A stretch of DNA of 64,000 nt, from assembly GCA_001543005.1 (NCBI GenBank), contig LFLB01000008.1, positions 62,001 through 126,000 of the forward strand, given 5' to 3'. Shown in pieces: positions 1 through 64,000 of this stretch (the first letter of the stretch is position 1; each line of letters begins with the position of its first letter). This DNA comes from Candidatus Spongiihabitans thiooxidans (lineage in GTDB: Bacteria; Pseudomonadota; Gammaproteobacteria; Arenicellales; Poriferihabitantaceae). The notes under the pieces were generated by a model. That model had not been told where the DNA came from and did not search any database. It worked only from the letters and a program-made list of their open reading frames with translations. Made by a program: the position numbers and the translations under genes.

Positions 1-433
1 CATCACCCATATTGTCGTCCTTCGTCGTTTTATTGCCTGCCGTCTTGGTCTTCTTGGCGGTGTTCTTGGCCACGCTCTTGCCAGCAGTCGTTTTCTTTTC
101 AGAAGTTGATGCGCGAGAAGACTCGACGCCACCTATCTTCGTAATTTCGATCTCTGTGAATGATTGACGATGTCCCTGGGTACGACGATAGTTTTTACGT
201 CGTTTCATTTTGAAAACCTTGATTTTCCTGGCTCGGCCATGGGACAGTACTGTCGCGATGACCGGGCTTTCAAGCACTGGCGATCCAACGGTGACCTGGT
301 CGCCGTCCGCTATCATCAACACGCGCTCCAGATTAACCGAATCTCCCTCCGCAACAGCTAATTTTTCTACCTTTAACTTATCACCAATAGCAACTTTATA
401 TTGTTTGCCGCCTGTTTCGATTACTGCATACAT
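1..433 (-). CDS. rplU: 50S ribosomal protein L21 (partial, runs off the left edge)
   Basis: Reading the minus strand from ATG at 433 gives an N-terminus starting [14 protein letters not shown], the L21 signature, followed by the [16 protein letters not shown] segment typical of its C-terminal half. L21 binds 23S rRNA in the large subunit. The frame stays open to the window edge, so the stop is not visible. After the usual ~103 residues the protein continues with a Lys/Thr/Ala-rich tail (about 40 residues seen), which is longer than in E. coli. rpmA and obgE would be expected further left. ispB, normally the divergent neighbour in gammaproteobacteria, is here about 8.3 kb away. Confidence 0.95.
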
Positions 434-918
434 TGTATAAATTCTTCAATTGTTTATTCTATTCGCCACCGGATCAAATTTAGTCAAATACCTGAACCCA
501 ATACTTGAACCCAATACTTAAACCCAATACTTACACCCAATCGATCATTTCCCGCCTTAATGTCCACCTATCCACTGGCAGAAGGCATGAGGATATTTAC
601 GGGGAAATTACCGACTTTACAAGGACGCGGGATTCTAGCCGTCTAAAGCCTTGCCGTCAAATACAATTGCCTGGAGAGATCGCCTGCCTGAGGGATTGCC
701 ATAAAATCAGGCAATCTAAGTGCGTTGTTGATAATACCTATCGGTGTTTCCAATCCCGTTATGAGGTCAATAGGTATTGTAGCAAGTACGGCAGTCGGCT
801 TACCTAACGAACAACAAATACCGAGCAGGATCGTAGCCTTCGGGCAAATGCCGGGAAACGACCGCTTGCGCCGCGCTGATGATACTTAACACATGCAACC
901 CGACCAAACTGTTGTTAG
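434..918. other. Intergenic region upstream of rplU
   Basis: This is 485 bases between the rplU start and the stop of the TRAP permease gene. It must hold the rplU promoter, but no convincing -35/-10 pair was found. It carries a 13-bp tandem repeat (494-541) and a 9-bp inverted repeat, AATACCTAT at 733-741 and its complement at 770-778. A 100-codon open frame at 505-807 on the plus strand shows no recognisable domain and is not called. Confidence 0.5.
494..541. repeat. 13-bp tandem repeat, about 3.7 copies
   Basis: The unit GAACCCAATACTT recurs with exact 13-base spacing (ACCC at 496, 509, 522 and 535), the last unit being partial and diverged. It lies about 60 bases upstream of the rplU start. 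Function unknown; the period is not a multiple of three and no gene covers it. Confidence 0.75.
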
Positions 919-3162
919 CTATGGCTGCTCGCCATCAGCGGGCGCGAGCGCTTGGGTAGATCGGCGGCTGGCTCGGAACTGCGCCAGTATAACGGGTGCG
1001 GCAAACCCCAGGGCCGCCACATCGCTCTCCCAGCTGGGCGCCACCATCATCAACCCAGCGAAACCCATAAGGAAACGCCAACCAGCGTTCAACGGGGCGA
1101 CAAAGTACCCGGAGACCGCGGTCGCGATGGCGAAGATGCCAATGGCACAGGTCAGCGAGACCTGGACAAACGAAAACCAGGTGAAGTATTCCGGTATGAC
1201 GATCAGCATGGTCGGTGCATAAACGAAGACCATCGGCACCATCAGTTTACCAATGCCGAGACTAAACGCCGAGACCCCGGTACGGAACGGGTTGGCGCCG
1301 GCGATTCCAGCGGCGGCGTAGGCCGAGGCGCAGACCGGCGGCGTGATCTCGGAAATGACGCCGTAGTAGAGCACGAACATGTGTGTCGCCAGCACTGGCA
1401 CGCCCAATTCCGACAACGCCGGCTGGGCAACCGAAACCAGCATGATGTAGAGTGCCGTGGTCGGCAGGCCGGCACCCATCAGGATGCATGCGATGGCGAT
1501 CAGGAGTAGCGACAGGAACTGTTGGATGGAGGCTTGCGCAAACACCTCAAGCGGAATCCATCCGATTACCGCGTATAAAACTTCGGCCATGTCGCGGGCA
1601 CTGGTGGTCACCATGAAGCCGAGGCGAAAGGCGATGCCGGTGGTGTTGATGACGCCGACCACGATGCCGACAGCGGCGCAGGCGGCACCAACGGCCAGTG
1701 CGTATTGAACGCCGACATGAAAACTGTCGAACAGGGCTCTGATACCATGGCGTTGGCCCTTGTGCATGAGGCTGAGGATTAGCAATCCGCCAAAAATGCT
1801 GCCTATAACCGGCGAGAAGGCGCCGTTCGACACCCGCCACAAAATGAATGTCATCATGGCGGCAGGCAAGATCAGGGTCATCGGTTTCTGGTACGACGAA
1901 AAGCCAACGATGATGCAGAAAGTCAACCCCATGAAGGCGGCCATGTTCGGCGAATAACCGCTAAACAGTGTGATCAGCAGCGCTATCAGCGGCATGACCG
2001 TATACCAACCCTCACGCCAGATTTTTAAGAATTTAGGTAATTGGTCCTTGGGATAACCTTGGAGGTTAAGCCGTTTTGCGGTGAAATGCACGATCGACAG
2101 AACGCCGATGTAGTGCATCGACGCCGGCACAATCGCCGCGATGACGATGGTGGTGTAGGGAACTTCCAGGAACTCGGCCATCAGGAACGATGCGGCACCC
2201 ATGATCGGTGGCGTGATCTGGCCACCGGCGCTGGACGCGGCTTCGACACCGCCAGCGAAGTGGCCCGGATAGCCGAGGCGCTTCATGTTGGGAATGGTCA
2301 GCGAGCCGGTGGAGACTGTGTTGGCGATCGACGAGCCGGAGATGGTGCCGAAGAACGCAGACGAAACAACGCTCACCTTGGCCGGGCCACCGGTGTACTT
2401 GCCGGCCACGACCATGGCGTTGTCGATAAAAAACTGGCCCAGTCCCATGCGCTGAGCGACCACGCCGAACAACACGAAATGGAACACCACCGTCGATACG
2501 ACCCACAACGTCACCCCGAAGATGCCCTCTGCCGGGAAGTACATATTATTGATGAATTGTCGCCAGTCGACGCCCGGATGTTTGAGCACCTGGAGCGGCA
2601 TATATGGACCGAGCAGTGCATAGAGGATAAATACAATGATGATCGTCGGCAGGATGACGCCCAGCGAGCGGCGCGTGATTTCGAGCACCAGAATAATGAG
2701 CGCCGTGCCGAAGACAAGGTCGAGCCAATGCGGATCGCCCTGGCGTAATGCCTGCTCCGACACATCCAGGCCGAACGCGGTCAGCCCGGTCCACGAGAGC
2801 GTCAGGAAAAGCGCCGACATGATGCCGATGGCGGCGAACACCCAGTCGTAAATCGGTACGTTGCCCCAGCGCCACCAAGTGTTTTCCCGGTATTCGAGCG
2901 TGTTCCGGGTGCGAAACAGCGGCATTCCGGCAAAGATCAGGATGAACAGGCCGCTGAGGTGAATCCCCATATGTGTGTGGTCAACCGGCGTGCCGAAGCC
3001 CGCGGTATACATATGATAAAAGGCGAAGGCGATGGCGAGATAATACAGAACCTGCGCAAGTCGCGCGCCGTTGTCGCGGGTGACCAGGGAAGTATCGTAT
3101 TGTTTCTCAAGCGACTCGGCCGCTTCGATATCGAGTTTGCCTATGGGTGGCTCAGTCATCAC
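919..3162 (-). CDS. TRAP transporter fused permease subunit (DctQM type)
   Basis: A 747-residue polytopic membrane protein with many hydrophobic segments, the size of a TRAP permease in which the small 4-TM (DctQ) and large 12-TM (DctM) subunits are fused. The N-terminal quarter matches the small-subunit region, followed by DctM-like features such as the Gly/Ser-rich segment FGTISGSSIANTVSTGS and GAGLPTTALYIML. TRAP systems drive uptake of organic acids with a sodium or proton gradient. It lies downstream of the TAXI binding protein on the same strand with a 193-base gap containing stem-loops. Fused permeases usually pair with TAXI proteins, which agrees with the neighbour. Substrate unknown. 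Confidence 0.92.
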   Translation of the reverse strand: MMTEPPIGKLDIEAAESLEKQYDTSLVTRDNGARLAQVLYYLAIAFAFYHMYTAGFGTPVDHTHMGIHLSGLFILIFAGMPLFRTRNTLEYRENTWWRWGNVPIYDWVFAAIGIMSALFLTLSWTGLTAFGLDVSEQALRQGDPHWLDLVFGTALIILVLEITRRSLGVILPTIIIVFILYALLGPYMPLQVLKHPGVDWRQFINNMYFPAEGIFGVTLWVVSTVVFHFVLFGVVAQRMGLGQFFIDNAMVVAGKYTGGPAKVSVVSSAFFGTISGSSIANTVSTGSLTIPNMKRLGYPGHFAGGVEAASSAGGQITPPIMGAASFLMAEFLEVPYTTIVIAAIVPASMHYIGVLSIVHFTAKRLNLQGYPKDQLPKFLKIWREGWYTVMPLIALLITLFSGYSPNMAAFMGLTFCIIVGFSSYQKPMTLILPAAMMTFILWRVSNGAFSPVIGSIFGGLLILSLMHKGQRHGIRALFDSFHVGVQYALAVGAACAAVGIVVGVINTTGIAFRLGFMVTTSARDMAEVLYAVIGWIPLEVFAQASIQQFLSLLLIAIACILMGAGLPTTALYIMLVSVAQPALSELGVPVLATHMFVLYYGVISEITPPVCASAYAAAGIAGANPFRTGVSAFSLGIGKLMVPMVFVYAPTMLIVIPEYFTWFSFVQVSLTCAIGIFAIATAVSGYFVAPLNAGWRFLMGFAGLMMVAPSWESDVAALGFAAPVILAQFRASRRSTQALAPADGEQP

Positions 3163-3197
3163 ATATTCTTCAGTTGTTCGGTTCCAGCTACATTAGG

Positions 3198-3337
3198 CGC
3201 TACACTCGGCTGGCGGTGTAGCGTCGCCGCCGACTCTCAGGTGAAAAAATCCGCCAGAGGGATTTCACCGGCGCGGCGCCACTTGCCCTCCGACTGGAAA
3301 GACCCTGTTCCGCCTTGGAACAGGCCTTGGAACAGGG
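3198..3337. promoter_or_regulatory. Cluster of stem-loops between TAXI and TRAP permease genes
   Basis: Two perfect inverted repeats are visible: CGCTACAC (3198-3205) with GTGTAGCG (3216-3223), and CCTGTTCC (3304-3311) with GGAACAGG (3317-3324). A second downstream copy of GGAACAGGG (3329-3337) could pair alternatively with CCCTGTTCC (3303-3311). Between them, around 3240-3270, a bulged hairpin can also form. No T-tract follows. In a binding protein-permease operon such hairpins often stabilise the upstream mRNA or reduce read-through, so the binding protein is made in excess; that role is inferred. Confidence 0.5.
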
Positions 3338-3355
3338 CCACATTGGAAAACACAA

Positions 3356-4381
3356 TCAGTTCATCACGATGCCTGCTTCTTTGTAGTACCGTGCCGCACC
3401 GGGGTGCAGCGGGACATTCAAACCCTTGATACCGTCAAGCGCAGTCTCCTCGCGAATGACCTTGCCTTTGGCGTGGCCATTGTCGAGCAACTTACGGGTG
3501 GTCTTGTTCCACAACGCTTTAGTGATTTGGTAGATCAATTCTTCGTCTTGATCAATACTGGTCACCAGGATGCCATTTACGGCGATGGTGTTGACATCGT
3601 AATCGATGCCTGCATAGGTTCCGGCCGGGATTGTGGATTGGCCATAATAGGGGAGGATCTCGTGCGCCATCGCCACTTCGTCATCCGAGAAAGAATAAAG
3701 CTCCATGCCTTTGGTGTTGTCGAGCTGGATCATTGCGGCCACCGGTGTGCCGGCAACATAGAAATAGGCGTCCAAATGCCCATCGGCGATACGCTCGGCG
3801 CTTTGCGCGTTGTTGAGCTCGGCCTCGTCGATGTTGCTACGGTTAACGCCATATTGGTCGAGTATCAACTCAACCGCGATCTGGGTGCCGGAACCCGCCT
3901 GGGCGATACCGACCCGTTGGCCTTTCAGGTCCCCTAATCCGGTCAGCTTCATGCCCTTCTTCATTACCAGGTGCATATCTTCGGGATATAGCTTGGCGAT
4001 AATGCGCAGTTTTGGCTTCGCCTTTCCCTCAAACTTGCTTTCGCCGTGATAGGCGAAATAGAGCGTTGCCGCACCAGTGAGACCCGCTTCCATTTGCCCG
4101 GAATTGATCGCAGTGACGTTGTGGGCCGAGGCGTTGGTCGATTGCGCGATGGCGATCAGACCCGGCACGCCGCAACTGCCGCCCTGCTCGCAGGTCTTGC
4201 CTGAACCTGGCGGGTTGGAAATAGCGTTGGCGATCAATCCGCCGATGGGGAAATAAGTGCCGCCGGCACCACCGGTGCCAATGCGGAAAAATGTCATCTC
4301 TTGAGCCGAGACGCTACCGGCGGACAAAATGCCGGCGACCGCGAATGCGGCAAGAATGCTCTTTAATTTAATTGGTTTCAT
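3356..4381 (-). CDS. TAXI family TRAP transporter solute-binding protein
   Basis: A 341-residue exported protein: a signal peptide of about 26 residues ending at SVSAQE, then FFRIGTGGAGGTYFPIGGLIA, the hallmark start of TAXI (TRAP-associated extracytoplasmic immunogenic) proteins. Length is normal for the family. It should capture the substrate in the periplasm and deliver it to the fused permease encoded just downstream. The LysR gene is divergent across a 152-base gap, and an MmgE/PrpD enzyme lies beyond it, so uptake and breakdown of one organic acid is a reasonable inference. TAXI substrates are rarely known. Confidence 0.93.
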   Translation of the reverse strand: MKPIKLKSILAAFAVAGILSAGSVSAQEMTFFRIGTGGAGGTYFPIGGLIANAISNPPGSGKTCEQGGSCGVPGLIAIAQSTNASAHNVTAINSGQMEAGLTGAATLYFAYHGESKFEGKAKPKLRIIAKLYPEDMHLVMKKGMKLTGLGDLKGQRVGIAQAGSGTQIAVELILDQYGVNRSNIDEAELNNAQSAERIADGHLDAYFYVAGTPVAAMIQLDNTKGMELYSFSDDEVAMAHEILPYYGQSTIPAGTYAGIDYDVNTIAVNGILVTSIDQDEELIYQITKALWNKTTRKLLDNGHAKGKVIREETALDGIKGLNVPLHPGAARYYKEAGIVMN

Positions 4382-4533
4382 TTGTTTTCTCGCTTAATTA
4401 GTTTCATTTAGTTTCATTGTGAATCACTGGCGCAGAAACGATCCATACCTACACTGTACCATTTTAAAAAGGTTGCCATAGTATTTGTCATAGTGTCCAA
4501 TACCGATACTTGCACTCCCCATAGCATCAGGTT
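4382..4533. promoter_or_regulatory. Divergent promoter region between TAXI and LysR genes
   Basis: This 152-base AT-rich gap separates two divergently transcribed genes. LysR-type regulators classically bind T-N11-A sites in exactly this kind of gap and control both sides. No single operator could be assigned by eye, so the region as a whole is annotated. Confidence 0.4.
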
Positions 4534-5475
4534 ATGACCCCTCTTATAAATTTGCGCCAAATCGAGGTATTTACGGCCATTATGCGGACCGGTTCTGTCA
4601 CCAAAGCCGCGATCACATTGAACGTCTCCCAACCGTCAGTGAGCAAAGTGCTAAAGCACACGGAAGCCCGGCTCGGATTTCCGCTGTTCAAACGCCTTAG
4701 TGGCAAACTCTATCCGACTCCCGAGGCCGAGGTTTTGTATAACGAAACAGCGCGTATCGACGAAGATATCGATCATCTCAGTCAACTGGCCTTTGAATTA
4801 CGGGATGGCGGTGTCGGGCGTGTCCGATTCGGCTGTCCTCCGTCTCTGGCCACCCATGTATTGCCTATGGGCATCCAGGCTTTTCGAGCCAGGTACCCCG
4901 GCATTAGCGTTCAGCTCACTATTTCTCCATCGGCATTAATTCGCTCTGAGGTTATCAAACGTCGAGTGGACCTGAGCCTCGCTCATTTTCCAACCTCGGA
5001 TCCGGAGGTTAGCGGAGTAACGCTGGACACCGGTCGTATGGTGTGCCTGATGCGCAAGGGTTATGTCTTGGCAAATAAACCTTCGTTGAGTGCGCAGGAG
5101 CTGTTGGGGCACAATATGATTTTTGGTTACGCGGATAAAGAATTTCTCCGACTTATCGACAACGCGGCGCCAGGACTTCGAAATAATTCCAGCTGTGACC
5201 TGTTGGTAAACCACTACACCGTTGCCGCAAGTCTCGCGCAGCGTGGCCTGGGCGTTGCCCTGGTCGATGAGTTCACAGTTACCGGCAGCCGTTTCGATGA
5301 TTTAGCCATAGTGCCATTCGAGCCGGAAATTCCAATTCATGTGGGGGTGATTTATCCGCGATATAGTCCTCTGTCGACCGCAACGAAAGTGTTTATTGAG
5401 ACGTTGGGAGAGGCTTTAGAGAAATTCAGAATTCGTGGCCAGCGGCCACGTAATAACCCGGTCGCCGATGCCTGA
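4534..5475 (+). CDS. LysR family transcriptional regulator
   Basis: A 313-residue protein with an N-terminal winged helix-turn-helix (LRQIEVFTAIMRTGSVTKAA, then LNVSQPSVSKVLKHTE, residues about 7-65) and a C-terminal periplasmic-binding-like effector domain from about residue 90. Length is typical. It is divergent from the TAXI/TRAP genes and upstream of the MmgE/PrpD gene on the same strand, so it probably senses the imported acid or its product and controls both units. The SVSKVLKHTEARLG wording resembles the NocR/OccR-like subgroup, but the effector cannot be named. Confidence 0.92.
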   Translation: MTPLINLRQIEVFTAIMRTGSVTKAAITLNVSQPSVSKVLKHTEARLGFPLFKRLSGKLYPTPEAEVLYNETARIDEDIDHLSQLAFELRDGGVGRVRFGCPPSLATHVLPMGIQAFRARYPGISVQLTISPSALIRSEVIKRRVDLSLAHFPTSDPEVSGVTLDTGRMVCLMRKGYVLANKPSLSAQELLGHNMIFGYADKEFLRLIDNAAPGLRNNSSCDLLVNHYTVAASLAQRGLGVALVDEFTVTGSRFDDLAIVPFEPEIPIHVGVIYPRYSPLSTATKVFIETLGEALEKFRIRGQRPRNNPVADA

Positions 5476-5893
5476 TTTCACTCTGCGACTATTGACGACA
5501 ATGTTGACAAGTATCTGGCTTATATTTCAAAACGTGAGCAAGGTGAATACGATTTGCCATAACCAAAGGTTATTGCCGTTCAAACAATTTATATTAGACA
5601 CGTTACCTTGAAGAATGAGAGATTATGCAATCAGGTGGCCGCTCGTGCCAGTATTTAGACCGATTGGTTGAAGCCCCGGTGATTTTCGCGATTCAACTCA
5701 ATATAAAAGAATCGGGTCTTTAAGATCGTTGCAATGATTTCAACTGCGGCATTGATTGATCCAACGAGTCATCTTAATGCGTTTTTAATCATCAAAACCA
5801 TAACGCATATACAAATGGGTATGGCCTATACGTTAGACCACCTCGACTCCAAGTTTTCTACACAGGCAGGACATTTAATAAAGGAAATACAAT
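5476..5893. other. Intergenic region between LysR and MmgE/PrpD genes
   Basis: 418 bases of low GC content. An open frame at 5734-5916 overlaps the MmgE/PrpD start and has no recognisable domain. The last 40 bases (ending AAAGGAAATACA before the ATG) hold a good ribosome binding site for the downstream gene. No terminator or further gene is seen. Confidence 0.4.
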
Positions 5894-7264
5894 ATGAAAG
5901 ATTGGGTAACGAATAAACTGGCAAAATGGTGCATCGAGCTACGCGCAGAGGATTTGCCCGATGATGTTCTGACCAAGGCTGAGGGCGTGATTCTTGACGC
6001 CATCGCTTGTGCCATCCCCGGCTGTCATACGCAAGGCGCCAAGCGTGTTCATGCTGTTGCCAAATCAACCTTTGGAAGCGGCGATGCTGTCATCTGGTTT
6101 GAAAGTACGCGCGTCCAGGCAACGGCTGCCGCCTTCGCAAACTCCGCGTCAGTGTCTATGCTGGATTTGGACGATGGGCATCGTAGCGCGCTTGGCCATC
6201 CGGGTGCTGCCATCATTCCCACAGCCCTGGCCGCCACCGGGCCTGATGCCAAAGGGATTGAGCTGCTGAAAAACATTGTCGCCGGTTACGAGGTGTGTAT
6301 TCGCATCGGCATGTCAGAAAACCGCAAGTCCTATCACACAGGAAACTGGACCGGCCTCGGAGTCACGGCAACAGCGGGGCTTTATGCCGGCATAACCGAG
6401 CAGCAGCTAGCGAATGCCCTTGCCACGGCTTCCTATCATGGACCTCGGGTCGCTGATTTGACGCTCAGCTCGGACATGGGCGCCAATGTTAAGGAATCAA
6501 TTCCCTGGTCCGTGGTTACCGGCTTTATCGCCAAAGACTTGGCCGCACAAGGATTCACGGGCTGTCGCGATGCAATGGATATCACGGAGCGTTACGATCC
6601 GAAAAAAGCGCTTGCTGGTCTCGACGATGGATATTTTCCATCCCAGGCGGGAAAATATTCTCACGCTATTATGCGAACTTATTTCAAGCGCTACGCGTGC
6701 TGTCGCTGGATTCACAGTTCCATCGAGGCGTTGCTGGAAATCATGCGCGGCCAGAATCTCAAGCATGATGACATTAAATCCATTCGGGTGGAAACCTTTA
6801 AACAGGCGGCAAACCTCAATAATCTTGCCGATCCAACGACACCGGAAAGCGGGCAATACAGCATTCCCTATAGTATGGCCATCGTGGCGGTTCTGGGCGA
6901 AGACACGCTGTCGCCACCGACATCCGAGTGCCTTCATCATCCTGAAATCGTTAAATTCGCCACGAAGATTGAGGTCATCCATAATCAATCAATGGATTCG
7001 GCTTTTCCTGTTAAAAGCCCTGCACGAATCTTTGTAACCACTGCGAATGGGACGTTCGAGGCATTTGTAGAGGTGCTTTGGGGGGACCTGGATCGACCTC
7101 TATCCCGGGAAGATCTGGTCGGGAAGTTCAAAACTTTGGCCCGTTGCAGAATGTCGGATGATGATGTGATGAGTATTATCAGCGCCGTACAAAGCCTGCG
7201 AAACGGTAGTGTCAAGCCATTGCTGGATGCGCTTGCGGTGGCCACTTGCATACCCGCAGAATGA
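5894..7264 (+). CDS. MmgE/PrpD family protein
   Basis: A 456-residue protein of normal length for the MmgE/PrpD fold, which includes 2-methylcitrate dehydratase and cis-aconitate/itaconate-type enzymes acting on small di- and tricarboxylates. Family features visible are the N-terminal helical LADWCIEL-like start (LAKWCIELRAEDLP), the HRSALGHPGAAIIPTALA segment near residue 96 and YEVCIRIG near residue 135. The start has an AAAGGAA ribosome binding site. No prpB/prpC genes are nearby, so methylcitrate cycling is not supported; its neighbours (TRAP transporter, LysR) suggest catabolism of an imported carboxylate. Confidence 0.9.
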   Translation: MKDWVTNKLAKWCIELRAEDLPDDVLTKAEGVILDAIACAIPGCHTQGAKRVHAVAKSTFGSGDAVIWFESTRVQATAAAFANSASVSMLDLDDGHRSALGHPGAAIIPTALAATGPDAKGIELLKNIVAGYEVCIRIGMSENRKSYHTGNWTGLGVTATAGLYAGITEQQLANALATASYHGPRVADLTLSSDMGANVKESIPWSVVTGFIAKDLAAQGFTGCRDAMDITERYDPKKALAGLDDGYFPSQAGKYSHAIMRTYFKRYACCRWIHSSIEALLEIMRGQNLKHDDIKSIRVETFKQAANLNNLADPTTPESGQYSIPYSMAIVAVLGEDTLSPPTSECLHHPEIVKFATKIEVIHNQSMDSAFPVKSPARIFVTTANGTFEAFVEVLWGDLDRPLSREDLVGKFKTLARCRMSDDDVMSIISAVQSLRNGSVKPLLDALAVATCIPAE

Positions 7265-7491
7265 TTTTGTAACAGCGGGAAGAGCTCAGGTTTAGTGTTA
7301 GAATTCCGGATTAACCCACAACTGCGCCCAATGCGCCGAATTGTGGTCGGCTATTTGATCATTGCCACTGTCCGCCTACCCTGACAAATGCGTTTCAACC
7401 AGAGGAACATGCGCTTTATACGCCCTGTGCACTCATGGCGATTTTCTCTTCTTCACAATCCCGACGAGGGCGCCGAGGGCGAGCGCCGCCG

Positions 7492-8418
7492 ATGAACACA
7501 TTCCAACCGACTAGAACCACAAAAACCATGTTTGCCAAAGCCTATCGTATCGCCAGTTGTTTCACCTTGCCGGTGGTGATTTCCAGCCGCTCGGACAAGG
7601 GTGTGTGCAAGAGCACGATCGGGGCTTGCGTGGTGGTCAATCGCGACGGGTGGATTCTTACTTCGGCGCACTTGATCAAGGAGATTCAGCGACAGCAGGA
7701 CAGCGTCATGAAACATAGCACCTATGGCGACGATGTTCGCAAACTGGAGCAGGACACCGTGGCCGACAAGCGTTTCAGAAAATCCAAGGTTCGCGCCTTC
7801 CAGCGACCATCCACGGGTTCGGTGCGGAATCATTCCGTGTGGTGGGGGCGGGATGGCGCACAGTTGCGTGACTTGACCGTGCTACCGGCCGCCGATCTGG
7901 CGCTGGGTCGCCTGCAGCCATTTGCCCCGGACTCAATCGCGCATTATCCGGCGTTCAAGAATCCAACCGCGGACTACTCCCCCGGACGGAGTTTGTGCAG
8001 GCTTGGTTTCCCGTTTCACGAAATCAAGCCGACGTTCGATCAGGAAAAGAATGCCTTCGTGCTGCCGCAGGGCGCGGTGCCGCTGCCGTTGTTTCCGCTA
8101 GAGGGCATATTCACCCGGGTCGTGACCGCGCCGATGCCGGGGGCGAATGAGAGCGTGCCGGGCAAGTTCATCGAGACCTCCTCGCCCGGACTGATGGGAC
8201 AGAGCGGCGGCCCGATTGTGGATTCGCAAGGTGTGGTGTGGGCTTTGCAGTCGCACACCCGCCATTATCCCCTGGGCTTCAGCCCGCCGGTCCCGGACCA
8301 GGGCAAAAGCACGAAACAGAAAGAACACCAGTTTTTGAATGTCGGTCTCGGCATTCATACTGAGTCGATATTGAATTTATTGAACAGCCGCTCGGTGGCG
8401 CATCAAACCGCGGATTGA
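7492..8418 (+). CDS. Trypsin-like serine peptidase
   Basis: Carries a chymotrypsin-fold triad pattern: His in GWILTSAHLI, a candidate Asp in the PAADLALGRL region, and Ser in GQSGGPIVDSQG (a variant of GNSGGP). About 300 residues, cytoplasmic by appearance, with no clear signal peptide. Starts are ambiguous: an upstream ATG at 7435 adds an Arg-rich stretch, and a third ATG at 7528 begins MFAKAYRIASCF, where the domain itself begins; 7492 is a compromise. It stands alone between the MmgE/PrpD gene and ispB. Substrate unknown. Confidence 0.75.
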   Translation: MNTFQPTRTTKTMFAKAYRIASCFTLPVVISSRSDKGVCKSTIGACVVVNRDGWILTSAHLIKEIQRQQDSVMKHSTYGDDVRKLEQDTVADKRFRKSKVRAFQRPSTGSVRNHSVWWGRDGAQLRDLTVLPAADLALGRLQPFAPDSIAHYPAFKNPTADYSPGRSLCRLGFPFHEIKPTFDQEKNAFVLPQGAVPLPLFPLEGIFTRVVTAPMPGANESVPGKFIETSSPGLMGQSGGPIVDSQGVVWALQSHTRHYPLGFSPPVPDQGKSTKQKEHQFLNVGLGIHTESILNLLNSRSVAHQTAD

Positions 8419-8494
8419 TTCGCTCAGGTCGAGCGGGGGAGCAGTGCAGATTCAACACATCGGATATTAGGATAAAGGGTTTTACCGGGTCGGC

Positions 8495-8521
8495 GGTTAT
8501 GCCATAAAACATGGCATAACC
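8495..8521. terminator. Perfect 11-bp inverted repeat between peptidase and ispB
   Basis: GGTTATGCCAT, a 5-base loop (AAAAC) and the exact complement form a strong hairpin 77 bases after the peptidase stop and about 210 bases before ispB. There is no run of T on either side, so it may be a weak terminator or a binding site rather than a classical intrinsic terminator. The rest of the 314-base gap (8419-8732) shows no gene. Confidence 0.45.
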
Positions 8522-8732
8522 CAATGAAACCAAACCAGCCGGACATCGGCTACGCGTACTGCAATTTTGCAGCGAACACGCCCTAAAATCCAAGCAATAC
8601 CGCATCATGTTTAGAACTATTCTCAAGGCTAACCTCTGATTTAGAGCATACTGGCGGTCTATATTTCAGGGAAACTGCAAACCACCTGGAATCTCGGCTA
8701 AAATGGCCAGTTCAAAATATACATAAGCATTC

Positions 8733-9782
8733 ATGTCCGATCTCAACTTGCAACGGGATTCTGAAAATCTCGAGGCACCACCAAACTTACGGCCAAATTT
8801 ACCGCCGGCAAAATTGCTGCTGGAATCGGCGATATCATTGGTTGGTGACGATCTGAATGCGGTCAACAATACCATTCAGAAACGACTTCGATCAGACATT
8901 GCGCTGATCAATACCCTTGGGGCATATATTGTAAAAAGCGGTGGTAAAAGGCTACGCCCGTTGATTTTATTGCTGTGCGCTCGTTGCTGTGGCTACCAAG
9001 GCAAAGATCATATTTTACTCGCTACCGTCATTGAGTTTATTCATACCGCGACTCTACTGCATGACGACGTAGTCGATGCCTCGGCCACCCGAAGAGGGCA
9101 ACCCACCGTCAATGACGTATGGGGCAATGAGGCCAGCGTCCTGGTTGGAGATTTTTTGTATTCGCGCGCTTTCGAGATGATGGTTGAAACTCAAAATATG
9201 GCGGTCATGCGCATTTTGGCCAACACAACAAATGCGATCGCTGAAGGCGAGGTCTTGCAGCTGCTTAACGCCCATTCTCCAGATACATCGGAACAACAGT
9301 ATATAGATACTATTCATCGAAAAACCGCAAAATTATTCGAATCCGCAGCCTGGTTAGGCGGCATTATCGCGGGTGAGAGCACCGAAATATGCAACGCCAT
9401 GGCCAGTTACGGTATGTATCTTGGAACCGCTTTTCAGTTAGTGGATGACATTCTGGATTACAACGCCGATAGCGCAGACCTCGGCAAGGATATTGGCGAT
9501 GATCTGGCTGAAGGCAAACCGACATTGCCCTTGATTTACGCCCTGGAACACGGAAATACCCAACAAAAAGCAATTATTACCCAGGCTATCTTAAACGGCA
9601 AACGCGAGGAAATTTCCGAGATTCTGGAAATTGTGCAATTGACCGGCGCGCTGGATTACACCCTGGCCCAGGCAAAAGACCAGGTTGAATTGGCCGTCTC
9701 CGCGCTTTCGCCTCTAAACGACAATGAATATAAAGATGCGCTGGCGCAACTGGCCGAATTCTCGGTGATTCGAGGACACTGA
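8733..9782 (+). CDS. ispB: Octaprenyl diphosphate synthase
   Basis: A trans-polyprenyl synthase of 349 residues that makes the side chain of ubiquinone. Both Asp-rich motifs are present: LLHDDVVDASATRRG (first) and QLVDDILDYNAD (second), with GGKRLRP upstream and GKDIGDDLAEGKPTLPL downstream, all as in E. coli IspB. It is about 26 residues longer at the N-terminus. In gammaproteobacteria ispB is normally next to and divergent from rplU; here about 8.3 kb of accessory genes separates them. Confidence 0.95.
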   Translation: MSDLNLQRDSENLEAPPNLRPNLPPAKLLLESAISLVGDDLNAVNNTIQKRLRSDIALINTLGAYIVKSGGKRLRPLILLLCARCCGYQGKDHILLATVIEFIHTATLLHDDVVDASATRRGQPTVNDVWGNEASVLVGDFLYSRAFEMMVETQNMAVMRILANTTNAIAEGEVLQLLNAHSPDTSEQQYIDTIHRKTAKLFESAAWLGGIIAGESTEICNAMASYGMYLGTAFQLVDDILDYNADSADLGKDIGDDLAEGKPTLPLIYALEHGNTQQKAIITQAILNGKREEISEILEIVQLTGALDYTLAQAKDQVELAVSALSPLNDNEYKDALAQLAEFSVIRGH

Positions 9783-9843
9783 ATCACGCTTTGGCGGGGC
9801 AGTGTCGATAGCGTTTCCGGTTCTGATAAGTTCCCGGCCCGAG

Positions 9844-10755
9844 CTATTTCCAAACATCGGTGCTCAGATAACGTTCGCCGGTATCAGCCAAAATCGCCAG
9901 TATGGATCCCCCTTTATATTCGCCATTTGCAACCAGTTTGACCATTCCAGCTACCGCAGCACCGCAGGATATGCCGCAGAAAATTCCCTCTTCCTGTGCC
10001 AGTGCATTGGTCGTGGAATAAGCTTCCTGCGTGGTGATCTGGATTATCTCTTCATAGGCATTGGTATCGAGAATATCGGGAATAAATCCTGGAGCGGTTC
10101 CCATGATTTTATGTTTACAGGCAATACCCTGGCTCAAAATTGGGGAATCAGCCGGTTCGGTGGCAATAATCTTAAGGCTCGGATGCCGGCCCCTGAGATA
10201 TTTCGATAACCCTGATATGGTGCCGCCGGTGCCAGTGGTACAGACAATGGCCGACAACGTGTTACCGAAATCATCCCAAATTTCATCCGCAGTTTTTTTG
10301 TGGGACCTGGTATTAGAGGGGTTGTGATGCTGGCCAACGAAAAAATAGCCATGCTCCGCCGCTAACCGTTTTGCTTCTTCGATAGCGCCCATAGTACCTT
10401 GCTCCGCTGGCGTGAGCACTACTTCTCCTCCGTAAGCCTTTAATATGAGCTTGCGCTCTTCACTCATATCTTCTGCCATGACAAATACTGAGCGATAGCC
10501 CTTGACCGCCGCGACCATGGCCAGACCAATTCCGGTGTTGCCGGATGTGGGCTCGACAATGGTGTCCCCGGATTTTAATTTACCCTCAACTTCGGCATCT
10601 TCAATCATTTTCAGCGCAGGGCGGTCTTTCACCGAACCGCCTGGATTAAAACTTTCAAGCTTCACCCATAACTCGGCCCCGCTGTCCACGCCTAGACGGT
10701 TTAATTTGACAACCGGGGTCTGACCGATTGTTTCGAGAATATTCTGGTATTTCAT
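9844..10755 (-). CDS. cysK: Cysteine synthase A (O-acetylserine sulfhydrylase)
   Basis: A PLP enzyme that makes L-cysteine from O-acetyl-L-serine and sulfide. Seen are FNPGGSVKDR with the PLP-binding Lys near residue 43, PTSGNTGIGLAMVAA (the substrate-binding loop), and the TGTGGTISG phosphate-binding loop. About 303 residues from the ATG at 10755; an in-frame ATG at 10770 would add five residues (MWESI) and is less likely. It is convergent with ispB across about 60 bases. Confidence 0.93.
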   Translation of the reverse strand: MKYQNILETIGQTPVVKLNRLGVDSGAELWVKLESFNPGGSVKDRPALKMIEDAEVEGKLKSGDTIVEPTSGNTGIGLAMVAAVKGYRSVFVMAEDMSEERKLILKAYGGEVVLTPAEQGTMGAIEEAKRLAAEHGYFFVGQHHNPSNTRSHKKTADEIWDDFGNTLSAIVCTTGTGGTISGLSKYLRGRHPSLKIIATEPADSPILSQGIACKHKIMGTAPGFIPDILDTNAYEEIIQITTQEAYSTTNALAQEEGIFCGISCGAAVAGMVKLVANGEYKGGSILAILADTGERYLSTDVWK

Positions 10756-10909
10756 AATGGATTCCCACAAGACCTAAAAACAAGATTATCATACCGTTTC
10801 ATGAATATGTCGAGCCATGCGTAACAACCATGCGCAGGCCTGATAATATGGCAGGTAATCGGTTTACTCATTTTGATTGCTGTGATTACCAGGTTTGGTG
10901 TTGATGATG

Positions 10910-11038
10910 TTATCTATTCAGGAGACGGAACATATCCAGCACCGAAATCACTTTCATTTTTGGGATTGGTTCCTCTCGAAGCGGAATAGCACTCCACAGT
11001 ATCCACACAATAGTGGCGACCTGAACAGATATAGCCAC
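10910..11038 (-). CDS. Possible short membrane peptide downstream of kdsB
   Basis: In the same frame as kdsB, right after its TAG stop, the minus strand stays open for about 50 codons; from GTG at 11038 it encodes 42 residues with one strongly hydrophobic stretch (AISVQVATIVWILWSAI) and a basic tail. No clear ribosome binding site was seen. It could be a small membrane protein translated after kdsB, or an accident. The remainder of this gap up to cysK shows no feature. Confidence 0.2.
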   Translation of the reverse strand: MAISVQVATIVWILWSAIPLREEPIPKMKVISVLDMFRLLNR

Positions 11039-11065
11039 AACCAGATATAGCGTGCGGATAACCGG

Positions 11066-11824
11066 CTAACGTAATAATTTAGCCACGTTCTGTCTGGCTC
11101 TTTCAAGGTCTGCTTCAGTATCTATTCCCGCTCCCGGCACCTCCACCGCATCAACGCAACAAATTTTATCGCCATGCCACAGCCCACGGAGTTGCTCGAG
11201 TTTTTCCAGGTTTTCCAGTTCACAACTCTGCCTGGACGCGAATAGCCGTAAGTATCCTGCGCTATAGGCGTAAATCCCAAGATGCCGTCGGGCATAATGT
11301 TGTGCGCGAGCTAAAGAATTTTCGCACTGCACCCAAGGGATGGCGGCTCGGCTAAAATAAATGGCGTAGCCGTTTTTGTCGGTGACCACCTTGACCACCG
11401 ACGAGTCGGTCAACTGAGAGACCTCATCCAAGGGCGTACAAGCGGTCGTCATAGCCGCATCGGCATCATTAGCCAACGCTTGTGCGACCTGGTCAATCAA
11501 CGCAGCAGGCATGTCGGGCTCATCGCCTTGCACATTGACGACCACGGCATGGTCTTTTAAGCCAAGCACCGTGGCCGCTTCGGCAATACGATCGCTACCT
11601 GACCGATGATCCGGAGAAGTCATCACGACTTCTCCGCCAAAGCCGATTACTGCATCGGCAATACGATCATCATCGGTCGCAACAATAACGCTTTCAGCGG
11701 CGCTTTGATTACACCTTTCGAGCACATGCTGGAGCATGGGCTTTCCGCCGATATCGAGCAGCGGTTTGCCGGGAAGTCTGCTCGAGGCATAGCGCGCAGG
11801 GATGATGATATGAAAGCCCACCAT
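11066..11824 (-). CDS. kdsB: 3-deoxy-manno-octulosonate cytidylyltransferase
   Basis: Activates Kdo with CTP to CMP-Kdo for the lipopolysaccharide inner core. The N-terminus has IIPARYASSRLPGKPL, the nucleotide-binding signature of KdsB, then VATDDDRIA and NVQGDEPDMP, both characteristic. 252 residues, normal length. Its ATG overlaps the lpxK stop by one base (TAATG), so the two are translationally coupled. Confidence 0.95.
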   Translation of the reverse strand: MVGFHIIIPARYASSRLPGKPLLDIGGKPMLQHVLERCNQSAAESVIVATDDDRIADAVIGFGGEVVMTSPDHRSGSDRIAEAATVLGLKDHAVVVNVQGDEPDMPAALIDQVAQALANDADAAMTTACTPLDEVSQLTDSSVVKVVTDKNGYAIYFSRAAIPWVQCENSLARAQHYARRHLGIYAYSAGYLRLFASRQSCELENLEKLEQLRGLWHGDKICCVDAVEVPGAGIDTEADLERARQNVAKLLR

Positions 11825-12849
11825 TACCGATAACCTTTGCTGATAAGCGTTTCGACTCGCTGATAGAGAACTTCATCGACGCGGAGTTTCGCGGGGATAA
11901 CCCAAATATTTTTTGCAACCGACATGCCGCGGCATTTTATTCCATCTTTTTCGGTCATCAGCACCTCGCGGTTATCGGCGAAAGCCAAATCATTTTCGGT
12001 AAATTTATGGTGGTCGGGGAAAGCCCGGGGGGTGATGTCAATGCCCGCTTTTTCAAGTTGGGAAAAAAATCGAATCGGATTACCGATGCCAGCCACCGCA
12101 TGTACCGGGTTGTTTGAAAATTCCGACAATTTTCGACGGCGGTTATCCATAAGATTATAAGCCTCCTGCAACTCCATGTTCATGCAATAGACCGGGCGAC
12201 GGCAGGGTATGCCGCGTAGCAATTCTCCAGTTGAGGGGCCGTTGATTACCACAATATCTGCGCGCTTAAGCGCGGATTTTGGCTCACACAATGGGCCCGC
12301 AGGTAAACACCACCCATTTCCGAATCCGTACTGACCATCAACTACCGCGATATCAATGGTGCGCTTTAGTGCAAAATGCTGGTAGCCATCATCGCTTATC
12401 AAGATATCGCAATTGCCGTTGCAATTCATGTCATTGATCAAATAATATCCGTTTCGCACTCGGTCTGGACCTGTGACTACTGGAACATCGCACTGCTCAA
12501 AAATCAATTGTGGCTCGTCACCAACAAGTTCCGCGGATGTGGTTTGATCCACTGCTCTTGGCCAAAACGCCGACTTACCGCCATAGCCACGGGAGATTAC
12601 CCCCGGTTTAAAGCCTTTTTCTTTAAGATGATTGACCAGAGCAATCACCAGCGGAGATTTACCGCTTCCGCCTACGCTGATGCTACCGACAACAATCACC
12701 GGCATAGGAAGCGTGCTGGATTTGAATATTCCCGCCCGATAGCACCAGTGCCGTAACCTTGCCAACAACATATAACACCACGAGATCGGCACCAGCAAAT
12801 AGTTCAATAACCGGGGTCGTCGCCACCCCTGTTGTAGTTTATCCCACAT
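11824..12849 (-). CDS. lpxK: Tetraacyldisaccharide 4'-kinase
   Basis: Phosphorylates the lipid A disaccharide precursor at the 4' position on the inner membrane. A membrane-anchoring hydrophobic N-terminus is followed by the P-loop VGSISVGGSGKSPLVIAL (around residues 54-71), SRGYGGKS, and DDGYQH, all LpxK hallmarks. 341 residues, normal length. It is first in the lpxK-kdsB unit; msbA, the common upstream partner, is absent here. Confidence 0.95.
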   Translation of the reverse strand: MWDKLQQGWRRPRLLNYLLVPISWCYMLLARLRHWCYRAGIFKSSTLPMPVIVVGSISVGGSGKSPLVIALVNHLKEKGFKPGVISRGYGGKSAFWPRAVDQTTSAELVGDEPQLIFEQCDVPVVTGPDRVRNGYYLINDMNCNGNCDILISDDGYQHFALKRTIDIAVVDGQYGFGNGWCLPAGPLCEPKSALKRADIVVINGPSTGELLRGIPCRRPVYCMNMELQEAYNLMDNRRRKLSEFSNNPVHAVAGIGNPIRFFSQLEKAGIDITPRAFPDHHKFTENDLAFADNREVLMTEKDGIKCRGMSVAKNIWVIPAKLRVDEVLYQRVETLISKGYR

Positions 12850-13105
12850 TGCGCGACATTCTATTGCGCTAGTTTAATTGCCGACGAGTCAATTTCGGTT
12901 GAGGCCTGCTGGGGTTTATTGGTATTTTTATCGTGCATCAATCAAGTCATAAAAACACAAGTGCAACGCCTATTATACATGCCTGACTGATGACCTGACT
13001 GGTCGACTGGTCGTATTCGGTTATACCGAGGTCGCGATATGACCTGCGTTGTTTTGTCATCTCATTATACTTGCAGATTTCCTCAAAGCAAATTACAATA
13101 ATTTC

Positions 13106-14638
13106 ATGTCACAACGAGCAAAAAAAAGAGGCGGTCGGCGCGGCCGACAGCAAGTCGAAAAAAACGTAGCGCCGGTAATAACACCGTTCATCACGCGCAA
13201 GATTCCTGAGTATGAATTACTCGGAGAGGAAGGACTGTCGTTAATCGAAAAAAATGCAGACACCATACTGCAGGAAATCGGCATCGATTTTAGATATGAA
13301 CCTGCTTTAAAGCTTTTCAAGGAAGCTGGCGCAGATATAGATGACCAGCGGGTTCGGTTTCCTGCTGGCATGTGCCGAAAAATCATTCAGGCTTCTGCGC
13401 CAGCAATCTTTGAGCAAAAAGCGCGCAATCGTGATCGGAATGTCACCATCGGCGGTAAAAATATCGTGTTTGCACCGGTTTATGGCCCTCCATTTATCCG
13501 CGATCTGGATAGTGGGCGACGCTACGCCTTGATTGAAGATTTTCGCAACTTTGTGAAATTGACCTATATGTTGCCGGCGTTACACCATTCGGGCGGGACC
13601 GTTTGTGAACCTACCGACCTGCCGGTAAACAAACGTCACTTTGATATGGTGTACAGCCACATCAAGTACAGCGATAAACCATTCATGGGTTCGGTTACCC
13701 AACCAGAGCGCGCGCAGGACACCATAGATATGTGCAAAATATTATTTGGTGAGGCGTTTGTCGATGAACATACCGTGGTGGTCAATCTGATCAATGCAAA
13801 TTCACCGATGACATACGATGAAACCATGCTGGGCGCGTCCGAGGTCTATGCAAGAAATAATCAAGCCAGCATCATCTCCCCGTTTATACTGGCCGGTGCG
13901 ATGTCGCCGGTCACCGCAGCAGGCACCATGGCACAAATCCTTGCAGAGGCAATGGCAGGAATGGCATTCACCCAACTGGTCCGCCCCAGCTCTCCGGTTA
14001 TATTCGGCACTTTTGCCAGCTCCATCTCAATGCAATCCGGCGCGCCGACATTTGGCACACCAGAACCTTCTTTGGTGCTTAACGGCTGTGCTTCTATGGC
14101 TCGCCGCCTAGGCGTGCCATTCAGGAGTGGTGGTTCGCTGTGCGGCTCAAAAGTTCCCGATGCTCAAGCCGCCTACGAAAGCGCTAACACCCTTTTACCG
14201 ACGGTCACTGCAGGGGTGAATTTCGTGTTGCATGCTGCAGGATGGCTTGAAGGCGGCTTGGCTTCGAGTTATGAAAAGCTGGTGATGGACGCCGATCAGC
14301 TGGGTATGATGCAGGTCTTTGCACAGGGCGTTGACCTGTCGGAAAATGCCCAGGCGTTAAGCGCTATTCGGGAAGTCGGACCGGGCACTCATTTTCTCGG
14401 CTGCGAGCACACTCAAAATAATTTTAAGACCGCTTTTTATCGCTCCAATATCGCCGACAACAACAGTTTTGAGCAATGGGAGTCCGAAGGCTCAATGGAT
14501 GCGGTCATGCGCGCCAACAAGTTATGGAAACAAATGCTGAATGATTACGTCGCCCCGGAACTTGACCCTGCGATTGACGAGGCGTTGCTGGAATTTATCG
14601 AAAAGCGCAAGAACTCCTTTGAAGATTCAAATTTTTAG
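13106..14638 (+). CDS. Trimethylamine methyltransferase (MttB) superfamily protein, pyrrolysine-free
   Basis: About 510 residues with the MttB TIM-barrel pattern throughout: LLGEEGLSLIEKNADTILQEIG at the N-terminus (quoted in part), PVTAAGTMAQILAEAMAG in the middle and the CEHTQNNF segment near the C-terminus. True MttB reads an in-frame UAG as pyrrolysine; this frame contains no internal UAG, so it belongs to the non-Pyl branch, whose known members demethylate quaternary amines such as glycine betaine onto a corrinoid protein. The N-terminus is polybasic (KKRGGRRGR). The ATG at 13106 is preferred to an upstream one at 13049, which adds an unconvincing hydrophobic leader. It is tail-to-tail with the corrinoid gene cluster. 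Confidence 0.88.
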   Translation: MSQRAKKRGGRRGRQQVEKNVAPVITPFITRKIPEYELLGEEGLSLIEKNADTILQEIGIDFRYEPALKLFKEAGADIDDQRVRFPAGMCRKIIQASAPAIFEQKARNRDRNVTIGGKNIVFAPVYGPPFIRDLDSGRRYALIEDFRNFVKLTYMLPALHHSGGTVCEPTDLPVNKRHFDMVYSHIKYSDKPFMGSVTQPERAQDTIDMCKILFGEAFVDEHTVVVNLINANSPMTYDETMLGASEVYARNNQASIISPFILAGAMSPVTAAGTMAQILAEAMAGMAFTQLVRPSSPVIFGTFASSISMQSGAPTFGTPEPSLVLNGCASMARRLGVPFRSGGSLCGSKVPDAQAAYESANTLLPTVTAGVNFVLHAAGWLEGGLASSYEKLVMDADQLGMMQVFAQGVDLSENAQALSAIREVGPGTHFLGCEHTQNNFKTAFYRSNIADNNSFEQWESEGSMDAVMRANKLWKQMLNDYVAPELDPAIDEALLEFIEKRKNSFEDSNF

Positions 14639-14854
14639 CGTGCGAATAAAACAGGAATTCCGAATTACCACATAGCGTAGAAAGCGGCGCTTTAGTCACC
14701 GTTGTTGGCACAATCCTTATCGGGCGACCGATTACTCGCCCTGTTTGCAAGGCGCAAAAATCGGTTACCTATATCAATTTGAGGGGACAACAACGTAGCG
14801 TGGAAGAAACCCGTTGAATCGGTCGGTGGATACCAGGACCGAGAACTACGGTAA

Positions 14855-16885
14855 CTAACGGCGTTTTCGGCGGCGTGGTCTGCCGCCATTTTTATCGTCG
14901 TTGCTGGCTTGCGAAGGACTGGGGAGGTCAACCACTTTTTTTAGATTGACGAAGTTAGCGGTCTTGTGGGGAATAGCAAGGGCTTCAACAAAATAATCCT
15001 GAAACTTGGGCTCAATCGCGGTTTCAACCTTCTGAATACGTTTTACCACATCTTCTATTTCATACCGAGCAGCGGTGTCGAGGAGAGCAATCGTAGCGCC
15101 GGTGCCGGCCGCATTGCCGGCCGAAGTGACGTGTTCCAATTTACAGTCCGGTATCATGCCCAGCACCATCGCATACTTGACATCAATATGCGCGCCAAAG
15201 GCGCCGGCCAATCGAATCCTGTCAACGCTATCTATATTCAGCTTGTCCATCAACAATCGGGCGCCCGCATACAATGCGGCTTTGGCAAGTTGTATAGCAC
15301 GAACATCGCTTTGGGTAATCATCACTTTTACCTTGCCTTCATCGTAAAGGTTGTAACTCCAGGTTTTTTCATCTGCGACCACCCGGGTCGATCTAGCCGC
15401 GAGTGCGCCGTCAATAACGCCATCGGTTTTAATCAGTCCGGCGAGAAACATTTCGGCGATGACTTCGATGATGCCCGACCCGCATATCCCAGTAATACCG
15501 GTTTTTTCGGTCTCCTGCTTGAACCCTGGCTCATCCGACCATAGCTCGCTACCGATCACCCTGAATTTAGGCTCAAGTGATTCCTTGTCTATTCGCACGC
15601 GCTCGATAGCGCCCGGTGCCGCTCGCTGGCCACCGCTTATTTGCGCGCCCTCAAATGCCGGGCCGGTGGGGCTGGAGGCGGCGACCATCTTTTTGTTGTT
15701 ACCCAGAACGATCTCGGCATTGGTGCCAACATCAACCAATAATGTCAGTTCGTCTCTCTCATAAGGCGCTTCGGACAACGTCGCAGCCGCGGCATCAGCG
15801 CCCACATGCCCGGCGATACAGGGCAAAATATAAGCCCTCGCGCCAGGGTTCATGCCAAAATCATGGCCCAAATTCAAGTCGCTGGCTTTGATATTTAATG
15901 CCTGGTCCGTGGCCAATGCAAATGGCGCGCCGCCCAATTCCACTGGGCTAATCCCAAGCAAAAGATGATGCATTACCGGATTGCCAACCAGCGTCATATC
16001 CAACACATCGTTGATATCGATGTCCATTTCTTCGACCAGCTCTTTTATTAACCCGTGAAGCGCTTCCCGGATTGCGCGAGTCATGTCCGTTTCGCCGCCC
16101 GGATTCATCATCACGTAGGAAACCCGACTCATCAAGTCTTCGCCAAACCGAATTTGCGGATTCATTCTTCCAGCCGAATTTATAGCTTTACCGCTAATCA
16201 AATCACATAGATGAGCCGCAATCGTGGTCGAGCCGACATCGACTGCGACGCCATAGATTTTATTTTTTATTCCCGGCCAAATTGCGATGACCTGTTTTTC
16301 ATTGTGAATGGCGAGGGTCACTTTCCAGTCGCCTCCCCGCAATATCGATTGCAATGATCCGAGCAGGTGGAAATCAATCTCTATGTCGGTCAATCCCCAG
16401 TCAAATTCCAGGGCATCCAGCAGACGTTGCAAATCACCGCTGGGGTCGTGCATGTTGGGTTGCGGGACTTCAATGTAATGCAGCCGAACCGCGGGGTTCA
16501 ATGTGATGTTATGCACATCCAGCCGCTTGCGAACCAGTTGACGGTGCGCCTGACTCTCCGGCGGTATATCAATGACCACATCGCCGAGCAGTTTTGCCTG
16601 GCAGCCCAGGCGACGAGTGGTTGCTGTGCCCGCGGGAAAAAATTCCTGCTCGCTGGCACTCAGTGGCGACAGATGGCCCGGGTTGGAATGAATTTTAAAC
16701 TTGGCAAACTCGCCGACGCTGTGATCAATCTGACAACGATCACAAATCCCTCGTCCGCCACAAACCGTATCGAGATCGACGCCGAGCTGTTGAGCGGCCT
16801 CTAGCACTGACTTGCCCGCGGCAATTTCACCGCGCTTGCCGGACGGGGTGAACACCACCTGTACAGTATTGCCCTGATCGTTCAT
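14855..16885 (-). CDS. Ferredoxin/ASKHA-domain corrinoid reactivation protein (RamA-like, DUF4445)
   Basis: A 676-residue protein with an N-terminal plant-type 2Fe-2S domain (VCGGRGICDRCQID, Cys 42, 48 and 51, with a later Cys near residue 94) and a large ASKHA ATPase-like region (GVAVDVGSTTIAAHLCDL; LLVDVGTNAEIVLG; LAGAFGAHIDVKYAM). Proteins of this build reduce inactive Co(II) corrinoids back to Co(I) using ATP. The C-terminus ends in a polybasic GGRPRRRKRR. Its start overlaps the GFA stop by four bases (ATGA). It lies last in the run of corrinoid genes, consistent with reactivation of the corrinoid protein encoded upstream. Confidence 0.9.
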   Translation of the reverse strand: MNDQGNTVQVVFTPSGKRGEIAAGKSVLEAAQQLGVDLDTVCGGRGICDRCQIDHSVGEFAKFKIHSNPGHLSPLSASEQEFFPAGTATTRRLGCQAKLLGDVVIDIPPESQAHRQLVRKRLDVHNITLNPAVRLHYIEVPQPNMHDPSGDLQRLLDALEFDWGLTDIEIDFHLLGSLQSILRGGDWKVTLAIHNEKQVIAIWPGIKNKIYGVAVDVGSTTIAAHLCDLISGKAINSAGRMNPQIRFGEDLMSRVSYVMMNPGGETDMTRAIREALHGLIKELVEEMDIDINDVLDMTLVGNPVMHHLLLGISPVELGGAPFALATDQALNIKASDLNLGHDFGMNPGARAYILPCIAGHVGADAAAATLSEAPYERDELTLLVDVGTNAEIVLGNNKKMVAASSPTGPAFEGAQISGGQRAAPGAIERVRIDKESLEPKFRVIGSELWSDEPGFKQETEKTGITGICGSGIIEVIAEMFLAGLIKTDGVIDGALAARSTRVVADEKTWSYNLYDEGKVKVMITQSDVRAIQLAKAALYAGARLLMDKLNIDSVDRIRLAGAFGAHIDVKYAMVLGMIPDCKLEHVTSAGNAAGTGATIALLDTAARYEIEDVVKRIQKVETAIEPKFQDYFVEALAIPHKTANFVNLKKVVDLPSPSQASNDDKNGGRPRRRKRR

Positions 16886-17265
16886 TTCAAAACTGGAAGG
16901 TCGTGATAGTCACTCTTATCTTCAACAAAAATATTGCGGGTTGTCGCAAGGTAGGTCGGTTTGTCCAGTGTGCCCGCAGTAATGCTGATGGTTTGCGCCC
17001 CATTTCTCTGCCAAAACAAACTGCTGCCGCAGTGATTACAAAATCCACGTTTCGCCGCATCTGAAGATTCATACCACCTGAGGGTGGCATGGTTGACTAA
17101 TTCAAACTGACTGAGGTCCGCTTCGGTCGCTGCAAAATGATGGCCCGAGGTTTTTTGACACTGGATGCAAAAGCAATTGGTAACGTCTCGCAGTTCACCA
17201 ACCGTCTTATACCGAACACCTTCACATAAACAACCACCGGTTCTAACTCGATCGACTTCGGCCAT
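16882..17265 (-). CDS. GFA family (glutathione-dependent formaldehyde-activating enzyme-like) protein
   Basis: A 127-residue zinc protein with the GFA/CENP-V layout: GGCLCEGVRY, NCFCIQCQKTSG and FCNHCGSSLFW provide the zinc-binding cysteines. Family members are linked to glutathione adducts, though true formaldehyde activation has been questioned. It sits between the methyltetrahydrofolate methyltransferase and the ASKHA protein, with an ATGA overlap to the latter, suggesting a role in one-carbon handling within this pathway; that role is inferred from position. Confidence 0.88.
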   Translation of the reverse strand: MAEVDRVRTGGCLCEGVRYKTVGELRDVTNCFCIQCQKTSGHHFAATEADLSQFELVNHATLRWYESSDAAKRGFCNHCGSSLFWQRNGAQTISITAGTLDKPTYLATTRNIFVEDKSDYHDLPVLK

Positions 17266-17303
17266 TGTTCAGATCGCTGTTCGGGTGTTGCGTGCGAAAG
17301 GAT

Positions 17304-18206
17304 TTACGCCCGACGACGGCGTCTATTTGCACGCGCGCCACCGGCGCCTGCATTTTCATCAGTGGGTTGTCGATATTTTTTCAACCACTTGGCGCAGTTA
17401 TTATCATGGCCCATAACCACATCCGCGCTCATTATCCCTTGCATGACTTCCTCGTGCAACGGATTGGTTATCGCACAAGTCATGCCCGCGCCGATAGCCA
17501 TGCTCAAGAAATGCCCGTCCATCCCCTTTCGATTAGGAATACCAAAACTAAAATTCGATGCGCCACAGGTAGTGTTCACTTTCAATTCCTCGCGCAACCG
17601 CCTGACCAAATGCAAAACCTGCCGGCCTGCACTATTGACCGCCCCGACCGGCATCACCAATGGATCGACAATAATATCGCTGTAATGAATACCGTGGTCG
17701 GCGGCCCGCTCGATAATTTTCTTGGCAACATCAAACCGATCATCGGGGTTTTCTGAAATGCCCGCTTCGTCATTTGAGATAGCCACAACCGCACAATTGT
17801 ACTTTTTCACCAATGGCAATACCGCTTCCAAACGCTCGTCTTCCCCGGTTACCGAATTGAGCAATGGCTTTCCCTGATACACTTCCAGCCCGGCTTCCAG
17901 GGCCGCAACAATTGATGAATCAATGGACAGCGGCACATCAGTAATCGATTGCACCAATTGAATCGCTTGTGCAAGAATCCCCGGCTCGTCCGCCAATGGA
18001 ATTCCCGCATTGACATCGAGCATCTTTGCCCCGGCCGCTACTTGTGCAAGCGCGTCGCTCTCGACTCGACTGTAATCACCGTTTTTCATTTCCTCCGCTA
18101 AAATCTTGCGGCCAGTTGGATTTATTCTTTCGCCGATAATCACAAACGGTTGTTCATGCCCGATTTTTAATTCTTTTGTTGCTGAACTGATAACTGTATC
18201 TGTCAT
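17304..18206 (-). CDS. Methyltetrahydrofolate:corrinoid methyltransferase (pterin-binding)
   Basis: About 300 residues with the dihydropteroate-synthase-like TIM barrel of methyltetrahydrofolate methyltransferases: VIIGERINPTGRKI at the start, AAGAKMLDVNAGIP, PLSIDSS and NCAVVAISNDEAG. It should move a methyl group between the corrinoid protein and tetrahydrofolate. The chosen ATG at 18206 starts MTDTVISSATKELK, in register with the family; an earlier in-frame ATG at 18311 adds 35 unlikely residues. The C-terminus ends in Gly/Ala followed by a polyarginine tail (ANRRRRRA). Confidence 0.9.
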   Translation of the reverse strand: MTDTVISSATKELKIGHEQPFVIIGERINPTGRKILAEEMKNGDYSRVESDALAQVAAGAKMLDVNAGIPLADEPGILAQAIQLVQSITDVPLSIDSSIVAALEAGLEVYQGKPLLNSVTGEDERLEAVLPLVKKYNCAVVAISNDEAGISENPDDRFDVAKKIIERAADHGIHYSDIIVDPLVMPVGAVNSAGRQVLHLVRRLREELKVNTTCGASNFSFGIPNRKGMDGHFLSMAIGAGMTCAITNPLHEEVMQGIMSADVVMGHDNNCAKWLKKYRQPTDENAGAGGARANRRRRRA

Positions 18207-18335
18207 ACTGCTACTTCTATAAGTCAATGATGAAGGATTGTCGCCGAACACTCGACCCAATGTCACATTAAGATCGTCAAATATTGCCTGTTTTGCACCT
18301 ACGTATCTCAAACACCTGAATATATCAGGTGCGCC

Positions 18336-18662
18336 TCAGGCTTGAGATGCGGTTTCGGGTTCATTGCCTTGATTACGCCCGTGACTGCGAATGAGCGCCA
18401 TTAGCCTGTCTTTGTCATAGGCCGCTTCCAGTCTAGCGGCGGCGGCTTGCGCTTCAGTGCGTAAATCACCTCCGCAATTTACACTGACCCTTCTCCATTC
18501 TTCGAGATAAGCATCCGAGCCGATCAATCCAGCGCGCATCGCCGCTCGGTCAATGGCATCGGCAAAACGTTCGTTTAATTCAATTTTTTCAGCTTGACGA
18601 CGTTCTTTGGCCATCACCTGAACCGGGATGTCGCGCCAATAAACGGTTATCAGTTTAGCCAT
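18336..18662 (-). CDS. 'Virulence factor' family small protein
   Basis: A 108-residue protein starting MAKLITVYWRDIPVQVMAK, recognisable as the small family annotated 'virulence factor' that travels with methyltetrahydrofolate methyltransferase and DUF1638 genes, especially in marine alphaproteobacteria. No catalytic motif is evident; the middle is helical and charged. The name is historical and gives no evidence of virulence. Its conserved company suggests a role in the corrinoid methyl-transfer pathway. Confidence 0.75.
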   Translation of the reverse strand: MAKLITVYWRDIPVQVMAKERRQAEKIELNERFADAIDRAAMRAGLIGSDAYLEEWRRVSVNCGGDLRTEAQAAAARLEAAYDKDRLMALIRSHGRNQGNEPETASQA

Positions 18663-18712
18663 TGCAAATCCTCAAAATAAGTCCTCAAATTTGATGAGGC
18701 GTGAAAGACATT

Positions 18713-19339
18713 CTAATGCCGGACGCTGCCAATTTGCACCGACAAGGCAGATTCAAAGTGTTGGTCACGGGTCAAAACTCGCTGGTATTCCAGTTCCAGG
18801 TAATTGGCGGCGTTTCGGGCTTTTTTATCAATTTCCATGTCATTGAGCTGTGCCAGATAGACCAGCTTCTTGTAATTGCTGAAAAATTGATCCTTTAGCT
18901 GAGGGAATCGATCCAGCGCCAAGCCCTTGATAATCAGGCGATCGAAATGCGTGGCTAGGAAATCAGTCAGGTAGAAGGTGCCTAATTCGGCCTCGTGAAG
19001 CGCCTTGAATTTCTTTACGCCAGAAAACATCTCGTAGCAATGCGCTCCGGGCAATCGCTCAATACCGTACTGTTGCAAAACCGCATCCAGCAGTCCACCC
19101 GTGCCGCAGTCTGAATAAGCGACAAAAATACTTTGATATTTGTGCCGATTTTGTTCGATTTTGTTTCGCACTGCATCGGGAATTTTCTGAGGGTGGTTGT
19201 GCAATTCGGCAGGCAGGCATTGGATGTCCATATGCTGCCACTGGTTGAGCGCTTTTACGCGCACCAGATCGTGTGCCAATGCACCACAGGCGATCACTAA
19301 AACGGACTGGGCCAAAACCTGCTGGGGGTTAGGGGACAT
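18713..19339 (-). CDS. DUF1638 domain-containing protein
   Basis: About 208 residues from ATG at 19339 (MSPNPQQVLAQSVLVIACGAL). The pattern VIACGALAHDLVRVK near the start, then LPAELHNHPQKIPDAV and FVAYSDCGTGGLLDAVL, fits DUF1638. The family has no established function; conserved Cys (CGAL, DCGTGG) and His residues suggest metal or cofactor binding. The longer frame up to 19492 overlaps the corrinoid gene and is unlikely. It sits directly between the corrinoid protein and the 'virulence factor' gene, its usual context. Confidence 0.82.
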   Translation of the reverse strand: MSPNPQQVLAQSVLVIACGALAHDLVRVKALNQWQHMDIQCLPAELHNHPQKIPDAVRNKIEQNRHKYQSIFVAYSDCGTGGLLDAVLQQYGIERLPGAHCYEMFSGVKKFKALHEAELGTFYLTDFLATHFDRLIIKGLALDRFPQLKDQFFSNYKKLVYLAQLNDMEIDKKARNAANYLELEYQRVLTRDQHFESALSVQIGSVRH

Positions 19340-19400
19340 CGCTGGATGTGACTCCGGTGATTCTGACAGTTGAAAACGAGGCCGCTTCAATCGAATTAAA

Positions 19401-20096
19401 TCAGGCGGCGCGTTTTTCCGCCATCTTCGCCTGGGCGGTTTCCACCGCCACGGCCGCATCCCGACAATAAGCGTCGGCGCCGATGGCCGCACTGAATTCC
19501 TCGTTCAGCGGCGCGCCGCCAACCAGAACGATATAATCGTCGCGCATGCCTTTTTCCACCAGAGTGTCGATGACCACTTTCATATAAGGCATGGTTGTGG
19601 TCAATAACGCCGACATACCAATAATATCGGGCTTATGCTGTTCGATGGCTTCGAGATAATTTTCCACTGGATTATCAATGCCGAGATTGATGACTTCAAA
19701 ACCCGCGCCTTCCATCATCATCGCCACCAGGTTTTTACCGATGTCATGAATATCGCCTTTCACCGTGCCGATGATCATTTTGCCGATCGGTTCGGCGCCG
19801 GTTTCTGCCAACAAGGGGCGAAGAATTTCCATGCCGCCTTTCATTGCATTAGCCGACATCAAAACTTCCGGCACAAATAAAATGCCGTCACGAAAATCGA
19901 TGCCGACAATACGCATACCTTCCACCAACGCGTCGTCAAGGACTTTCGATGCGGTCCAGCCGCGTCCCAACAAGATATTGGTGCCTTCCACAATTTCGTC
20001 GCGCAACCCGTCATAGAGATCATCGTGCATTTGTTCGACCAGCTCGTCATCGGACAACGAGGATAAATCTAAATCATCATCGTATTCATCTACCAT
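19401..20096 (-). CDS. Corrinoid (B12-binding) protein, MttC-like
   Basis: A 231-residue protein with an N-terminal helical cap and a C-terminal Rossmann B12 domain. The cobalamin-binding motif DxHxxG is clear in VKGDIHDIGKNLV (Asp115, His117, Gly120), followed by GFEVINLGIDNPVENYLEAI and IGMSALLTTTMPYMK. It has an acidic N-terminus (MVDEYDDDLD). It is the methyl carrier between the MttB-like protein and the folate-dependent methyltransferase and is first in the minus-strand cluster. Confidence 0.93.
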   Translation of the reverse strand: MVDEYDDDLDLSSLSDDELVEQMHDDLYDGLRDEIVEGTNILLGRGWTASKVLDDALVEGMRIVGIDFRDGILFVPEVLMSANAMKGGMEILRPLLAETGAEPIGKMIIGTVKGDIHDIGKNLVAMMMEGAGFEVINLGIDNPVENYLEAIEQHKPDIIGMSALLTTTMPYMKVVIDTLVEKGMRDDYIVLVGGAPLNEEFSAAIGADAYCRDAAVAVETAQAKMAEKRAA

Positions 20097-20407
20097 GGTA
20101 AAATCTCGCTAAAGAAAGAGGCCTATTCTAGGGTGATTTTTTCTCAAAAGTACGCTCTACCTGCGACAAAAATTCACTAATTTATTACGTTTAGGTGCAA
20201 AACCGTGGTTACACCATTTCGGTTTACTTCTACAACCCATCGGATGAATGATACATTGGCATCGCGGCTACGCGCAATTTGAATAGTCATAAAATTGGGT
20301 TTGCCGCTAATATTGCTTCGATGCCATTGACTATTCATAGGCGTATTCGGCGGATTACTCGGAGCTGCCATAATAACTATAAACTGACAACCTCGCTTTT
20401 GAGAATT
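20097..20407. other. Intergenic region upstream of corrinoid operon
   Basis: 311 bases between the corrinoid gene and the phosphoribosyltransferase. It should hold the operon promoter. No cobalamin riboswitch could be recognised. A 64-codon minus-strand frame (20177-20371) is open but has no ribosome binding site or known domain. Confidence 0.35.
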
Positions 20408-20971
20408 TTAGTTTTGCACGCTTTGAATTATATCGAATAATTTTCCTTTGCCGGATTTTAATTCCGCCTTGCTCAAACCCTGAACTTCGTGTGGAAACAC
20501 CAACCATTTGTCAGTGGTATGCAAATAATAATCGGGTTCTCGGTCGGTTTTATTATTACCGGATTTGAACCACGGTGTGGCTACTTTTATTTGGGATGGG
20601 GTGTTACGCCGGGTTCTTTCGGTAAGTTGGTCGATTACTGCCTGGATGCTTCGCCCAGAGTCATAAACATCATCAACGATCAACAATGCATTTTCAGCAT
20701 TTAGATTTTTAGTCAAATAGCCCAAACCATGCACTCGAACCTCGTTGCCGGAAGCGGATATTCCGGTGTAAAGCGAGGTTCGCACGCTGATATGGTCGGT
20801 AGTGACACCAAAATATTCCAGCATTTCCTGTACTGCGATCCCCACCGGTGACCCGCCGCGCCAAATCCCGACTATAAAATCTGGCCGAAATTCACTTTCC
20901 AAAATTTCCGCGCCAAGCTGGTACGAGTCTTCGAGTAATTCCTGTGCAGTGATATAGTGTTTTTCAGTCAT
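20408..20971 (-). CDS. Phosphoribosyltransferase (purine PRTase-like)
   Basis: A 187-residue type I phosphoribosyltransferase. The PRPP loop ALLIVDDVYDSGRSIQ is intact, preceded by FIVGIWRGGSPVGIAVQEML. The size and layout resemble xanthine/hypoxanthine phosphoribosyltransferases that salvage purine bases to nucleotides. The exact base cannot be read from sequence. It is 311 bases upstream of the corrinoid operon on the same strand; a functional link is possible but not shown. Confidence 0.85.
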   Translation of the reverse strand: MTEKHYITAQELLEDSYQLGAEILESEFRPDFIVGIWRGGSPVGIAVQEMLEYFGVTTDHISVRTSLYTGISASGNEVRVHGLGYLTKNLNAENALLIVDDVYDSGRSIQAVIDQLTERTRRNTPSQIKVATPWFKSGNNKTDREPDYYLHTTDKWLVFPHEVQGLSKAELKSGKGKLFDIIQSVQN

Positions 20972-21052
20972 GACTGAATGGCTCTAAATAAGTTACGTCC
21001 ATGTAAATAAACCGATGTTGCATTAATGATGTTGCATAATATTGAAAAGGAA

Positions 21053-21140
21053 TGGTACCCGGAGCCGGACTTGAACCGGCACGATGTTGCCATCGAGGGA
21101 TTTTAAGTCCCTTGCGTCTACCAAATTCCGCCACCCGGGC
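21053..21140 (-). tRNA. leuZ: tRNA-Leu (anticodon UAA)
   Basis: The minus strand folds into an 88-base class II tRNA with a long variable arm, acceptor GCCCGGG pairing with the 3' end, the T-loop GGTTCAAGTCC and encoded CCA. The anticodon loop ACTTAAAAT reads UAA. It is the last of the Gly-Cys-Leu set known from E. coli (glyW-cysT-leuZ). Confidence 0.95.
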
Positions 21141-21168
21141 AAACGACGCCTGCTTTAATTATATGACC

Positions 21169-21242
21169 TGGAGGCTGAGCCCGGAATCGAACCGAGGTAC
21201 ACGGCTTTGCAGGCCGCTGCATAACCACTCTGCCACTCAGCC
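21169..21242 (-). tRNA. cysT: tRNA-Cys (anticodon GCA)
   Basis: A 74-base tRNA on the minus strand with acceptor GGCTGAG, anticodon loop CCTGCAAAG (GCA), T-loop GGTTCGATTCC and encoded CCA. It is 28 bases upstream of tRNA-Leu and probably co-transcribed with it. Confidence 0.96.
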
Positions 21243-21330
21243 GGTCGGCTAAATTTGGTCAAGAGACATGACATGGTGAATCATACCACCATTGCCCGAA
21301 ACACCGCCATCCCCTCCCCGCCGCGGCCAT

Positions 21331-21798
21331 CTACGCGTTGCTCTTTATGCGCTCGATTTTCTTGTAGCCGACGAAGAGCAGGATAATGAACGCGGTCAGC
21401 AGCGAAATGAAGCGCGAGATGGCGCTCAATTCCGGCCAGTATCCCATATAACCGACGCAGAGGCTGAGAATGCCGCCGAACATCAGCCCGGTGCCGAGCG
21501 TCTGCGCCGGCAGGAAAACGCCGACCACAATCGCAAGCACGCCGACGGGAACCGCCGTGAAGAATAGGTGTTGATGAAAGCGCTTGAAGTCTTCCCGCCT
21601 CTTCGCTTCGAGTTCGCTTCTTTCCGTTTCCAGCTGCAGTTGTTCTTCGGGAGAAGCGCGCTGGTGGCGCCCCTCGTAATTTTCGATCATGTAATCCTCC
21701 CACTGCGGAGACGGGCTGACGGAACTGACCCCGTAATACACCATCATCGGAAAAACCACCGCAATGGCGAACCCCAACGCGAATTTTTTGGCCAGCAT
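21331..21798 (-). CDS. Hypothetical membrane protein
   Basis: 155 residues, family not recognised. One N-terminal hydrophobic segment (about residues 6-24), a polar, Glu/Arg-rich middle likely to be helical (residues 45-75), then three hydrophobic segments (about 80-97, 103-118, 128-145) and a basic end KKIERIKSNA. It lies between tRNA-Cys and tRNA-Gly, a place with no gene in E. coli, on the same strand as both, and may have arrived with the neighbouring transposase remnant. Confidence 0.6.
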   Translation of the reverse strand: MLAKKFALGFAIAVVFPMMVYYGVSSVSPSPQWEDYMIENYEGRHQRASPEEQLQLETERSELEAKRREDFKRFHQHLFFTAVPVGVLAIVVGVFLPAQTLGTGLMFGGILSLCVGYMGYWPELSAISRFISLLTAFIILLFVGYKKIERIKSNA

Positions 21799-22161
21799 TG
21801 TCTTGTCCTCGTGATTGAATCTGTGCGCGGGAGTATAACCCCGGTTTGCTTTGCGGACAAGGAGCTGTCCGAGTTCACCACATATGAGACAAAATCAGGT
21901 CGCCAAGGTGAGTTGCCGATAATACGCCATCGGCATCATCAATCCAAACTATCGTGTGGTCGGCAATGGTTATAGGGCTGCTGGCAATGCACCAGTTCCT
22001 GGTTGATCGCGGTTGCCGTCAACGGGTCCTCTTTACAGCGGGCAGCACTCATAACGGCTGCATTGGCGCGCTCGACGCAACCATTCCATTCAGGCCGCCA
22101 TCTTAATAGTCTCATTATGTGGCTAGCCCGGACACTTCCGAGATGGGCATGATTGCCGCAA

Positions 22162-22215
22162 GCGAGGCTTCAGCCTCGCCAAGCCATTGCCAGGATGGCG
22201 GGACTAAGGTCCCGC
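22162..22215. repeat. Pair of short palindromes
   Basis: Two hairpins occur 18 bases apart: GCGAGGCT-TC-AGCCTCGC at 22162-22179 and GCGGGAC-TAAG-GTCCCGC at 22198-22215. Together they look like a REP-type element of paired GC-rich palindromes. They directly flank the C-terminal end of the transposase remnant. The remaining 21799-22161 stretch shows no gene. Confidence 0.65.
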
Positions 22216-22222
22216 TTCCGGG

Positions 22223-22525
22223 ATGGGCCAGGAAGTCCTTGGCGCAACGGCTGGTCGCACGACTATAGGAGTTCAAGGCAACAAATCCGGTGACCGGACA
22301 GGCGGCCTTGAACTCCTTGACGCCAAAGCCCGCCGGCAGTCCTACGCTCATGCGGTCGATCCGCGCCAGCTCGCCCAGCCGCTTGGCGCGCATCCCGTAT
22401 TGCCAACGCCTGGCGTGGCCACGGAATCGGCGCCGACGTTTGGGCTTGATGCGCCCGACCGCGCTGAGGCTCAGATCCTGATCCCTGGAAAACACCTTCC
22501 AGAGCTTGCGTTTGCCCCACAGAAC
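22223..22525 (-). pseudogene. Integrase-core transposase remnant (IS481-like)
   Basis: The minus strand encodes about 100 residues resembling the start of an integrase-core transposase: VLWGKRKLWKVFSRDQDLS, then SAVGRIKPKRRRRFRGHA, GELARIDRMSVGLP (where the first catalytic Asp of DDE enzymes lies) and FKAACPVTGFVALNSYSRAT. The N-terminal helix-turn-helix and the later Asp and Glu of the DDE triad are missing, so it is a dead fragment. The same frame reads on through tRNA-Gly, which proves the longer frame is not a real gene. Confidence 0.65.
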
Positions 22526-22877
22526 CTGCCCCTGGCTTGAACAGGGGGGGTCGGTGCAATACTTGTTGTTCCTGTTGTTTTGTCCATTGCACACCGCGGG
22601 GACGCTTCGGGCGGCAACCTTGAATGGTCGCGGCAACGGCACGGCCGCAATGCGCCGTTTTCTACGAAACGCCAAGTTGACCGCAAACGCATCATCCGCT
22701 TGTTCTTGCTGAACCGGAAACTGACCTTTTTCGGCTTCAGCCCGCAGATTATTGCGACACGAGAACGCCAAAAATCCAATTCTGCGCTGGATAATTACCG
22801 GCGTACCCGCGCGGATTTGCGTTTCAGTCGGCAGTTTTAATTGGGGTGCCGATGGCACCGATAACCGAACTGGCAAC
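22526..22877. other. Unassigned stretch between transposase remnant and tRNA-Gly
   Basis: About 350 bases with open frames on both strands but no recognisable protein. The minus-strand frame continues into the transposase fragment but its sequence is not transposase-like. Possibly further degraded mobile-element DNA. Confidence 0.35.
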
Positions 22878-22953
<76 letters not shown>

Positions 22954-23039
22954 ATATCCGACATACCGCCATAGTAAACTTCAGAGGGTGTTGGTTCTAT
23001 TTAAGCATAGGGTGGTGTCAATAGCAAAGTCATTGAATT

Positions 23040-23627
23040 TTATTCAATCTTGGGCTTTTCCAGTAGATAGGGCATCGCTGACTTCAAATAAACCCACATC
23101 GACCACAGGGTGAGTATGGCGGCAAAATAAAAAGCGATCTCACCGACATGAAATATAGGTATTCCCATTATTGGCTTGGCGTACAACAAAAGCCCGATGG
23201 AAACCATTTGAAATACGGTCTTGACTTTTCCCAATGCACCCACCGCCATCATACCCCGTTCCCCGAGTTCCGCCATCCATTCGCGCAAAGCGGAAATTAC
23301 AATTTCCCGTCCAATAATGATACATACCGCAACCGCAAACGGCATCGGGTGGAACACTCGGCCAAGCACCTCGGAATCCGAAACCAACAGCACCAGCGCG
23401 CTGGAGACGATCAGTTTATCCGCCACCGGATCCAGGAACGCGCCGAGCATCGAGGTTGCATTCAGCTTTCTTGCAAGAAATCCGTCTAACCAATCGGTTA
23501 CTGCCGCGAGCACAAATATACTGGTGATTATCAGCTCTCTTTTTTCCGATGACCAAAAGTAAGCAATCACCAATACCGGAATCAGTAAAATTCTCAACAA
23601 TGTCAGGCTGTTTGGGATATTTAGCAT
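23040..23627 (-). CDS. pgsA: CDP-diacylglycerol-glycerol-3-phosphate 3-phosphatidyltransferase
   Basis: Makes phosphatidylglycerol phosphate at the inner membrane. The CDP-alcohol phosphotransferase motif is complete: DWLDGFLARKLN followed by SMLGAFLDPVADKL, giving the DG-AR-G-D-D pattern. 195 residues with several hydrophobic helices, normal length, start MLNIPNSLTLLRI typical. It lies downstream of the uvrC fusion on the same strand, the usual uvrC-pgsA order. Confidence 0.95.
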   Translation of the reverse strand: MLNIPNSLTLLRILLIPVLVIAYFWSSEKRELIITSIFVLAAVTDWLDGFLARKLNATSMLGAFLDPVADKLIVSSALVLLVSDSEVLGRVFHPMPFAVAVCIIIGREIVISALREWMAELGERGMMAVGALGKVKTVFQMVSIGLLLYAKPIMGIPIFHVGEIAFYFAAILTLWSMWVYLKSAMPYLLEKPKIE

Positions 23628-23736
23628 TGTTGTTTTGCCACTGTCGTTACGCTCACCGCCAAATATTTTGGATGCGTGATTTTAAAGTAGCGAGTTTAAG
23701 AGATTTTCACCCTTTTGATGTTATTTTTTTGGATAT

Positions 23737-23828
23737 ACCCAAACCATAAGGGCATAAATACCCAAACCATAAGGGCATAAATACCCAAACCATAAGGGCA
23801 TAAATACCCAAACCATAGGACATAAAGG
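23737..23828. repeat. 23-bp tandem repeat, four copies
   Basis: The unit ACCCAAACCATAAGGGCATAA plus AT recurs with exact 23-base period at 23737, 23760, 23783 and 23806; the last copy is diverged. It lies between pgsA and uvrC. A related sequence occurs at about 31509-31545, where it forms the end of livH. No unique spacers, so it is not a CRISPR array. Confidence 0.85.
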
Positions 23829-23891
23829 GCGCAAGCATCATGTTATTTAGGGTTGGGAGTTTCAGTTATGCTCCGGTTCCCCAAAAATATA

Positions 23892-23979
23892 CATGTAAGA
23901 GGTGCGCCCGCTCGGGGATGGTGGAACCCCTTATTCATGTAAGAGGTGCGCCCGCTCGGGGATGGTGGAACCCCTTATT
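23892..23979. repeat. Exact 44-bp tandem duplication
   Basis: A 44-base block beginning CATGTAAGAGGTGCGCCCGC is present twice head to tail (23892-23935 and 23936-23979), ending seven bases before the uvrC stop region. Each copy can form a hairpin through GGGG..CCCC. Possibly a recent slippage event; it may act as the transcription end of the uvrC fusion. Confidence 0.85.
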
Positions 23980-23986
23980 GATGGCG

Positions 23987-26473
23987 CTAATCATGGAACC
24001 GGTTATAAATCCGCTGCGCCAGCACCGGACTAATCCCCGGGACTTTGGCTAAGTCCTCGGTGCCAGCGCGCGTTACTTCTCGCAATCCACCAAAATACCT
24101 TAACAGATTGCGGCGGCGTGTATCGCCCACGCCCTCGATTTGTTGCAACGGCGACTCGGTGCGCGCCTTGGCACGGCGTTGGCGATGTCCGGTAATGGCA
24201 AAGCGATGTGCTTCGTCTCGAACGCGCTGTATCAGGTGCAACGCCGACGATGTTTTGTCGGGTATTATAGCGCGAATGCTGCCGAACAGGTGAAGCTGTT
24301 CGTCTCCAGGGCGGCGTGTGCGGCCCTTGGAGACCGCCAATAACACCACCGAACCCAAAATCTGTAATTCCTCAAATACCCGCGCCGCCACGCCCAACTG
24401 ACCCTTGCCGCCGTCGACAATGACCAGGTCCGGCAGCTTGCCGTCGTCTTGCAACACCCGTTTGTAACGCCGTTTCAGGGTCTGCTGCATGGCGGCATAA
24501 TCATCCCCCGGTTCGATTCCTGAAATATTAAATTTTCGATAATCCGATTTAACGGCGCCCTGATGGTTGAATACCACGCACGACCCTACTGCGCGCTCGC
24601 CCATGGTGTGGCTGATGTCAAAACATTCAATCCGGGCCGGAACTTCGTCCAAAGACAATAAATCAGTCAACGCCACAAACTGTGCATCAATCTGGCTTCG
24701 CTGGTTGAGATGGCTGCGCAAGTGATCGACGGTGTTGACGCGCGCCGATTCTATCCAGCGGGCGCGATGGGCGCGGCAGCGGTGCTTGATTTCAACCCTG
24801 CTTTTATTCTCAATTGAAAATACCTGTTGCAAAGAACTTCTGCTTTCAATTTTTTCGCTGAGCAATATTTCCGCTGGCATGATTGACCCGAAATAATTCT
24901 GCGGCAAAAACGCTTCCAGCAGCTTGGCGGCGGCCAGATCCAGCGGATTTTTTTGGATGTGGAAACGGCTGCCGAGATTGCGCCCGTGGCGGATTGATAC
25001 CACCCCAAAACACACCCTGCCAGACTCAAGCGCCACCGTTACCACATCGGCGTTACCGCTGCCGGAGGAAACATATTGCTTGGCCGTGGCGCGTTGCAGT
25101 AGTGCGATACGGTCGCGGTAGTGCGCCGCGGTTTCATAATCCAGCCTGGTTGACGCGCTTTCCATTTTACCGGCCAGTTCATCAAGCAGGGAAAAATCCC
25201 GGCCGCCCAGCATGGCTTTCGCCTGACGCACATCTTCGAGATAGTCTTCGCGCCCAATGCGCCCGACACAAGGCGCGCTACATCGTTTGATTTGATACTG
25301 CAGGCACGGGCGCGAACGGTTGCGAAAAAAGGCGTCGTTACATTGCCGCAGGCGAAATATTTTATGCAGTAGGGCGAGCATTTCGCGCACCGCGGTGGCG
25401 TTGGGATAGGGCCCGTAATACTGGTGTGGGCGCGTGCGCCGGCCACGATAAAAAGAAAACCTTGGAAACAGGTCTCGTTCGGTCAGGCGAATATAGGGGA
25501 AACTTTTGTCATCGCGCAAGGAGATGTTGTAACGCGGTTTCTGCTCCTTGATCAGATTATTTTCCAGTAGTAACGCCTCGCTTTCGGTGCGGGTTTGCTG
25601 GGTTTCGGCGCGGTGAATTTTCGACACCATCAAGCGCGTCTTCGCGCTCAGTCCGGTATTTCTAAAATAACTTTGCAGGCGTTTTTTTAAGTTGCCTGCC
25701 TTGCCGACATACAAGGTTTTTTCATCCTGATCCGAGAAAATATAAACCCCTGGTTTTTCCGACACCATGTCCAGAAATACTTTGGAATCAAAATTATTGC
25801 CGGTTTCAGGCACGCGCAATTTTCCACGCGCAATTTTCGCTAACTCAGAATGGATACGTTGAAAAACGTTGTCAAACATCGGCTCGGTTAATCGACGGGT
25901 GTGCGTATTATAGCGGCTGCAATGATAACTATCGATCAGGATCAGGCCGTTGTCGAGTGCGTGACCGGCGTTGTGGGCAAATTGATATTGGCTTAATTTA
26001 AGGTTGAAGGCGCGTAAGATGGCGCGATGAGCCAATTGACCGAGGGCCAGGATTACGTGCAAATGCGGCTGCATCACTTCTGCTTGCAGAAAGTGATTGC
26101 AGTTTTTTTCCTCCTCTCCGAGCGGCTTATTTTGCGGCGGCAGGCATTTCACTGCGTTAGTAATTCGGCAATTATATAACTGTAATTCATCGTTCGCATG
26201 CGCCGACACAGGTTCTGAAGCGAACCCAAATTTATACAATGTTTGATACAGCAAAATACCGGCATGATCACCGGTGAATGGTCTGCCGGTGGCATTGGCG
26301 CCGTGCTTGCCGGGGGCCAGCCCGACGATTAACAGTTGCGCTTCTTCTACTCCGAAAGGCGGCACCGGTTTGCATGTATAATTTTCATGCCGCGCCTTAA
26401 CTTCCTGTAAAAACTGAACCAGCCGAGGGCATTGCCTACAGTTTTGGTCATACCATTGTTTTGGCCACTTCAC
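23987..26473 (-). CDS. uvrC: Uracil-DNA glycosylase (family 5, UDGb)-UvrC fusion protein
   Basis: One uninterrupted frame of 828 residues. Residues 1-215 are a UDGb-type glycosylase: Fe-S cysteines C12, C15, C110 and C125, motif VGLAPGKHGANATGRPFTGD (50-69), and SYHCSRYNTHTRRLT (182-196), where the family has HPSxxN. Residues about 226-828 are a complete UvrC: GIY-YIG nuclease (PGVYIF, LYVGKAGNLKKRL), the RPCLQYQIKRCSAPCVG cysteine motif, a UVR segment (LDYETAAHYRDRI), the RNase H-like domain (ECFDISHTMGERAVGS; LVIVDGGKGQLG) and C-terminal helix-hairpin-helix. It would join uracil removal with nucleotide excision incision. No ATG lies at the canonical UvrC start, but an in-frame GTG at 25813 (residue 221) could give a separate ~608-residue UvrC. 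Followed by pgsA as usual. Confidence 0.9.
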   Translation of the reverse strand: MKWPKQWYDQNCRQCPRLVQFLQEVKARHENYTCKPVPPFGVEEAQLLIVGLAPGKHGANATGRPFTGDHAGILLYQTLYKFGFASEPVSAHANDELQLYNCRITNAVKCLPPQNKPLGEEEKNCNHFLQAEVMQPHLHVILALGQLAHRAILRAFNLKLSQYQFAHNAGHALDNGLILIDSYHCSRYNTHTRRLTEPMFDNVFQRIHSELAKIARGKLRVPETGNNFDSKVFLDMVSEKPGVYIFSDQDEKTLYVGKAGNLKKRLQSYFRNTGLSAKTRLMVSKIHRAETQQTRTESEALLLENNLIKEQKPRYNISLRDDKSFPYIRLTERDLFPRFSFYRGRRTRPHQYYGPYPNATAVREMLALLHKIFRLRQCNDAFFRNRSRPCLQYQIKRCSAPCVGRIGREDYLEDVRQAKAMLGGRDFSLLDELAGKMESASTRLDYETAAHYRDRIALLQRATAKQYVSSGSGNADVVTVALESGRVCFGVVSIRHGRNLGSRFHIQKNPLDLAAAKLLEAFLPQNYFGSIMPAEILLSEKIESRSSLQQVFSIENKSRVEIKHRCRAHRARWIESARVNTVDHLRSHLNQRSQIDAQFVALTDLLSLDEVPARIECFDISHTMGERAVGSCVVFNHQGAVKSDYRKFNISGIEPGDDYAAMQQTLKRRYKRVLQDDGKLPDLVIVDGGKGQLGVAARVFEELQILGSVVLLAVSKGRTRRPGDEQLHLFGSIRAIIPDKTSSALHLIQRVRDEAHRFAITGHRQRRAKARTESPLQQIEGVGDTRRRNLLRYFGGLREVTRAGTEDLAKVPGISPVLAQRIYNRFHD

Positions 26474-26600
26474 CGTATTCGCCTCATGTTAATTGTTCCG
26501 GCCTAATTGTTCCAAGCTGATTTTCCAGGCTGATTGTTTGCGGGTAGTATACAATTCATGCTCTTATCAATCCCATAATCGCCCACAATTATTTTGCAAA

Positions 26601-27161
26601 ATGAAAATTTCGGCCTTTGATGCGCGCCTCGGCAATCTGTTGGAATATCACGACAAACTATGGCGCGTGCTCAAGAAAAACCATGTCAAACCCGGCAAAG
26701 GCGGCGCCTTCGTCCAGCTTGAGATGAAGTGTATCAGTGATGGCACTAAACTCAACGAGCGATTTCGCTCCGAGGATAAAATCGAGAAAGCCCGGGTCGA
26801 GCCACGCCGGATGCAGTATTTATACGCCGACGGCGTGTCGCATGTTTTTATGGATGTCGAAACCTACGAACAAATCGGGCTGGCGGCGGAAGATTTTGAA
26901 GCCCAGGCGCCTTTCTTGCTGCCGAATACCGAAGTGCACATCAACTTTCACAACGACATTCCCATCGGGGTCGAGCTACCGACCACGGTGGTGCTGCAAG
27001 TGAGCGACACCGACGGCGCGGTAAAAGGCCAAACCGCCTCAGGCGGCGGCAAACCAGCAACCCTCGAAACCGGCCACAAAGTAACCGTGCCGGTGTTCGT
27101 CAACGTCGGCGAAAAAATCAGAGTGAATACTGATACCGGCGCGTATATGGAGCGGGCTTAG
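26601..27161 (+). CDS. efp: Elongation factor P
   Basis: Rescues ribosomes stalled at polyproline. The ATG at 26601 gives 186 residues starting MKISAFDARLGNLLEYHDKLW, with HVKPGKGGAF bearing the modifiable Lys33 at the loop tip, and the C-terminal TLETGHKVTVPVFVNVGEKI. The frame is open for 36 codons upstream but that part has no EF-P sequence. The Lys (not Arg) at the tip points to lysine-type modification; no modifying enzyme gene is in this window. Confidence 0.95.
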   Translation: MKISAFDARLGNLLEYHDKLWRVLKKNHVKPGKGGAFVQLEMKCISDGTKLNERFRSEDKIEKARVEPRRMQYLYADGVSHVFMDVETYEQIGLAAEDFEAQAPFLLPNTEVHINFHNDIPIGVELPTTVVLQVSDTDGAVKGQTASGGGKPATLETGHKVTVPVFVNVGEKIRVNTDTGAYMERA

Positions 27162-27293
27162 GCGGGGAAAATCACCGCAGCGATTTTTATTTGTCTCATC
27201 CTTGAGACTCATCCCTTTCGGGGCTGAAATAACGGCGTGTGTCGAGATCGTGCGACTGAATGAGCCGGTGTCGGCAACCCAGCGGCGGATCGG

Positions 27294-28160
27294 TTACAGG
27301 TCAATTTCGGTGCACAGCGGAAAGTGATCGGACGCGATAACGTTGTCATCGACATAACAATCGTGTACCCGGTGTTGTAACGAGTTACTGACAAAACAAT
27401 AGTCCAGCCTGACCGGTTTACCGTTGAAATCGCTGGTGAAACCGCTACCGAGGTCATGCCCGGCGGCGCACCACGCATCGACAAAACCCCGCGGATTGGC
27501 AATGCGCCCGCCGTAGTCACTGCTCGGCCCGACCAGTAGATCGTACTCTGGGGAATTCGGCTGAAAGTTAAAATCGCCCAGCATAATCGCCTCGTCCGGG
27601 ACTATTTGCGAACCGGCACTCGCGCCATTTGCCCAATCGAAACCACGCAAGTCGCCGGAAACTGGCGCGCCTTCAAACACGGCGTTGCGATGAATAGACA
27701 ACAACGCCTCAACCTGCGGCAGCCGGGTGGCGCTCGACAGGTGGGTGAGATGGACCGAGTACAAACGCAGCAGACGAGTGCCGCATTGCACCGTAGCCTC
27801 AATCGTTGAACGCTGAATGCTTAACGCATCGGTGCTACCGTATTTTGGTAACAGGTGGTGTCGTGAGGTCAGAATCGGCTGGCGACTCAACAGCATATTA
27901 CCAAACTGGTGGCGCACGTTTTGTGTCGGCGTACCGCCGGCAACGTGCAAATCCACCCCGGCACCATATACCCAATAATAATCGCGCAAGCCCTCGGCGA
28001 TAACCCGTGCCTGATCGACATTGCCGCTGTGCGGACACCACCGCTCCACTTCCTGCAAGGCGATGATGTCGGCACCAGCGAGCTCATCGATGCTGCGTTC
28101 GAGGTCGATTTGATCGTCCTTTCCCTTGCCGTATTGAATATTGTAAGTAATGAATTTCAT
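27294..28160 (-). CDS. Endonuclease/exonuclease/phosphatase (EEP) family protein
   Basis: 288 residues of the DNase I-like fold. Active-site motifs are in order: TYNIQYG (N-terminal Asn), IIALQEVERW (metal-binding Glu), LGDFNFQPNSPEYDLL (Asp-Asn) and SDHFPLCTEI (Asp-His, C-terminal). No signal peptide. The family covers nucleases and phosphoesterases; the substrate cannot be read. Its start overlaps by 11 bases the open frame of the divergent methyltransferase, whose true start is probably further in. Confidence 0.87.
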   Translation of the reverse strand: MKFITYNIQYGKGKDDQIDLERSIDELAGADIIALQEVERWCPHSGNVDQARVIAEGLRDYYWVYGAGVDLHVAGGTPTQNVRHQFGNMLLSRQPILTSRHHLLPKYGSTDALSIQRSTIEATVQCGTRLLRLYSVHLTHLSSATRLPQVEALLSIHRNAVFEGAPVSGDLRGFDWANGASAGSQIVPDEAIMLGDFNFQPNSPEYDLLVGPSSDYGGRIANPRGFVDAWCAAGHDLGSGFTSDFNGKPVRLDYCFVSNSLQHRVHDCYVDDNVIASDHFPLCTEIDL

Positions 28161-28266
28161 CGGTTATTCATGTCTGCGCGCTGGTCGTCGAATTGTATAT
28201 AATGTCGGCTTTGGTAGCGCAAATATACAGAAAAATATATGGTATCCCGTTGCAGGTATAAAATCC

Positions 28267-29085
28267 ATGAATATAAAATCTATGAAACTGTATTCGCATA
28301 TTGATCGCGTATACAACGAGGTGGCGGAACTCGGTAAAACCGGCGACGATCGATTAACCGCTGCCGAGCTCAGCGAATTCGATCAAATGCATTACCATGG
28401 TACCGATGCCATGGACAATGCTATTCACATAATCGGCATTGACAAAAGCACCCGAGTGCTGGAAATTGGCTCTGGTTTTGGCGGGCCGGCTAGGCATATC
28501 GCACACAACACCGGCGCCCGAATCACCGCATTGGAATTGCAGTCTGATCAGAATAAGATGGCATCAGAGCTGACTGAGCGATGCGGTTTATCGACAAACC
28601 TGACTCATGTTTGTGGTGATATTCTGACTTACGATTGGCAACAACAACAATTTGACGCCATCGTTAGCTGGCTGGCGATTTTTCATATCCCTGAGCGCAA
28701 GCGACTGTTAGCGCTATCGGGCGATTTATTGCCATCGGGCGGGGTTTTTTACACCGAAGATCTGTTCAGCCGCCAACTGTTCAGCAATGAAGAACGAGCC
28801 GAATTGGCCAGAGGGCTTTATGCCAACCATCTGCCGGATCTGGAGACTTATCAATCAGAATTCGAACACGCCGGGTTCGCACTTGAACGAGTGGATGATA
28901 TGTCGGACGATTGGACCGATTTTACCACCGAGCGACTGAGTGATTATCGTGTCGGCCGAGCTCGGCATGTTCGTGTTCATGGAGAACCGACCTACTTTGC
29001 TATGGAAGAATTCTATGAATTGGTGAATCGTTACTTTTGTTCGGGTAAACTTGGCGGTATTCGCCTTTTGGCACGAAAGCCTTAA
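28267..29085 (+). CDS. SAM-dependent methyltransferase (class I)
   Basis: About 272 residues with the SAM-binding motif VLEIGSGFGGPARHIA and the acidic loop end ITALELQSDQNKMA. SFDQMHYHGT-like wording upstream (EFDQMHYHGTDAMDNAI) resembles sarcosine/dimethylglycine or small-molecule methyltransferases. The ATG at 28267 (MNIKSMKLYSHIDRVYNEV) is preferred; upstream codons to 28150 look non-coding. It precedes a branched-chain-type ABC importer on the same strand by about 80 bases and might act on the imported compound; that is inference. Confidence 0.82.
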   Translation: MNIKSMKLYSHIDRVYNEVAELGKTGDDRLTAAELSEFDQMHYHGTDAMDNAIHIIGIDKSTRVLEIGSGFGGPARHIAHNTGARITALELQSDQNKMASELTERCGLSTNLTHVCGDILTYDWQQQQFDAIVSWLAIFHIPERKRLLALSGDLLPSGGVFYTEDLFSRQLFSNEERAELARGLYANHLPDLETYQSEFEHAGFALERVDDMSDDWTDFTTERLSDYRVGRARHVRVHGEPTYFAMEEFYELVNRYFCSGKLGGIRLLARKP

Positions 29086-29164
29086 ACTATAGACTGAAAC
29101 GACAGCAGGCACAAAAAATATATATATTCCGACAACAGAAACTATTCGCTTATTGGAGAAAAAC

Positions 29165-30478
29165 ATGACCGCCAAACAGAACAAACCATTGATTGATTCC
29201 AATCGCCGCTCTACCCTTAAACAACTTGGCGTGCTGGCAGCGGCAGGCGCTGCTGCGCAATTTTCTCTTGGCATATCAAGGTTTGCCCATTCGGCGACTG
29301 GCGAGCCGATCAAGATTGGCGCGCAAATTCACCGTACCGGCATTGGCGCATCCTATGGGCGATGGTATGAGCGGGTAACCACTGCGGCGATCAAGCTGAT
29401 TAACGAACAGGGCGGTATCAATGGGCGACCAGTGGAATTGATTATTGAAGATGATGGCACCGACCCCAAGCGCGGCGCGGAAGTGGTGGAAAAATTTGCC
29501 ACGCTGCACAAGGTTGACGTTGCTTACGGAACCTTGTTTTCCCACGTCGTAATCGGCTCTTCGCCGCGCGCTGGAGAATTGAAGCTGCCCTATGTGGTGG
29601 TCTCGGAAGGTCACCATGTCGCATCGGGAAGCCTTAATCGATATGTTTTCCAGCCCGGGATTACCGATGTTAAGTCTCAGGTCATTTCCATGGCGCCGTG
29701 GATTTCCCAGAACCTCGGGAAAAAAGTGACCATGATTTTTCCTGATTTTGCATTTGGCCACAATCATCGAGATTATTTTTCAGCCGCAATCAAGGCGCAG
29801 GGCGGCGAGGTTGTGGCGCACATCGCCATTCCGCCCACCGAATCATCATTCACCCGTTATTTTCCTCGGATTCCTGCTTCAACCGAAGTGCTGTACCATG
29901 TGATGGTGGGGCCCGGCGTACTCACATTCGTCAAAGAACTGGGCCAGCATTTTGGCAATAATCGCCCGGAAATATTTGGCTTCATTGATTCCCTGGAAGC
30001 GGTTGACCTGTCCACGCCGCAACTCGAATTCCTCGAAGGCACTCACTTTTGGGAAGGCCATCCAAGATATGCTCAGCCCAATCAAACCGTCCATGATAAA
30101 TTTTATCGAACTGCCGTTGGTGTTGATAACAATGGCGCCAGCGTGGCTAATCCCAAAGATATATCGACCTATGCCCATATGTTCGGTTGCTGGGAGAGTC
30201 TTTTTATCATCAAGCAGGCAATGGAATTGAGTGGTTATAACGGTCAAACTGCCGCAGATAAACGGGGCTTTGTCGAGGCCATGGAGTCGTTGACCGTCTT
30301 TGAAGAAGGTCGCGAGCATCCGCAGGGCAGGAAAATTTTTAACGGTAAAATCCATCAATGTTTTGGCCATCAACACATTTCCAAAGTCGAAGGCGGTCGT
30401 CTTAATGTGGTGCATACCACCGCCATTGAAGACGGCTTGTACGAACCAGAGGCGGATTACACCAAGATGGCCTTATAA
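29165..30478 (+). CDS. ABC transporter substrate-binding protein (branched-chain amino acid/amide type)
   Basis: About 437 residues with a twin-arginine-like leader (SNRRSTLKQLGVLAAAGAAA, residues 12-31), then IKIGAQIHRTGIGASYG and the type I periplasmic-binding fold (Peripla_BP_6) with INEQGGINGRPVELIIEDDG. The ATG at 29165 follows a TTGGAGAA ribosome binding site. It is the periplasmic receptor for the livHMGF-type genes that follow. Related proteins bind branched-chain amino acids, amides or urea; ligand unknown. Confidence 0.92.
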   Translation: MTAKQNKPLIDSNRRSTLKQLGVLAAAGAAAQFSLGISRFAHSATGEPIKIGAQIHRTGIGASYGRWYERVTTAAIKLINEQGGINGRPVELIIEDDGTDPKRGAEVVEKFATLHKVDVAYGTLFSHVVIGSSPRAGELKLPYVVVSEGHHVASGSLNRYVFQPGITDVKSQVISMAPWISQNLGKKVTMIFPDFAFGHNHRDYFSAAIKAQGGEVVAHIAIPPTESSFTRYFPRIPASTEVLYHVMVGPGVLTFVKELGQHFGNNRPEIFGFIDSLEAVDLSTPQLEFLEGTHFWEGHPRYAQPNQTVHDKFYRTAVGVDNNGASVANPKDISTYAHMFGCWESLFIIKQAMELSGYNGQTAADKRGFVEAMESLTVFEEGREHPQGRKIFNGKIHQCFGHQHISKVEGGRLNVVHTTAIEDGLYEPEADYTKMAL

Positions 30479-30540
30479 CCCTTATTAACTCATCTGGTGA
30501 GTAGTTGATGAAAGCCGCCCCGCTACCCACACGTGGACTT

Positions 30541-30572
30541 CTGCTGGATGCCGGATCAAGTCCAGCATGACG
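30541..30572. repeat. Dispersed 'GGATCAAGTCC' palindromic repeat
   Basis: The stretch containing GGATGCCGGATCAAGTCCAG matches the widespread intergenic repeat that translates on one strand as HAGLDPASS. It lies between the binding protein and livH. Such copies are usually found many times in a genome; only one is in this window. Confidence 0.6.
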
Positions 30573-30620
30573 CCGCCGGATTGACAGGATCGTACTGATA
30601 AATTTTATAAGCAATTTTCA

Positions 30621-31571
30621 TTGGATTTCGGCCCCTTCCTTTTTCTAGCAAGCCTTGAAGGGCTGGTGCAGGCGGCAGTGCTTTGCCTGACCGCGCTGGG
30701 ACTTTGCCTGGTTTTTGGGGTAATGCGGGTGGTTAACGTGGCCCACGGCGAGTTTTTTATGTTGGGTGCGGTATTGGCGTGGTGGATTACCAACCTGATA
30801 TCCACACATCCCGCACTGGGATTTGTGGCCGCTCTGATTATCGCGCCTGTTATGGTCGGCCTCATCGCATTTTGCGCCGATCGGTTAATACTCAAACGCT
30901 TGAGCTACAACCCTGAAGCAACCATTGTCGCCACGATTGGCTTGTTGTATGTCATACAACAAACCGTGTTAATTACATTCGGCGCCGATGCCAGAGCGGT
31001 CAATGCCCCGTTTTATTTCCGCGTGCAGTTTCCCTGGTTTGGTTATTCCGGCTATAAGCTGCTGGTCATTGTCGCTGCAGCGCTTATTTTACTGGGCGCC
31101 TGGTTTGTTATCACCCGCACCCGGGTTGGACTGATGATGCGCGCAACCCAGTATGACCGGGAGATGGCGCAATCGTTTGGCATTCCGGTGGAGCGCGTTT
31201 ATACCGTGGTATTTGCCGTGGGCGCCATGTTCGCTGCGGTCGGGGCGATTCTGGTAGTCCCCATACGACAAGCGCACTATCTCATGGGACTCGATCCATT
31301 GTTGCTTTCGTTTATCGTGGTCATTATCGGCGGCCTTGGCAGTATTCGCGGCACCGTGGCTGCGGCTATATTGATTGGCATGAGCGACGGGATCATATCG
31401 GTATTCTTTTCCCCGACTCTGGCAAAAATGGTATCGACCACACTGGTCGCCTTTATCCTGGTATTCAAGCCAGAAGGTTTGTTTGGCCCTTCTGTTGTCA
31501 ATTTCAGGATATACCCAAACCATAAAGGGCATAAAGGGTATAAACGTCACCTTCGATTAAATAAAAAATAG
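30621..31571 (+). CDS. livH: Branched-chain amino acid-type ABC permease LivH
   Basis: 316 residues with eight or so hydrophobic segments and the LivH signature AHGEFFMLGAVLAWW near residue 45, plus GGLGSIRGTVAAAILIG, the coupling region. TTG start at 30621. After the normal end (FKPEGLFGP) the protein carries about 22 extra residues, YPNHKGHKGYKRHLRLNKK among them, encoded by DNA similar to the 23-bp repeat seen near uvrC. Pairs with LivM; substrate is not certain. Confidence 0.9.
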   Translation: MDFGPFLFLASLEGLVQAAVLCLTALGLCLVFGVMRVVNVAHGEFFMLGAVLAWWITNLISTHPALGFVAALIIAPVMVGLIAFCADRLILKRLSYNPEATIVATIGLLYVIQQTVLITFGADARAVNAPFYFRVQFPWFGYSGYKLLVIVAAALILLGAWFVITRTRVGLMMRATQYDREMAQSFGIPVERVYTVVFAVGAMFAAVGAILVVPIRQAHYLMGLDPLLLSFIVVIIGGLGSIRGTVAAAILIGMSDGIISVFFSPTLAKMVSTTLVAFILVFKPEGLFGPSVVNFRIYPNHKGHKGYKRHLRLNKK

Positions 31572-31643
31572 ACTTACAGAGGGTTATGCGTAATACAAAG
31601 AGCCAAATGATTGAAGCGGGCACCAAATCAGGATGACCTCAAC

Positions 31644-32621
31644 ATGACACCAGCCAAGATAAACAGCGGCAACAGTAGAAAAATAATCAGTTTGCATCTG
31701 GCGGTTATTGTGATTTTATTTTTATTGCAGTTCGTACTGCCTGAATATCATCACCTGACGATGACCAGAATTATGATTCTGGCGATATTTGCCATGGGGT
31801 ATAACGTGTTATTCGGCTACACCGGTTTGCTCAGCCTCGGTCATGCCATGTTTTTCGGTGCCGGGCTTTATGGTGCGGGCTTGACCGCCTATCATCTGGG
31901 TTGGAGTGTGCCACTGGCATTTGCCAGCGGCATCATCGCCGGTGCGTTGCTGTCATTGCTGGTCGGATGTATTGCCTTGCGTACCACCGGGGTGGCATTC
32001 ATGATTGTTACCATGATGCTTGCTCAAGTCGCCTATCTGGCGACACTCTATTTCACACGTTATACCCGAGGCGATGAGGGATTGGTGTTATCGCAAGCGT
32101 CTCGAAGTTTTGAGTTTTTCGGTGCCACCGTGGATCTCACCAATCCATCAACCCGATACAACCTGTCCCTCGCATTGCTTGGCATCACCATGTCCATCAT
32201 CTATCGCTTGGTGCGCGGAAAAACCGGACGCGCGCTAGTTGCTATTCGGGAAAACGAGCCGCGCGCGCAAATGCTCGGATACAACACCTTCGCGATTAAA
32301 CTGAAAGCGTTGCTGGTATCCGGTACCCTGTCAGCCACTGCTGGCGCCACCTTTGCATTGCTGTTTGCCTACATTGGATCGTCCTTTACCACCATCCAGT
32401 ACTCCATCGATGCGTTATTGTTTACCTTATTGGGCGGTCCGGGAACGGTGCTTGGCCCGGCGCTGGGCACATTCCTGATGTTTTATCTGGTCGATATCGC
32501 CAGCCAATACACCACCGCGTATTTGCTGGTCACCGGCCTCGCGCTTATTTTTCTGGTGCTTTATTTTCCCAAGGGAATTCTCGGCACGATCAAACACAGG
32601 TGGCTACCGTGGTTGCCATGA
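31644..32621 (+). CDS. livM: Branched-chain amino acid-type ABC permease LivM
   Basis: About 325 residues, polytopic, with the LivM hallmarks GLLSLGHAMFFGAGLYGAG near residue 60 and GPGTVLGPALGTFL near the C-terminus, where the ATPase docks. The ATG at 31644 (MTPAKINSG) is preferred to a TTG at 31611. Its stop overlaps the livG start by four bases (ATGA). Confidence 0.92.
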   Translation: MTPAKINSGNSRKIISLHLAVIVILFLLQFVLPEYHHLTMTRIMILAIFAMGYNVLFGYTGLLSLGHAMFFGAGLYGAGLTAYHLGWSVPLAFASGIIAGALLSLLVGCIALRTTGVAFMIVTMMLAQVAYLATLYFTRYTRGDEGLVLSQASRSFEFFGATVDLTNPSTRYNLSLALLGITMSIIYRLVRGKTGRALVAIRENEPRAQMLGYNTFAIKLKALLVSGTLSATAGATFALLFAYIGSSFTTIQYSIDALLFTLLGGPGTVLGPALGTFLMFYLVDIASQYTTAYLLVTGLALIFLVLYFPKGILGTIKHRWLPWLP

Positions 32622-33349
32622 AATTATTAAGGGCGCACAATTTATCGAAGTCGTTCGGCGGCGTGCAGGCCGTGCAAGATGTGGATTTTGATCTTGAACA
32701 AGGTGAAATACGCGCCATCATTGGCGCCAATGGCGCCGGCAAAACCACCTTTGTCAGCCTGTTATCGGGGCGCATAACCGCAACCGCCGGTACCATCGAA
32801 TTTCGCGGCCAGGATATCACCGACTTGCCGATTCACAAAAGAGTGCGTAAGGGGATCGCCTATACCTTTCAAATCACCAGTATTTTCCCCAACCTCACGG
32901 TTCTCGAAAATGCGGCGATTGCAGCACAAAATCGTTTCCACGCCAGCCCAGCTACAATTCCCACGGACGGCCACCCGGATATTTACCGTAACGCTAACGC
33001 GGCATTACAGCAGGTCGGCATCACCGCTCTGCAAGATGAACCTGCAGGCGCAATCGCCTATGGGCATCAACGCTTGCTTGAAGTGGCGATGGGATTGGCA
33101 TTAAATCCATTGTTGCTGATCTTTGATGAGCCCACCCAGGGGTTGTCCGACGCTGAAATCCAGGATTTTTGCAAGCTGGTTAAACAGATTAATCAATCCA
33201 CGACCGTGTTGTTGATTGAACATAATATGTCGGTGGTCATGTCATTGGCGCATCGTATAACGGTGTTTGATCGTGGTCAGGTATTGGCTCAGGGCAGCCC
33301 CGACCAAATTCGCAACAATGCCAATGTGCAGGCAGCGTATCTTGGTTGA
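32618..33349 (+). CDS. livG: Branched-chain amino acid-type ABC ATPase LivG
   Basis: 243 residues: Walker A GANGAGKTTFVSLLSG, Walker B LLIFDEPTQGLSD, and the degenerate signature IAYGHQRLLEVAMGL usual for LivG. ATG overlapping the livM stop is chosen over an upstream GTG at 32600. Works with LivF to drive transport from the cytoplasmic face. Confidence 0.92.
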   Translation: MKLLRAHNLSKSFGGVQAVQDVDFDLEQGEIRAIIGANGAGKTTFVSLLSGRITATAGTIEFRGQDITDLPIHKRVRKGIAYTFQITSIFPNLTVLENAAIAAQNRFHASPATIPTDGHPDIYRNANAALQQVGITALQDEPAGAIAYGHQRLLEVAMGLALNPLLLIFDEPTQGLSDAEIQDFCKLVKQINQSTTVLLIEHNMSVVMSLAHRITVFDRGQVLAQGSPDQIRNNANVQAAYLG

Positions 33350-33364
33350 TAATGATCACTTCGC

Positions 33365-34111
33365 ATGATGCTAAAGATTGAACAGCTCAATGCGTATTAC
33401 GGTACGGTACAGGTATTGCGCGACTTTAGTCTCAGTCTAGGTGCCGGGGAAGTGCTTTGCCTGTTCGGACGCAATGGCGCCGGTAAAACCACGGCATTGA
33501 AATCGATTATGGGACTGGTGCAACGCACTGGCTCAATCACGGTGAAGGGTGAAGAACTGGTCAATCTGGCAGCGCATTTAATACCCAGGCGCGGAATCGG
33601 TTATGTGCCTCAGGGACGGCGGCTGTTTGCCGAGTTGACGGTGGCGGAAAATATGACCATTGGTTTAATGGCGCGGGGTTTAATGACGAGCGGCATAATG
33701 ACAAAAGACAGAGCCGCCGAAACCCGCAAAAAAGTGCTGGCACTGTTTCCGCCGCTGGCATCCCGCCTGAATCAGGTTGCCGCGACGCTAAGCGGGGGTG
33801 AGCAGCAGATGTTGGCAATGGCGCGCGCCCTCTGTCTCGAGCCCCGTGTGTTGTTGTTGGATGAGCCGACCGAAGGGCTGATGCCGTCGATGCTCGCAAC
33901 CATACGTGAAGTTATCATGGCGCTTCGCCATCGGGGCGTGGCGATATTGCTGGTCGAGCAACGGGTTGAAGCGGTATTGCCGGTTGCGGATCGGGTTGCG
34001 TTTATCGAAAATGGGCGTATCAAAGATGTGGTTGGGGTCGAACAATTAAGCGAAAACCACGGACGGCTGCACAAAAAATACATCGGCAAATACATCGGCA
34101 TCAGTCAATAA
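33365..34111 (+). CDS. livF: Branched-chain amino acid-type ABC ATPase LivF
   Basis: 248 residues: Walker A GRNGAGKTTALKSIMG, signature LSGGEQQMLAMARAL, Walker B LLLDEPTEGLMP. The GIGYVPQGRRLFAELTVAEN segment is typical LivF. A short insertion (MARGLMTSGIMTKDRA) follows the Q-loop region. Last gene of the importer operon, 15 bases after livG. Confidence 0.92.
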   Translation: MMLKIEQLNAYYGTVQVLRDFSLSLGAGEVLCLFGRNGAGKTTALKSIMGLVQRTGSITVKGEELVNLAAHLIPRRGIGYVPQGRRLFAELTVAENMTIGLMARGLMTSGIMTKDRAAETRKKVLALFPPLASRLNQVAATLSGGEQQMLAMARALCLEPRVLLLDEPTEGLMPSMLATIREVIMALRHRGVAILLVEQRVEAVLPVADRVAFIENGRIKDVVGVEQLSENHGRLHKKYIGKYIGISQ

Positions 34112-34156
34112 TTTCAGCGCAATATTTTTATCCGACGAAAAGAGACAGATGGCAAG

Positions 34157-34807
34157 TTATAAGGCATCTACTACGCGCACCCCGGCTTGTTGCATCGCTT
34201 TTAATTGCGCTTGAAGAGAGCCTTCAAGATCGATGGCGGCGCAGGCCGACAACACCACGGTTGCATCAAGACCGAGGCGCACGGCATCAATTGCAGACCA
34301 GGCAACGCAAAAATCTGTTGCCAGCCCGGCCAGCACCAGCTTCGAAATCCCTCTATCCTTCAGGTATCCGTACAGTCCGGTTGCGGTCGATTGATCGTTC
34401 TCATAAAACGCCGAATAACTGTCGATTTCCGCACGAAAGCCTTTTCGCACCACCAATTGCGCTCGGTTGCAATCCAGCTCAGCATGAAATTCAGCGCCGT
34501 GAGTGCCTTGTACGCAATGGGCCGGCCACAGGGTCTGCCGCAGAGTCTGATTGCCATAGGATAAGGGGATGGTTTCAAAGGGCGATTTTCCAGGCTGATT
34601 GTCGGCGAAACTGACGTGCTCCGATGGATGCCAGTCCTGGGTCAGGATGATGTTGGAAAACAGGTTGGATAATGCGTTGATTGGGGGCACCACCCGATCG
34701 CCATTTGCCACTGCCAGCGCACCCGCAGGGCAAAAATCATTCTGAACATCAACGACTATTAAGGCGGTATCTGCGCTGGATGGGTCGATCAGATGTGGGT
34801 CGATCAT
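34157..34807 (-). CDS. pncA: Nicotinamidase
   Basis: 216 residues of the isochorismatase fold. Catalytic Asp20 in VVDVQNDFCPAGAL, metal-binding DWHPSEHVSF, the conserved Lys in VVRKGF, and the nucleophilic Cys in GLATDFCVAWSA are all present, in the right order for PncA. It hydrolyses nicotinamide to nicotinate for NAD salvage. Convergent with livF. Confidence 0.92.
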   Translation of the reverse strand: MIDPHLIDPSSADTALIVVDVQNDFCPAGALAVANGDRVVPPINALSNLFSNIILTQDWHPSEHVSFADNQPGKSPFETIPLSYGNQTLRQTLWPAHCVQGTHGAEFHAELDCNRAQLVVRKGFRAEIDSYSAFYENDQSTATGLYGYLKDRGISKLVLAGLATDFCVAWSAIDAVRLGLDATVVLSACAAIDLEGSLQAQLKAMQQAGVRVVDAL

Positions 34808-34916
34808 GAAACTGGTCTGTTCGGTTTTTTAATTATGACGAGCAAAATATTGTACACTAATCTATATTTTCTGTATTTTTCATTTTTCGCATAAACCAAA
34901 AAGCATGAGGAGCACC

Positions 34917-36545
34917 ATGAAATTACCTTCCACTAAATTCGGCATCGGCATTCTTGCGGCACTGATCATCGCGGCGGTGGGCATCGCCGCTTTCTTCGGC
35001 TTGCGCGACGCGCCGCCCGCATCGTCTCCCGGCACGACCGCGGCCTTGCCGAGCGGCGCCAAAACCCTCAACCTGGCCTACGATGCCGACCCGGTTTCCC
35101 TGGATCTGCATGAACAATTGTCCGGCGGCACGCTACAGTTTTCCCATATGGTGTGCGATCCTTTGATTCGCTGGAATCAGGATTTAGGATTCGACGCGCG
35201 GGTTGCAAGCAGCTGGAAACGTCGCAACGATACCACGGTGCGATTTAATTTACGCCAAGGCGTTAAGTTTCATTCGGGCCGCGAGATGACCGCCAAGGAT
35301 GTGAAGTTCACTTTTGATCGATTAAAAGAAAGCGAGGACTTCAAGGGCATCTTCGCCAATTTCGCCGAGGCGCGCGTCATCGACGACCACACCATCGACC
35401 TCATCACCGACGGCCCCTACCCGCTGGTGGAACATACCGCAACCTACATTTTCCCTCTGGACAGCGAATTTTACACCGGCACCGACGAGCGTGGCCGAGA
35501 TAAGGGGGGAATTATTAAACACGGTGATTCTTTCGCCTCTGCCAACATTTCCTGCACCGGCCCCTACACGGTCTCTGCGCGCGAACAAGGCGTCAAGGTG
35601 GTATTCGATCGTTTCGCCGATTACTGGGATACCGATTCACCGGGCAATGTCGATCGGATTGTGTTCACCCCAATCAAGGAAAATCCAACCCGGGTTGCGG
35701 CGCTGTTGTCCGGCGATATTGATTTTGCCGCACCGATTCCGCCGACCGATCTGGAGCGCATCGACAGCAGCGACACCGTTGACCTGGTCACCATGAGCGG
35801 CACGCGCATCATCACCTTCCAACTGAATCAGGAGCGCAAGCCGGAATTTGCCGATGTGCGGGTGCGCCAGGCGATTGTGCATGCGATCAACAATGCCGGC
35901 ATTGTCGAGAAAATTATGAAGAACTTCGGCACCGCCGCGGCCCAGCAGAGCCCGAAGGGATACCTGGGCTATAACCCGGCCCTGAAACCGCGCTATGACC
36001 TGCAAAAAGCCAAGGCGTTGATGACCGAAGCCGGCCATGCCGACGGTTTCACCGTCACCATGATGGCGCCCAACAATCGCTATGTGAACGATGCCAAAAT
36101 TGCCGAAGCGGTGGCCGGCATGCTCGCCAAGATCAATATTCGGGTCGATCTGACCACCATGCCAAAAGCCCAGTATTGGCCCAAGTATGACGAGCGCGCT
36201 GCGGACATTTTAATGATTGGTTGGCATTCCGACACCGAAGACTCGGCAAACTTCAGCGAGTTCCTGACCATGACCCCGGACGAGGAAACCGGCTACGGGC
36301 AATACAACAGCGGCAATTACTCCAACGCCGAAGTTGACCGGCTGGTACTCGACAGCGCCAAGCAGACCGACGCCGCCGAGCGCGCGAAAATGCTACAACG
36401 GGTCGAGCAAATCCTGCACGACGAAGCCGCCTTCGTGCCGCTGCACTGGCAGGATCGCGCCTGGGCCGCGAGAAAAGGCGTGCATATTGACAAGATTGTC
36501 AATGTCATGAATTTCCCCTATCTCGGCGATTTGGTGATGGACTAG
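34917..36545 (+). CDS. Peptide-type ABC transporter substrate-binding protein (SBP family 5)
   Basis: About 542 residues with a hydrophobic N-terminal segment (GIGILAALIIAAVGIAAFFG) that may remain as an anchor, then LAYDADPVSLDLHEQ and FNLRQGVKFHSGREMTAKDV, the SBP_bac_5 signature. ATG at 34917 follows GAGGAGC; an upstream ATG at 34905 is part of that site. It is the natural receptor for the permease genes at 38543 onward, from which it is cut off by about 2 kb of AT-rich DNA. Confidence 0.92.
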   Translation: MKLPSTKFGIGILAALIIAAVGIAAFFGLRDAPPASSPGTTAALPSGAKTLNLAYDADPVSLDLHEQLSGGTLQFSHMVCDPLIRWNQDLGFDARVASSWKRRNDTTVRFNLRQGVKFHSGREMTAKDVKFTFDRLKESEDFKGIFANFAEARVIDDHTIDLITDGPYPLVEHTATYIFPLDSEFYTGTDERGRDKGGIIKHGDSFASANISCTGPYTVSAREQGVKVVFDRFADYWDTDSPGNVDRIVFTPIKENPTRVAALLSGDIDFAAPIPPTDLERIDSSDTVDLVTMSGTRIITFQLNQERKPEFADVRVRQAIVHAINNAGIVEKIMKNFGTAAAQQSPKGYLGYNPALKPRYDLQKAKALMTEAGHADGFTVTMMAPNNRYVNDAKIAEAVAGMLAKINIRVDLTTMPKAQYWPKYDERAADILMIGWHSDTEDSANFSEFLTMTPDEETGYGQYNSGNYSNAEVDRLVLDSAKQTDAAERAKMLQRVEQILHDEAAFVPLHWQDRAWAARKGVHIDKIVNVMNFPYLGDLVMD

Positions 36546-36669
36546 AGCAAACTGTTTTCTGGTGGGAAGGCGTGCCGGTAGTGTGCTTTCTCACGATTTT
36601 ATCCAGCGCACAAGCATGGATTTTTCTCCCATCGTTCGCGTTCAAACAACATAACTCGCAACACCATCT

Positions 36670-36807
36670 ATGCCAAGAGACAGAAAGAGTATGTATGAGG
36701 AGATGTCTGGACAGGCGAGTGTCCTTAAATCAATGAAACCCGCAACTATACGGTTTGGGGTTCCCAAGCAGTTCGGTGAGCAGTGGGCATTAGAAAGATG
36801 GGCGTAG
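36670..36807 (+). CDS. Possible small protein upstream of the nucleotidyltransferase
   Basis: A 45-codon frame (begins MPRDRKSMYEEMSGQASV, ends GEQWALERWA) lies 35 bases before the nucleotidyltransferase start in the 297-base gap after the binding-protein gene. Its composition looks protein-like, with amphipathic charge pattern, but there is no good ribosome binding site for the first ATG; inner ATGs at 36691 and 36703 lie near purine-rich stretches. No family recognised. Confidence 0.3.
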   Translation: MPRDRKSMYEEMSGQASVLKSMKPATIRFGVPKQFGEQWALERWA

Positions 36808-36842
36808 CCTCTGGATAACTAAAAACAGGATACAACAAGGCC

Positions 36843-37808
36843 ATGACGTATTTAGACTGTTTGGAAAAGCACGCGAAACTTCAGCAAAGAGCGGCAAATG
36901 CAGAATTGAAGTTAAACTCTGTTCGCCAAGCGGTTGCAAAACACTTGGCAAAAAAGCCAATGCATTATAGTGGTTTTTGTTGTGGCTCTTTGGGTAGAGG
37001 AGATTTTGGTAAAACCTCCGATTTAGACATTTTTGTTTTCTCGAAAAAAGACGAGGATGAGCGAACAAGGCTAAGTGACAGAGAACTGCTTTCCGAATTA
37101 ATTTCCGTAAACAAAGAGCTAAGCTTTCCTGAATTCAGCAATGATGGGATGTTTCTAAAAATTCTTTCTTTTCCTGAAATGAAAAAATCGATAGGGTATC
37201 CTAAAGATGATGAGAAGAATCTCTTTACCAGCAGAATGTTAATGCTGTTAGAAAGCAAACCGCTGTTCAACGAGAATCTCTATAATTCGCAAATGAATGA
37301 AATTGTTAATTTGTATTTTCGTGATGACGTTGATCGGCATTCTTTCAAACCACTTTTTCTGTTGAACGATATTCTGAGATTTTGGAGAACCCTTTGTCTA
37401 AACTATGAAATTGTCAGAAATGACACGACAAAGCCTTTTCGTAAAAAAAATATTAATCTCAAATTTAGCCGAATGTTAACCGTATTTGCGACTATCCTGC
37501 CCATCATATCTAAACACCAGTGTAGTAAAGAAGATGTGTTGAGTCTTTGTAAACAGCCTCCATTGAATCAACTTGCTATTGGGCTGGACAATCTGAGCGA
37601 TGATAAGCTACTTGATGATTTTGGCGAGTTTTTAGATCGTTACGAGTTTTTCCTGAGTCAAAAAGAAAATATGTCAGACGAAATGGACATAGAAACCAGA
37701 GAAAAAGATAAACTAAATGCAACGGCTGTAAAATTTACAGACTTTTTATACAAGTGCTTAAGCCATTGCAAAATCCAGCAAGAATACAAGAAATATTTGG
37801 TTTTATGA
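36843..37808 (+). CDS. Polymerase-beta-type nucleotidyltransferase
   Basis: 321 residues. The catalytic core CGSLGRGDFGKTSDLDIFVF (residues 47-66) has the GS motif and DxD (Asp60, Asp62) of the Pol-beta nucleotidyltransferase superfamily. The GRG and the helical C-terminal half (about 150-310), with FKPLFLLNDILRFWRTLCLNY, resemble the GlnD/DUF294 branch rather than tRNA CCA enzymes. It is notably AT-rich with many Lys/Phe/Asn codons unlike the flanking transporter genes, a sign of transfer. Its stop overlaps the next start as ATGA, so the two are coupled. Substrate unknown: could modify a protein, tRNA or make an oligonucleotide. Confidence 0.8.
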   Translation: MTYLDCLEKHAKLQQRAANAELKLNSVRQAVAKHLAKKPMHYSGFCCGSLGRGDFGKTSDLDIFVFSKKDEDERTRLSDRELLSELISVNKELSFPEFSNDGMFLKILSFPEMKKSIGYPKDDEKNLFTSRMLMLLESKPLFNENLYNSQMNEIVNLYFRDDVDRHSFKPLFLLNDILRFWRTLCLNYEIVRNDTTKPFRKKNINLKFSRMLTVFATILPIISKHQCSKEDVLSLCKQPPLNQLAIGLDNLSDDKLLDDFGEFLDRYEFFLSQKENMSDEMDIETREKDKLNATAVKFTDFLYKCLSHCKIQQEYKKYLVL

Positions 37809-38422
37809 GCGAAAATAAATTCCTGTTTATCAACATTCTTGACAAAGAATTAGTCACCTTATTTCAAGGGTTGAAATCGATTTTCAATGATCAGGAATCA
37901 ACTTCGCCGATCCATATTACGGTTAAAGGACCTCAAAAAAGCAACTTCAAAGCAACCTCATTTAAGAAATTTTCTGACAGCGACCATCCGCTAGTCATCT
38001 CGCAAAGTAGTTATTTTTCTTACTCAAAAAAATACTTTGCTCATTTTAAAGTACAAATACCTGAAATGGAAAAATACCAACTGTGGTACAAGCCCACATT
38101 TCCATCCGAGAAAAATCCGCACATCACCATTTGCGAAACAAGCGACGAGAATTTTTCCAAAGACATTGTCAGGTTTTTAAATAAGGAAGTAGATGATTTG
38201 TTATGCAGGGACTACGAATTCCTTCAATATATACCGTCACAACATGACATTGTTCTCGAAATGGGTTTAGAAAAAACGCGAAATATCGATGATGCAGGCA
38301 TACCTGATTTAATTAATATTGGAAAAGTAAGGAAAGGATTGTTTGCAAGAGCTCGCAAGATCAAGGCAAATCATATTGATCTCGCAAATCGTGGGAGGCA
38401 AACAGCCCTTCATGCGAACTAA
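37805..38422 (+). CDS. 2H phosphoesterase-like protein
   Basis: 205 residues from the ATG at 37805. Two H-x-T motifs are seen, PIHITVKGP (His37, Thr39) and NPHITICET (His106, Thr108), about 69 residues apart, which is the diagnostic pattern of 2H phosphoesterases (LigT, cyclic nucleotide phosphodiesterase, 2',5'-specific enzymes). These hydrolyse cyclic or 2'-5' phosphodiester bonds. The C-terminal 50 residues are extra and basic. Coupled by a 4-base overlap to the nucleotidyltransferase; the pair looks like a make/break or add/remove enzyme couple, which is inference. Confidence 0.7.
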   Translation: MSENKFLFINILDKELVTLFQGLKSIFNDQESTSPIHITVKGPQKSNFKATSFKKFSDSDHPLVISQSSYFSYSKKYFAHFKVQIPEMEKYQLWYKPTFPSEKNPHITICETSDENFSKDIVRFLNKEVDDLLCRDYEFLQYIPSQHDIVLEMGLEKTRNIDDAGIPDLINIGKVRKGLFARARKIKANHIDLANRGRQTALHAN

Positions 38423-38429
38423 AAGACTG

Positions 38430-38443
38430 TACAGAATTCTGTA
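38430..38443. promoter_or_regulatory. 14-bp perfect palindrome
   Basis: TACAGAATTCTGTA is self-complementary and begins eight bases after the 2H phosphoesterase stop, about 100 bases before the permease gene. It could be an operator or a short part of a terminator; no T-tract follows. Confidence 0.3.
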
Positions 38444-38542
38444 TCAAAGTAAAACCGCCTGATCTGTCTCATCACAGCCAAAGATATTCAAAAAACACCC
38501 TTTCACTTAATCTTTTTATTCAAACCAGGAATAATTTAGCCG

Positions 38543-39520
38543 ATGTTCGCGTTTCTTGTCAGAAGGCTAGGCCAGGCTGTCATCGTCATGCTGGTTATCA
38601 GCATACTCAGCTTTTCGATTCAGGATGAACTGGGTGACCCGTTGCGCGAATTGGTGGGACAATCTGTGTCCGAAGCAGTCCGTAATGAGTTGCGCGAAGA
38701 AATGGGGCTGAATGACCCATTTCTGGTGCAGTACTGGCGGTTTTTAAGGAATGCGGTTCAGGGTGATCTTGGAACTTCCTATTTTTTCAAGCGCCCGGCC
38801 CTGGAGGTCATTATGGACAAACTGCCGGCCACCATTGATTTGGTAGTCGCAGCGACTTTCTGGATTTTGGCATTTTCCATCCCGGTCGGGGTTTTTGCAG
38901 CGATTCGACCTAACCACTTGTTTTCAAAACTGGCCATGGGCTTCAGCATCGTCGGTATTTCTGTCCCGGTATTCCTGACTGCCATATTTCTGATTTATCT
39001 GTTTGCAGTGGAATTGGGATGGCTGCCGTCCTATGGCCGGGGAGACACGTTGATTATGTTTGGAGACTGGGAGACCAGCCTGATGACGATCGATGGATTG
39101 ACTCATTTATTGTTGCCGAGCATTTCTCTGGCATCGGTCATCCTGCCGCTGTTTGTACGCATAATCCGATCGGAAATGATGGAAGTGCTGGAATCGGAAT
39201 ACGTCAAATTTGCCTGGGCAAAAGGGTTGAAAAAACGCCGTATCTGGATGTTGCATGCGTTCAAGAATACGCTACTGCCGGTGATTACCGTGGGCGGCGT
39301 GCAGCTCGGCATCATGGTGTCATACACCATCCTCACAGAAACGGTGTTTCAGTGGCCCGGCATGGGCTTTATGTTCCTTGAAGCCATCAACCGGGTGGAT
39401 ACACCCTTGATCGTCGCCTATCTGATTGTGGTCGGGCTGATTTTTGTGATTACCAATACGGTGGTGGATATTATCTACGGATTAGTTAATCCAACGGTAA
39501 AGTTAACCGGCCAACAATAA
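38543..39520 (+). CDS. dppB: Peptide-type ABC permease (DppB-like)
   Basis: 325 residues; FLVRRLGQAVIVMLVISIL at the N-terminus and DPFLVQYWRFLRNAVQGDLGTSY (quoted family region) are typical of DppB/OppB, and the EAA loop ESEYVKFAWAKGLKKRRIW binds the ATPase. Six predicted membrane helices. First gene of the transporter core on this side of the inserted pair. Imports di- or oligopeptides or similar; exact substrate unknown. Confidence 0.9.
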   Translation: MFAFLVRRLGQAVIVMLVISILSFSIQDELGDPLRELVGQSVSEAVRNELREEMGLNDPFLVQYWRFLRNAVQGDLGTSYFFKRPALEVIMDKLPATIDLVVAATFWILAFSIPVGVFAAIRPNHLFSKLAMGFSIVGISVPVFLTAIFLIYLFAVELGWLPSYGRGDTLIMFGDWETSLMTIDGLTHLLLPSISLASVILPLFVRIIRSEMMEVLESEYVKFAWAKGLKKRRIWMLHAFKNTLLPVITVGGVQLGIMVSYTILTETVFQWPGMGFMFLEAINRVDTPLIVAYLIVVGLIFVITNTVVDIIYGLVNPTVKLTGQQ

Positions 39521-39542
39521 CAAGCGGGAATGACAATCGGCC

Positions 39543-40487
39543 ATGACCAGTAGCACTTTCGAAACCCGTTCAGACCTCTGGCAGCGAATCAAAAGTTCGC
39601 TGGTGTACCATAGTTTTACCCACAATCGTACCGCGATGGCCAGTGCGGCAGTGCTACTGATTTTTATGCTGGCCGCGGTTACCGCACCCCTGATCGCGCC
39701 TTACGATCCGTGGGATCAAACCCAATTTGACATCATGGATTCGGAAATTCCGCCAGTCGGTAGCGAGGGCGCGGATGACCGATTTGTATTAGGCACTGAT
39801 GCTATGGGCCGGGATATGCTCAGCACCATGCTATATGGCACCGGAATATCCATAGCCATAGGCATTTTTGCGACCATCTTGCAGTGCCTGATCGGCGTCT
39901 CCATCGGCCTGGTAGCCGGTTACTTTGGTGGCCGACTAGACAGTTTTTTGATGCGGTTTGCCGATATTCAGTTGTCTTTTACCACCTTGATGGTGGCGAT
40001 CATCATCATCGCAGTATTCCAGGCCACTGCCGGGCTGAAGTTTTACAATGACTTTGCCATTATTGTCATCGTCTTGGTCATTGGCATCGCCGAATGGCCG
40101 CAGTACGCCCGAACGGTGCGCGCCTGCGTACTGGCGGAAAAGAAAAAGGAATACGTCGATGCGGCTCGGGTCATCGGCCTCAAACCAATGACCATCGTCT
40201 ATCGGCATATACTGCCGAATACCTTTTCGCCGTTACTGGTGATTTCCACGGTTCAGGCAGCCAATGCCATCATAACCGAAGCGGCGTTGTCATTCCTTGG
40301 GCTGGGTATGCCGATTACCAAACCATCGCTCGGCTCGCTCATCAGGAATGGATTTGAGTTTATTTTTAGTGGTTCCTGGTGGATTACGGCATTTCCGGCA
40401 TTGATATTAATTGTGTTGATTCTGGCCATCAACCTGCTCGGCGATTGGCTGCGTGACGTGCTCAACCCGAAACTCTATGACAAATAA
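39543..40487 (+). CDS. dppC: Peptide-type ABC permease (DppC-like)
   Basis: 314 residues with the N-terminal TMASAAVLLIFMLAAVTAPLI helix region, HxLGTD-like FVLGTDAMGRDMLSTMLYG and the EAA loop KEYVDAARVIGLKPMTIVYRH (in part). It is 22 bases after dppB. A somewhat long loop after helix 1 (DIMDSEIPPVGSEGADD) is normal for the subfamily. Forms the channel with DppB. Confidence 0.9.
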   Translation: MTSSTFETRSDLWQRIKSSLVYHSFTHNRTAMASAAVLLIFMLAAVTAPLIAPYDPWDQTQFDIMDSEIPPVGSEGADDRFVLGTDAMGRDMLSTMLYGTGISIAIGIFATILQCLIGVSIGLVAGYFGGRLDSFLMRFADIQLSFTTLMVAIIIIAVFQATAGLKFYNDFAIIVIVLVIGIAEWPQYARTVRACVLAEKKKEYVDAARVIGLKPMTIVYRHILPNTFSPLLVISTVQAANAIITEAALSFLGLGMPITKPSLGSLIRNGFEFIFSGSWWITAFPALILIVLILAINLLGDWLRDVLNPKLYDK

Positions 40488-40492
40488 ATGGG

Positions 40493-41197
40493 ATGAGTAA
40501 CCGACTCGTTTTCATGTTCGCGTTCATGTTCATGCTGCCGCTGGCCACACAGGCGAGTTGTTATCCGGTGGCGACGCTGGAAAATACTTATGCCTCCAAT
40601 GTATCGTTGGGCGGCATGACCATCCCAACCGAATCGTTGCGCGGTTTGCTGATCATCAATGAGCGGATCGACGCCGAATCGGGGGTTTCCACCACGCTAA
40701 TGTTATGCGATGAAAGCATACCGAACGCCTTCGCCGGCCAGGAAAACGGGCAAAATATAGTGGGACTCACCGTGGGCATGATGAAACTGCTGGGCAACGA
40801 TTGGCATGCTTATGCGGCGGCCATCGGCCATGAAAACGCGCACCTGGTGAAAAATCACGGCACCAAGCGACAACAACGCGAAGTGGTGTTGGCACTCGGT
40901 CAAGTGATATTGCAGTCCTCTTTACCGCAAAGCGCCGGCGTGTTGGTGCCCACAATCATCGAATACGGTATCACGGGCTTCAGCGCAACTTATAGCCAAA
41001 AGGAGGAATCGGAGGCGGACCAGCTTGGCATGGAATTCGCCCATTGCGCCGGATTTTCGGCGGACGGGGCACTCAGCGTGCACCGCAAACTGGACTCCAA
41101 AAGTGGTTTTTTCGACAGCCATCCGTCGTCGAAACTTCGGATAGCCCGCTTGCGCGTCGCCATCATCGCCCAACAACGCAACCCCGATTGCCGCTGA
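40493..41197 (+). CDS. M48 family metallopeptidase, exported
   Basis: 234 residues with a signal peptide (residues 1-21, cleaved near TQASC; the Cys at 23 may make it a lipoprotein). The zinc site HENAH (His113, Glu114, His117) and the third ligand region EEESEADQLGMEF-like (KEESEADQLGMEFA) match M48 peptidases such as BepA/LoiP. It starts five bases after dppC and ends 12 bases before dppD, so it belongs to the importer operon. A periplasmic peptidase could feed peptides to the importer; this is inference. Confidence 0.87.
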   Translation: MSNRLVFMFAFMFMLPLATQASCYPVATLENTYASNVSLGGMTIPTESLRGLLIINERIDAESGVSTTLMLCDESIPNAFAGQENGQNIVGLTVGMMKLLGNDWHAYAAAIGHENAHLVKNHGTKRQQREVVLALGQVILQSSLPQSAGVLVPTIIEYGITGFSATYSQKEESEADQLGMEFAHCAGFSADGALSVHRKLDSKSGFFDSHPSSKLRIARLRVAIIAQQRNPDCR

Positions 41198-41209
41198 GAC
41201 ACATCGCCC

Positions 41210-42172
41210 ATGCCCTTACTCAGTGTCAACAACCTGGAAGTGGTGTTTCCGCTTAGAACCGGTTTGGTGACTGCGATCAAGGACGTGAGTTTCGATCTTG
41301 AACAGGGCGAGCGCATTGGCATTGTCGGTGAGAGTGGCGCTGGCAAATCGGTCTCGGCGTTTGCCATCCTTAACTTAATCAGCAAACCCGGCTATCTGGC
41401 TGCGGGCAGTATCTTGTTCAATGGTCGGGACCTGGCCAGCCTGGGTGAAGAAGAAATGCGGCAGATTCGTGGCAATGAAATCAGCATGATATTTCAGGAC
41501 CCGATGATGACCCTGAACCCGGTGCTGACTATCGGTACGCAAATGGAAGAAACCATCCTGGCGCATAAAAACATGAGCCGCCAGGAAGCTCGAAAAATTT
41601 CGGTGGCTAAATTGAAGGCGGTGCAAATACCTTCCACCGAGACGCGCCTTACGCAATACCCCCATGAATTGTCTGGCGGTATGCGGCAGCGGGTGGTCAT
41701 CGCCATTGCGCTGTTGAGCGACCCGGCGATCATTATCGCCGATGAACCGACCACCGCACTGGACGTAACTATCCAAGCGGAGATTCTCGAGTTGTTGTTG
41801 AATCTGTGCAATGATTTCGATGTGGGTTTGATTCTGATTACCCATGACCTGGGCGTGGTTTCGGAAGTGACCCAGCGTATTTTAGTGATGTATGCCGGAC
41901 GGATCATTGAACAAGGACCCACCCATCAGGTTATCGCCCGGCCAATGCACCCGTACACTCAGGGGCTGTTGGGGGCGTTGCCGGAAAAGACCCGTCCGGG
42001 TCAACGGCTGAACCAGATTCCCGGGGTCATGCCGACGCTACAGGAAATTCCAGCAGGATGCCCGTTCCACAATCGTTGCAATCAGATTCAGGCAGTGTGT
42101 AAAGTGGATTTGCCGATACTGGGTGGCACTGGTTCACGGGCGGTCGCCTGTCACTTTCCCCTTAATCGATAA
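41210..42172 (+). CDS. dppD: Peptide-type ABC ATPase (DppD-like)
   Basis: 320 residues: Walker A GESGAGKSVSAFAIL, signature LSGGMRQRVVIAIALL, Walker B IIIADEPTTALDVT, and the C-terminal oligopeptide-transporter extension with Cys-containing CPFHNRCNQIQAVC that is typical of DppD/OppD. Works as heterodimer with the next gene product. Confidence 0.92.
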   Translation: MPLLSVNNLEVVFPLRTGLVTAIKDVSFDLEQGERIGIVGESGAGKSVSAFAILNLISKPGYLAAGSILFNGRDLASLGEEEMRQIRGNEISMIFQDPMMTLNPVLTIGTQMEETILAHKNMSRQEARKISVAKLKAVQIPSTETRLTQYPHELSGGMRQRVVIAIALLSDPAIIIADEPTTALDVTIQAEILELLLNLCNDFDVGLILITHDLGVVSEVTQRILVMYAGRIIEQGPTHQVIARPMHPYTQGLLGALPEKTRPGQRLNQIPGVMPTLQEIPAGCPFHNRCNQIQAVCKVDLPILGGTGSRAVACHFPLNR

Positions 42173-42189
42173 CCGATAGCCCATCGTTA

Positions 42190-43224
42190 ATGCAACAACC
42201 GCAACCCAATATCCTGTTATCGGTAAAAAAATTAAATAAGGAATTCAATGTCTCTGGTGGGCTGCTTGACCAGTTATCTTTCCAGCACGGCAAGTTAATA
42301 CGCAAAAAACAGTCGGTAAAGGCGATCAATGGTATTTCATTGGACATCGTAAAAGGGGAGGCGTTATGCCTGGTTGGTGAGAGCGGTTGCGGTAAAACCA
42401 CGGTCGGGCGCACCATCATGGGATTGCTGCCGCCTTCCAAAGGCACGGTGCACTACCGTGGACAGCGCATCGACAATCTCAACCGCTCCCAATTACTGCC
42501 CTATCGTAAGCACATGCAGATGATTTTTCAGAATCCGTATGCGTCGCTCAATCCCCGAAAAACCGTGGCCACGACCTTGCTCGAACCGGTGCGGTTTCAT
42601 TTCCCGGAAATGTCCCAGGCGCAGCAACGGCAAAAGGTTGAACAAGTGATGGAATCGGTGGGGGTCAATGCCAATTGGGGGCCACGGTTTCCGCATGAGT
42701 TTTCCGGCGGACAAAGGCAACGTATCAGCATCGCCCGGGCACTGATGGTGGATCCCGAATTCATCGTTGCCGATGAACCGATTTCGGCCCTTGATGTTTC
42801 GATTCAGGCGCAGGTGCTCAACCTGTTGATGCAAGCCCGCGAAGATCGCGGCCTTACTTATCTGTTTATTACCCATGACCTGTCCGTGGTGGAGCATTTC
42901 GGTACCCGGGTCGCAGTCATGTATCTCGGCCGGATTTGCGAGCTGGGGATAACCGCAGAGGTGTTTTCATCGCCCCGCCATCCTTATACCCAAGCGCTGC
43001 TGAGCGCCATTCCCAAGTTGGGCCAAAGCAATTTGGGGCGCAAATCGAAACATATCAAGCTCAAAGGCGAAGTGCCAACTCCGATCAACCTGCCATCGGG
43101 CTGTGTGTTTCACGACCGATGCCCTCATGCAAATCAGCGATGCAGCAATGAAATTCCAGAACTGAATAATACCTCCAACGGCGTACAAATCGCCTGCCAC
43201 GCGGTTGAAGAAAATAGAATCTGA
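42190..43224 (+). CDS. dppF: Peptide-type ABC ATPase (DppF-like)
   Basis: 344 residues: Walker A GESGCGKTTVGRTIMG, signature FSGGQRQRISIARALM, Walker B FIVADEPISALDVS, C-terminal CVFHDRCPHANQRC. Normal length for DppF/OppF. Last gene of the importer; followed by a 208-base gap before the restriction-modification pair. Confidence 0.92.
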   Translation: MQQPQPNILLSVKKLNKEFNVSGGLLDQLSFQHGKLIRKKQSVKAINGISLDIVKGEALCLVGESGCGKTTVGRTIMGLLPPSKGTVHYRGQRIDNLNRSQLLPYRKHMQMIFQNPYASLNPRKTVATTLLEPVRFHFPEMSQAQQRQKVEQVMESVGVNANWGPRFPHEFSGGQRQRISIARALMVDPEFIVADEPISALDVSIQAQVLNLLMQAREDRGLTYLFITHDLSVVEHFGTRVAVMYLGRICELGITAEVFSSPRHPYTQALLSAIPKLGQSNLGRKSKHIKLKGEVPTPINLPSGCVFHDRCPHANQRCSNEIPELNNTSNGVQIACHAVEENRI

Positions 43225-43344
43225 AACGGCATGACATGCTAACAGACCGACTAAATTTGAAAATAGTAAAATTCGAGACTTGGTTTCCAAACAACATGTT
43301 TTTCAACCGGGTTTTTCAACTGGTTGCGCCGTCTTGCGACCGGG

Positions 43345-43373
43345 TTTATTCTAACTGCTGGAAAGACTATAAT
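43345..43373 (+). promoter_or_regulatory. Predicted sigma-70 promoter of the methyltransferase gene
   Basis: TTTATT at 43345-43350 and a consensus TATAAT at 43368-43373 are separated by 17 bases, 59 bases upstream of the methyltransferase ATG. The -35 is weak. The spacing and perfect -10 support a promoter that starts the restriction-modification operon. Confidence 0.45.
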
Positions 43374-43432
43374 GCATTGGATGTTTCGGACTTCAAACAC
43401 TTCCGGGCCAACCCCTAAAAGAATAATGTGAA

Positions 43433-44377
43433 ATGCGAAAACAAGTGAATATCGCGACTGCTTTCGGCTTGAATGAACAGACGGTTTTGTATCATGGAAG
43501 CTGTGTCGATATGTTGAAAACAATACCGAATAAATCAATTCAGCTAATTGTTACATCGCCCCCCTATAATATAGGCAAGGAATACGAAAAAAAAACAAAA
43601 TTAAGCAATTACATTGAGAAACAATCACAGATAATCAAGGAATGTGAACGTGTTCTCACGGAATCTGGGAGTATCTGCTGGCAAGTTGGTAATTTCGTAG
43701 AGGACGGCTCAATTATTCCCTTGGATATTGCATTGTATCCTGTATTCGCTGATTTGAATCTCGTTATGAGAAATAGAATTATTTGGCACTTTGAGCATGG
43801 GTTGCACTGCTCAAGACGGCTTTCAGGACGTTATGAAACGATTATTTGGTTTACTCGGAAAACGAAGGAGTATGTTTTTCATTTAGACCCTGTAAGAGTC
43901 CCCCAGAAGTATCCTGCAAAAAAATATTTCAAAGGACCTAAGGCGGGGCAATATTCCTGCAACCCGCTTGGGAAAAACCCTGGAGATTTATGGATTGTGC
44001 CTAATGTAAAGAGCAACCATGTAGAAAAAACCGAACATCCCTGCCAGTATCCAGTGGAGCTAATCGAACGTCTTGTCTTATCGATGACCAATGAAGGAGA
44101 CTGGGTTTTAGATCCATTTGCGGGAACTGGAACATCAATCATCGCCGCTATTTTGCATAACAGGCGAGGCGCCGGAGCGGAAACTGAAAAAAAATATATT
44201 AAATTAGCAAAAAATCGTATTGTAAAAACTATTAATGGAACACTAAAAACCAGGCCGATGAACAAACCGGTATATGACCCAAAAGAGAGCGGGAATAAAC
44301 TGATCGCAGTGCCTTGGCAAAATGCTGAAGATAATAAAGCTGTTCAATTAACATTATTTGAAAAAACGAGCGTATAG
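43433..44377 (+). CDS. Site-specific DNA methyltransferase (type II, beta-class order)
   Basis: 314 residues. The catalytic motif TSPPYN (41-46) precedes the SAM-binding motif DPFAGTGTS (around 227-235), the order of beta-class amino-methyltransferases. The SPPY form is common for N4-cytosine but also occurs in N6-adenine enzymes, so the modified base is uncertain. It protects host DNA from the endonuclease encoded next, with which it overlaps by one base (TAGTG). AT-rich, unlike the flanking metabolic genes. Confidence 0.92.
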   Translation: MRKQVNIATAFGLNEQTVLYHGSCVDMLKTIPNKSIQLIVTSPPYNIGKEYEKKTKLSNYIEKQSQIIKECERVLTESGSICWQVGNFVEDGSIIPLDIALYPVFADLNLVMRNRIIWHFEHGLHCSRRLSGRYETIIWFTRKTKEYVFHLDPVRVPQKYPAKKYFKGPKAGQYSCNPLGKNPGDLWIVPNVKSNHVEKTEHPCQYPVELIERLVLSMTNEGDWVLDPFAGTGTSIIAAILHNRRGAGAETEKKYIKLAKNRIVKTINGTLKTRPMNKPVYDPKESGNKLIAVPWQNAEDNKAVQLTLFEKTSV

Positions 44378-44988
44378 TGAAAATAGTTGAAACATACTCA
44401 CACTTGAACGGTCTTGAATACTTGTTGGTGCATAAACCAAAATTGTGGAAGGAAGTTAAATCTGTTATTCAGCAAGTCGATGGTCAGGCATGCAAGACAA
44501 AAGTATCAAAAGAAAAAACCATGAAGGGGCGTTTATTGTACAGCCCCATAGAAATGAATAAACTGTTTAAGATTTTGTTAGGATCAAAAAAATGGAAAGA
44601 AAGCCGTGTGAGTTACTGGGTAACAAAAGATGACAAGCTGATCCGAAAAACACTTGCGATGCCACCTGAAACACAAAAAGAGGAAATTGAACGAACTGGT
44701 TTTTCCCCGATATTCAGTTATAACCAAACTGATTTTGTAAAAGACAGAGTGGCTATTGAAGTACAATTTGGAAAATATTCATTTGTTGCTTATGACTTGT
44801 TTGTAAAGCATTTAGCGTTTTATGTCGGCGATCAGATTGATGTTGGCATCGAAATACTTCCGATGAAAGAATTGCAATCACAAATGAGTTCAGGCGTGGC
44901 CTATTACGAAGGAGAATTGTATAATGTCATTCGTCAGGGAAGAGGCGTGCCTGCGGTGCCTCTTGTAATGCTTGGAATTGAAGAATGA
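44377..44988 (+). CDS. BglII/BstYI-family type II restriction endonuclease
   Basis: 203 residues, GTG start overlapping the methyltransferase stop. The whole C-terminal half matches the BglII/BstYI family as recalled: DFVKDRVAIEVQFGKYSF, VAYDLFVKHLAFYVGDQID and VAYYEGELYNVIRQGRG. The catalytic set is Asp119, Glu128 and Gln130, matching the unusual D-x8-E-x-Q site of BglII (Asp84, Glu93, Gln95). Family members cut sequences with a GATC core (AGATCT, RGATCY); the target here is inferred, not shown. Confidence 0.87.
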   Translation: MKIVETYSHLNGLEYLLVHKPKLWKEVKSVIQQVDGQACKTKVSKEKTMKGRLLYSPIEMNKLFKILLGSKKWKESRVSYWVTKDDKLIRKTLAMPPETQKEEIERTGFSPIFSYNQTDFVKDRVAIEVQFGKYSFVAYDLFVKHLAFYVGDQIDVGIEILPMKELQSQMSSGVAYYEGELYNVIRQGRGVPAVPLVMLGIEE

Positions 44989-45302
44989 CACTGAATTACT
45001 TCTGCTTGCTTTAAAAGTAAGGAAAACACAAAGCAGGATTTACCCTCTTCATAATATTCTTGGTATAGGGCATAAATATATCCTTTATTTAAGATTTGGA
45101 GTTAAGTTTGGCCTCGTGCAGGTTCCTTAAAAATAAACATGTATAGGTGCAAAATAGAAGAGCAATACTTTATAGAGGTATAGTGTTGCGACGGAAAAGA
45201 GTTATAGCCATTCAAAGGGCGGAACCAGATAACATCATTATTAGTGGTATTGTTGTCGTGCTTTCAGTACACGCCTCAAAATAAATCAATTTTTTGCTCG
45301 CT
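44989..45302. other. Intergenic region between restriction and toxin genes
   Basis: 314 AT-rich bases between convergent genes. No recognisable protein. It has no obvious strong hairpin terminator. Confidence 0.35.
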
Positions 45303-45686
45303 TCAGACGTATTTGTTTACAAAACGAGGGGTAAACCTGGAGTGCGCTACGCCGAAAATAATCCTGTCGAATAATTCAATACTGACAATCCCTTTATCAA
45401 TGAACAACCTGCTCTCGACACCCTTCTCCAATTCCCTTGCTGTATAGCATCGACACTTTCTGTAATCAACGTAACTCACATGTTTAACAAAATCATGGTC
45501 GCCAGCGTTTACAGTGCAGGAATCGTCGTATTTCCGATCCTGATACACGGTGCAAATTGGCACGATAATAATTTCTCGTTGCGGCCCGACAGGATTATTT
45601 AGAATTACGAAAAGGTGTTTGTTACTTAAATTTCCTTGTGGATTTGATGGCACCAGGAGTGAGCCACGCTCTACAACACTGAACAA
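45303..45686 (-). CDS. Putative PemK/MazF-like toxin
   Basis: 127 residues. The order ERGSLLVPSNPQGN, KHLFVILNNPVGPQREIII and VPICTVYQDRKYDDSC fits a small SH3-like PemK/MazF fold (G-SLLV near the start, a 'VVILNNP' strand). The match is by eye and distant. It follows the Panacea antitoxin gene by 25 bases on the same strand, the arrangement of Panacea toxin-antitoxin pairs, which are known to carry many unrelated toxins. If a PemK-like toxin, it would cut mRNA; unproved. Confidence 0.6.
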   Translation of the reverse strand: MFSVVERGSLLVPSNPQGNLSNKHLFVILNNPVGPQREIIIVPICTVYQDRKYDDSCTVNAGDHDFVKHVSYVDYRKCRCYTARELEKGVESRLFIDKGIVSIELFDRIIFGVAHSRFTPRFVNKYV

Positions 45687-45711
45687 AATGCCTGCCTGGT
45701 ATCTAGTGATG

Positions 45712-46272
45712 CTATAAAGATGCGAACAGCCTGTCTAATTCTTTTTCGTTTTGTATGTCTTCAGCGAGATCGCGGGCTATGGTTTCGTGCTTACCAAGTG
45801 CTAGAAAGACCTCGACATCAGAAATAGGAATCGATGAATTGTTTGGATGTTTCCATTCCTTGCAAAGATTATGAGTAAGTTCAACTAACTGCCACTGATC
45901 ATAATGCCCAAACTGGTTCCATACTGAATTCATAACCTCAATGTCGGCATCGCTCAATTGGTCTAATTGTTGTTCCTCAACAGTTTTTTTCAACTTGATA
46001 TTGTACTGGTCACGGTCTCCTATCCAAGCCGTCCATTGTGCCGCGCCTTCAGCGTCTGAACTGGTGCCATTGATTAAATCATAGGTGCGCGATAAAACGG
46101 GCCCATTATCCATGGACACAAAATTGTCATAGGTAATTGGCGCATCGTACAGGCGCATGGATTCTCTATCAGACAAATAAAGAAGCTTCACCAGTTTCAA
46201 GATGTTAATAGTGCCACCCTGTTTAGATGCGAAAAAGGCGGCCGCTTGCGCTACTTTGGTATAAGTAAACAT
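45712..46272 (-). CDS. Panacea (DUF4065/SocA-like) antitoxin
   Basis: 186 residues starting MFTYTKVAQAAAFFASKQGG, then INILKLVKLLYLSDRESM and NFVSMDNGPVLSRTYDLING, the well conserved core of the Panacea antitoxin domain. The C-terminal region is less conserved. A purine-rich AGAAGG lies upstream of the ATG. It is the first gene of a two-gene minus-strand unit, with the putative toxin second. Confidence 0.85.
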   Translation of the reverse strand: MFTYTKVAQAAAFFASKQGGTINILKLVKLLYLSDRESMRLYDAPITYDNFVSMDNGPVLSRTYDLINGTSSDAEGAAQWTAWIGDRDQYNIKLKKTVEEQQLDQLSDADIEVMNSVWNQFGHYDQWQLVELTHNLCKEWKHPNNSSIPISDVEVFLALGKHETIARDLAEDIQNEKELDRLFASL

Positions 46273-46511
46273 GAATGCCTTCTGTGAACTATGGGTCGGT
46301 TAAAATTTATCAAATTAAATAGCCGGTTTCGTTCATTCAATTTTTGGATTCCCTATCCCAAAAATGTGGTGGAAAGGATATTAACCTAAATTTTAGTTAA
46401 AATCACTACCTCTATTTCACGCAACTTTCACGCATTCAGCTCTTTTTTGGTTAGATTTTGGAGAGGCAACTGATAACACCATTTAAGCCGTATTATGGTC
46501 AACCCCTGTAA

Positions 46512-48065
46512 ATGGAAACGAAACAGATAAACCAGGCAATCCTGCCGGCCGGTCGTCGGGCTGGTGTCGGCATACACTTCTCGTCATTGCCGGGGGCTTA
46601 CGGTATCGGTGATATTGCCGACAGCGCCCTGACCTTCATTGAAGCCCTGGCGAACATGCGTATAGGGGTTTGGCAATTTCTGCCCACCGGGCCAACGGCT
46701 TACGGAGACTCTCCCTATCAACCGCTGTCGGCATTTGCCGGCAATGAAAATTTGATCGGCATTGAACCCCTGATACGGGCCGGGTTGATAGGCTCAGAGG
46801 AAGCGCAGACGCTCAAACAACTGCCGCTCGAAGTTGTCGATTACGGCAAGCTTATCCCGGCAAAAAACGGCTTGCTGGCCACGGCTGCCGATCGGTTCAG
46901 TAATAAAATAAAGGCAGGCAAAATCAATGCACAACTGAAATCCTGCTATGCGGAATTCCTGCATTCCCAGGGCCCTCTCTGGCTCGACGATTACGCCCTC
47001 TACCGGGCCCTGAAAACCAGGCACGGTGAGCGGCCATGGCCGCAATGGGACCAGCCTTACCGCTATCGTGATGCTGCCGCAATCAGCAGGATACGGACTT
47101 CATCCGCTAAGGCGATTGAGCGCATTAAAATCATCCAGTTCCTGTTTGACCAGCAATGGCGTGCATTGCGTACCTGTGCAACGCAGAACAATATCTGCCT
47201 GTTTGCGGATATGCCAATCTATATCGCTCTCGATAGCGCCGATGCGTGGGCGCACCCGGAATTCTTACGAATCGATCGTGACGGCAAACTTGCACACGTC
47301 GCCGGCACGCCTCCCGATTACTTCAGCGCGGACGGACAACGGTGGGGTAATCCGCTGTATGAATGGGATTATCATGCTGCGAATGGCTATCAGTGGTGGA
47401 TCAACCGATTGCGCCATGCGGCGACAATGGCAGACCTGATCAGGATTGATCATTTCCGCGGATTCGAAGCTTACTGGGCAATACCGGTCGAATCTGCAAC
47501 TGCACGGTACGGCGTTTGGGAAACCGGGCCCGGCGACAGGCTTTTCGATGCCCTGCGAGATGCGCTCGGCTGCCTGCCTATTGTGGCGGAAGACCTGGGC
47601 GTGATTACGGCGCAAGTGGACGCACTGCGGCTTCGCCACCAAATACCCGGCATGAAAGTCTTGCAGTTTGAAGTCCGCGACCCCGACTTTCAACTTTCCA
47701 GCATTCAGAAGAATTGTGTCTGCTACACCGGCACCCACGATAATGACACCACCGTCGGCTGGTTCCGTGGCGGCAACCACACGCGCACCCAGGCCGAATC
47801 TGAAGCCACTCGTGCGAATGCGTTGTGGCTGACGGGGGGTACTGTGGCCACTATCAACACCGATATGATCAGATTCGCTTTTTCCAGCGATGCCGGGTTA
47901 GCCATCGCACCGATGCAGGATTATCTGGGTCTCGGCTGCGAAGCCCGGCTCAATATTCCAGCCACGACTGAGGGCAACTGGAGATGGCGGCTGCAGTCCG
48001 GCCAGCTCACCCCCGCGTTCCGCGAGTCGGTCATGGAAATGGTATGCAAATCATCCCGTGGCTGA
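46512..48065 (+). CDS. malQ: 4-alpha-glucanotransferase (amylomaltase)
   Basis: 517 residues, GH77. Start region RRAGVGIHFSSLPGAYGIGDIADSA (quoted in part) and the catalytic set are typical: nucleophile Asp in RIDHFRGFEAYWAIP, acid Glu in VAEDLGVIT and third Asp in GTHDNDTTVGW. Transfers glucan segments between maltodextrins, helping recycle glycogen breakdown products. First gene of the glycogen operon, 65 bases before glgC. Confidence 0.94.
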   Translation: METKQINQAILPAGRRAGVGIHFSSLPGAYGIGDIADSALTFIEALANMRIGVWQFLPTGPTAYGDSPYQPLSAFAGNENLIGIEPLIRAGLIGSEEAQTLKQLPLEVVDYGKLIPAKNGLLATAADRFSNKIKAGKINAQLKSCYAEFLHSQGPLWLDDYALYRALKTRHGERPWPQWDQPYRYRDAAAISRIRTSSAKAIERIKIIQFLFDQQWRALRTCATQNNICLFADMPIYIALDSADAWAHPEFLRIDRDGKLAHVAGTPPDYFSADGQRWGNPLYEWDYHAANGYQWWINRLRHAATMADLIRIDHFRGFEAYWAIPVESATARYGVWETGPGDRLFDALRDALGCLPIVAEDLGVITAQVDALRLRHQIPGMKVLQFEVRDPDFQLSSIQKNCVCYTGTHDNDTTVGWFRGGNHTRTQAESEATRANALWLTGGTVATINTDMIRFAFSSDAGLAIAPMQDYLGLGCEARLNIPATTEGNWRWRLQSGQLTPAFRESVMEMVCKSSRG

Positions 48066-48130
48066 CATTTCAGGCTACACTTAAAGTATCTCTGATACTA
48101 TTAAGGTATCTCAGAACTATTCGGGAGTAA

Positions 48131-49462
48131 ATGTATGCTCAACAATCATGCCCAACAATCATGATCAACAATAACGGCGAACAAGGTCGTTACGTCAGCT
48201 TGCTGACACGGGATACGATGGTGCTGATTCTTGCCGGCGGCCAGGGTTCCAGATTGCACGAACTCACCGAATGGCGCGCCAAGCCCGCGGTTCACTTCGG
48301 CGGCAAATTACGCATAATTGATTTTCCGTTGTCCAACTGCATCAATTCCGGGGTGCGGCGGATTGGCGTTTTGACCCAGTACAAGGCGCATTCCCTGATT
48401 CGCCATCTGGTGCGCGGCTGGACCAACTTCCAGGCCGAGCAACGCGAATTCATCGAAATTCTGCCGGCCTCGCAACGCACCGGCCAGGAGTGGTATCTCG
48501 GCACCGCGGATGCGGTATACCAGAACCTCGACATCATTCGCACGCATAATCCCGGTTATGTGCTGATACTGGCCGGTGACCATGTCTATAAGATGGACTA
48601 CGGCCCACTGCTCGCCTGGCATTCGGAAAAACAAGCGGATATGACGGTATGCTGCATCGAAGTACCGCTGGCGGAAGCGGCTGGCACCCTTGGGGTGATG
48701 ACCGTCGATGACAGCGGCCGCATCATCGCCTTTGACGAAAAACCAGAAAATCCGCAACCCATACCGGGACAAAGTGAGCTCTGCCTGGCTTCAATGGGAA
48801 ATTATGTATTCAACACCGATTTTCTGTTTGAGCAGGTGATCAAGGATGCCGATACCCATACTTCCGCACACGATTTTGGCAAAAACATCATTCCGTCCAT
48901 CATCGATAAATACCGGATTTATGCGTTTCCGTTTCGAGACTCGATAACATCAAGGGCATCATCGGCGACATCGCGACAGCCCTACTGGCGCGATGTGGGA
49001 ACACTGGATGCGTTCTGGGAGGCAAATATGGAACTCATCGGCATTGATCCAGCACTTGACCTGTATGACAGTAAGTGGCCGATCTTTTCGCACCAAGCAC
49101 AATTGCCGCCGGCAAAATTCGTCTTCGATGAACCCGGTCGTCGTGGCCAGGCGATAACCTCAATGGTATCTGCCGGCTGCATCATTTCCGGCGCCAGCGT
49201 CAAGGGCTCGCTGTTGTTCTCGAACTGCCGGGTCGGGTCCTACGCTTCGATAGAAGATTCCGTGATTCTCCCCGGTTGCGAAATCAACCGGCGCAGTCGC
49301 ATAAAGAACGCCATCATTGACCGTGGCACGGTCATTCCAGAAGACTTGGAAGTAGGTATCGATCTCGAGGCCGATCGCAGTCGTGGGTTTCGTGTGACCC
49401 GCGGCGGGCGCACACTGGTGACCCCGGATATGCTGGGACAGACCCTGCACTATACGCGATAG
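48131..49462 (+). CDS. glgC: Glucose-1-phosphate adenylyltransferase
   Basis: Makes ADP-glucose, the committed step of glycogen synthesis. [20 protein letters not shown] (nucleotide binding), [22 protein letters not shown] and [13 protein letters not shown] are diagnostic; C-terminal left-handed helix region follows. 443 residues, or 433 from a second ATG at 48161. Upstream lies an imperfect direct repeat (about 48081-48120) of unknown meaning. Likely allosterically controlled, as known for the family. Confidence 0.94.
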
Positions 49463-49486
49463 CCCGGATATTGCCCGGATATTTTA

Positions 49487-51052
49487 ATGAGGATTTGGCT
49501 GGTTGCGGCGGAAAATGGCGCGCTCAAAGGTGGCAAAGTCGGCGGTATCGCCGATGTTATCCGCGACCTGCCCCAAGCACTTGTTGCCTGCGGCCATCAG
49601 GTGACGGTCGTTACGCCCGCTTACGGCGTATTCAACAAGCTACCGCAAGCCCGACCTATTGAAGATTTACAGGTACGATTTGGCGGCACACAGCATAGTG
49701 TGCAAACCTGGCAAATCATGCAAACCGGGCAATCGCCAATCCAAAAATCGGTGCCAGCGGTCGAATTTATAGCCATCGAGCATGCGCTGTTATCGCCCAA
49801 GGGCGCCGGTGTTATTTACCACGATGGCGGACCCACAGCACCCTACGCGATTGATGCCAGCCGTTTCGCTTTTTTTTGCGCCGCCGTGGTGGCTCAGGTC
49901 GAGCAATGTCAGCACCCGCCGGATGTTTTGCACCTGCACGACTGGCATCTGGGACTGTTGCTCGCGTTGCGACATTACGACCCTTCCTTGAAAAAAATTC
50001 GCGCCATTCGTATCGTATTTACGATTCACAATCTGGCCTTCCAAGGCACCCGTCCGTTGAACAATCATGAGTCATCCTTCGAAACCTGGTTTCCACGGCT
50101 ACGCTATCAGGGCAAACAAATTGGTGATCCGCGCTACCCGAATTGTGTCAATCCCATGGCAACCGCCATACGCCTGGCCGATAAGTTGAACACGGTCTCT
50201 CCGACCTATGCCCGCGAGATTCTCCAACCGAATGATCGCGCGCGCGGGTTCAGCGGCGGGGAAGGGTTGGAGGCTGATCTGCGTGCGGCCGCAGCAGAAA
50301 ATCGGTTGACCGGTATCCTCAATGGTTGCGCCTACGTCAACTTTGATAAAAGCCGGCGCGGCGGACATCGGCCAGGTTGGTCTCGATTGTTGCAAGCGAT
50401 CGCTGGCGAAAAGCATCTGTTGAAAGATAATTTGACCGCGCGGCAAACACTCAATCAACTACCCCGCAGAAGACCGTCAAAGCTATTGATCAGTATCGGG
50501 CGAATCGGTGAGCAGAAAGTCTCATTGTTCCTTCAACCGACCAAAACCCATTGTTCCGCGCTTGAGATGATTCTCGAACAGCACGGTAGTACCCTGGCCT
50601 TCATTATGCTCGGTAGCGGCGACAGCGAACTCGAAAAGCGGCTACGTGGGATTGCTTCCGAACACCGGAATTTTCTGTTTCTAACCGGTTATTCTGAAAC
50701 CCTGCCCGAGCTGCTGTATTGCGCTGGTGATCTTTTCCTTATGCCGAGCAGTTTTGAGCCTTGCGGAATCAGCCAGATGCTGGCGATGCGCGCCGGCCAG
50801 CCTTGTGTGGCACATGCGGTGGGCGGTTTGAAGGACACGGTGACTCATGCGGTCAACGGATTTAGTTTTGGCGGCGAAACACCGAGCGACCAAGCCGAGA
50901 ATTTTGTTTCATCAGTCAATCAGGCGCTGTTAATAAAATCTACCGACAAGGGGCGCTGGCAAAAGATTCGCAACAATGCCAGCGCCATGCGTTTTAGCTG
51001 GGAAGCGGCCGCAGCAACCTACATATCCGATCTATATGAATTCACAGATTGA
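49487..51052 (+). CDS. glgA: Glycogen synthase (ADP-glucose)
   Basis: 521 residues, GT5. The ADP-glucose site appears as KGGKVGGIADVIRDLP, a variant of KxGGL with Ile for Leu. Later motifs are GILNGCAYVNF, the ISIGRIGEQKV region, and the C-terminal MPSSFEPCGISQMLAMRAGQ. Extends alpha-1,4-glucan. It overlaps the start of glgB by 17 bases. More divergent from E. coli GlgA than its neighbours are from theirs. Confidence 0.9.
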   Translation: MRIWLVAAENGALKGGKVGGIADVIRDLPQALVACGHQVTVVTPAYGVFNKLPQARPIEDLQVRFGGTQHSVQTWQIMQTGQSPIQKSVPAVEFIAIEHALLSPKGAGVIYHDGGPTAPYAIDASRFAFFCAAVVAQVEQCQHPPDVLHLHDWHLGLLLALRHYDPSLKKIRAIRIVFTIHNLAFQGTRPLNNHESSFETWFPRLRYQGKQIGDPRYPNCVNPMATAIRLADKLNTVSPTYAREILQPNDRARGFSGGEGLEADLRAAAAENRLTGILNGCAYVNFDKSRRGGHRPGWSRLLQAIAGEKHLLKDNLTARQTLNQLPRRRPSKLLISIGRIGEQKVSLFLQPTKTHCSALEMILEQHGSTLAFIMLGSGDSELEKRLRGIASEHRNFLFLTGYSETLPELLYCAGDLFLMPSSFEPCGISQMLAMRAGQPCVAHAVGGLKDTVTHAVNGFSFGGETPSDQAENFVSSVNQALLIKSTDKGRWQKIRNNASAMRFSWEAAAATYISDLYEFTD

Positions 51053-53318
51053 CAATCGGCCCGGCAGTCGATCTCATAGTCGACCCGACAAGCAGGCATC
51101 CACTTGGCAGGCACTGGCCGACGGTCGGCACAGCGATCCATTTGCGCTGCTGGGCGTACATCTGCAAAATGGTGTCCGTATTGTCAGAACGTTGCAACCT
51201 CAAGCAAAATCGGTGACTCTGCTGGACCGTTTCGGCAAAGTACTCTGGCCAATGCGTCGGGTTCATCCGGGCGGCATTTTTGAAGCGCCGATGGCGGCCA
51301 GGAAACGGTATTATCAATTGCGGATTGAATCAAAATCGGGTGGCGCTTTTGATGTTGAGGACGCCTATCGGTTGCCGTCAATGCTTGGCCACCTGATGAC
51401 AGCAGACGCCGACCAGGAAATATTCAACCAGCTCGGCGCACAACCAACCAGTCTGCTTGGTGTCAGCGGTATCTGTTTTGCAGTCTGGGCACCCAATGCA
51501 TTGCGCGTGAGCGTGGTTGGAGATTTTAATGACTGGGATGGGCGCAGGCATGTTATGCGTGTGCATCCGGGCAGTGGCATCTGGGAAATTTTTATACCCG
51601 GCGTTAAAGTCGGGGCTTTCTACAAGTATGAAATACTTGACCGACAGGGCGGCTTGCTGCCGCTGAAGACCGACCCGATGGCGCATTTTTTCGAGCCGCC
51701 TGCGGGAAATGCGTCCATCGTATATCGAAGTCATCACCGCTGGCGTGACCATGCGTGGATGAAACAGCACCGCAGTACACCACGGCTTGATCAGCCGCTC
51801 AGCATCTACGAGGTTCACCTCGGTTCATGGCGGCGCAAGCCTGAAGCGCGCAATTCTGAATCTGGTGGCCGCGCTTTGAGCTATCGCGAACTTGCGCGGG
51901 AACTGGTGGCTTATGTGGTGGACCTGGGATTTACCCATATCGAGCTGCTGCCGGTGACCGAGCATCCTTTCGATGGCTCCTGGGGCTACCAGCCTATCGG
52001 CATGTACGCGCCCACTCAACGCTTTGGCAATCCAGACGATTTCCGCCACCTGATCGACTGCTGCCACCACGCCGGCATCGCGGTGATTCTGGACTGGGTG
52101 CCGGCGCATTTTCCGCGCGACCCCCACGGTCTCGGCCGTTTTGACGGCAGCGCACTGTATGAACACCAAGACCCCCGCCAAGGCGAGCACGCCGACTGGG
52201 GCACACTGATTTTCAACTACGGGCGGCATGAAGTAATCAACTACCTGATTTGCAGCGCGCTTTACTGGATCGATGAATTCCACATCGACGCGTTGCGCGT
52301 GGACGCAGTGGCAGCAATGCTGTATCTCGACTATTCACGCGCGCCCGGCGAGTGGATTGCGAACCAATATGGCGGCAATGAAAATCTCGAAGCGGTTGAT
52401 TTCATCCGCCGTCTGAATATCGCTGTTCATGCCCGGGGCGCATGCTGTTTCGCCGAGGAATCAACCGCTTGGCCGGGGGTCTCTCAACCTGTCGATGGCG
52501 GTGGGTTGGGCTTCACCTACAAGTGGAACATGGGCTGGATGAACGACACGCTGGCGTATATGCGCGAACAGCCGATCCATCGCAAGCATCACCATGACAA
52601 GATGACTTTCGGGCTGGTCTATGCCTTCAGCGAAAACTTCGTGCTGCCGCTGTCACACGACGAGGTCGTACACGGCAAGGGCTCCTTGCTCGGCCGCATG
52701 CCAGGCGACGACTGGCAACGCTTTGCCAACCTGCGCGCCTACTTCGGTTTCATGTATGCCTATCCGGGCAAAAAACTGCTGTTCATGGGCGCCGAGCTGG
52801 CTCAGGCGCGTGAATGGAGTCACGACCGTTCGCTGGACTGGCACCTGCTTGATCAACCTCGCCACCGCGGTGTGCAGACCTTGGTTCGGCACCTGAACCG
52901 AGTTTACCGTGGCACGCCGGCGCTACATCAACAGGATTGCAAAAATGAAGGCTTTGAATGGATCGACTGGCAGGATCGCGACAATAGCGTGTTCTCGTGG
53001 ATACGGCGCACTGGTCATGGCGGTCGCTCCCGCGCATCCTGCGCCCGCGACATACATGCCGTCCATGGCAATAATGGCGATTTCGTCGTCTGCATCTCCA
53101 ACTTTAGCGCACAAGTTCACGACCGATACCGTATCGGCATTCCCGTTGCTGGTGGCTACCGCGAGCTACTGAATACCGATGCCGATCAATACGGCGGCAG
53201 TGGCCTGATTAATTCGGGCATACTACAATCGGAGCGCACCGAGTTCCACGGCCACAGCGATTCGCTATCGCTGACCTTACCGCCGCTGGCAACCCTGATC
53301 CTGCAACCGGTGGTTTGA
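51036..53318 (+). CDS. glgB: 1,4-alpha-glucan branching enzyme
   Basis: About 760 residues from ATG at 51036. N-terminal CBM48 domains (FAVWAPNALRVSVVGDFNDW) and a GH13 catalytic domain: DGSWGYQPIGMYAPTQRFG, nucleophile Asp in DALRVDAVAAMLYLDY, acid Glu in CFAEESTAWPGVS, and Asp in LPLSHDEVVHGKGSL. Adds alpha-1,6 branches to glycogen. A few extra residues appear in the C-terminal domain (TGHGGRSRASCARDIHAV). Normal family length is about 730. Confidence 0.94.
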   Translation: MNSQIDNRPGSRSHSRPDKQASTWQALADGRHSDPFALLGVHLQNGVRIVRTLQPQAKSVTLLDRFGKVLWPMRRVHPGGIFEAPMAARKRYYQLRIESKSGGAFDVEDAYRLPSMLGHLMTADADQEIFNQLGAQPTSLLGVSGICFAVWAPNALRVSVVGDFNDWDGRRHVMRVHPGSGIWEIFIPGVKVGAFYKYEILDRQGGLLPLKTDPMAHFFEPPAGNASIVYRSHHRWRDHAWMKQHRSTPRLDQPLSIYEVHLGSWRRKPEARNSESGGRALSYRELARELVAYVVDLGFTHIELLPVTEHPFDGSWGYQPIGMYAPTQRFGNPDDFRHLIDCCHHAGIAVILDWVPAHFPRDPHGLGRFDGSALYEHQDPRQGEHADWGTLIFNYGRHEVINYLICSALYWIDEFHIDALRVDAVAAMLYLDYSRAPGEWIANQYGGNENLEAVDFIRRLNIAVHARGACCFAEESTAWPGVSQPVDGGGLGFTYKWNMGWMNDTLAYMREQPIHRKHHHDKMTFGLVYAFSENFVLPLSHDEVVHGKGSLLGRMPGDDWQRFANLRAYFGFMYAYPGKKLLFMGAELAQAREWSHDRSLDWHLLDQPRHRGVQTLVRHLNRVYRGTPALHQQDCKNEGFEWIDWQDRDNSVFSWIRRTGHGGRSRASCARDIHAVHGNNGDFVVCISNFSAQVHDRYRIGIPVAGGYRELLNTDADQYGGSGLINSGILQSERTEFHGHSDSLSLTLPPLATLILQPVV

Positions 53319-53343
53319 GTTATGAATTACGGGGAGGCATAAT

Positions 53344-53637
53344 TTGGGCATACTTGGCTGCTATACGACAGGCAACCGCAAAGGGATATGGTCTATCACA
53401 GTCAGCGGAAACTGGAGAATTACTTTCGAATTTGCTGAAATGAACATGCACAATCCACCTCATCTTGGTGAGTTCATACAAGCAACTTATTTGGAGCCAT
53501 TCGAATTAAGTTGCCGCTATCTGGCTGAGTAGCTCAATGTGGCTGCATCAACACTGAATAGAATTTTGAAGCAACAAAGCGGAATTAGCCCAGAAAGTTG
53601 GCTGGCAATGCAAGATGCCTATGATTATGGCAAGTAA
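53344..53637 (+). pseudogene. Fused and broken higBA toxin-antitoxin remnant
   Basis: The frame begins with the end of a HigB-like toxin (GNRKGIWSITVSGNWRITFEF) joined directly to the start of a HigA-like antitoxin (MNMHNPPHLGEFIQATYLE), so the toxin has lost both its beginning and its end. The antitoxin part is cut by a TAG at 53530, after which the same frame continues LNVAASTLNRILKQQSGISP and SWLAMQDAYD, the HigA C-terminus. Both genes are dead. It lies between glgB and glgP. Confidence 0.75.
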
Positions 53638-53651
53638 AGAAAAGCGTTAAG

Positions 53652-54005
53652 TTGGGTAAAGTGCGAAGAGTGAATCTTGGTGCCGCAGACTCGACTATAT
53701 CGAAAACAATTTGCACTGGGAACAGGACCGATTCCGATTTTAGGAACGCTGCGCTTTCAATAAAAAATGCCGCTGCGCAAATTGATGTAATTATTCACGC
53801 AACAGGTATTCTGCAATCCCTTCCATCTATACTTCTAATAAGGTGAACTTGTTGAGAGCACGTCTTTGGGAGCGGGCAACCTGATGTTCTTGACGCCATA
53901 ACACAAAAATATGGTGAAAACGTAAATATTGTGCAGCACTATTACCAACTATTTAAGAAGGAAGTGAGTATTATTGATATAAGCCACATATTCGGGAGGC
54001 ACAGC
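53652..54005 (+). pseudogene. Degraded coding fragments of unknown origin
   Basis: A short frame (53652-53846) containing IDVIIHATGILQSLPSIL is followed, in other frames, by VESTSLGAGN and by LDAITQKYGENVNIVQHYYQ up to a TAA just before glgP. They read like one gene broken by frameshifts. I do not recognise the family with confidence. With the higBA relic it forms about 0.7 kb of decayed DNA within the glycogen operon. Confidence 0.35.
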
Positions 54006-54018
54006 CGCGAGGAATAAC

Positions 54019-56574
54019 TTGGCACAGAATAAACTGCCCAACAATTTAGACATCAATAATTTGGACACCCACAAAAATCACACAGACGGCGATATCGAAC
54101 TATTACAGGCGCCGGCGCTGAAAATGAATGCCGACGCGCTGCTGGAGGACTTCGCACATTACTTCGGCAGGATGCTTGGTCACTGTACCCCGCGGGTACT
54201 TTCACCTGGTCTATTCGAGGCACTGGTCTATGCCACCCGGGTGCGCCTGATGGAGCGCTGGAACCGAACCAATAAAGCGCTGCAACGCAGACAACACCGT
54301 CGGGCGCACTACATTTCGCTGGAATTCCTGATGGGCCGTCTGCTACGCAACGCGCTGTTGAGTCTCGGCATTCAGGATCAGGCCGCCGACGCGCTGGAGC
54401 GGATTGGAGTCGAACTTGAGGACGTTTATGAATATGAACATGATGCCGGACTCGGCAACGGCGGACTCGGACGGCTGGCCGCCTGTTTCCTTGACAGCTG
54501 TGCGACCTTGCGACTACCTGTGATTGGTTATGGCATCCGCTATCACTACGGCATGTTCCGCCAGCATTTCGAAAATGGTCACCAGATCGAAGAGCCTGAT
54601 ACCTGGCTACGCGGCGGCTTCCCCTGGGAGATCAAGCGCATCGAATTAAGCCGTACCGTGAAGTTCGGTGGCAGGTGTTTAACCCAGATCGATGAGGATC
54701 GGCGAACACGGCATCGCTGGGTCGATACCCACGATGTGCTGGCGGTACCGTTCGACGTACCCATCCCTGGATACCAGAACGATGTGGTCAACACCCTGAG
54801 GCTGTGGTCAGCCACGGCCACGGATGAATTTGACCTTGAAGAGTTTAATGCTGGAAGCTACGCCGATGCCGTGGCCGCTAAAAATGAAGCTGAAAATATA
54901 ACCATGGTGTTGTACCCGAACAACGAATCCGAGAATGGCCAGGCACTGAGGTTGCGGCAACAGTATTTCCTGGTCTCAGCCAGTCTGCAGGACGTATTGT
55001 CTGACTGGCAGGCCGACCATGGAGATAGTTTCGCCGACTTCGCCGCAAACAACTGTTTTCAACTGAACGACACCCATCCGGCCATCGCGGTGCCGGAACT
55101 GATGCGCCTGTTAATGGATGAACACGGCATGCGCTGGGGTATCGCCTGGGACATCACCCGGCAGACCATGGCCTACACCAATCACACGCTGTTACCCGAG
55201 GCGCTGGAGCTATGGCCGCAAGCGATGATCGACGGTCTGCTACCGCGAATTATGGAAATCATTAATGAAATCAACAAACGCTTCAGGGCCGAGGTCAGCG
55301 CGCGCTGGCCGGGCGACCGGCAACGCCTGGAACGGATGTCATTGATCCAGTCGGGCCAAACGCCGATGGTGCGCATGGCTTACCTGGCCATCGTTGGCAG
55401 CTATTCTGTCAACGGTGTAGCAGAACTTCACTCCAGGCTGTTGCGTCAAGGCATGTTCAAGGATTTTGCCGAGCATTGGCCGGAGAAATTCAATAATAAG
55501 ACCAACGGCGTAACCCAGCGTCGCTGGCTGGCTAACTGCAACCCCGGATTGAGTGCGCTGATTACCAGTAAAATCGGCGCCGACTGGATTACCGATCTCG
55601 AGCAACTGGCGGGACTACAGGATTTTGCCGACGAGCCGACTTTCAATGCGCACTGGCGAGCGGTCAAGCGCACCAACAAAATCCGCCTGGCGCAGGTAAT
55701 CGAACAGCGCACCGGGATTGAAGTCGATCCGGCCATGCTGTTCGACGTGCAGGTGAAGCGTATCCATGAATACAAGCGGCAACTGCTTAACCTGCTGCAT
55801 GTGGTTCACCTGTACGACCGTATTCGTCGCGGCGATGGTAGCGGGCTGGTGCCTCGCCTGGTCATCATCGGTGGCAAGGCAGCGCCCGGTTACGTTGTGG
55901 CCAAGAACATAATCAAGTGCATCAATGATGTCGCGCGCGTGATTAACGCGGATGCTGCCATGAGAGGCCGACTGCAACTGATTTTTTATCCCGACTATAA
56001 CGTCTCTGCGATGGAATTGATTTGCCCGGCCACCGATCTGTCCGAGCAGATTTCAACCGCCGGTAAAGAGGCTTCCGGTACTGGCAATATGAAGTTCATG
56101 ATGAATGGTGCGCTGACCATAGGCACGCTGGATGGTGCCAATGTCGAGATTCGCCAAGCGGTCGGTGACCAGAACTTTTTCCTGTTCGGGCTCACTGTGG
56201 ATGAAATCGAGAAACGCCGTCCCGATTACGAGCCGCATTACCATCCGCAGGCGATCATCGACGACGACCAGGATTTTTCGCGGGTCCTGCAATTGCTGGA
56301 AAGCAGACACTTCAATCAGGATGAACCCGACGTGTTCGATGCCGTGATCCATTCGCTAAGGAATCCTTCCGATGCGTGGATGACGACGGCGGATTTCCGC
56401 AGTTTTGTCGATGCTCAGAGGCTGGCTGGTGAAGCCTTCAAGGATGTGCCACGCTGGACCCGAATGAGCATCCTCAACACTGCTGCATCCGGCCGATTCT
56501 CAACCGACCGGACGATCCGCGACTATAACCGGGAGATCTGGCGGCTCAAACCCATTCAGCCCGCTCGGCTATGA
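54019..56574 (+). CDS. glgP: Glycogen phosphorylase
   Basis: 851 residues, GT35; cleaves glycogen with phosphate to glucose-1-phosphate. YISLEFLMGRLLRNALLSLG, GLGNGGLGRLAACFLDS, and the PLP-binding region SGTGNMKFMMNGALTIGTLD (with the Lys in GNMKF) are diagnostic. TTG start at 54019 behind GAGGAATAAC. The N-terminus is about 30 residues longer than in E. coli. Directly downstream of decayed toxin-antitoxin DNA. Confidence 0.94.
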   Translation: MAQNKLPNNLDINNLDTHKNHTDGDIELLQAPALKMNADALLEDFAHYFGRMLGHCTPRVLSPGLFEALVYATRVRLMERWNRTNKALQRRQHRRAHYISLEFLMGRLLRNALLSLGIQDQAADALERIGVELEDVYEYEHDAGLGNGGLGRLAACFLDSCATLRLPVIGYGIRYHYGMFRQHFENGHQIEEPDTWLRGGFPWEIKRIELSRTVKFGGRCLTQIDEDRRTRHRWVDTHDVLAVPFDVPIPGYQNDVVNTLRLWSATATDEFDLEEFNAGSYADAVAAKNEAENITMVLYPNNESENGQALRLRQQYFLVSASLQDVLSDWQADHGDSFADFAANNCFQLNDTHPAIAVPELMRLLMDEHGMRWGIAWDITRQTMAYTNHTLLPEALELWPQAMIDGLLPRIMEIINEINKRFRAEVSARWPGDRQRLERMSLIQSGQTPMVRMAYLAIVGSYSVNGVAELHSRLLRQGMFKDFAEHWPEKFNNKTNGVTQRRWLANCNPGLSALITSKIGADWITDLEQLAGLQDFADEPTFNAHWRAVKRTNKIRLAQVIEQRTGIEVDPAMLFDVQVKRIHEYKRQLLNLLHVVHLYDRIRRGDGSGLVPRLVIIGGKAAPGYVVAKNIIKCINDVARVINADAAMRGRLQLIFYPDYNVSAMELICPATDLSEQISTAGKEASGTGNMKFMMNGALTIGTLDGANVEIRQAVGDQNFFLFGLTVDEIEKRRPDYEPHYHPQAIIDDDQDFSRVLQLLESRHFNQDEPDVFDAVIHSLRNPSDAWMTTADFRSFVDAQRLAGEAFKDVPRWTRMSILNTAASGRFSTDRTIRDYNREIWRLKPIQPARL

Positions 56575-56713
56575 TGGCAGTTTGTGTTGTCGGGTAATGG
56601 GCGGATGAGATTCAGTCAGTCAGTCATTTTCAATTCGTGGCAATTCGTGGCAATTTTGGCAAAGCCGCGTATCCTTATCCTGCGACAGGGCAAACAACTG
56701 GCACTTCATTCAA

Positions 56714-57370
56714 ATGCACGACCTGGATAAGTTGAAAGCCCAGGTATCGCCAGGCGACTCAGTCCGGTTTGAATTTCGCGGGCAACGACTGTATGGCACT
56801 GTCTCTACACTAGGGCCTAAGTATGCCGGCATCACGGTATCGGATGGAGATTGCTATCGGGTGCCTTATCGACTCATTCGGCCGCTGGGGGAAACCAAAG
56901 ATTATTCAGATCTAGAGCAGGGCGCGCTCGAAAACTGCCGTAAGCTCCTGTGCAAACATGGTTTGAGCGACTGGTCGACTTGCCTGGATGACGCCATGAA
57001 CCGAGCAGGGGCCTGCAAATACAGAAACAAGCAAATCTCGTTTTCCCGGCTTTTCCTTCGAGCCGCCTCCGAGCGGGAGATACTCGACACGATTCTGCAT
57101 GAGATTGCCCATGCACTGGCTGGCCTTGAGCACCACCATGATGCTGTCTGGCGCAAGATTGCCCGAGAGATTGGATGCACCGGGGAACGCTGTCATGCTC
57201 TCGAGTTCAGCCAGCCACGTTGGATCGTGCAATGCCCGAACGGCTGCTTTGCAAATACCAGAAAGCGGCGTGCCAGAAGGATGGTTTGCAAAAAATGCAA
57301 GCGGCCCGTAAGGTTCGTGCCTTGGACAAAAGAGCGGGCGCTGGAACTCAACGATATTGTCGATAATTGA
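56714..57370 (+). CDS. SprT-like zinc metalloprotease domain protein
   Basis: 218 residues. The zinc site HEIAHALAGLEHHHDAVWR gives His129, Glu130, His133 and likely His142, as in SprT-like proteins. A C-terminal zinc ribbon is indicated by IVQCPNGC and VCKKCKRPV. The N-terminal 55 residues (GDSVRFEFRGQRLYGTV) may form a small beta domain. SprT/SPRTN relatives act on protein-DNA crosslinks, but bacterial ones are little studied. Its stop overlaps the glgX TTG start (TTGA), so it is coupled to a glycogen gene, an unexpected place. Confidence 0.82.
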   Translation: MHDLDKLKAQVSPGDSVRFEFRGQRLYGTVSTLGPKYAGITVSDGDCYRVPYRLIRPLGETKDYSDLEQGALENCRKLLCKHGLSDWSTCLDDAMNRAGACKYRNKQISFSRLFLRAASEREILDTILHEIAHALAGLEHHHDAVWRKIAREIGCTGERCHALEFSQPRWIVQCPNGCFANTRKRRARRMVCKKCKRPVRFVPWTKERALELNDIVDN

Positions 57371-59580
57371 ATAACAAAAATAACGACACTCACAATAATT
57401 TTGCGCCGATAATGCAACGCGGCTGCCGCGACCCGCTGGGCGCGCACTGGGATGGCGAGGGGGTAAATTTCGCTTTGTATTCATCGCTTGCAGAGGCCGT
57501 TGAACTGTGTCTGTTCGATGCGCGTGGGAGCGAGACAGCACGCTTGGCGTTGCCCGACCAGGATGATGACATCTGGCATGGTTACTTGCCCGGCTGCAAA
57601 CCGGGTCAGCGCTATGGCTACCGCGTCCACGGACGATATGAGCCGACACAAGGTCTTCGCTTCAATGCGAATAAGCTGCTGATCGATCCTTACGCGCGCG
57701 CGCTGGACGGCCGCTTTTCCTGGTCGCCGGCTCTGTTTGATTTTGACTCAGGTTTTAACTCAGGTTTTGACACAGGTTTTGACACAGGTTTTAACCCGGG
57801 CGGCGTCACTGAAAGGATGCGAATCAGCTCTTTGGACAGCGCCTCTTGCGTGCCTAAATGCGTGGTCACCACTGCGCAAAATTTTCCGGCGGCTGTACGG
57901 CCAAATATCCCTTGGTCAAAGACCATTATTTACGAAGCCAATGTGCGCGGCTTCACCATGCGTCACCCGGCCGTTGCAGAATCTGAGCGAGGAAAATTCC
58001 GCGCCATGCACAATGCTGCGATACTGGACTATCTAAAAGCACTGGGCATCACTGCCATCGAACTGATGCCGGTGCATGCTTTCATTGATGAAGCCTTTTT
58101 GGTGAAACGAGGGCTGAGAAATTTCTGGGGTTACAACAGCATCAATTTTTTCGCCCCTGAAGTCCGCTATGCGAGTGATAATGCCGCGGGTGATAACGCC
58201 ATAGGCGAGTTCCATGAAATGGTCAATGCCATTCACGACGCTGGCATCGAAGTGATTCTCGACGTGGTTTACAACCACACCGGCGAAAGCGATCAGCTCG
58301 GCCCGACACTTAGTTTCCGCGGCATCGACAACCTGGCTTATTACCGAACGCTGCCGAATGATCCGGGGTGTTATGTGAATGATACCGGTTGCGGAAATAC
58401 GCTGAATGTTGATCATTCCCGGGTGCGTGAACTGGTACTCGCCAGTCTCCGGTACTGGCACCGGGAAATGGGAGTGGATGGCTTTCGTTTTGACCTGGCT
58501 GCGGGGCTGGGGAGAACCGCGGAGGGTTTCGATTGCGACCATGCCCTGCTTAAGCAAATTACCGGGCAAATTACCCACGAGCAAATTGCCAGTGATGGTG
58601 TGCTCAAAGGGGCCAAGTTGATCGCCGAACCCTGGGATGTCGGCCCGGTCGGCTACCAACTGGGACAGTTCCCGCGCGCCTGGTCGGAATGGAACGACCG
58701 CTATCGGGATAGCGCGCGCCGCTTCTGGCGTGGTGATCCGGGGCAGGCCGGGGAGTTTGCCCGACGGTTACATGGCTCTGCGGACCTGTTTGAGGCTAGC
58801 GGACGCGAACCAAACGCCAGCATCAACCTGGTCACCAGCCATGATGGCTTCAGTCTGACAGATGTGGTCAGTTACGAGTCCCGACACAACCTGGCCAATG
58901 GCGAAAACAACTGTGATGGCCACGCGTTTAACTTCAGCTGCAACTACGGCATTGAGGGACCAGCCAGCAAACAGTCAATCAAAAAACGGCGCCGCCGACA
59001 ACGATTGAACCTGCTCGCCACCTTACTCCTATCACAAGGCACGCCGATGTTGCTGGGCGGAGATGAGTTTGGAAATTCACAGCAGGGCAATAATAACGCC
59101 TATGCACAGGACAACGAGACCGGCTGGCTGGACTGGAGCGGGCTGGTGACAGATCCGGCTTTCCTGACACAGGTGCGTGAGCTGATTGGCCTGCGGCGCA
59201 ACACCGTTTTACTGAGACAGGCGCAGTACCTGCATGGCCCGTCGTTAGATGGACATTTGTCGGATGTAAAGGTGCAGTCCAATATAGCCTGGCACCATCC
59301 CGACGGGCGCAACATGGCAGTATCAGATTGGGAGCAGACACAGGCCCTGACGGTTATCCTGGCGAGCCCAGGTAATCAGGAAAATTCGCCAGATCAAACC
59401 AAGGTCCTCGCCATTATGCTGAACGCATCCGCATCTACGGTCAATTTCACACTACCGGAAGTATCGCCGCCCAACACCTGGCGACTGGCGTTTAGCAGTA
59501 GCGATACCCCTCCAAACCAGTTGGGCAAGCACGTCTGGCAACTCCAGGACCTGTCTATCGTATGTCTGCGCCAGGGCTGA
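57367..59580 (+). CDS. glgX: Glycogen debranching enzyme (isoamylase type)
   Basis: 737 residues, CBM48 plus GH13. RDPLGAHWDGEGVNFALYS start, DVVYNHTGESDQLGPTLSFRG (in part), nucleophile Asp in DGFRFDLAAGLGR, acid Glu in LIAEPWDVGPVGYQ, and Asp in NLVTSHDGFSLTD. Removes alpha-1,6 branches of limit dextrin. TTG start overlapping the sprT-like stop. A loop near residue 127 is expanded by a four-residue tandem repeat (GF-Asp/Asn-Ser/Thr). Last gene of the glycogen operon. Confidence 0.94.
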   Translation: MNNKNNDTHNNFAPIMQRGCRDPLGAHWDGEGVNFALYSSLAEAVELCLFDARGSETARLALPDQDDDIWHGYLPGCKPGQRYGYRVHGRYEPTQGLRFNANKLLIDPYARALDGRFSWSPALFDFDSGFNSGFDTGFDTGFNPGGVTERMRISSLDSASCVPKCVVTTAQNFPAAVRPNIPWSKTIIYEANVRGFTMRHPAVAESERGKFRAMHNAAILDYLKALGITAIELMPVHAFIDEAFLVKRGLRNFWGYNSINFFAPEVRYASDNAAGDNAIGEFHEMVNAIHDAGIEVILDVVYNHTGESDQLGPTLSFRGIDNLAYYRTLPNDPGCYVNDTGCGNTLNVDHSRVRELVLASLRYWHREMGVDGFRFDLAAGLGRTAEGFDCDHALLKQITGQITHEQIASDGVLKGAKLIAEPWDVGPVGYQLGQFPRAWSEWNDRYRDSARRFWRGDPGQAGEFARRLHGSADLFEASGREPNASINLVTSHDGFSLTDVVSYESRHNLANGENNCDGHAFNFSCNYGIEGPASKQSIKKRRRRQRLNLLATLLLSQGTPMLLGGDEFGNSQQGNNNAYAQDNETGWLDWSGLVTDPAFLTQVRELIGLRRNTVLLRQAQYLHGPSLDGHLSDVKVQSNIAWHHPDGRNMAVSDWEQTQALTVILASPGNQENSPDQTKVLAIMLNASASTVNFTLPEVSPPNTWRLAFSSSDTPPNQLGKHVWQLQDLSIVCLRQG
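57745..57792 (+). repeat. 12-bp in-frame tandem repeat inside glgX
   Basis: Four 12-base units (GACTCAGGTTTT, then AACTCAGGTTTT, GACACAGGTTTT twice) encode DSGF/NSGF/DTGF/DTGF. Being 12 bases long, the repeat keeps the frame whatever its copy number, so it can vary in length without killing the enzyme. Confidence 0.85.
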
Positions 59581-60305
59581 TTCGATTCAAACGGGCGGTT
59601 AGTTCGAAAAAAGTGTGTAATATATTTGTCTGTCGCCCACTCTTCGTTTCCCCGTTCTGAAAAGCACTGGCCACCAGCAGGCCAAGGTGAATTATAGTAT
59701 GATTTATAGATGCCTCCATTCAGGCAATGGGGCATAGCAGACAGATTTATACCACCCTCAAGAAATCATCATGAGAAACCATTATTGATGGGTATCCCTC
59801 AATAGAGTCGCCTTGTCGTTTGTCCCGGTAGATATATTGATAAATCCACTCATGGCTGATCACGAGGCGAGATGTTTGCGCCAGCCACAGGCTGATTTGC
59901 TCTGGACTCCAGTCCTCGCGCAACAGGATTTCAACCCGACCCCAGTGGTCAAGGGATATCCTCGTTGCCATCGTTGTCCGCAAAATAATCTGCTGAATAA
60001 AGGATGCCCGTTAATTGTCAATAAATAGAGGGTTTCCAAAACTCCATATAGAATCTGTCAACGCCCAACACCATTCTAAATCACTATTTTTTTCTCAAAC
60101 ACCGGCTAATGGCACAGGATCAAGCGCAACGGCGATCTTGTACTCGCGCCCGCTCACGGTGGAGCAGAGTTGGAACGATGTGGTAGTATTAACAACTCAT
60201 CTTAAACCGCCGATTTTGTCTCATCGGTATTGAGCCAGGACATATAGTTACCCACCTTCTATTCAACAACAGCCTTTATCGCCTTTGCTGCCCGGAGAGC
60301 TAATA
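59581..60305. other. Intergenic region with IS30 relic
   Basis: 725 bases between glgX and the Rieske operon. Apart from the transposase fragment at 59747-59983 nothing recognisable is seen. The last bases, GGAGAGCTAATA, are the ribosome binding site of the next gene; its promoter must lie here too. Confidence 0.45.
59747..59983 (-). pseudogene. IS30 family transposase fragment
   Basis: The minus strand reads LREDWSPEQISLWLAQTSRL and ISHEWIYQYIYRDKRQGD, the well conserved N-terminal DNA-binding half of IS30-type transposases. The catalytic domain is absent and the ends are degenerate, so this is a dead remnant of about 65 recognisable residues. Confidence 0.8.
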
Positions 60306-61946
60306 ATGAACAAAATTGATATTGCCGACCTGAAACAATTAAAGGATCGTGAACCCTTCGCTGCGCGAGTATCCAATGTTGACCTTGTGGTGATTCGTTA
60401 TGATGATGCGGTCTCGGTTTTATACGGCAGGTGTGCGCATCGTGGCGCCTTAATGGCCGATGGATGGATTAGCGGGGACAATATCATTTGCGGTGTGCAT
60501 GGTTGGGACTACCGCGTCGACAGCGGAATCAGCGAATATAACAATTCGGAATATCTGGACAAATTCGAGAGTTGGATTGAAGACCACAAGGTCTGGATTG
60601 ATAGAGACGAAATACTCGCCTGGGAAACCAATCATCCTCAACCCTATGACCGCAACGCCTATCAAGGCTCATTTCAGGACTCGGTGGGGACTGCGGATGA
60701 GCCCCATGTAAAGTTGATTCGCAAACTGGCAGGCGAAGGGTTGTCAAAAACCGGGCATCACGGCCCGGTCAGTGCGATGGGGGTGTCGCGCAACGATCTG
60801 CCAAAATGGGATGATCTACAATTCATTGTCGGGCAGCTGGCCGCCCTGCCTTTGCTTGATGATGCCGAGGTCAACAGCGAATTGGTCATCGGCCCGAATG
60901 CCGCTAAACCATTGAAACTGAAAATGCCGTTGTTGGTGTCGGACATGAGTTTCGGAGCGTTATCCGAAGAGGCAAAAATCGCCCTGGCCAAAGGCGCCGA
61001 GCTGGCGGGCACCGGGATTTGTTCCGGTGAGGGAGGCATGTTGCCTGAAGAGCAGCAAGCCAATCGGCGGTATTTTTATGAACTGGCTTCAGCCCGTTTT
61101 GGTTTCAGTTGGGACAAAGTCAAAAAATGCCAGGCTTTTCATTTCAAAGGCGGGCAAGGCGCAAAAACCGGTACCGGCGGGCATCTTCCAGGCATTAAAG
61201 TACAGGGCAAGATTGCGCAAGTGCGCGGGCTTGAGCCCGGGCAGGATGCGATTTCGCCGGCGCGCTTTCCAGAATGGGAGCGGATTGAACAGATACGCGA
61301 TTTCGCGGTGGAAGTGCGTGAACAAACCGGTGGCATTCCCATCGGCTACAAATTGTCAGCCCAGCATATCGAAAAAGATATTGATGCGGCTCTGGAAGTT
61401 GGCGTGGATTACATCATCCTCGATGGACGAGGCGGCGGCACCGGCGCCGCTCCCCTGATATTTCGGGATAACATCTCGGTGCCTACCATCCCCGCGGTTG
61501 CCAGAGCCCGACGCCATCTGGATAATTCGGGATGCCAGAATGTGACCCTGATCGCAACCGGCGGCTTACGCACACCGGCGGATTTTGCCAAGGCCATGGC
61601 GTTGGGTGCTAATGGCGTGGCCTTGGCAAACTCCGCGTTGCAAGCAATCGGCTGTTTGGGAATGCGTGCCTGTCATACCAATAACTGCCCGGTCGGCATC
61701 GCCACCCAGAGAAAGGATCTGCGGGCAAGATTGATTGTTGATGAGGCGGCCGAGCGTCTCAACCGATTCCTGAACGCGTCTGTGGAACTAATGTCTATCC
61801 TGGCCCGGGCCTGCGGACACCACAACCTGAGCGATTTTAATATCGATGACCTGACCACATTCGATCGCGATATGGCTTGCCTCACTGGCGTTAAATATGG
61901 CGGTGTCGGGCAACTTAATACAACCACCCTTTGGAAAGACCAATGA
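60306..61946 (+). CDS. Rieske domain-glutamate synthase-like (FMN, 3Fe-4S) fusion protein
   Basis: About 546 residues from ATG at 60306 (GGAGAGC site; an upstream start at 60285 adds seven residues). Residues 1-110 hold a Rieske 2Fe-2S domain: CAHRG (Cys43, His45) and CGVHGWDY (Cys62, His65). From about residue 185 comes the FMN-binding domain of glutamate synthase type (LVSDMSFGALSEEAKIALAK; YIILDGRGGGTGAAPL), with the 3Fe-4S motif CLGMRACHTNNC near 450-461. No glutaminase domain. The electron path Rieske to FMN is plausible; the amino acceptor or substrate is unknown. Coupled to the next gene by ATGA. Confidence 0.85.
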   Translation: MNKIDIADLKQLKDREPFAARVSNVDLVVIRYDDAVSVLYGRCAHRGALMADGWISGDNIICGVHGWDYRVDSGISEYNNSEYLDKFESWIEDHKVWIDRDEILAWETNHPQPYDRNAYQGSFQDSVGTADEPHVKLIRKLAGEGLSKTGHHGPVSAMGVSRNDLPKWDDLQFIVGQLAALPLLDDAEVNSELVIGPNAAKPLKLKMPLLVSDMSFGALSEEAKIALAKGAELAGTGICSGEGGMLPEEQQANRRYFYELASARFGFSWDKVKKCQAFHFKGGQGAKTGTGGHLPGIKVQGKIAQVRGLEPGQDAISPARFPEWERIEQIRDFAVEVREQTGGIPIGYKLSAQHIEKDIDAALEVGVDYIILDGRGGGTGAAPLIFRDNISVPTIPAVARARRHLDNSGCQNVTLIATGGLRTPADFAKAMALGANGVALANSALQAIGCLGMRACHTNNCPVGIATQRKDLRARLIVDEAAERLNRFLNASVELMSILARACGHHNLSDFNIDDLTTFDRDMACLTGVKYGGVGQLNTTTLWKDQ

Positions 61947-63931
61947 CAAAAGCTGATCAAGAATACAGCTGGCACAAAATTGCCGCTCCAGACGAATTAC
62001 CCGAAGGCCGGGTAAAAACCGTTACTGCCGGGACCAAAAGCATGGCCTTGACCCATATCAACGGACAGTACACGGCCATGGACAATCACTGCCCCCACCA
62101 GGGTGGACCCCTTGGAGAGGGTTCTATCGAACGCGCTGCCGATGGCCAGTGCTGGTTGCGATGCCCTTGGCATGGATGGGATTTTGATCCATTGACCGGG
62201 AAACCGCCAGGCGGCCACGAAGATTCGGGGCAGAAACTTTACCCGTTGGAGGTTAGAGAAGACGGCATCTATCTTGGGTTAGAAACAGAGCCGATCAGAG
62301 AACAAACAATTTCCGATGTCATGGTTGAAACTATGATCAATTGGGGCATCAAATCGGTATTTGGCATGGTCGGACATTCCAACCTCGGACTGGCCAATGC
62401 CCTGCGCTTACAGGAAGTCAAGGGTAATTTAACTTACTACGGTATTCGTCACGAGGGTGCCGCCGCTTTCGCCTGTTCGGGATACGCCAAGGCTTGCGGG
62501 CTACCCGCGGCCTGTTTAACCATCGCCGGGCCGGGCGCCACTAACTTGTTGACCGGGATGTGGGATTGTCATGTCGATCGGGCGCCGATATTGGCCCTGA
62601 CCGGGCAGGTGGATATTCAGGTATTGGGGCCTGGGGCATTTCAGGATATCGACCTTGCCTCCGCATTCGATGCGGTCACGGGTTTCAGCCAAACCGTATT
62701 GCATACCAGCAAGCATGGCGAACTGATGAGCCTGGCCTGTAAGAACGCCATCATCAACCGCAGTCCTGCACATCTCATTTTCCCCGACGATGTGCAAACC
62801 CTGCCGGTTACTGCAAAGTCAAAAGTGGGTCACCCCGATGGCAGAATGGGCGATCAAAAAATCACCCCGGCAGAAGATTCGGTGAAACAGGCTCTGGCCA
62901 TGATTCATGCTCACAAGCGACCGATAATTATCGTTGGTTACGGTGCCAAGCACAGTATGGCGGAAGTCATTGCGCTGGCCGAAAAGCTCAATGCGCCGGT
63001 TTTGACCACATTCAAAGGCAAAGGGCAAATATCCGACTCCCACCCTTTGGCGGCGGGTGTGCTGGGTCGTTCTGGGACGCCGATCGCCAGTTGGTTTATG
63101 AATGAATGCGATTTAATACTGGTGTTTGGCGCATCATTTTCCAACCACACGGGAATCACCGAAAAACGGCCGATTATTCAAATCGATTTCGAACAAATGG
63201 CACTGGGGAAATTCCATCCAGTGACCCTTCCGGTATGGGGAGAAGTCGCGACCACGGCAAATATTTTAAGCAAGCAGATAGATGAAAGCCTTCAGACTGT
63301 GGATCAACGGCCCGAACTGACCGAGCGTTGGGATATATGGCGCGACGAAAAATTCAGCAGACGAGGTGATGACACCGGCAAAGGCATCAATTCGGCATCG
63401 ATTTTTGATTCGCTGAGCCGCCTGGTTGCAAAAGATGCCATCATCGCTGTGGACGTCGGTAACAACACCTATTCTTTCGGACGTTATTTTGAATGTGCGC
63501 AACAATCGGTATTGATGTCCGGTTATTTGGGTTCCATCGGATTTTCATTTCCCGCCGCTATGGGCGCCTGGGCCGCCACTCAGGATATACAGGAATTAAA
63601 CGGCAGGCCGGTAATTTCGATCAGCGGCGATGGTGGATTTGGCCAATATCTGGCGGACTTCACCACCGCGGTGAAATATGACATGAATATCACTCACATT
63701 TTGCTGAACAACCATCAACTCGGCAAAATTTCCAAAGAGCAACGCGCTGCGCAATGGGATGTATGGCAGACCTCGCTGCACAATCCTAATTTTGCAGAAT
63801 ATGCGAAATTATGTGGCGCATTTGGCGAGCGGGTTGAAAAATCGGAAAATCTTGACCGGGTGATCGGGGCTGCATTGGATCATGCGGGACCAGCACTTGT
63901 GGAAGTGATGTCTGATCCAGACCTTATTTGA
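61943..63931 (+). CDS. Rieske domain-thiamine diphosphate enzyme fusion protein
   Basis: About 662 residues from ATG at 61943, overlapping the previous stop by four bases. Residues 10-115 are a Rieske domain with CPHQGG (Cys50, His52) and CPWHGWDF (Cys74, His77). From about 120 on it is an acetolactate synthase-like ThDP enzyme: the activating Glu171 in RHEGAAAFACSGYAKA, LTIAGPGATNLLTGMW, and the ThDP/Mg motif SISGDGGFGQYL with NNHQLG. Such enzymes cleave or join 2-oxo acids. A Rieske domain on a ThDP enzyme suggests redox-linked decarboxylation; substrate not identified. Confidence 0.87.
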   Translation: MTKADQEYSWHKIAAPDELPEGRVKTVTAGTKSMALTHINGQYTAMDNHCPHQGGPLGEGSIERAADGQCWLRCPWHGWDFDPLTGKPPGGHEDSGQKLYPLEVREDGIYLGLETEPIREQTISDVMVETMINWGIKSVFGMVGHSNLGLANALRLQEVKGNLTYYGIRHEGAAAFACSGYAKACGLPAACLTIAGPGATNLLTGMWDCHVDRAPILALTGQVDIQVLGPGAFQDIDLASAFDAVTGFSQTVLHTSKHGELMSLACKNAIINRSPAHLIFPDDVQTLPVTAKSKVGHPDGRMGDQKITPAEDSVKQALAMIHAHKRPIIIVGYGAKHSMAEVIALAEKLNAPVLTTFKGKGQISDSHPLAAGVLGRSGTPIASWFMNECDLILVFGASFSNHTGITEKRPIIQIDFEQMALGKFHPVTLPVWGEVATTANILSKQIDESLQTVDQRPELTERWDIWRDEKFSRRGDDTGKGINSASIFDSLSRLVAKDAIIAVDVGNNTYSFGRYFECAQQSVLMSGYLGSIGFSFPAAMGAWAATQDIQELNGRPVISISGDGGFGQYLADFTTAVKYDMNITHILLNNHQLGKISKEQRAAQWDVWQTSLHNPNFAEYAKLCGAFGERVEKSENLDRVIGAALDHAGPALVEVMSDPDLI

Positions 63932-64000
63932 GGTCAATTAGGCAGGGTCAATTAGGGGTCAGAGTAGAAATTATTTGTTAAGAAAATAGATCCATTAGCT
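63932..64000. other. Right edge after the Rieske-ThDP gene
   Basis: 69 bases with a GGGTCAATTAGG-type direct repeat (GGTCAATTAGG at 63932 and again at 63946) and GGGGTCAGAGTAGAAATT, wording often seen beside REP-associated IS200-like transposases. Nothing more can be said because the window ends. Confidence 0.3.

What the first reader, a model, noticed from the sequence alone, without database searches (positions are those of the whole stretch)
23987..26473. Family-5 uracil-DNA glycosylase fused in frame to UvrC
One 828-codon frame carries a whole UDGb-like glycosylase with Fe-S cysteines and a whole UvrC. UvrC is normally about 610 residues and free-standing. The fusion would place base removal and dual incision in one polypeptide, suggesting uracil or deaminated bases can be passed to nucleotide excision. 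The HPSxxN-type motif is HCSRYN here.
Basis: partly seen in the sequence, partly recalled or inferred. Interest (0 to 1): 0.8.

Follow-up and report, generated by a model that had tools for sequence, protein, structure and literature searches.

The report
Repair genes fused by short duplication
In one gammaproteobacterial genome a 14-letter DNA duplication has joined two neighbouring DNA-repair genes, a uracil-removing enzyme and the UvrC nuclease, into one gene; relatives keep the same two genes side by side but separate, so this looks like a recent one-off joining that hints at, but does not prove, teamwork between the two repair pathways.

Summary
In detail: one 828-codon frame on the minus strand (26473..23987) carries a complete family-5 uracil-DNA glycosylase (UDGb) followed by a complete UvrC. 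All Fe-S and catalytic positions checked are kept, and HCSRYN is the invariant form of that motif in the relatives sampled. The new element is at the joint: window 25811-25838 is a perfect 14-bp tandem duplication. With one copy removed in silico, the frame becomes a 217-codon udg whose TGA overlaps the GTG start of a 608-codon uvrC by 8 bases, the ordinary layout in relatives. UDGb sits directly upstream of uvrC in 27 of 29 UDGb-bearing order relatives and 47 of 50 from the class, but in none of 40 genomes outside the class. None of 328 other UDGb genomes shows the fusion. It is best read as a recent, species- or strain-level fusion of a conserved two-gene operon, not an established new repair enzyme. 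The linker is predicted disordered, the native uvrC start survives in frame, and this is the only UvrC found in the genome. Hand-off of uracil-derived sites to excision repair is possible but untested. Reads were not available to exclude an assembly error or minority allele.

The parts
23987..26473 (-). udgB-uvrC fusion ORF, 828 aa, GTG start
25859..26443 (-). family-5 uracil-DNA glycosylase (UDGb) domain, residues 11-205, with Fe-S cysteines C12, C15, C110, C125 and motifs GLAPG and HCSRYN
25811..25838 (-). perfect 14-bp tandem duplication (GAAAATTGCGCGTG)x2, codons 212-221; shifts the frame by 14 (2 mod 3) and joins the two genes
   Evidence: no perfect duplication with unit of 12 or more in any of 20 dinucleotide-model simulations of 64 kb
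25811..25813 (-). in-frame GTG (codon 221), probable original uvrC start; upstream anti-SD pairing -3.3 kcal/mol, close to the mean of separate uvrC genes
25806..25808 (-). relic udg stop codon TGA, now out of frame (+2)
23987..25813 (-). UvrC part, 608 aa from the internal GTG: GIY-YIG, UVR, RNase H, HhH2; catalytic and Fe-S residues invariant
26482..26485 (-). GAGG Shine-Dalgarno-like site 8 nt before the GTG start of the fused frame (-6.0 kcal/mol)
23735..23817 (-). 23-bp perfect tandem repeat, 3.6 copies, between uvrC and the next gene downstream (context)
23040..23627 (-). downstream gene that reads as pgsA by eye (not scanned), then tRNA-Gly, tRNA-Cys, tRNA-Leu: the usual gammaproteobacterial uvrC neighbourhood (from memory)

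Best explanation
A conserved, overlapping gammaproteobacterial gene pair, udgB then uvrC, was fused in this lineage by a recent 14-bp tandem duplication that put the end of udgB in frame with uvrC. Ribosomes starting at the GTG at 26473 now read through into uvrC and make one 828-residue protein with the glycosylase tethered by a short disordered linker to the N-terminal side of the GIY-YIG domain. Each half most likely does its ordinary job: UDGb excises uracil, and by family knowledge hypoxanthine and xanthine, leaving an AP site; UvrC with UvrB makes the two NER incisions. Shown: the frame, the duplication, the complete halves, the conserved pair, the uniqueness in the sample. Inferred: that the duplication is real and fixed, that the fused protein is the main product, and that both activities survive.
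For: Perfect 14-bp tandem duplication exactly at the joint; collapsing it yields udg of 217 aa ending HSELAKIARA* and uvrC of 608 aa overlapping as GTGCCTGA. Relatives show the same order with overlapping or nearly abutting genes, including an ATGA overlap (L005) and a GTG-started uvrC (L009). UDGb adjacent to uvrC in 27 of 29 order relatives and 47 of 50 class members, 0 of 40 outside the class. No fusion among 328 other UDGb-positive genomes nor among 21 named loci holding both genes. The genome repeatedly carries short perfect tandem duplications: inside ORFs 8 of 10 have a unit divisible by 3 (p 0.003), outside ORFs 7 of 18, a coding-selection signature that assembly noise would not give. 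Single UvrC in the genome and a full UvrB. Catalytic and Fe-S positions intact. Linker 217-225 pLDDT below 50.
Against: One genome only, no same-genus genome held, no reads. A duplication whose unit is not a multiple of 3 could still be an assembly error or a minority allele. The internal uvrC GTG start survives, so free UvrC may also be made. No expression or activity data.
Confidence: 0.62

Rival explanations
1. Dual product: the fused frame is translated, but uvrC is also (or mainly) started at the internal GTG 25813, so the cell holds free UvrC plus a UDGb-UvrC fusion.
For: The in-frame GTG 8 codons before the conserved FD of UvrC lies where relatives start uvrC; its anti-SD pairing (-3.3 kcal/mol) is close to the mean of 115 other uvrC candidate starts (-3.4); the 14 bases before it are unchanged by the duplication.
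Against: Stop-start coupling with the udg stop is lost, since the ribosome no longer terminates there; the SD is weak compared with that of the first gene (-6.0).
Confidence: 0.35
2. Artefact or minority allele: the 14-bp second copy is an assembly error, or a variant not fixed in the population, and the normal organism has separate overlapping udgB and uvrC.
For: Collapsing the repeat restores the ordinary gene pair precisely; both copies are identical, so the event is very recent; the fusion is in only 1 of 329 genomes.
Against: Short tandem duplications are a recurrent feature of this genome and obey the reading frame inside genes; the large neighbouring ORFs tested match domain models with no obvious split genes.
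Confidence: 0.18
3. Functional hand-off: tethering makes UDGb-generated AP sites (or UDGb-bound sites) preferred substrates for UvrABC incision, a bacterial BER-to-NER coupling for deaminated bases.
For: Strong conservation of the udgB-uvrC pair in Gammaproteobacteria; AP sites are stated to be repaired by NER as a minor route (PMC9234237); both partners keep all catalytic residues.
Against: The fusion is unique and recent; many relatives in the same family lack UDGb but keep uvrC; NER recruits UvrC only after UvrA/UvrB recognition (general knowledge); the model gives no fixed domain arrangement (pTM 0.41).
Confidence: 0.12

Closest known systems
Thermus thermophilus UDGb (family 5 uracil-DNA glycosylase, PDB 2d3y/2ddg)
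   Same: Full-length homology over residues 11-205, four Fe-S cysteine positions, GLAPG motif, HxSxxN motif, catalytic Asn equivalent (N120 in Tth, N115 here)
   Different: Free-standing enzyme of about 219 aa; here fused to UvrC
UvrC (TIGR00194; e.g. PDB 3c65, 1yd6, 2nrt)
   Same: Complete domain set and catalytic residues
   Different: Normally about 610 aa and free; here preceded by UDGb
udgB-uvrC gene pair of Gammaproteobacteria (found here, e.g. L005, L009, L034, L055)
   Same: Same genes, same order, same strand, often overlapping
   Different: Separate stop and start codons in every relative examined
DEDD exonuclease-UvrC-like fusions (NCBIfam PRK07883 group; Cho-polIII epsilon fusion, PMC1839093)
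   Same: A DNA-repair domain placed N-terminal to a UvrC-type GIY-YIG module; PRK07883 models match residues 231-502
   Different: An exonuclease, not a glycosylase, and only part of UvrC; an established family rather than a single case

Membership tests
UDG family 5 (UDGb) | UDG superfamily fold with family-5 closest relatives | tested here: met
   PF03167 E 4e-25; best solved relative Tth UDGb E 9e-50 versus about 1e-9 for family 4
UDG family 5 (UDGb) | Four cysteines for a 4Fe-4S cluster | tested here: met
   C12, C15, C110, C125 invariant in 19 sequences
UDG family 5 (UDGb) | Motif A GLAP(A/G), no acidic water activator; motif B HxSxxN | tested here: met
   GLAPG at 51 and HCSRYN at 184; Tth has GLAPG and HVSRQN; PMC10359453 gives GLAPA and HPSPLN
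UDG family 5 (UDGb) | Activity on dU, Hx and X in dsDNA | not testable with these tools
   needs purified protein
UvrC | GIY-YIG, UVR, RNase H, HhH2 domains over about 600 aa | tested here: met
UvrC | Catalytic residues of both nuclease sites | tested here: met
   Y244, Y255, R265, E304 and D619, D687, H756 invariant in 32 sequences
UvrC | Four cysteines of the proposed Fe-S site | tested here: met
   C378, C390, C398, C402 invariant
UvrC | Dual incision with UvrA/UvrB | not testable with these tools
   a uvrB is present; uvrA not searched
Conserved UDGb-UvrC fusion family | Same fused architecture in other genomes | tested here: not met
   0 of 328 other UDGb genomes in the order, class and phylum samples; 0 of 21 named loci

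The most novel reading that the evidence does not exclude
A natural single-chain BER/NER enzyme in which family-5 UDG activity delivers deaminated-base or AP sites directly to UvrC, exposing a functional partnership that the separate udgB-uvrC operon maintains throughout Gammaproteobacteria.
Probability: 0.12. Interest if true: 0.78.

Novelty: new variant of a known kind. Interest (0 to 1): 0.42.

Why it matters
Base excision and nucleotide excision repair are usually treated as separate. A natural fusion of their enzymes, arising inside a gene pair kept together across Gammaproteobacteria, makes a link between UDGb and UvrC testable. It also catches a gene fusion close to its birth: the exact mutation, a 14-bp tandem duplication in overlapping genes, can still be read.

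Tried and rejected
Fusion as a conserved architecture: rejected after searching 109 order, 369 class and 397 phylum genomes. Apparent long open frames in G187, G163, G446, G321 and G312 proved to be separate ORFs when the DNA was read. G576 has UDGb at the end of an 885-codon frame but no UvrC in it. HCSRYN as an odd motif: rejected, invariant in the family. Family 4 or UdgX identity: rejected by motif A (GLAPG, not GE(A/G)PG or GEQPG) and by the PDB search. A DNA alignment of the joint was unusable because some loci were in the opposite orientation; one search was used instead. A first mixed protein alignment placed UDG rows wrongly (checked) and was replaced by read-through rows. No paper on a UDGb-UvrC fusion or operon was found in the open library; subscription papers were not searchable.

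Full report
What is there. The minus-strand frame 26473..23987 is open for 828 codons from a GTG preceded by a GAGG Shine-Dalgarno-like site. Pfam finds a UDG domain at 38-206 and then every UvrC domain to the end; NCBIfam uvrC scores 554 bits against a cut-off of 285. The first half is a family-5 UDG by closest solved relative (T. thermophilus UDGb, E 9e-50; family 4 only about 1e-9), by motif A GLAPG and by four cysteines. All of these, and HCSRYN, are invariant in 19 sequences. The UvrC half keeps the GIY-YIG residues, the RNase H Asp and His residues and the four cysteines of the proposed Fe-S site. The genome has one UvrC, a full-length UvrB and two further UDG-superfamily genes.

Context. 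In relatives udgB and uvrC are neighbours, in the same order and strand, with stop and start overlapping or within tens of bases. Counting, 27 of 29 other order-level genomes with UDGb have it directly upstream of uvrC (one apart, one cut by a contig end). Counting, 47 of 50 class-level genomes do (two apart, one unclear). Outside the class the two genes are never adjacent, 0 of 40. So the pair is a gammaproteobacterial operon-like unit. I found no description of it in the open literature. Several family members lack udgB but keep uvrC, so the partnership is not obligatory.

The joint. At 25811-25838 lies a perfect 14-bp tandem duplication, (GAAAATTGCGCGTG)x2 read on the gene strand. Fourteen is not a multiple of three. 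With one copy removed in silico, the first frame ends at codon 217 (...FQRIHSELAKIARA*) and its TGA overlaps the GTG start of a 608-codon uvrC as GTGCCTGA. That is the arrangement seen in relatives, for example the ATGA overlap in L005 and the GTG start in L009. The fusion therefore has a single-step explanation. No perfect duplication with a unit of 12 or more arose in 20 simulated 64-kb sequences, although the real window holds several, so short tandem duplications are a real feature here. In the window plus 252 kb of the rest of the genome, 8 of 10 inside ORFs have a unit divisible by three against 7 of 18 outside. That pattern is expected of real, selected mutations rather than assembly noise. 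The two copies are identical, so the event is recent: as a rough neutral inference, under about 0.1 substitutions per site since.

Uniqueness. Among 328 other genomes with UDGb (60 in the order, 145 in the class, 123 more in the phylum sample) none has UDGb in a frame with UvrC. Frames that looked long in one table were checked at DNA level and are separate genes; the one real long frame, in G576, carries no UvrC. In 10 of 21 named loci holding both genes the two already share a frame, parted only by stop codons, so fusion would often need only one or two substitutions and yet is not seen. By inference, fusion is usually not favoured.

How it most likely works. The main product is probably one 828-residue protein: glycosylase, a short disordered linker (217-225 pLDDT below 50, pTM 0.41), then UvrC. 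Family-5 enzymes remove uracil, hypoxanthine and xanthine and leave AP sites (PMC8438529). AP sites are mainly handled by BER, with NER as a minor route (PMC9234237). Simple tethering without a new activity is the conservative reading. Hand-off to UvrC is possible but rests only on the conserved gene pair. The original uvrC GTG remains in frame with a typical, weak ribosome site (-3.3 kcal/mol; mean of other uvrC starts -3.4), so some free UvrC may be made.

Limits. One assembly of 42 contigs, no reads, no second genome of the genus. An assembly error or a minority allele is not excluded. No activity or expression data exist here. uvrA was not searched, and the pgsA name rests on reading the sequence by eye.

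Noticed in passing
window 61931-63931 (+): A Rieske [2Fe-2S] domain (residues 13-92) is fused in frame to a complete thiamine-diphosphate enzyme (residues 126-659), 666 aa in all; another domain combination worth a look.
   Followed up: no
window 23735-23817: A 23-bp perfect tandem repeat in 3.6 copies between uvrC and the next gene downstream; the genome samples show more short tandem duplications (about 90 per Mb) than other gammaproteobacterial loci (about 19 to 40 per Mb).
   Followed up: partly
window 14855-20096 (-): Cluster of RACo-type activase, GFA-like, pterin-binding methyltransferase, DUF1638 and B12-binding proteins, which looks like a corrinoid-dependent demethylation system.
   Followed up: no
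window 36843-38422 and 43433-46272: Two low-G+C islands (third-position G+C about 0.35-0.45 against about 0.6 around them) that look like recently acquired genes.
   Followed up: no
L117:3581-6001 (-), genome G576: UDGb at the C-terminal end of an 885-codon open frame whose first 600 residues match no Pfam family.
   Followed up: partly
Gammaproteobacteria at large: udgB lies immediately upstream of uvrC in nearly all UDGb-bearing Gammaproteobacteria sampled and in none outside the class; no published description was found.
   Followed up: yes
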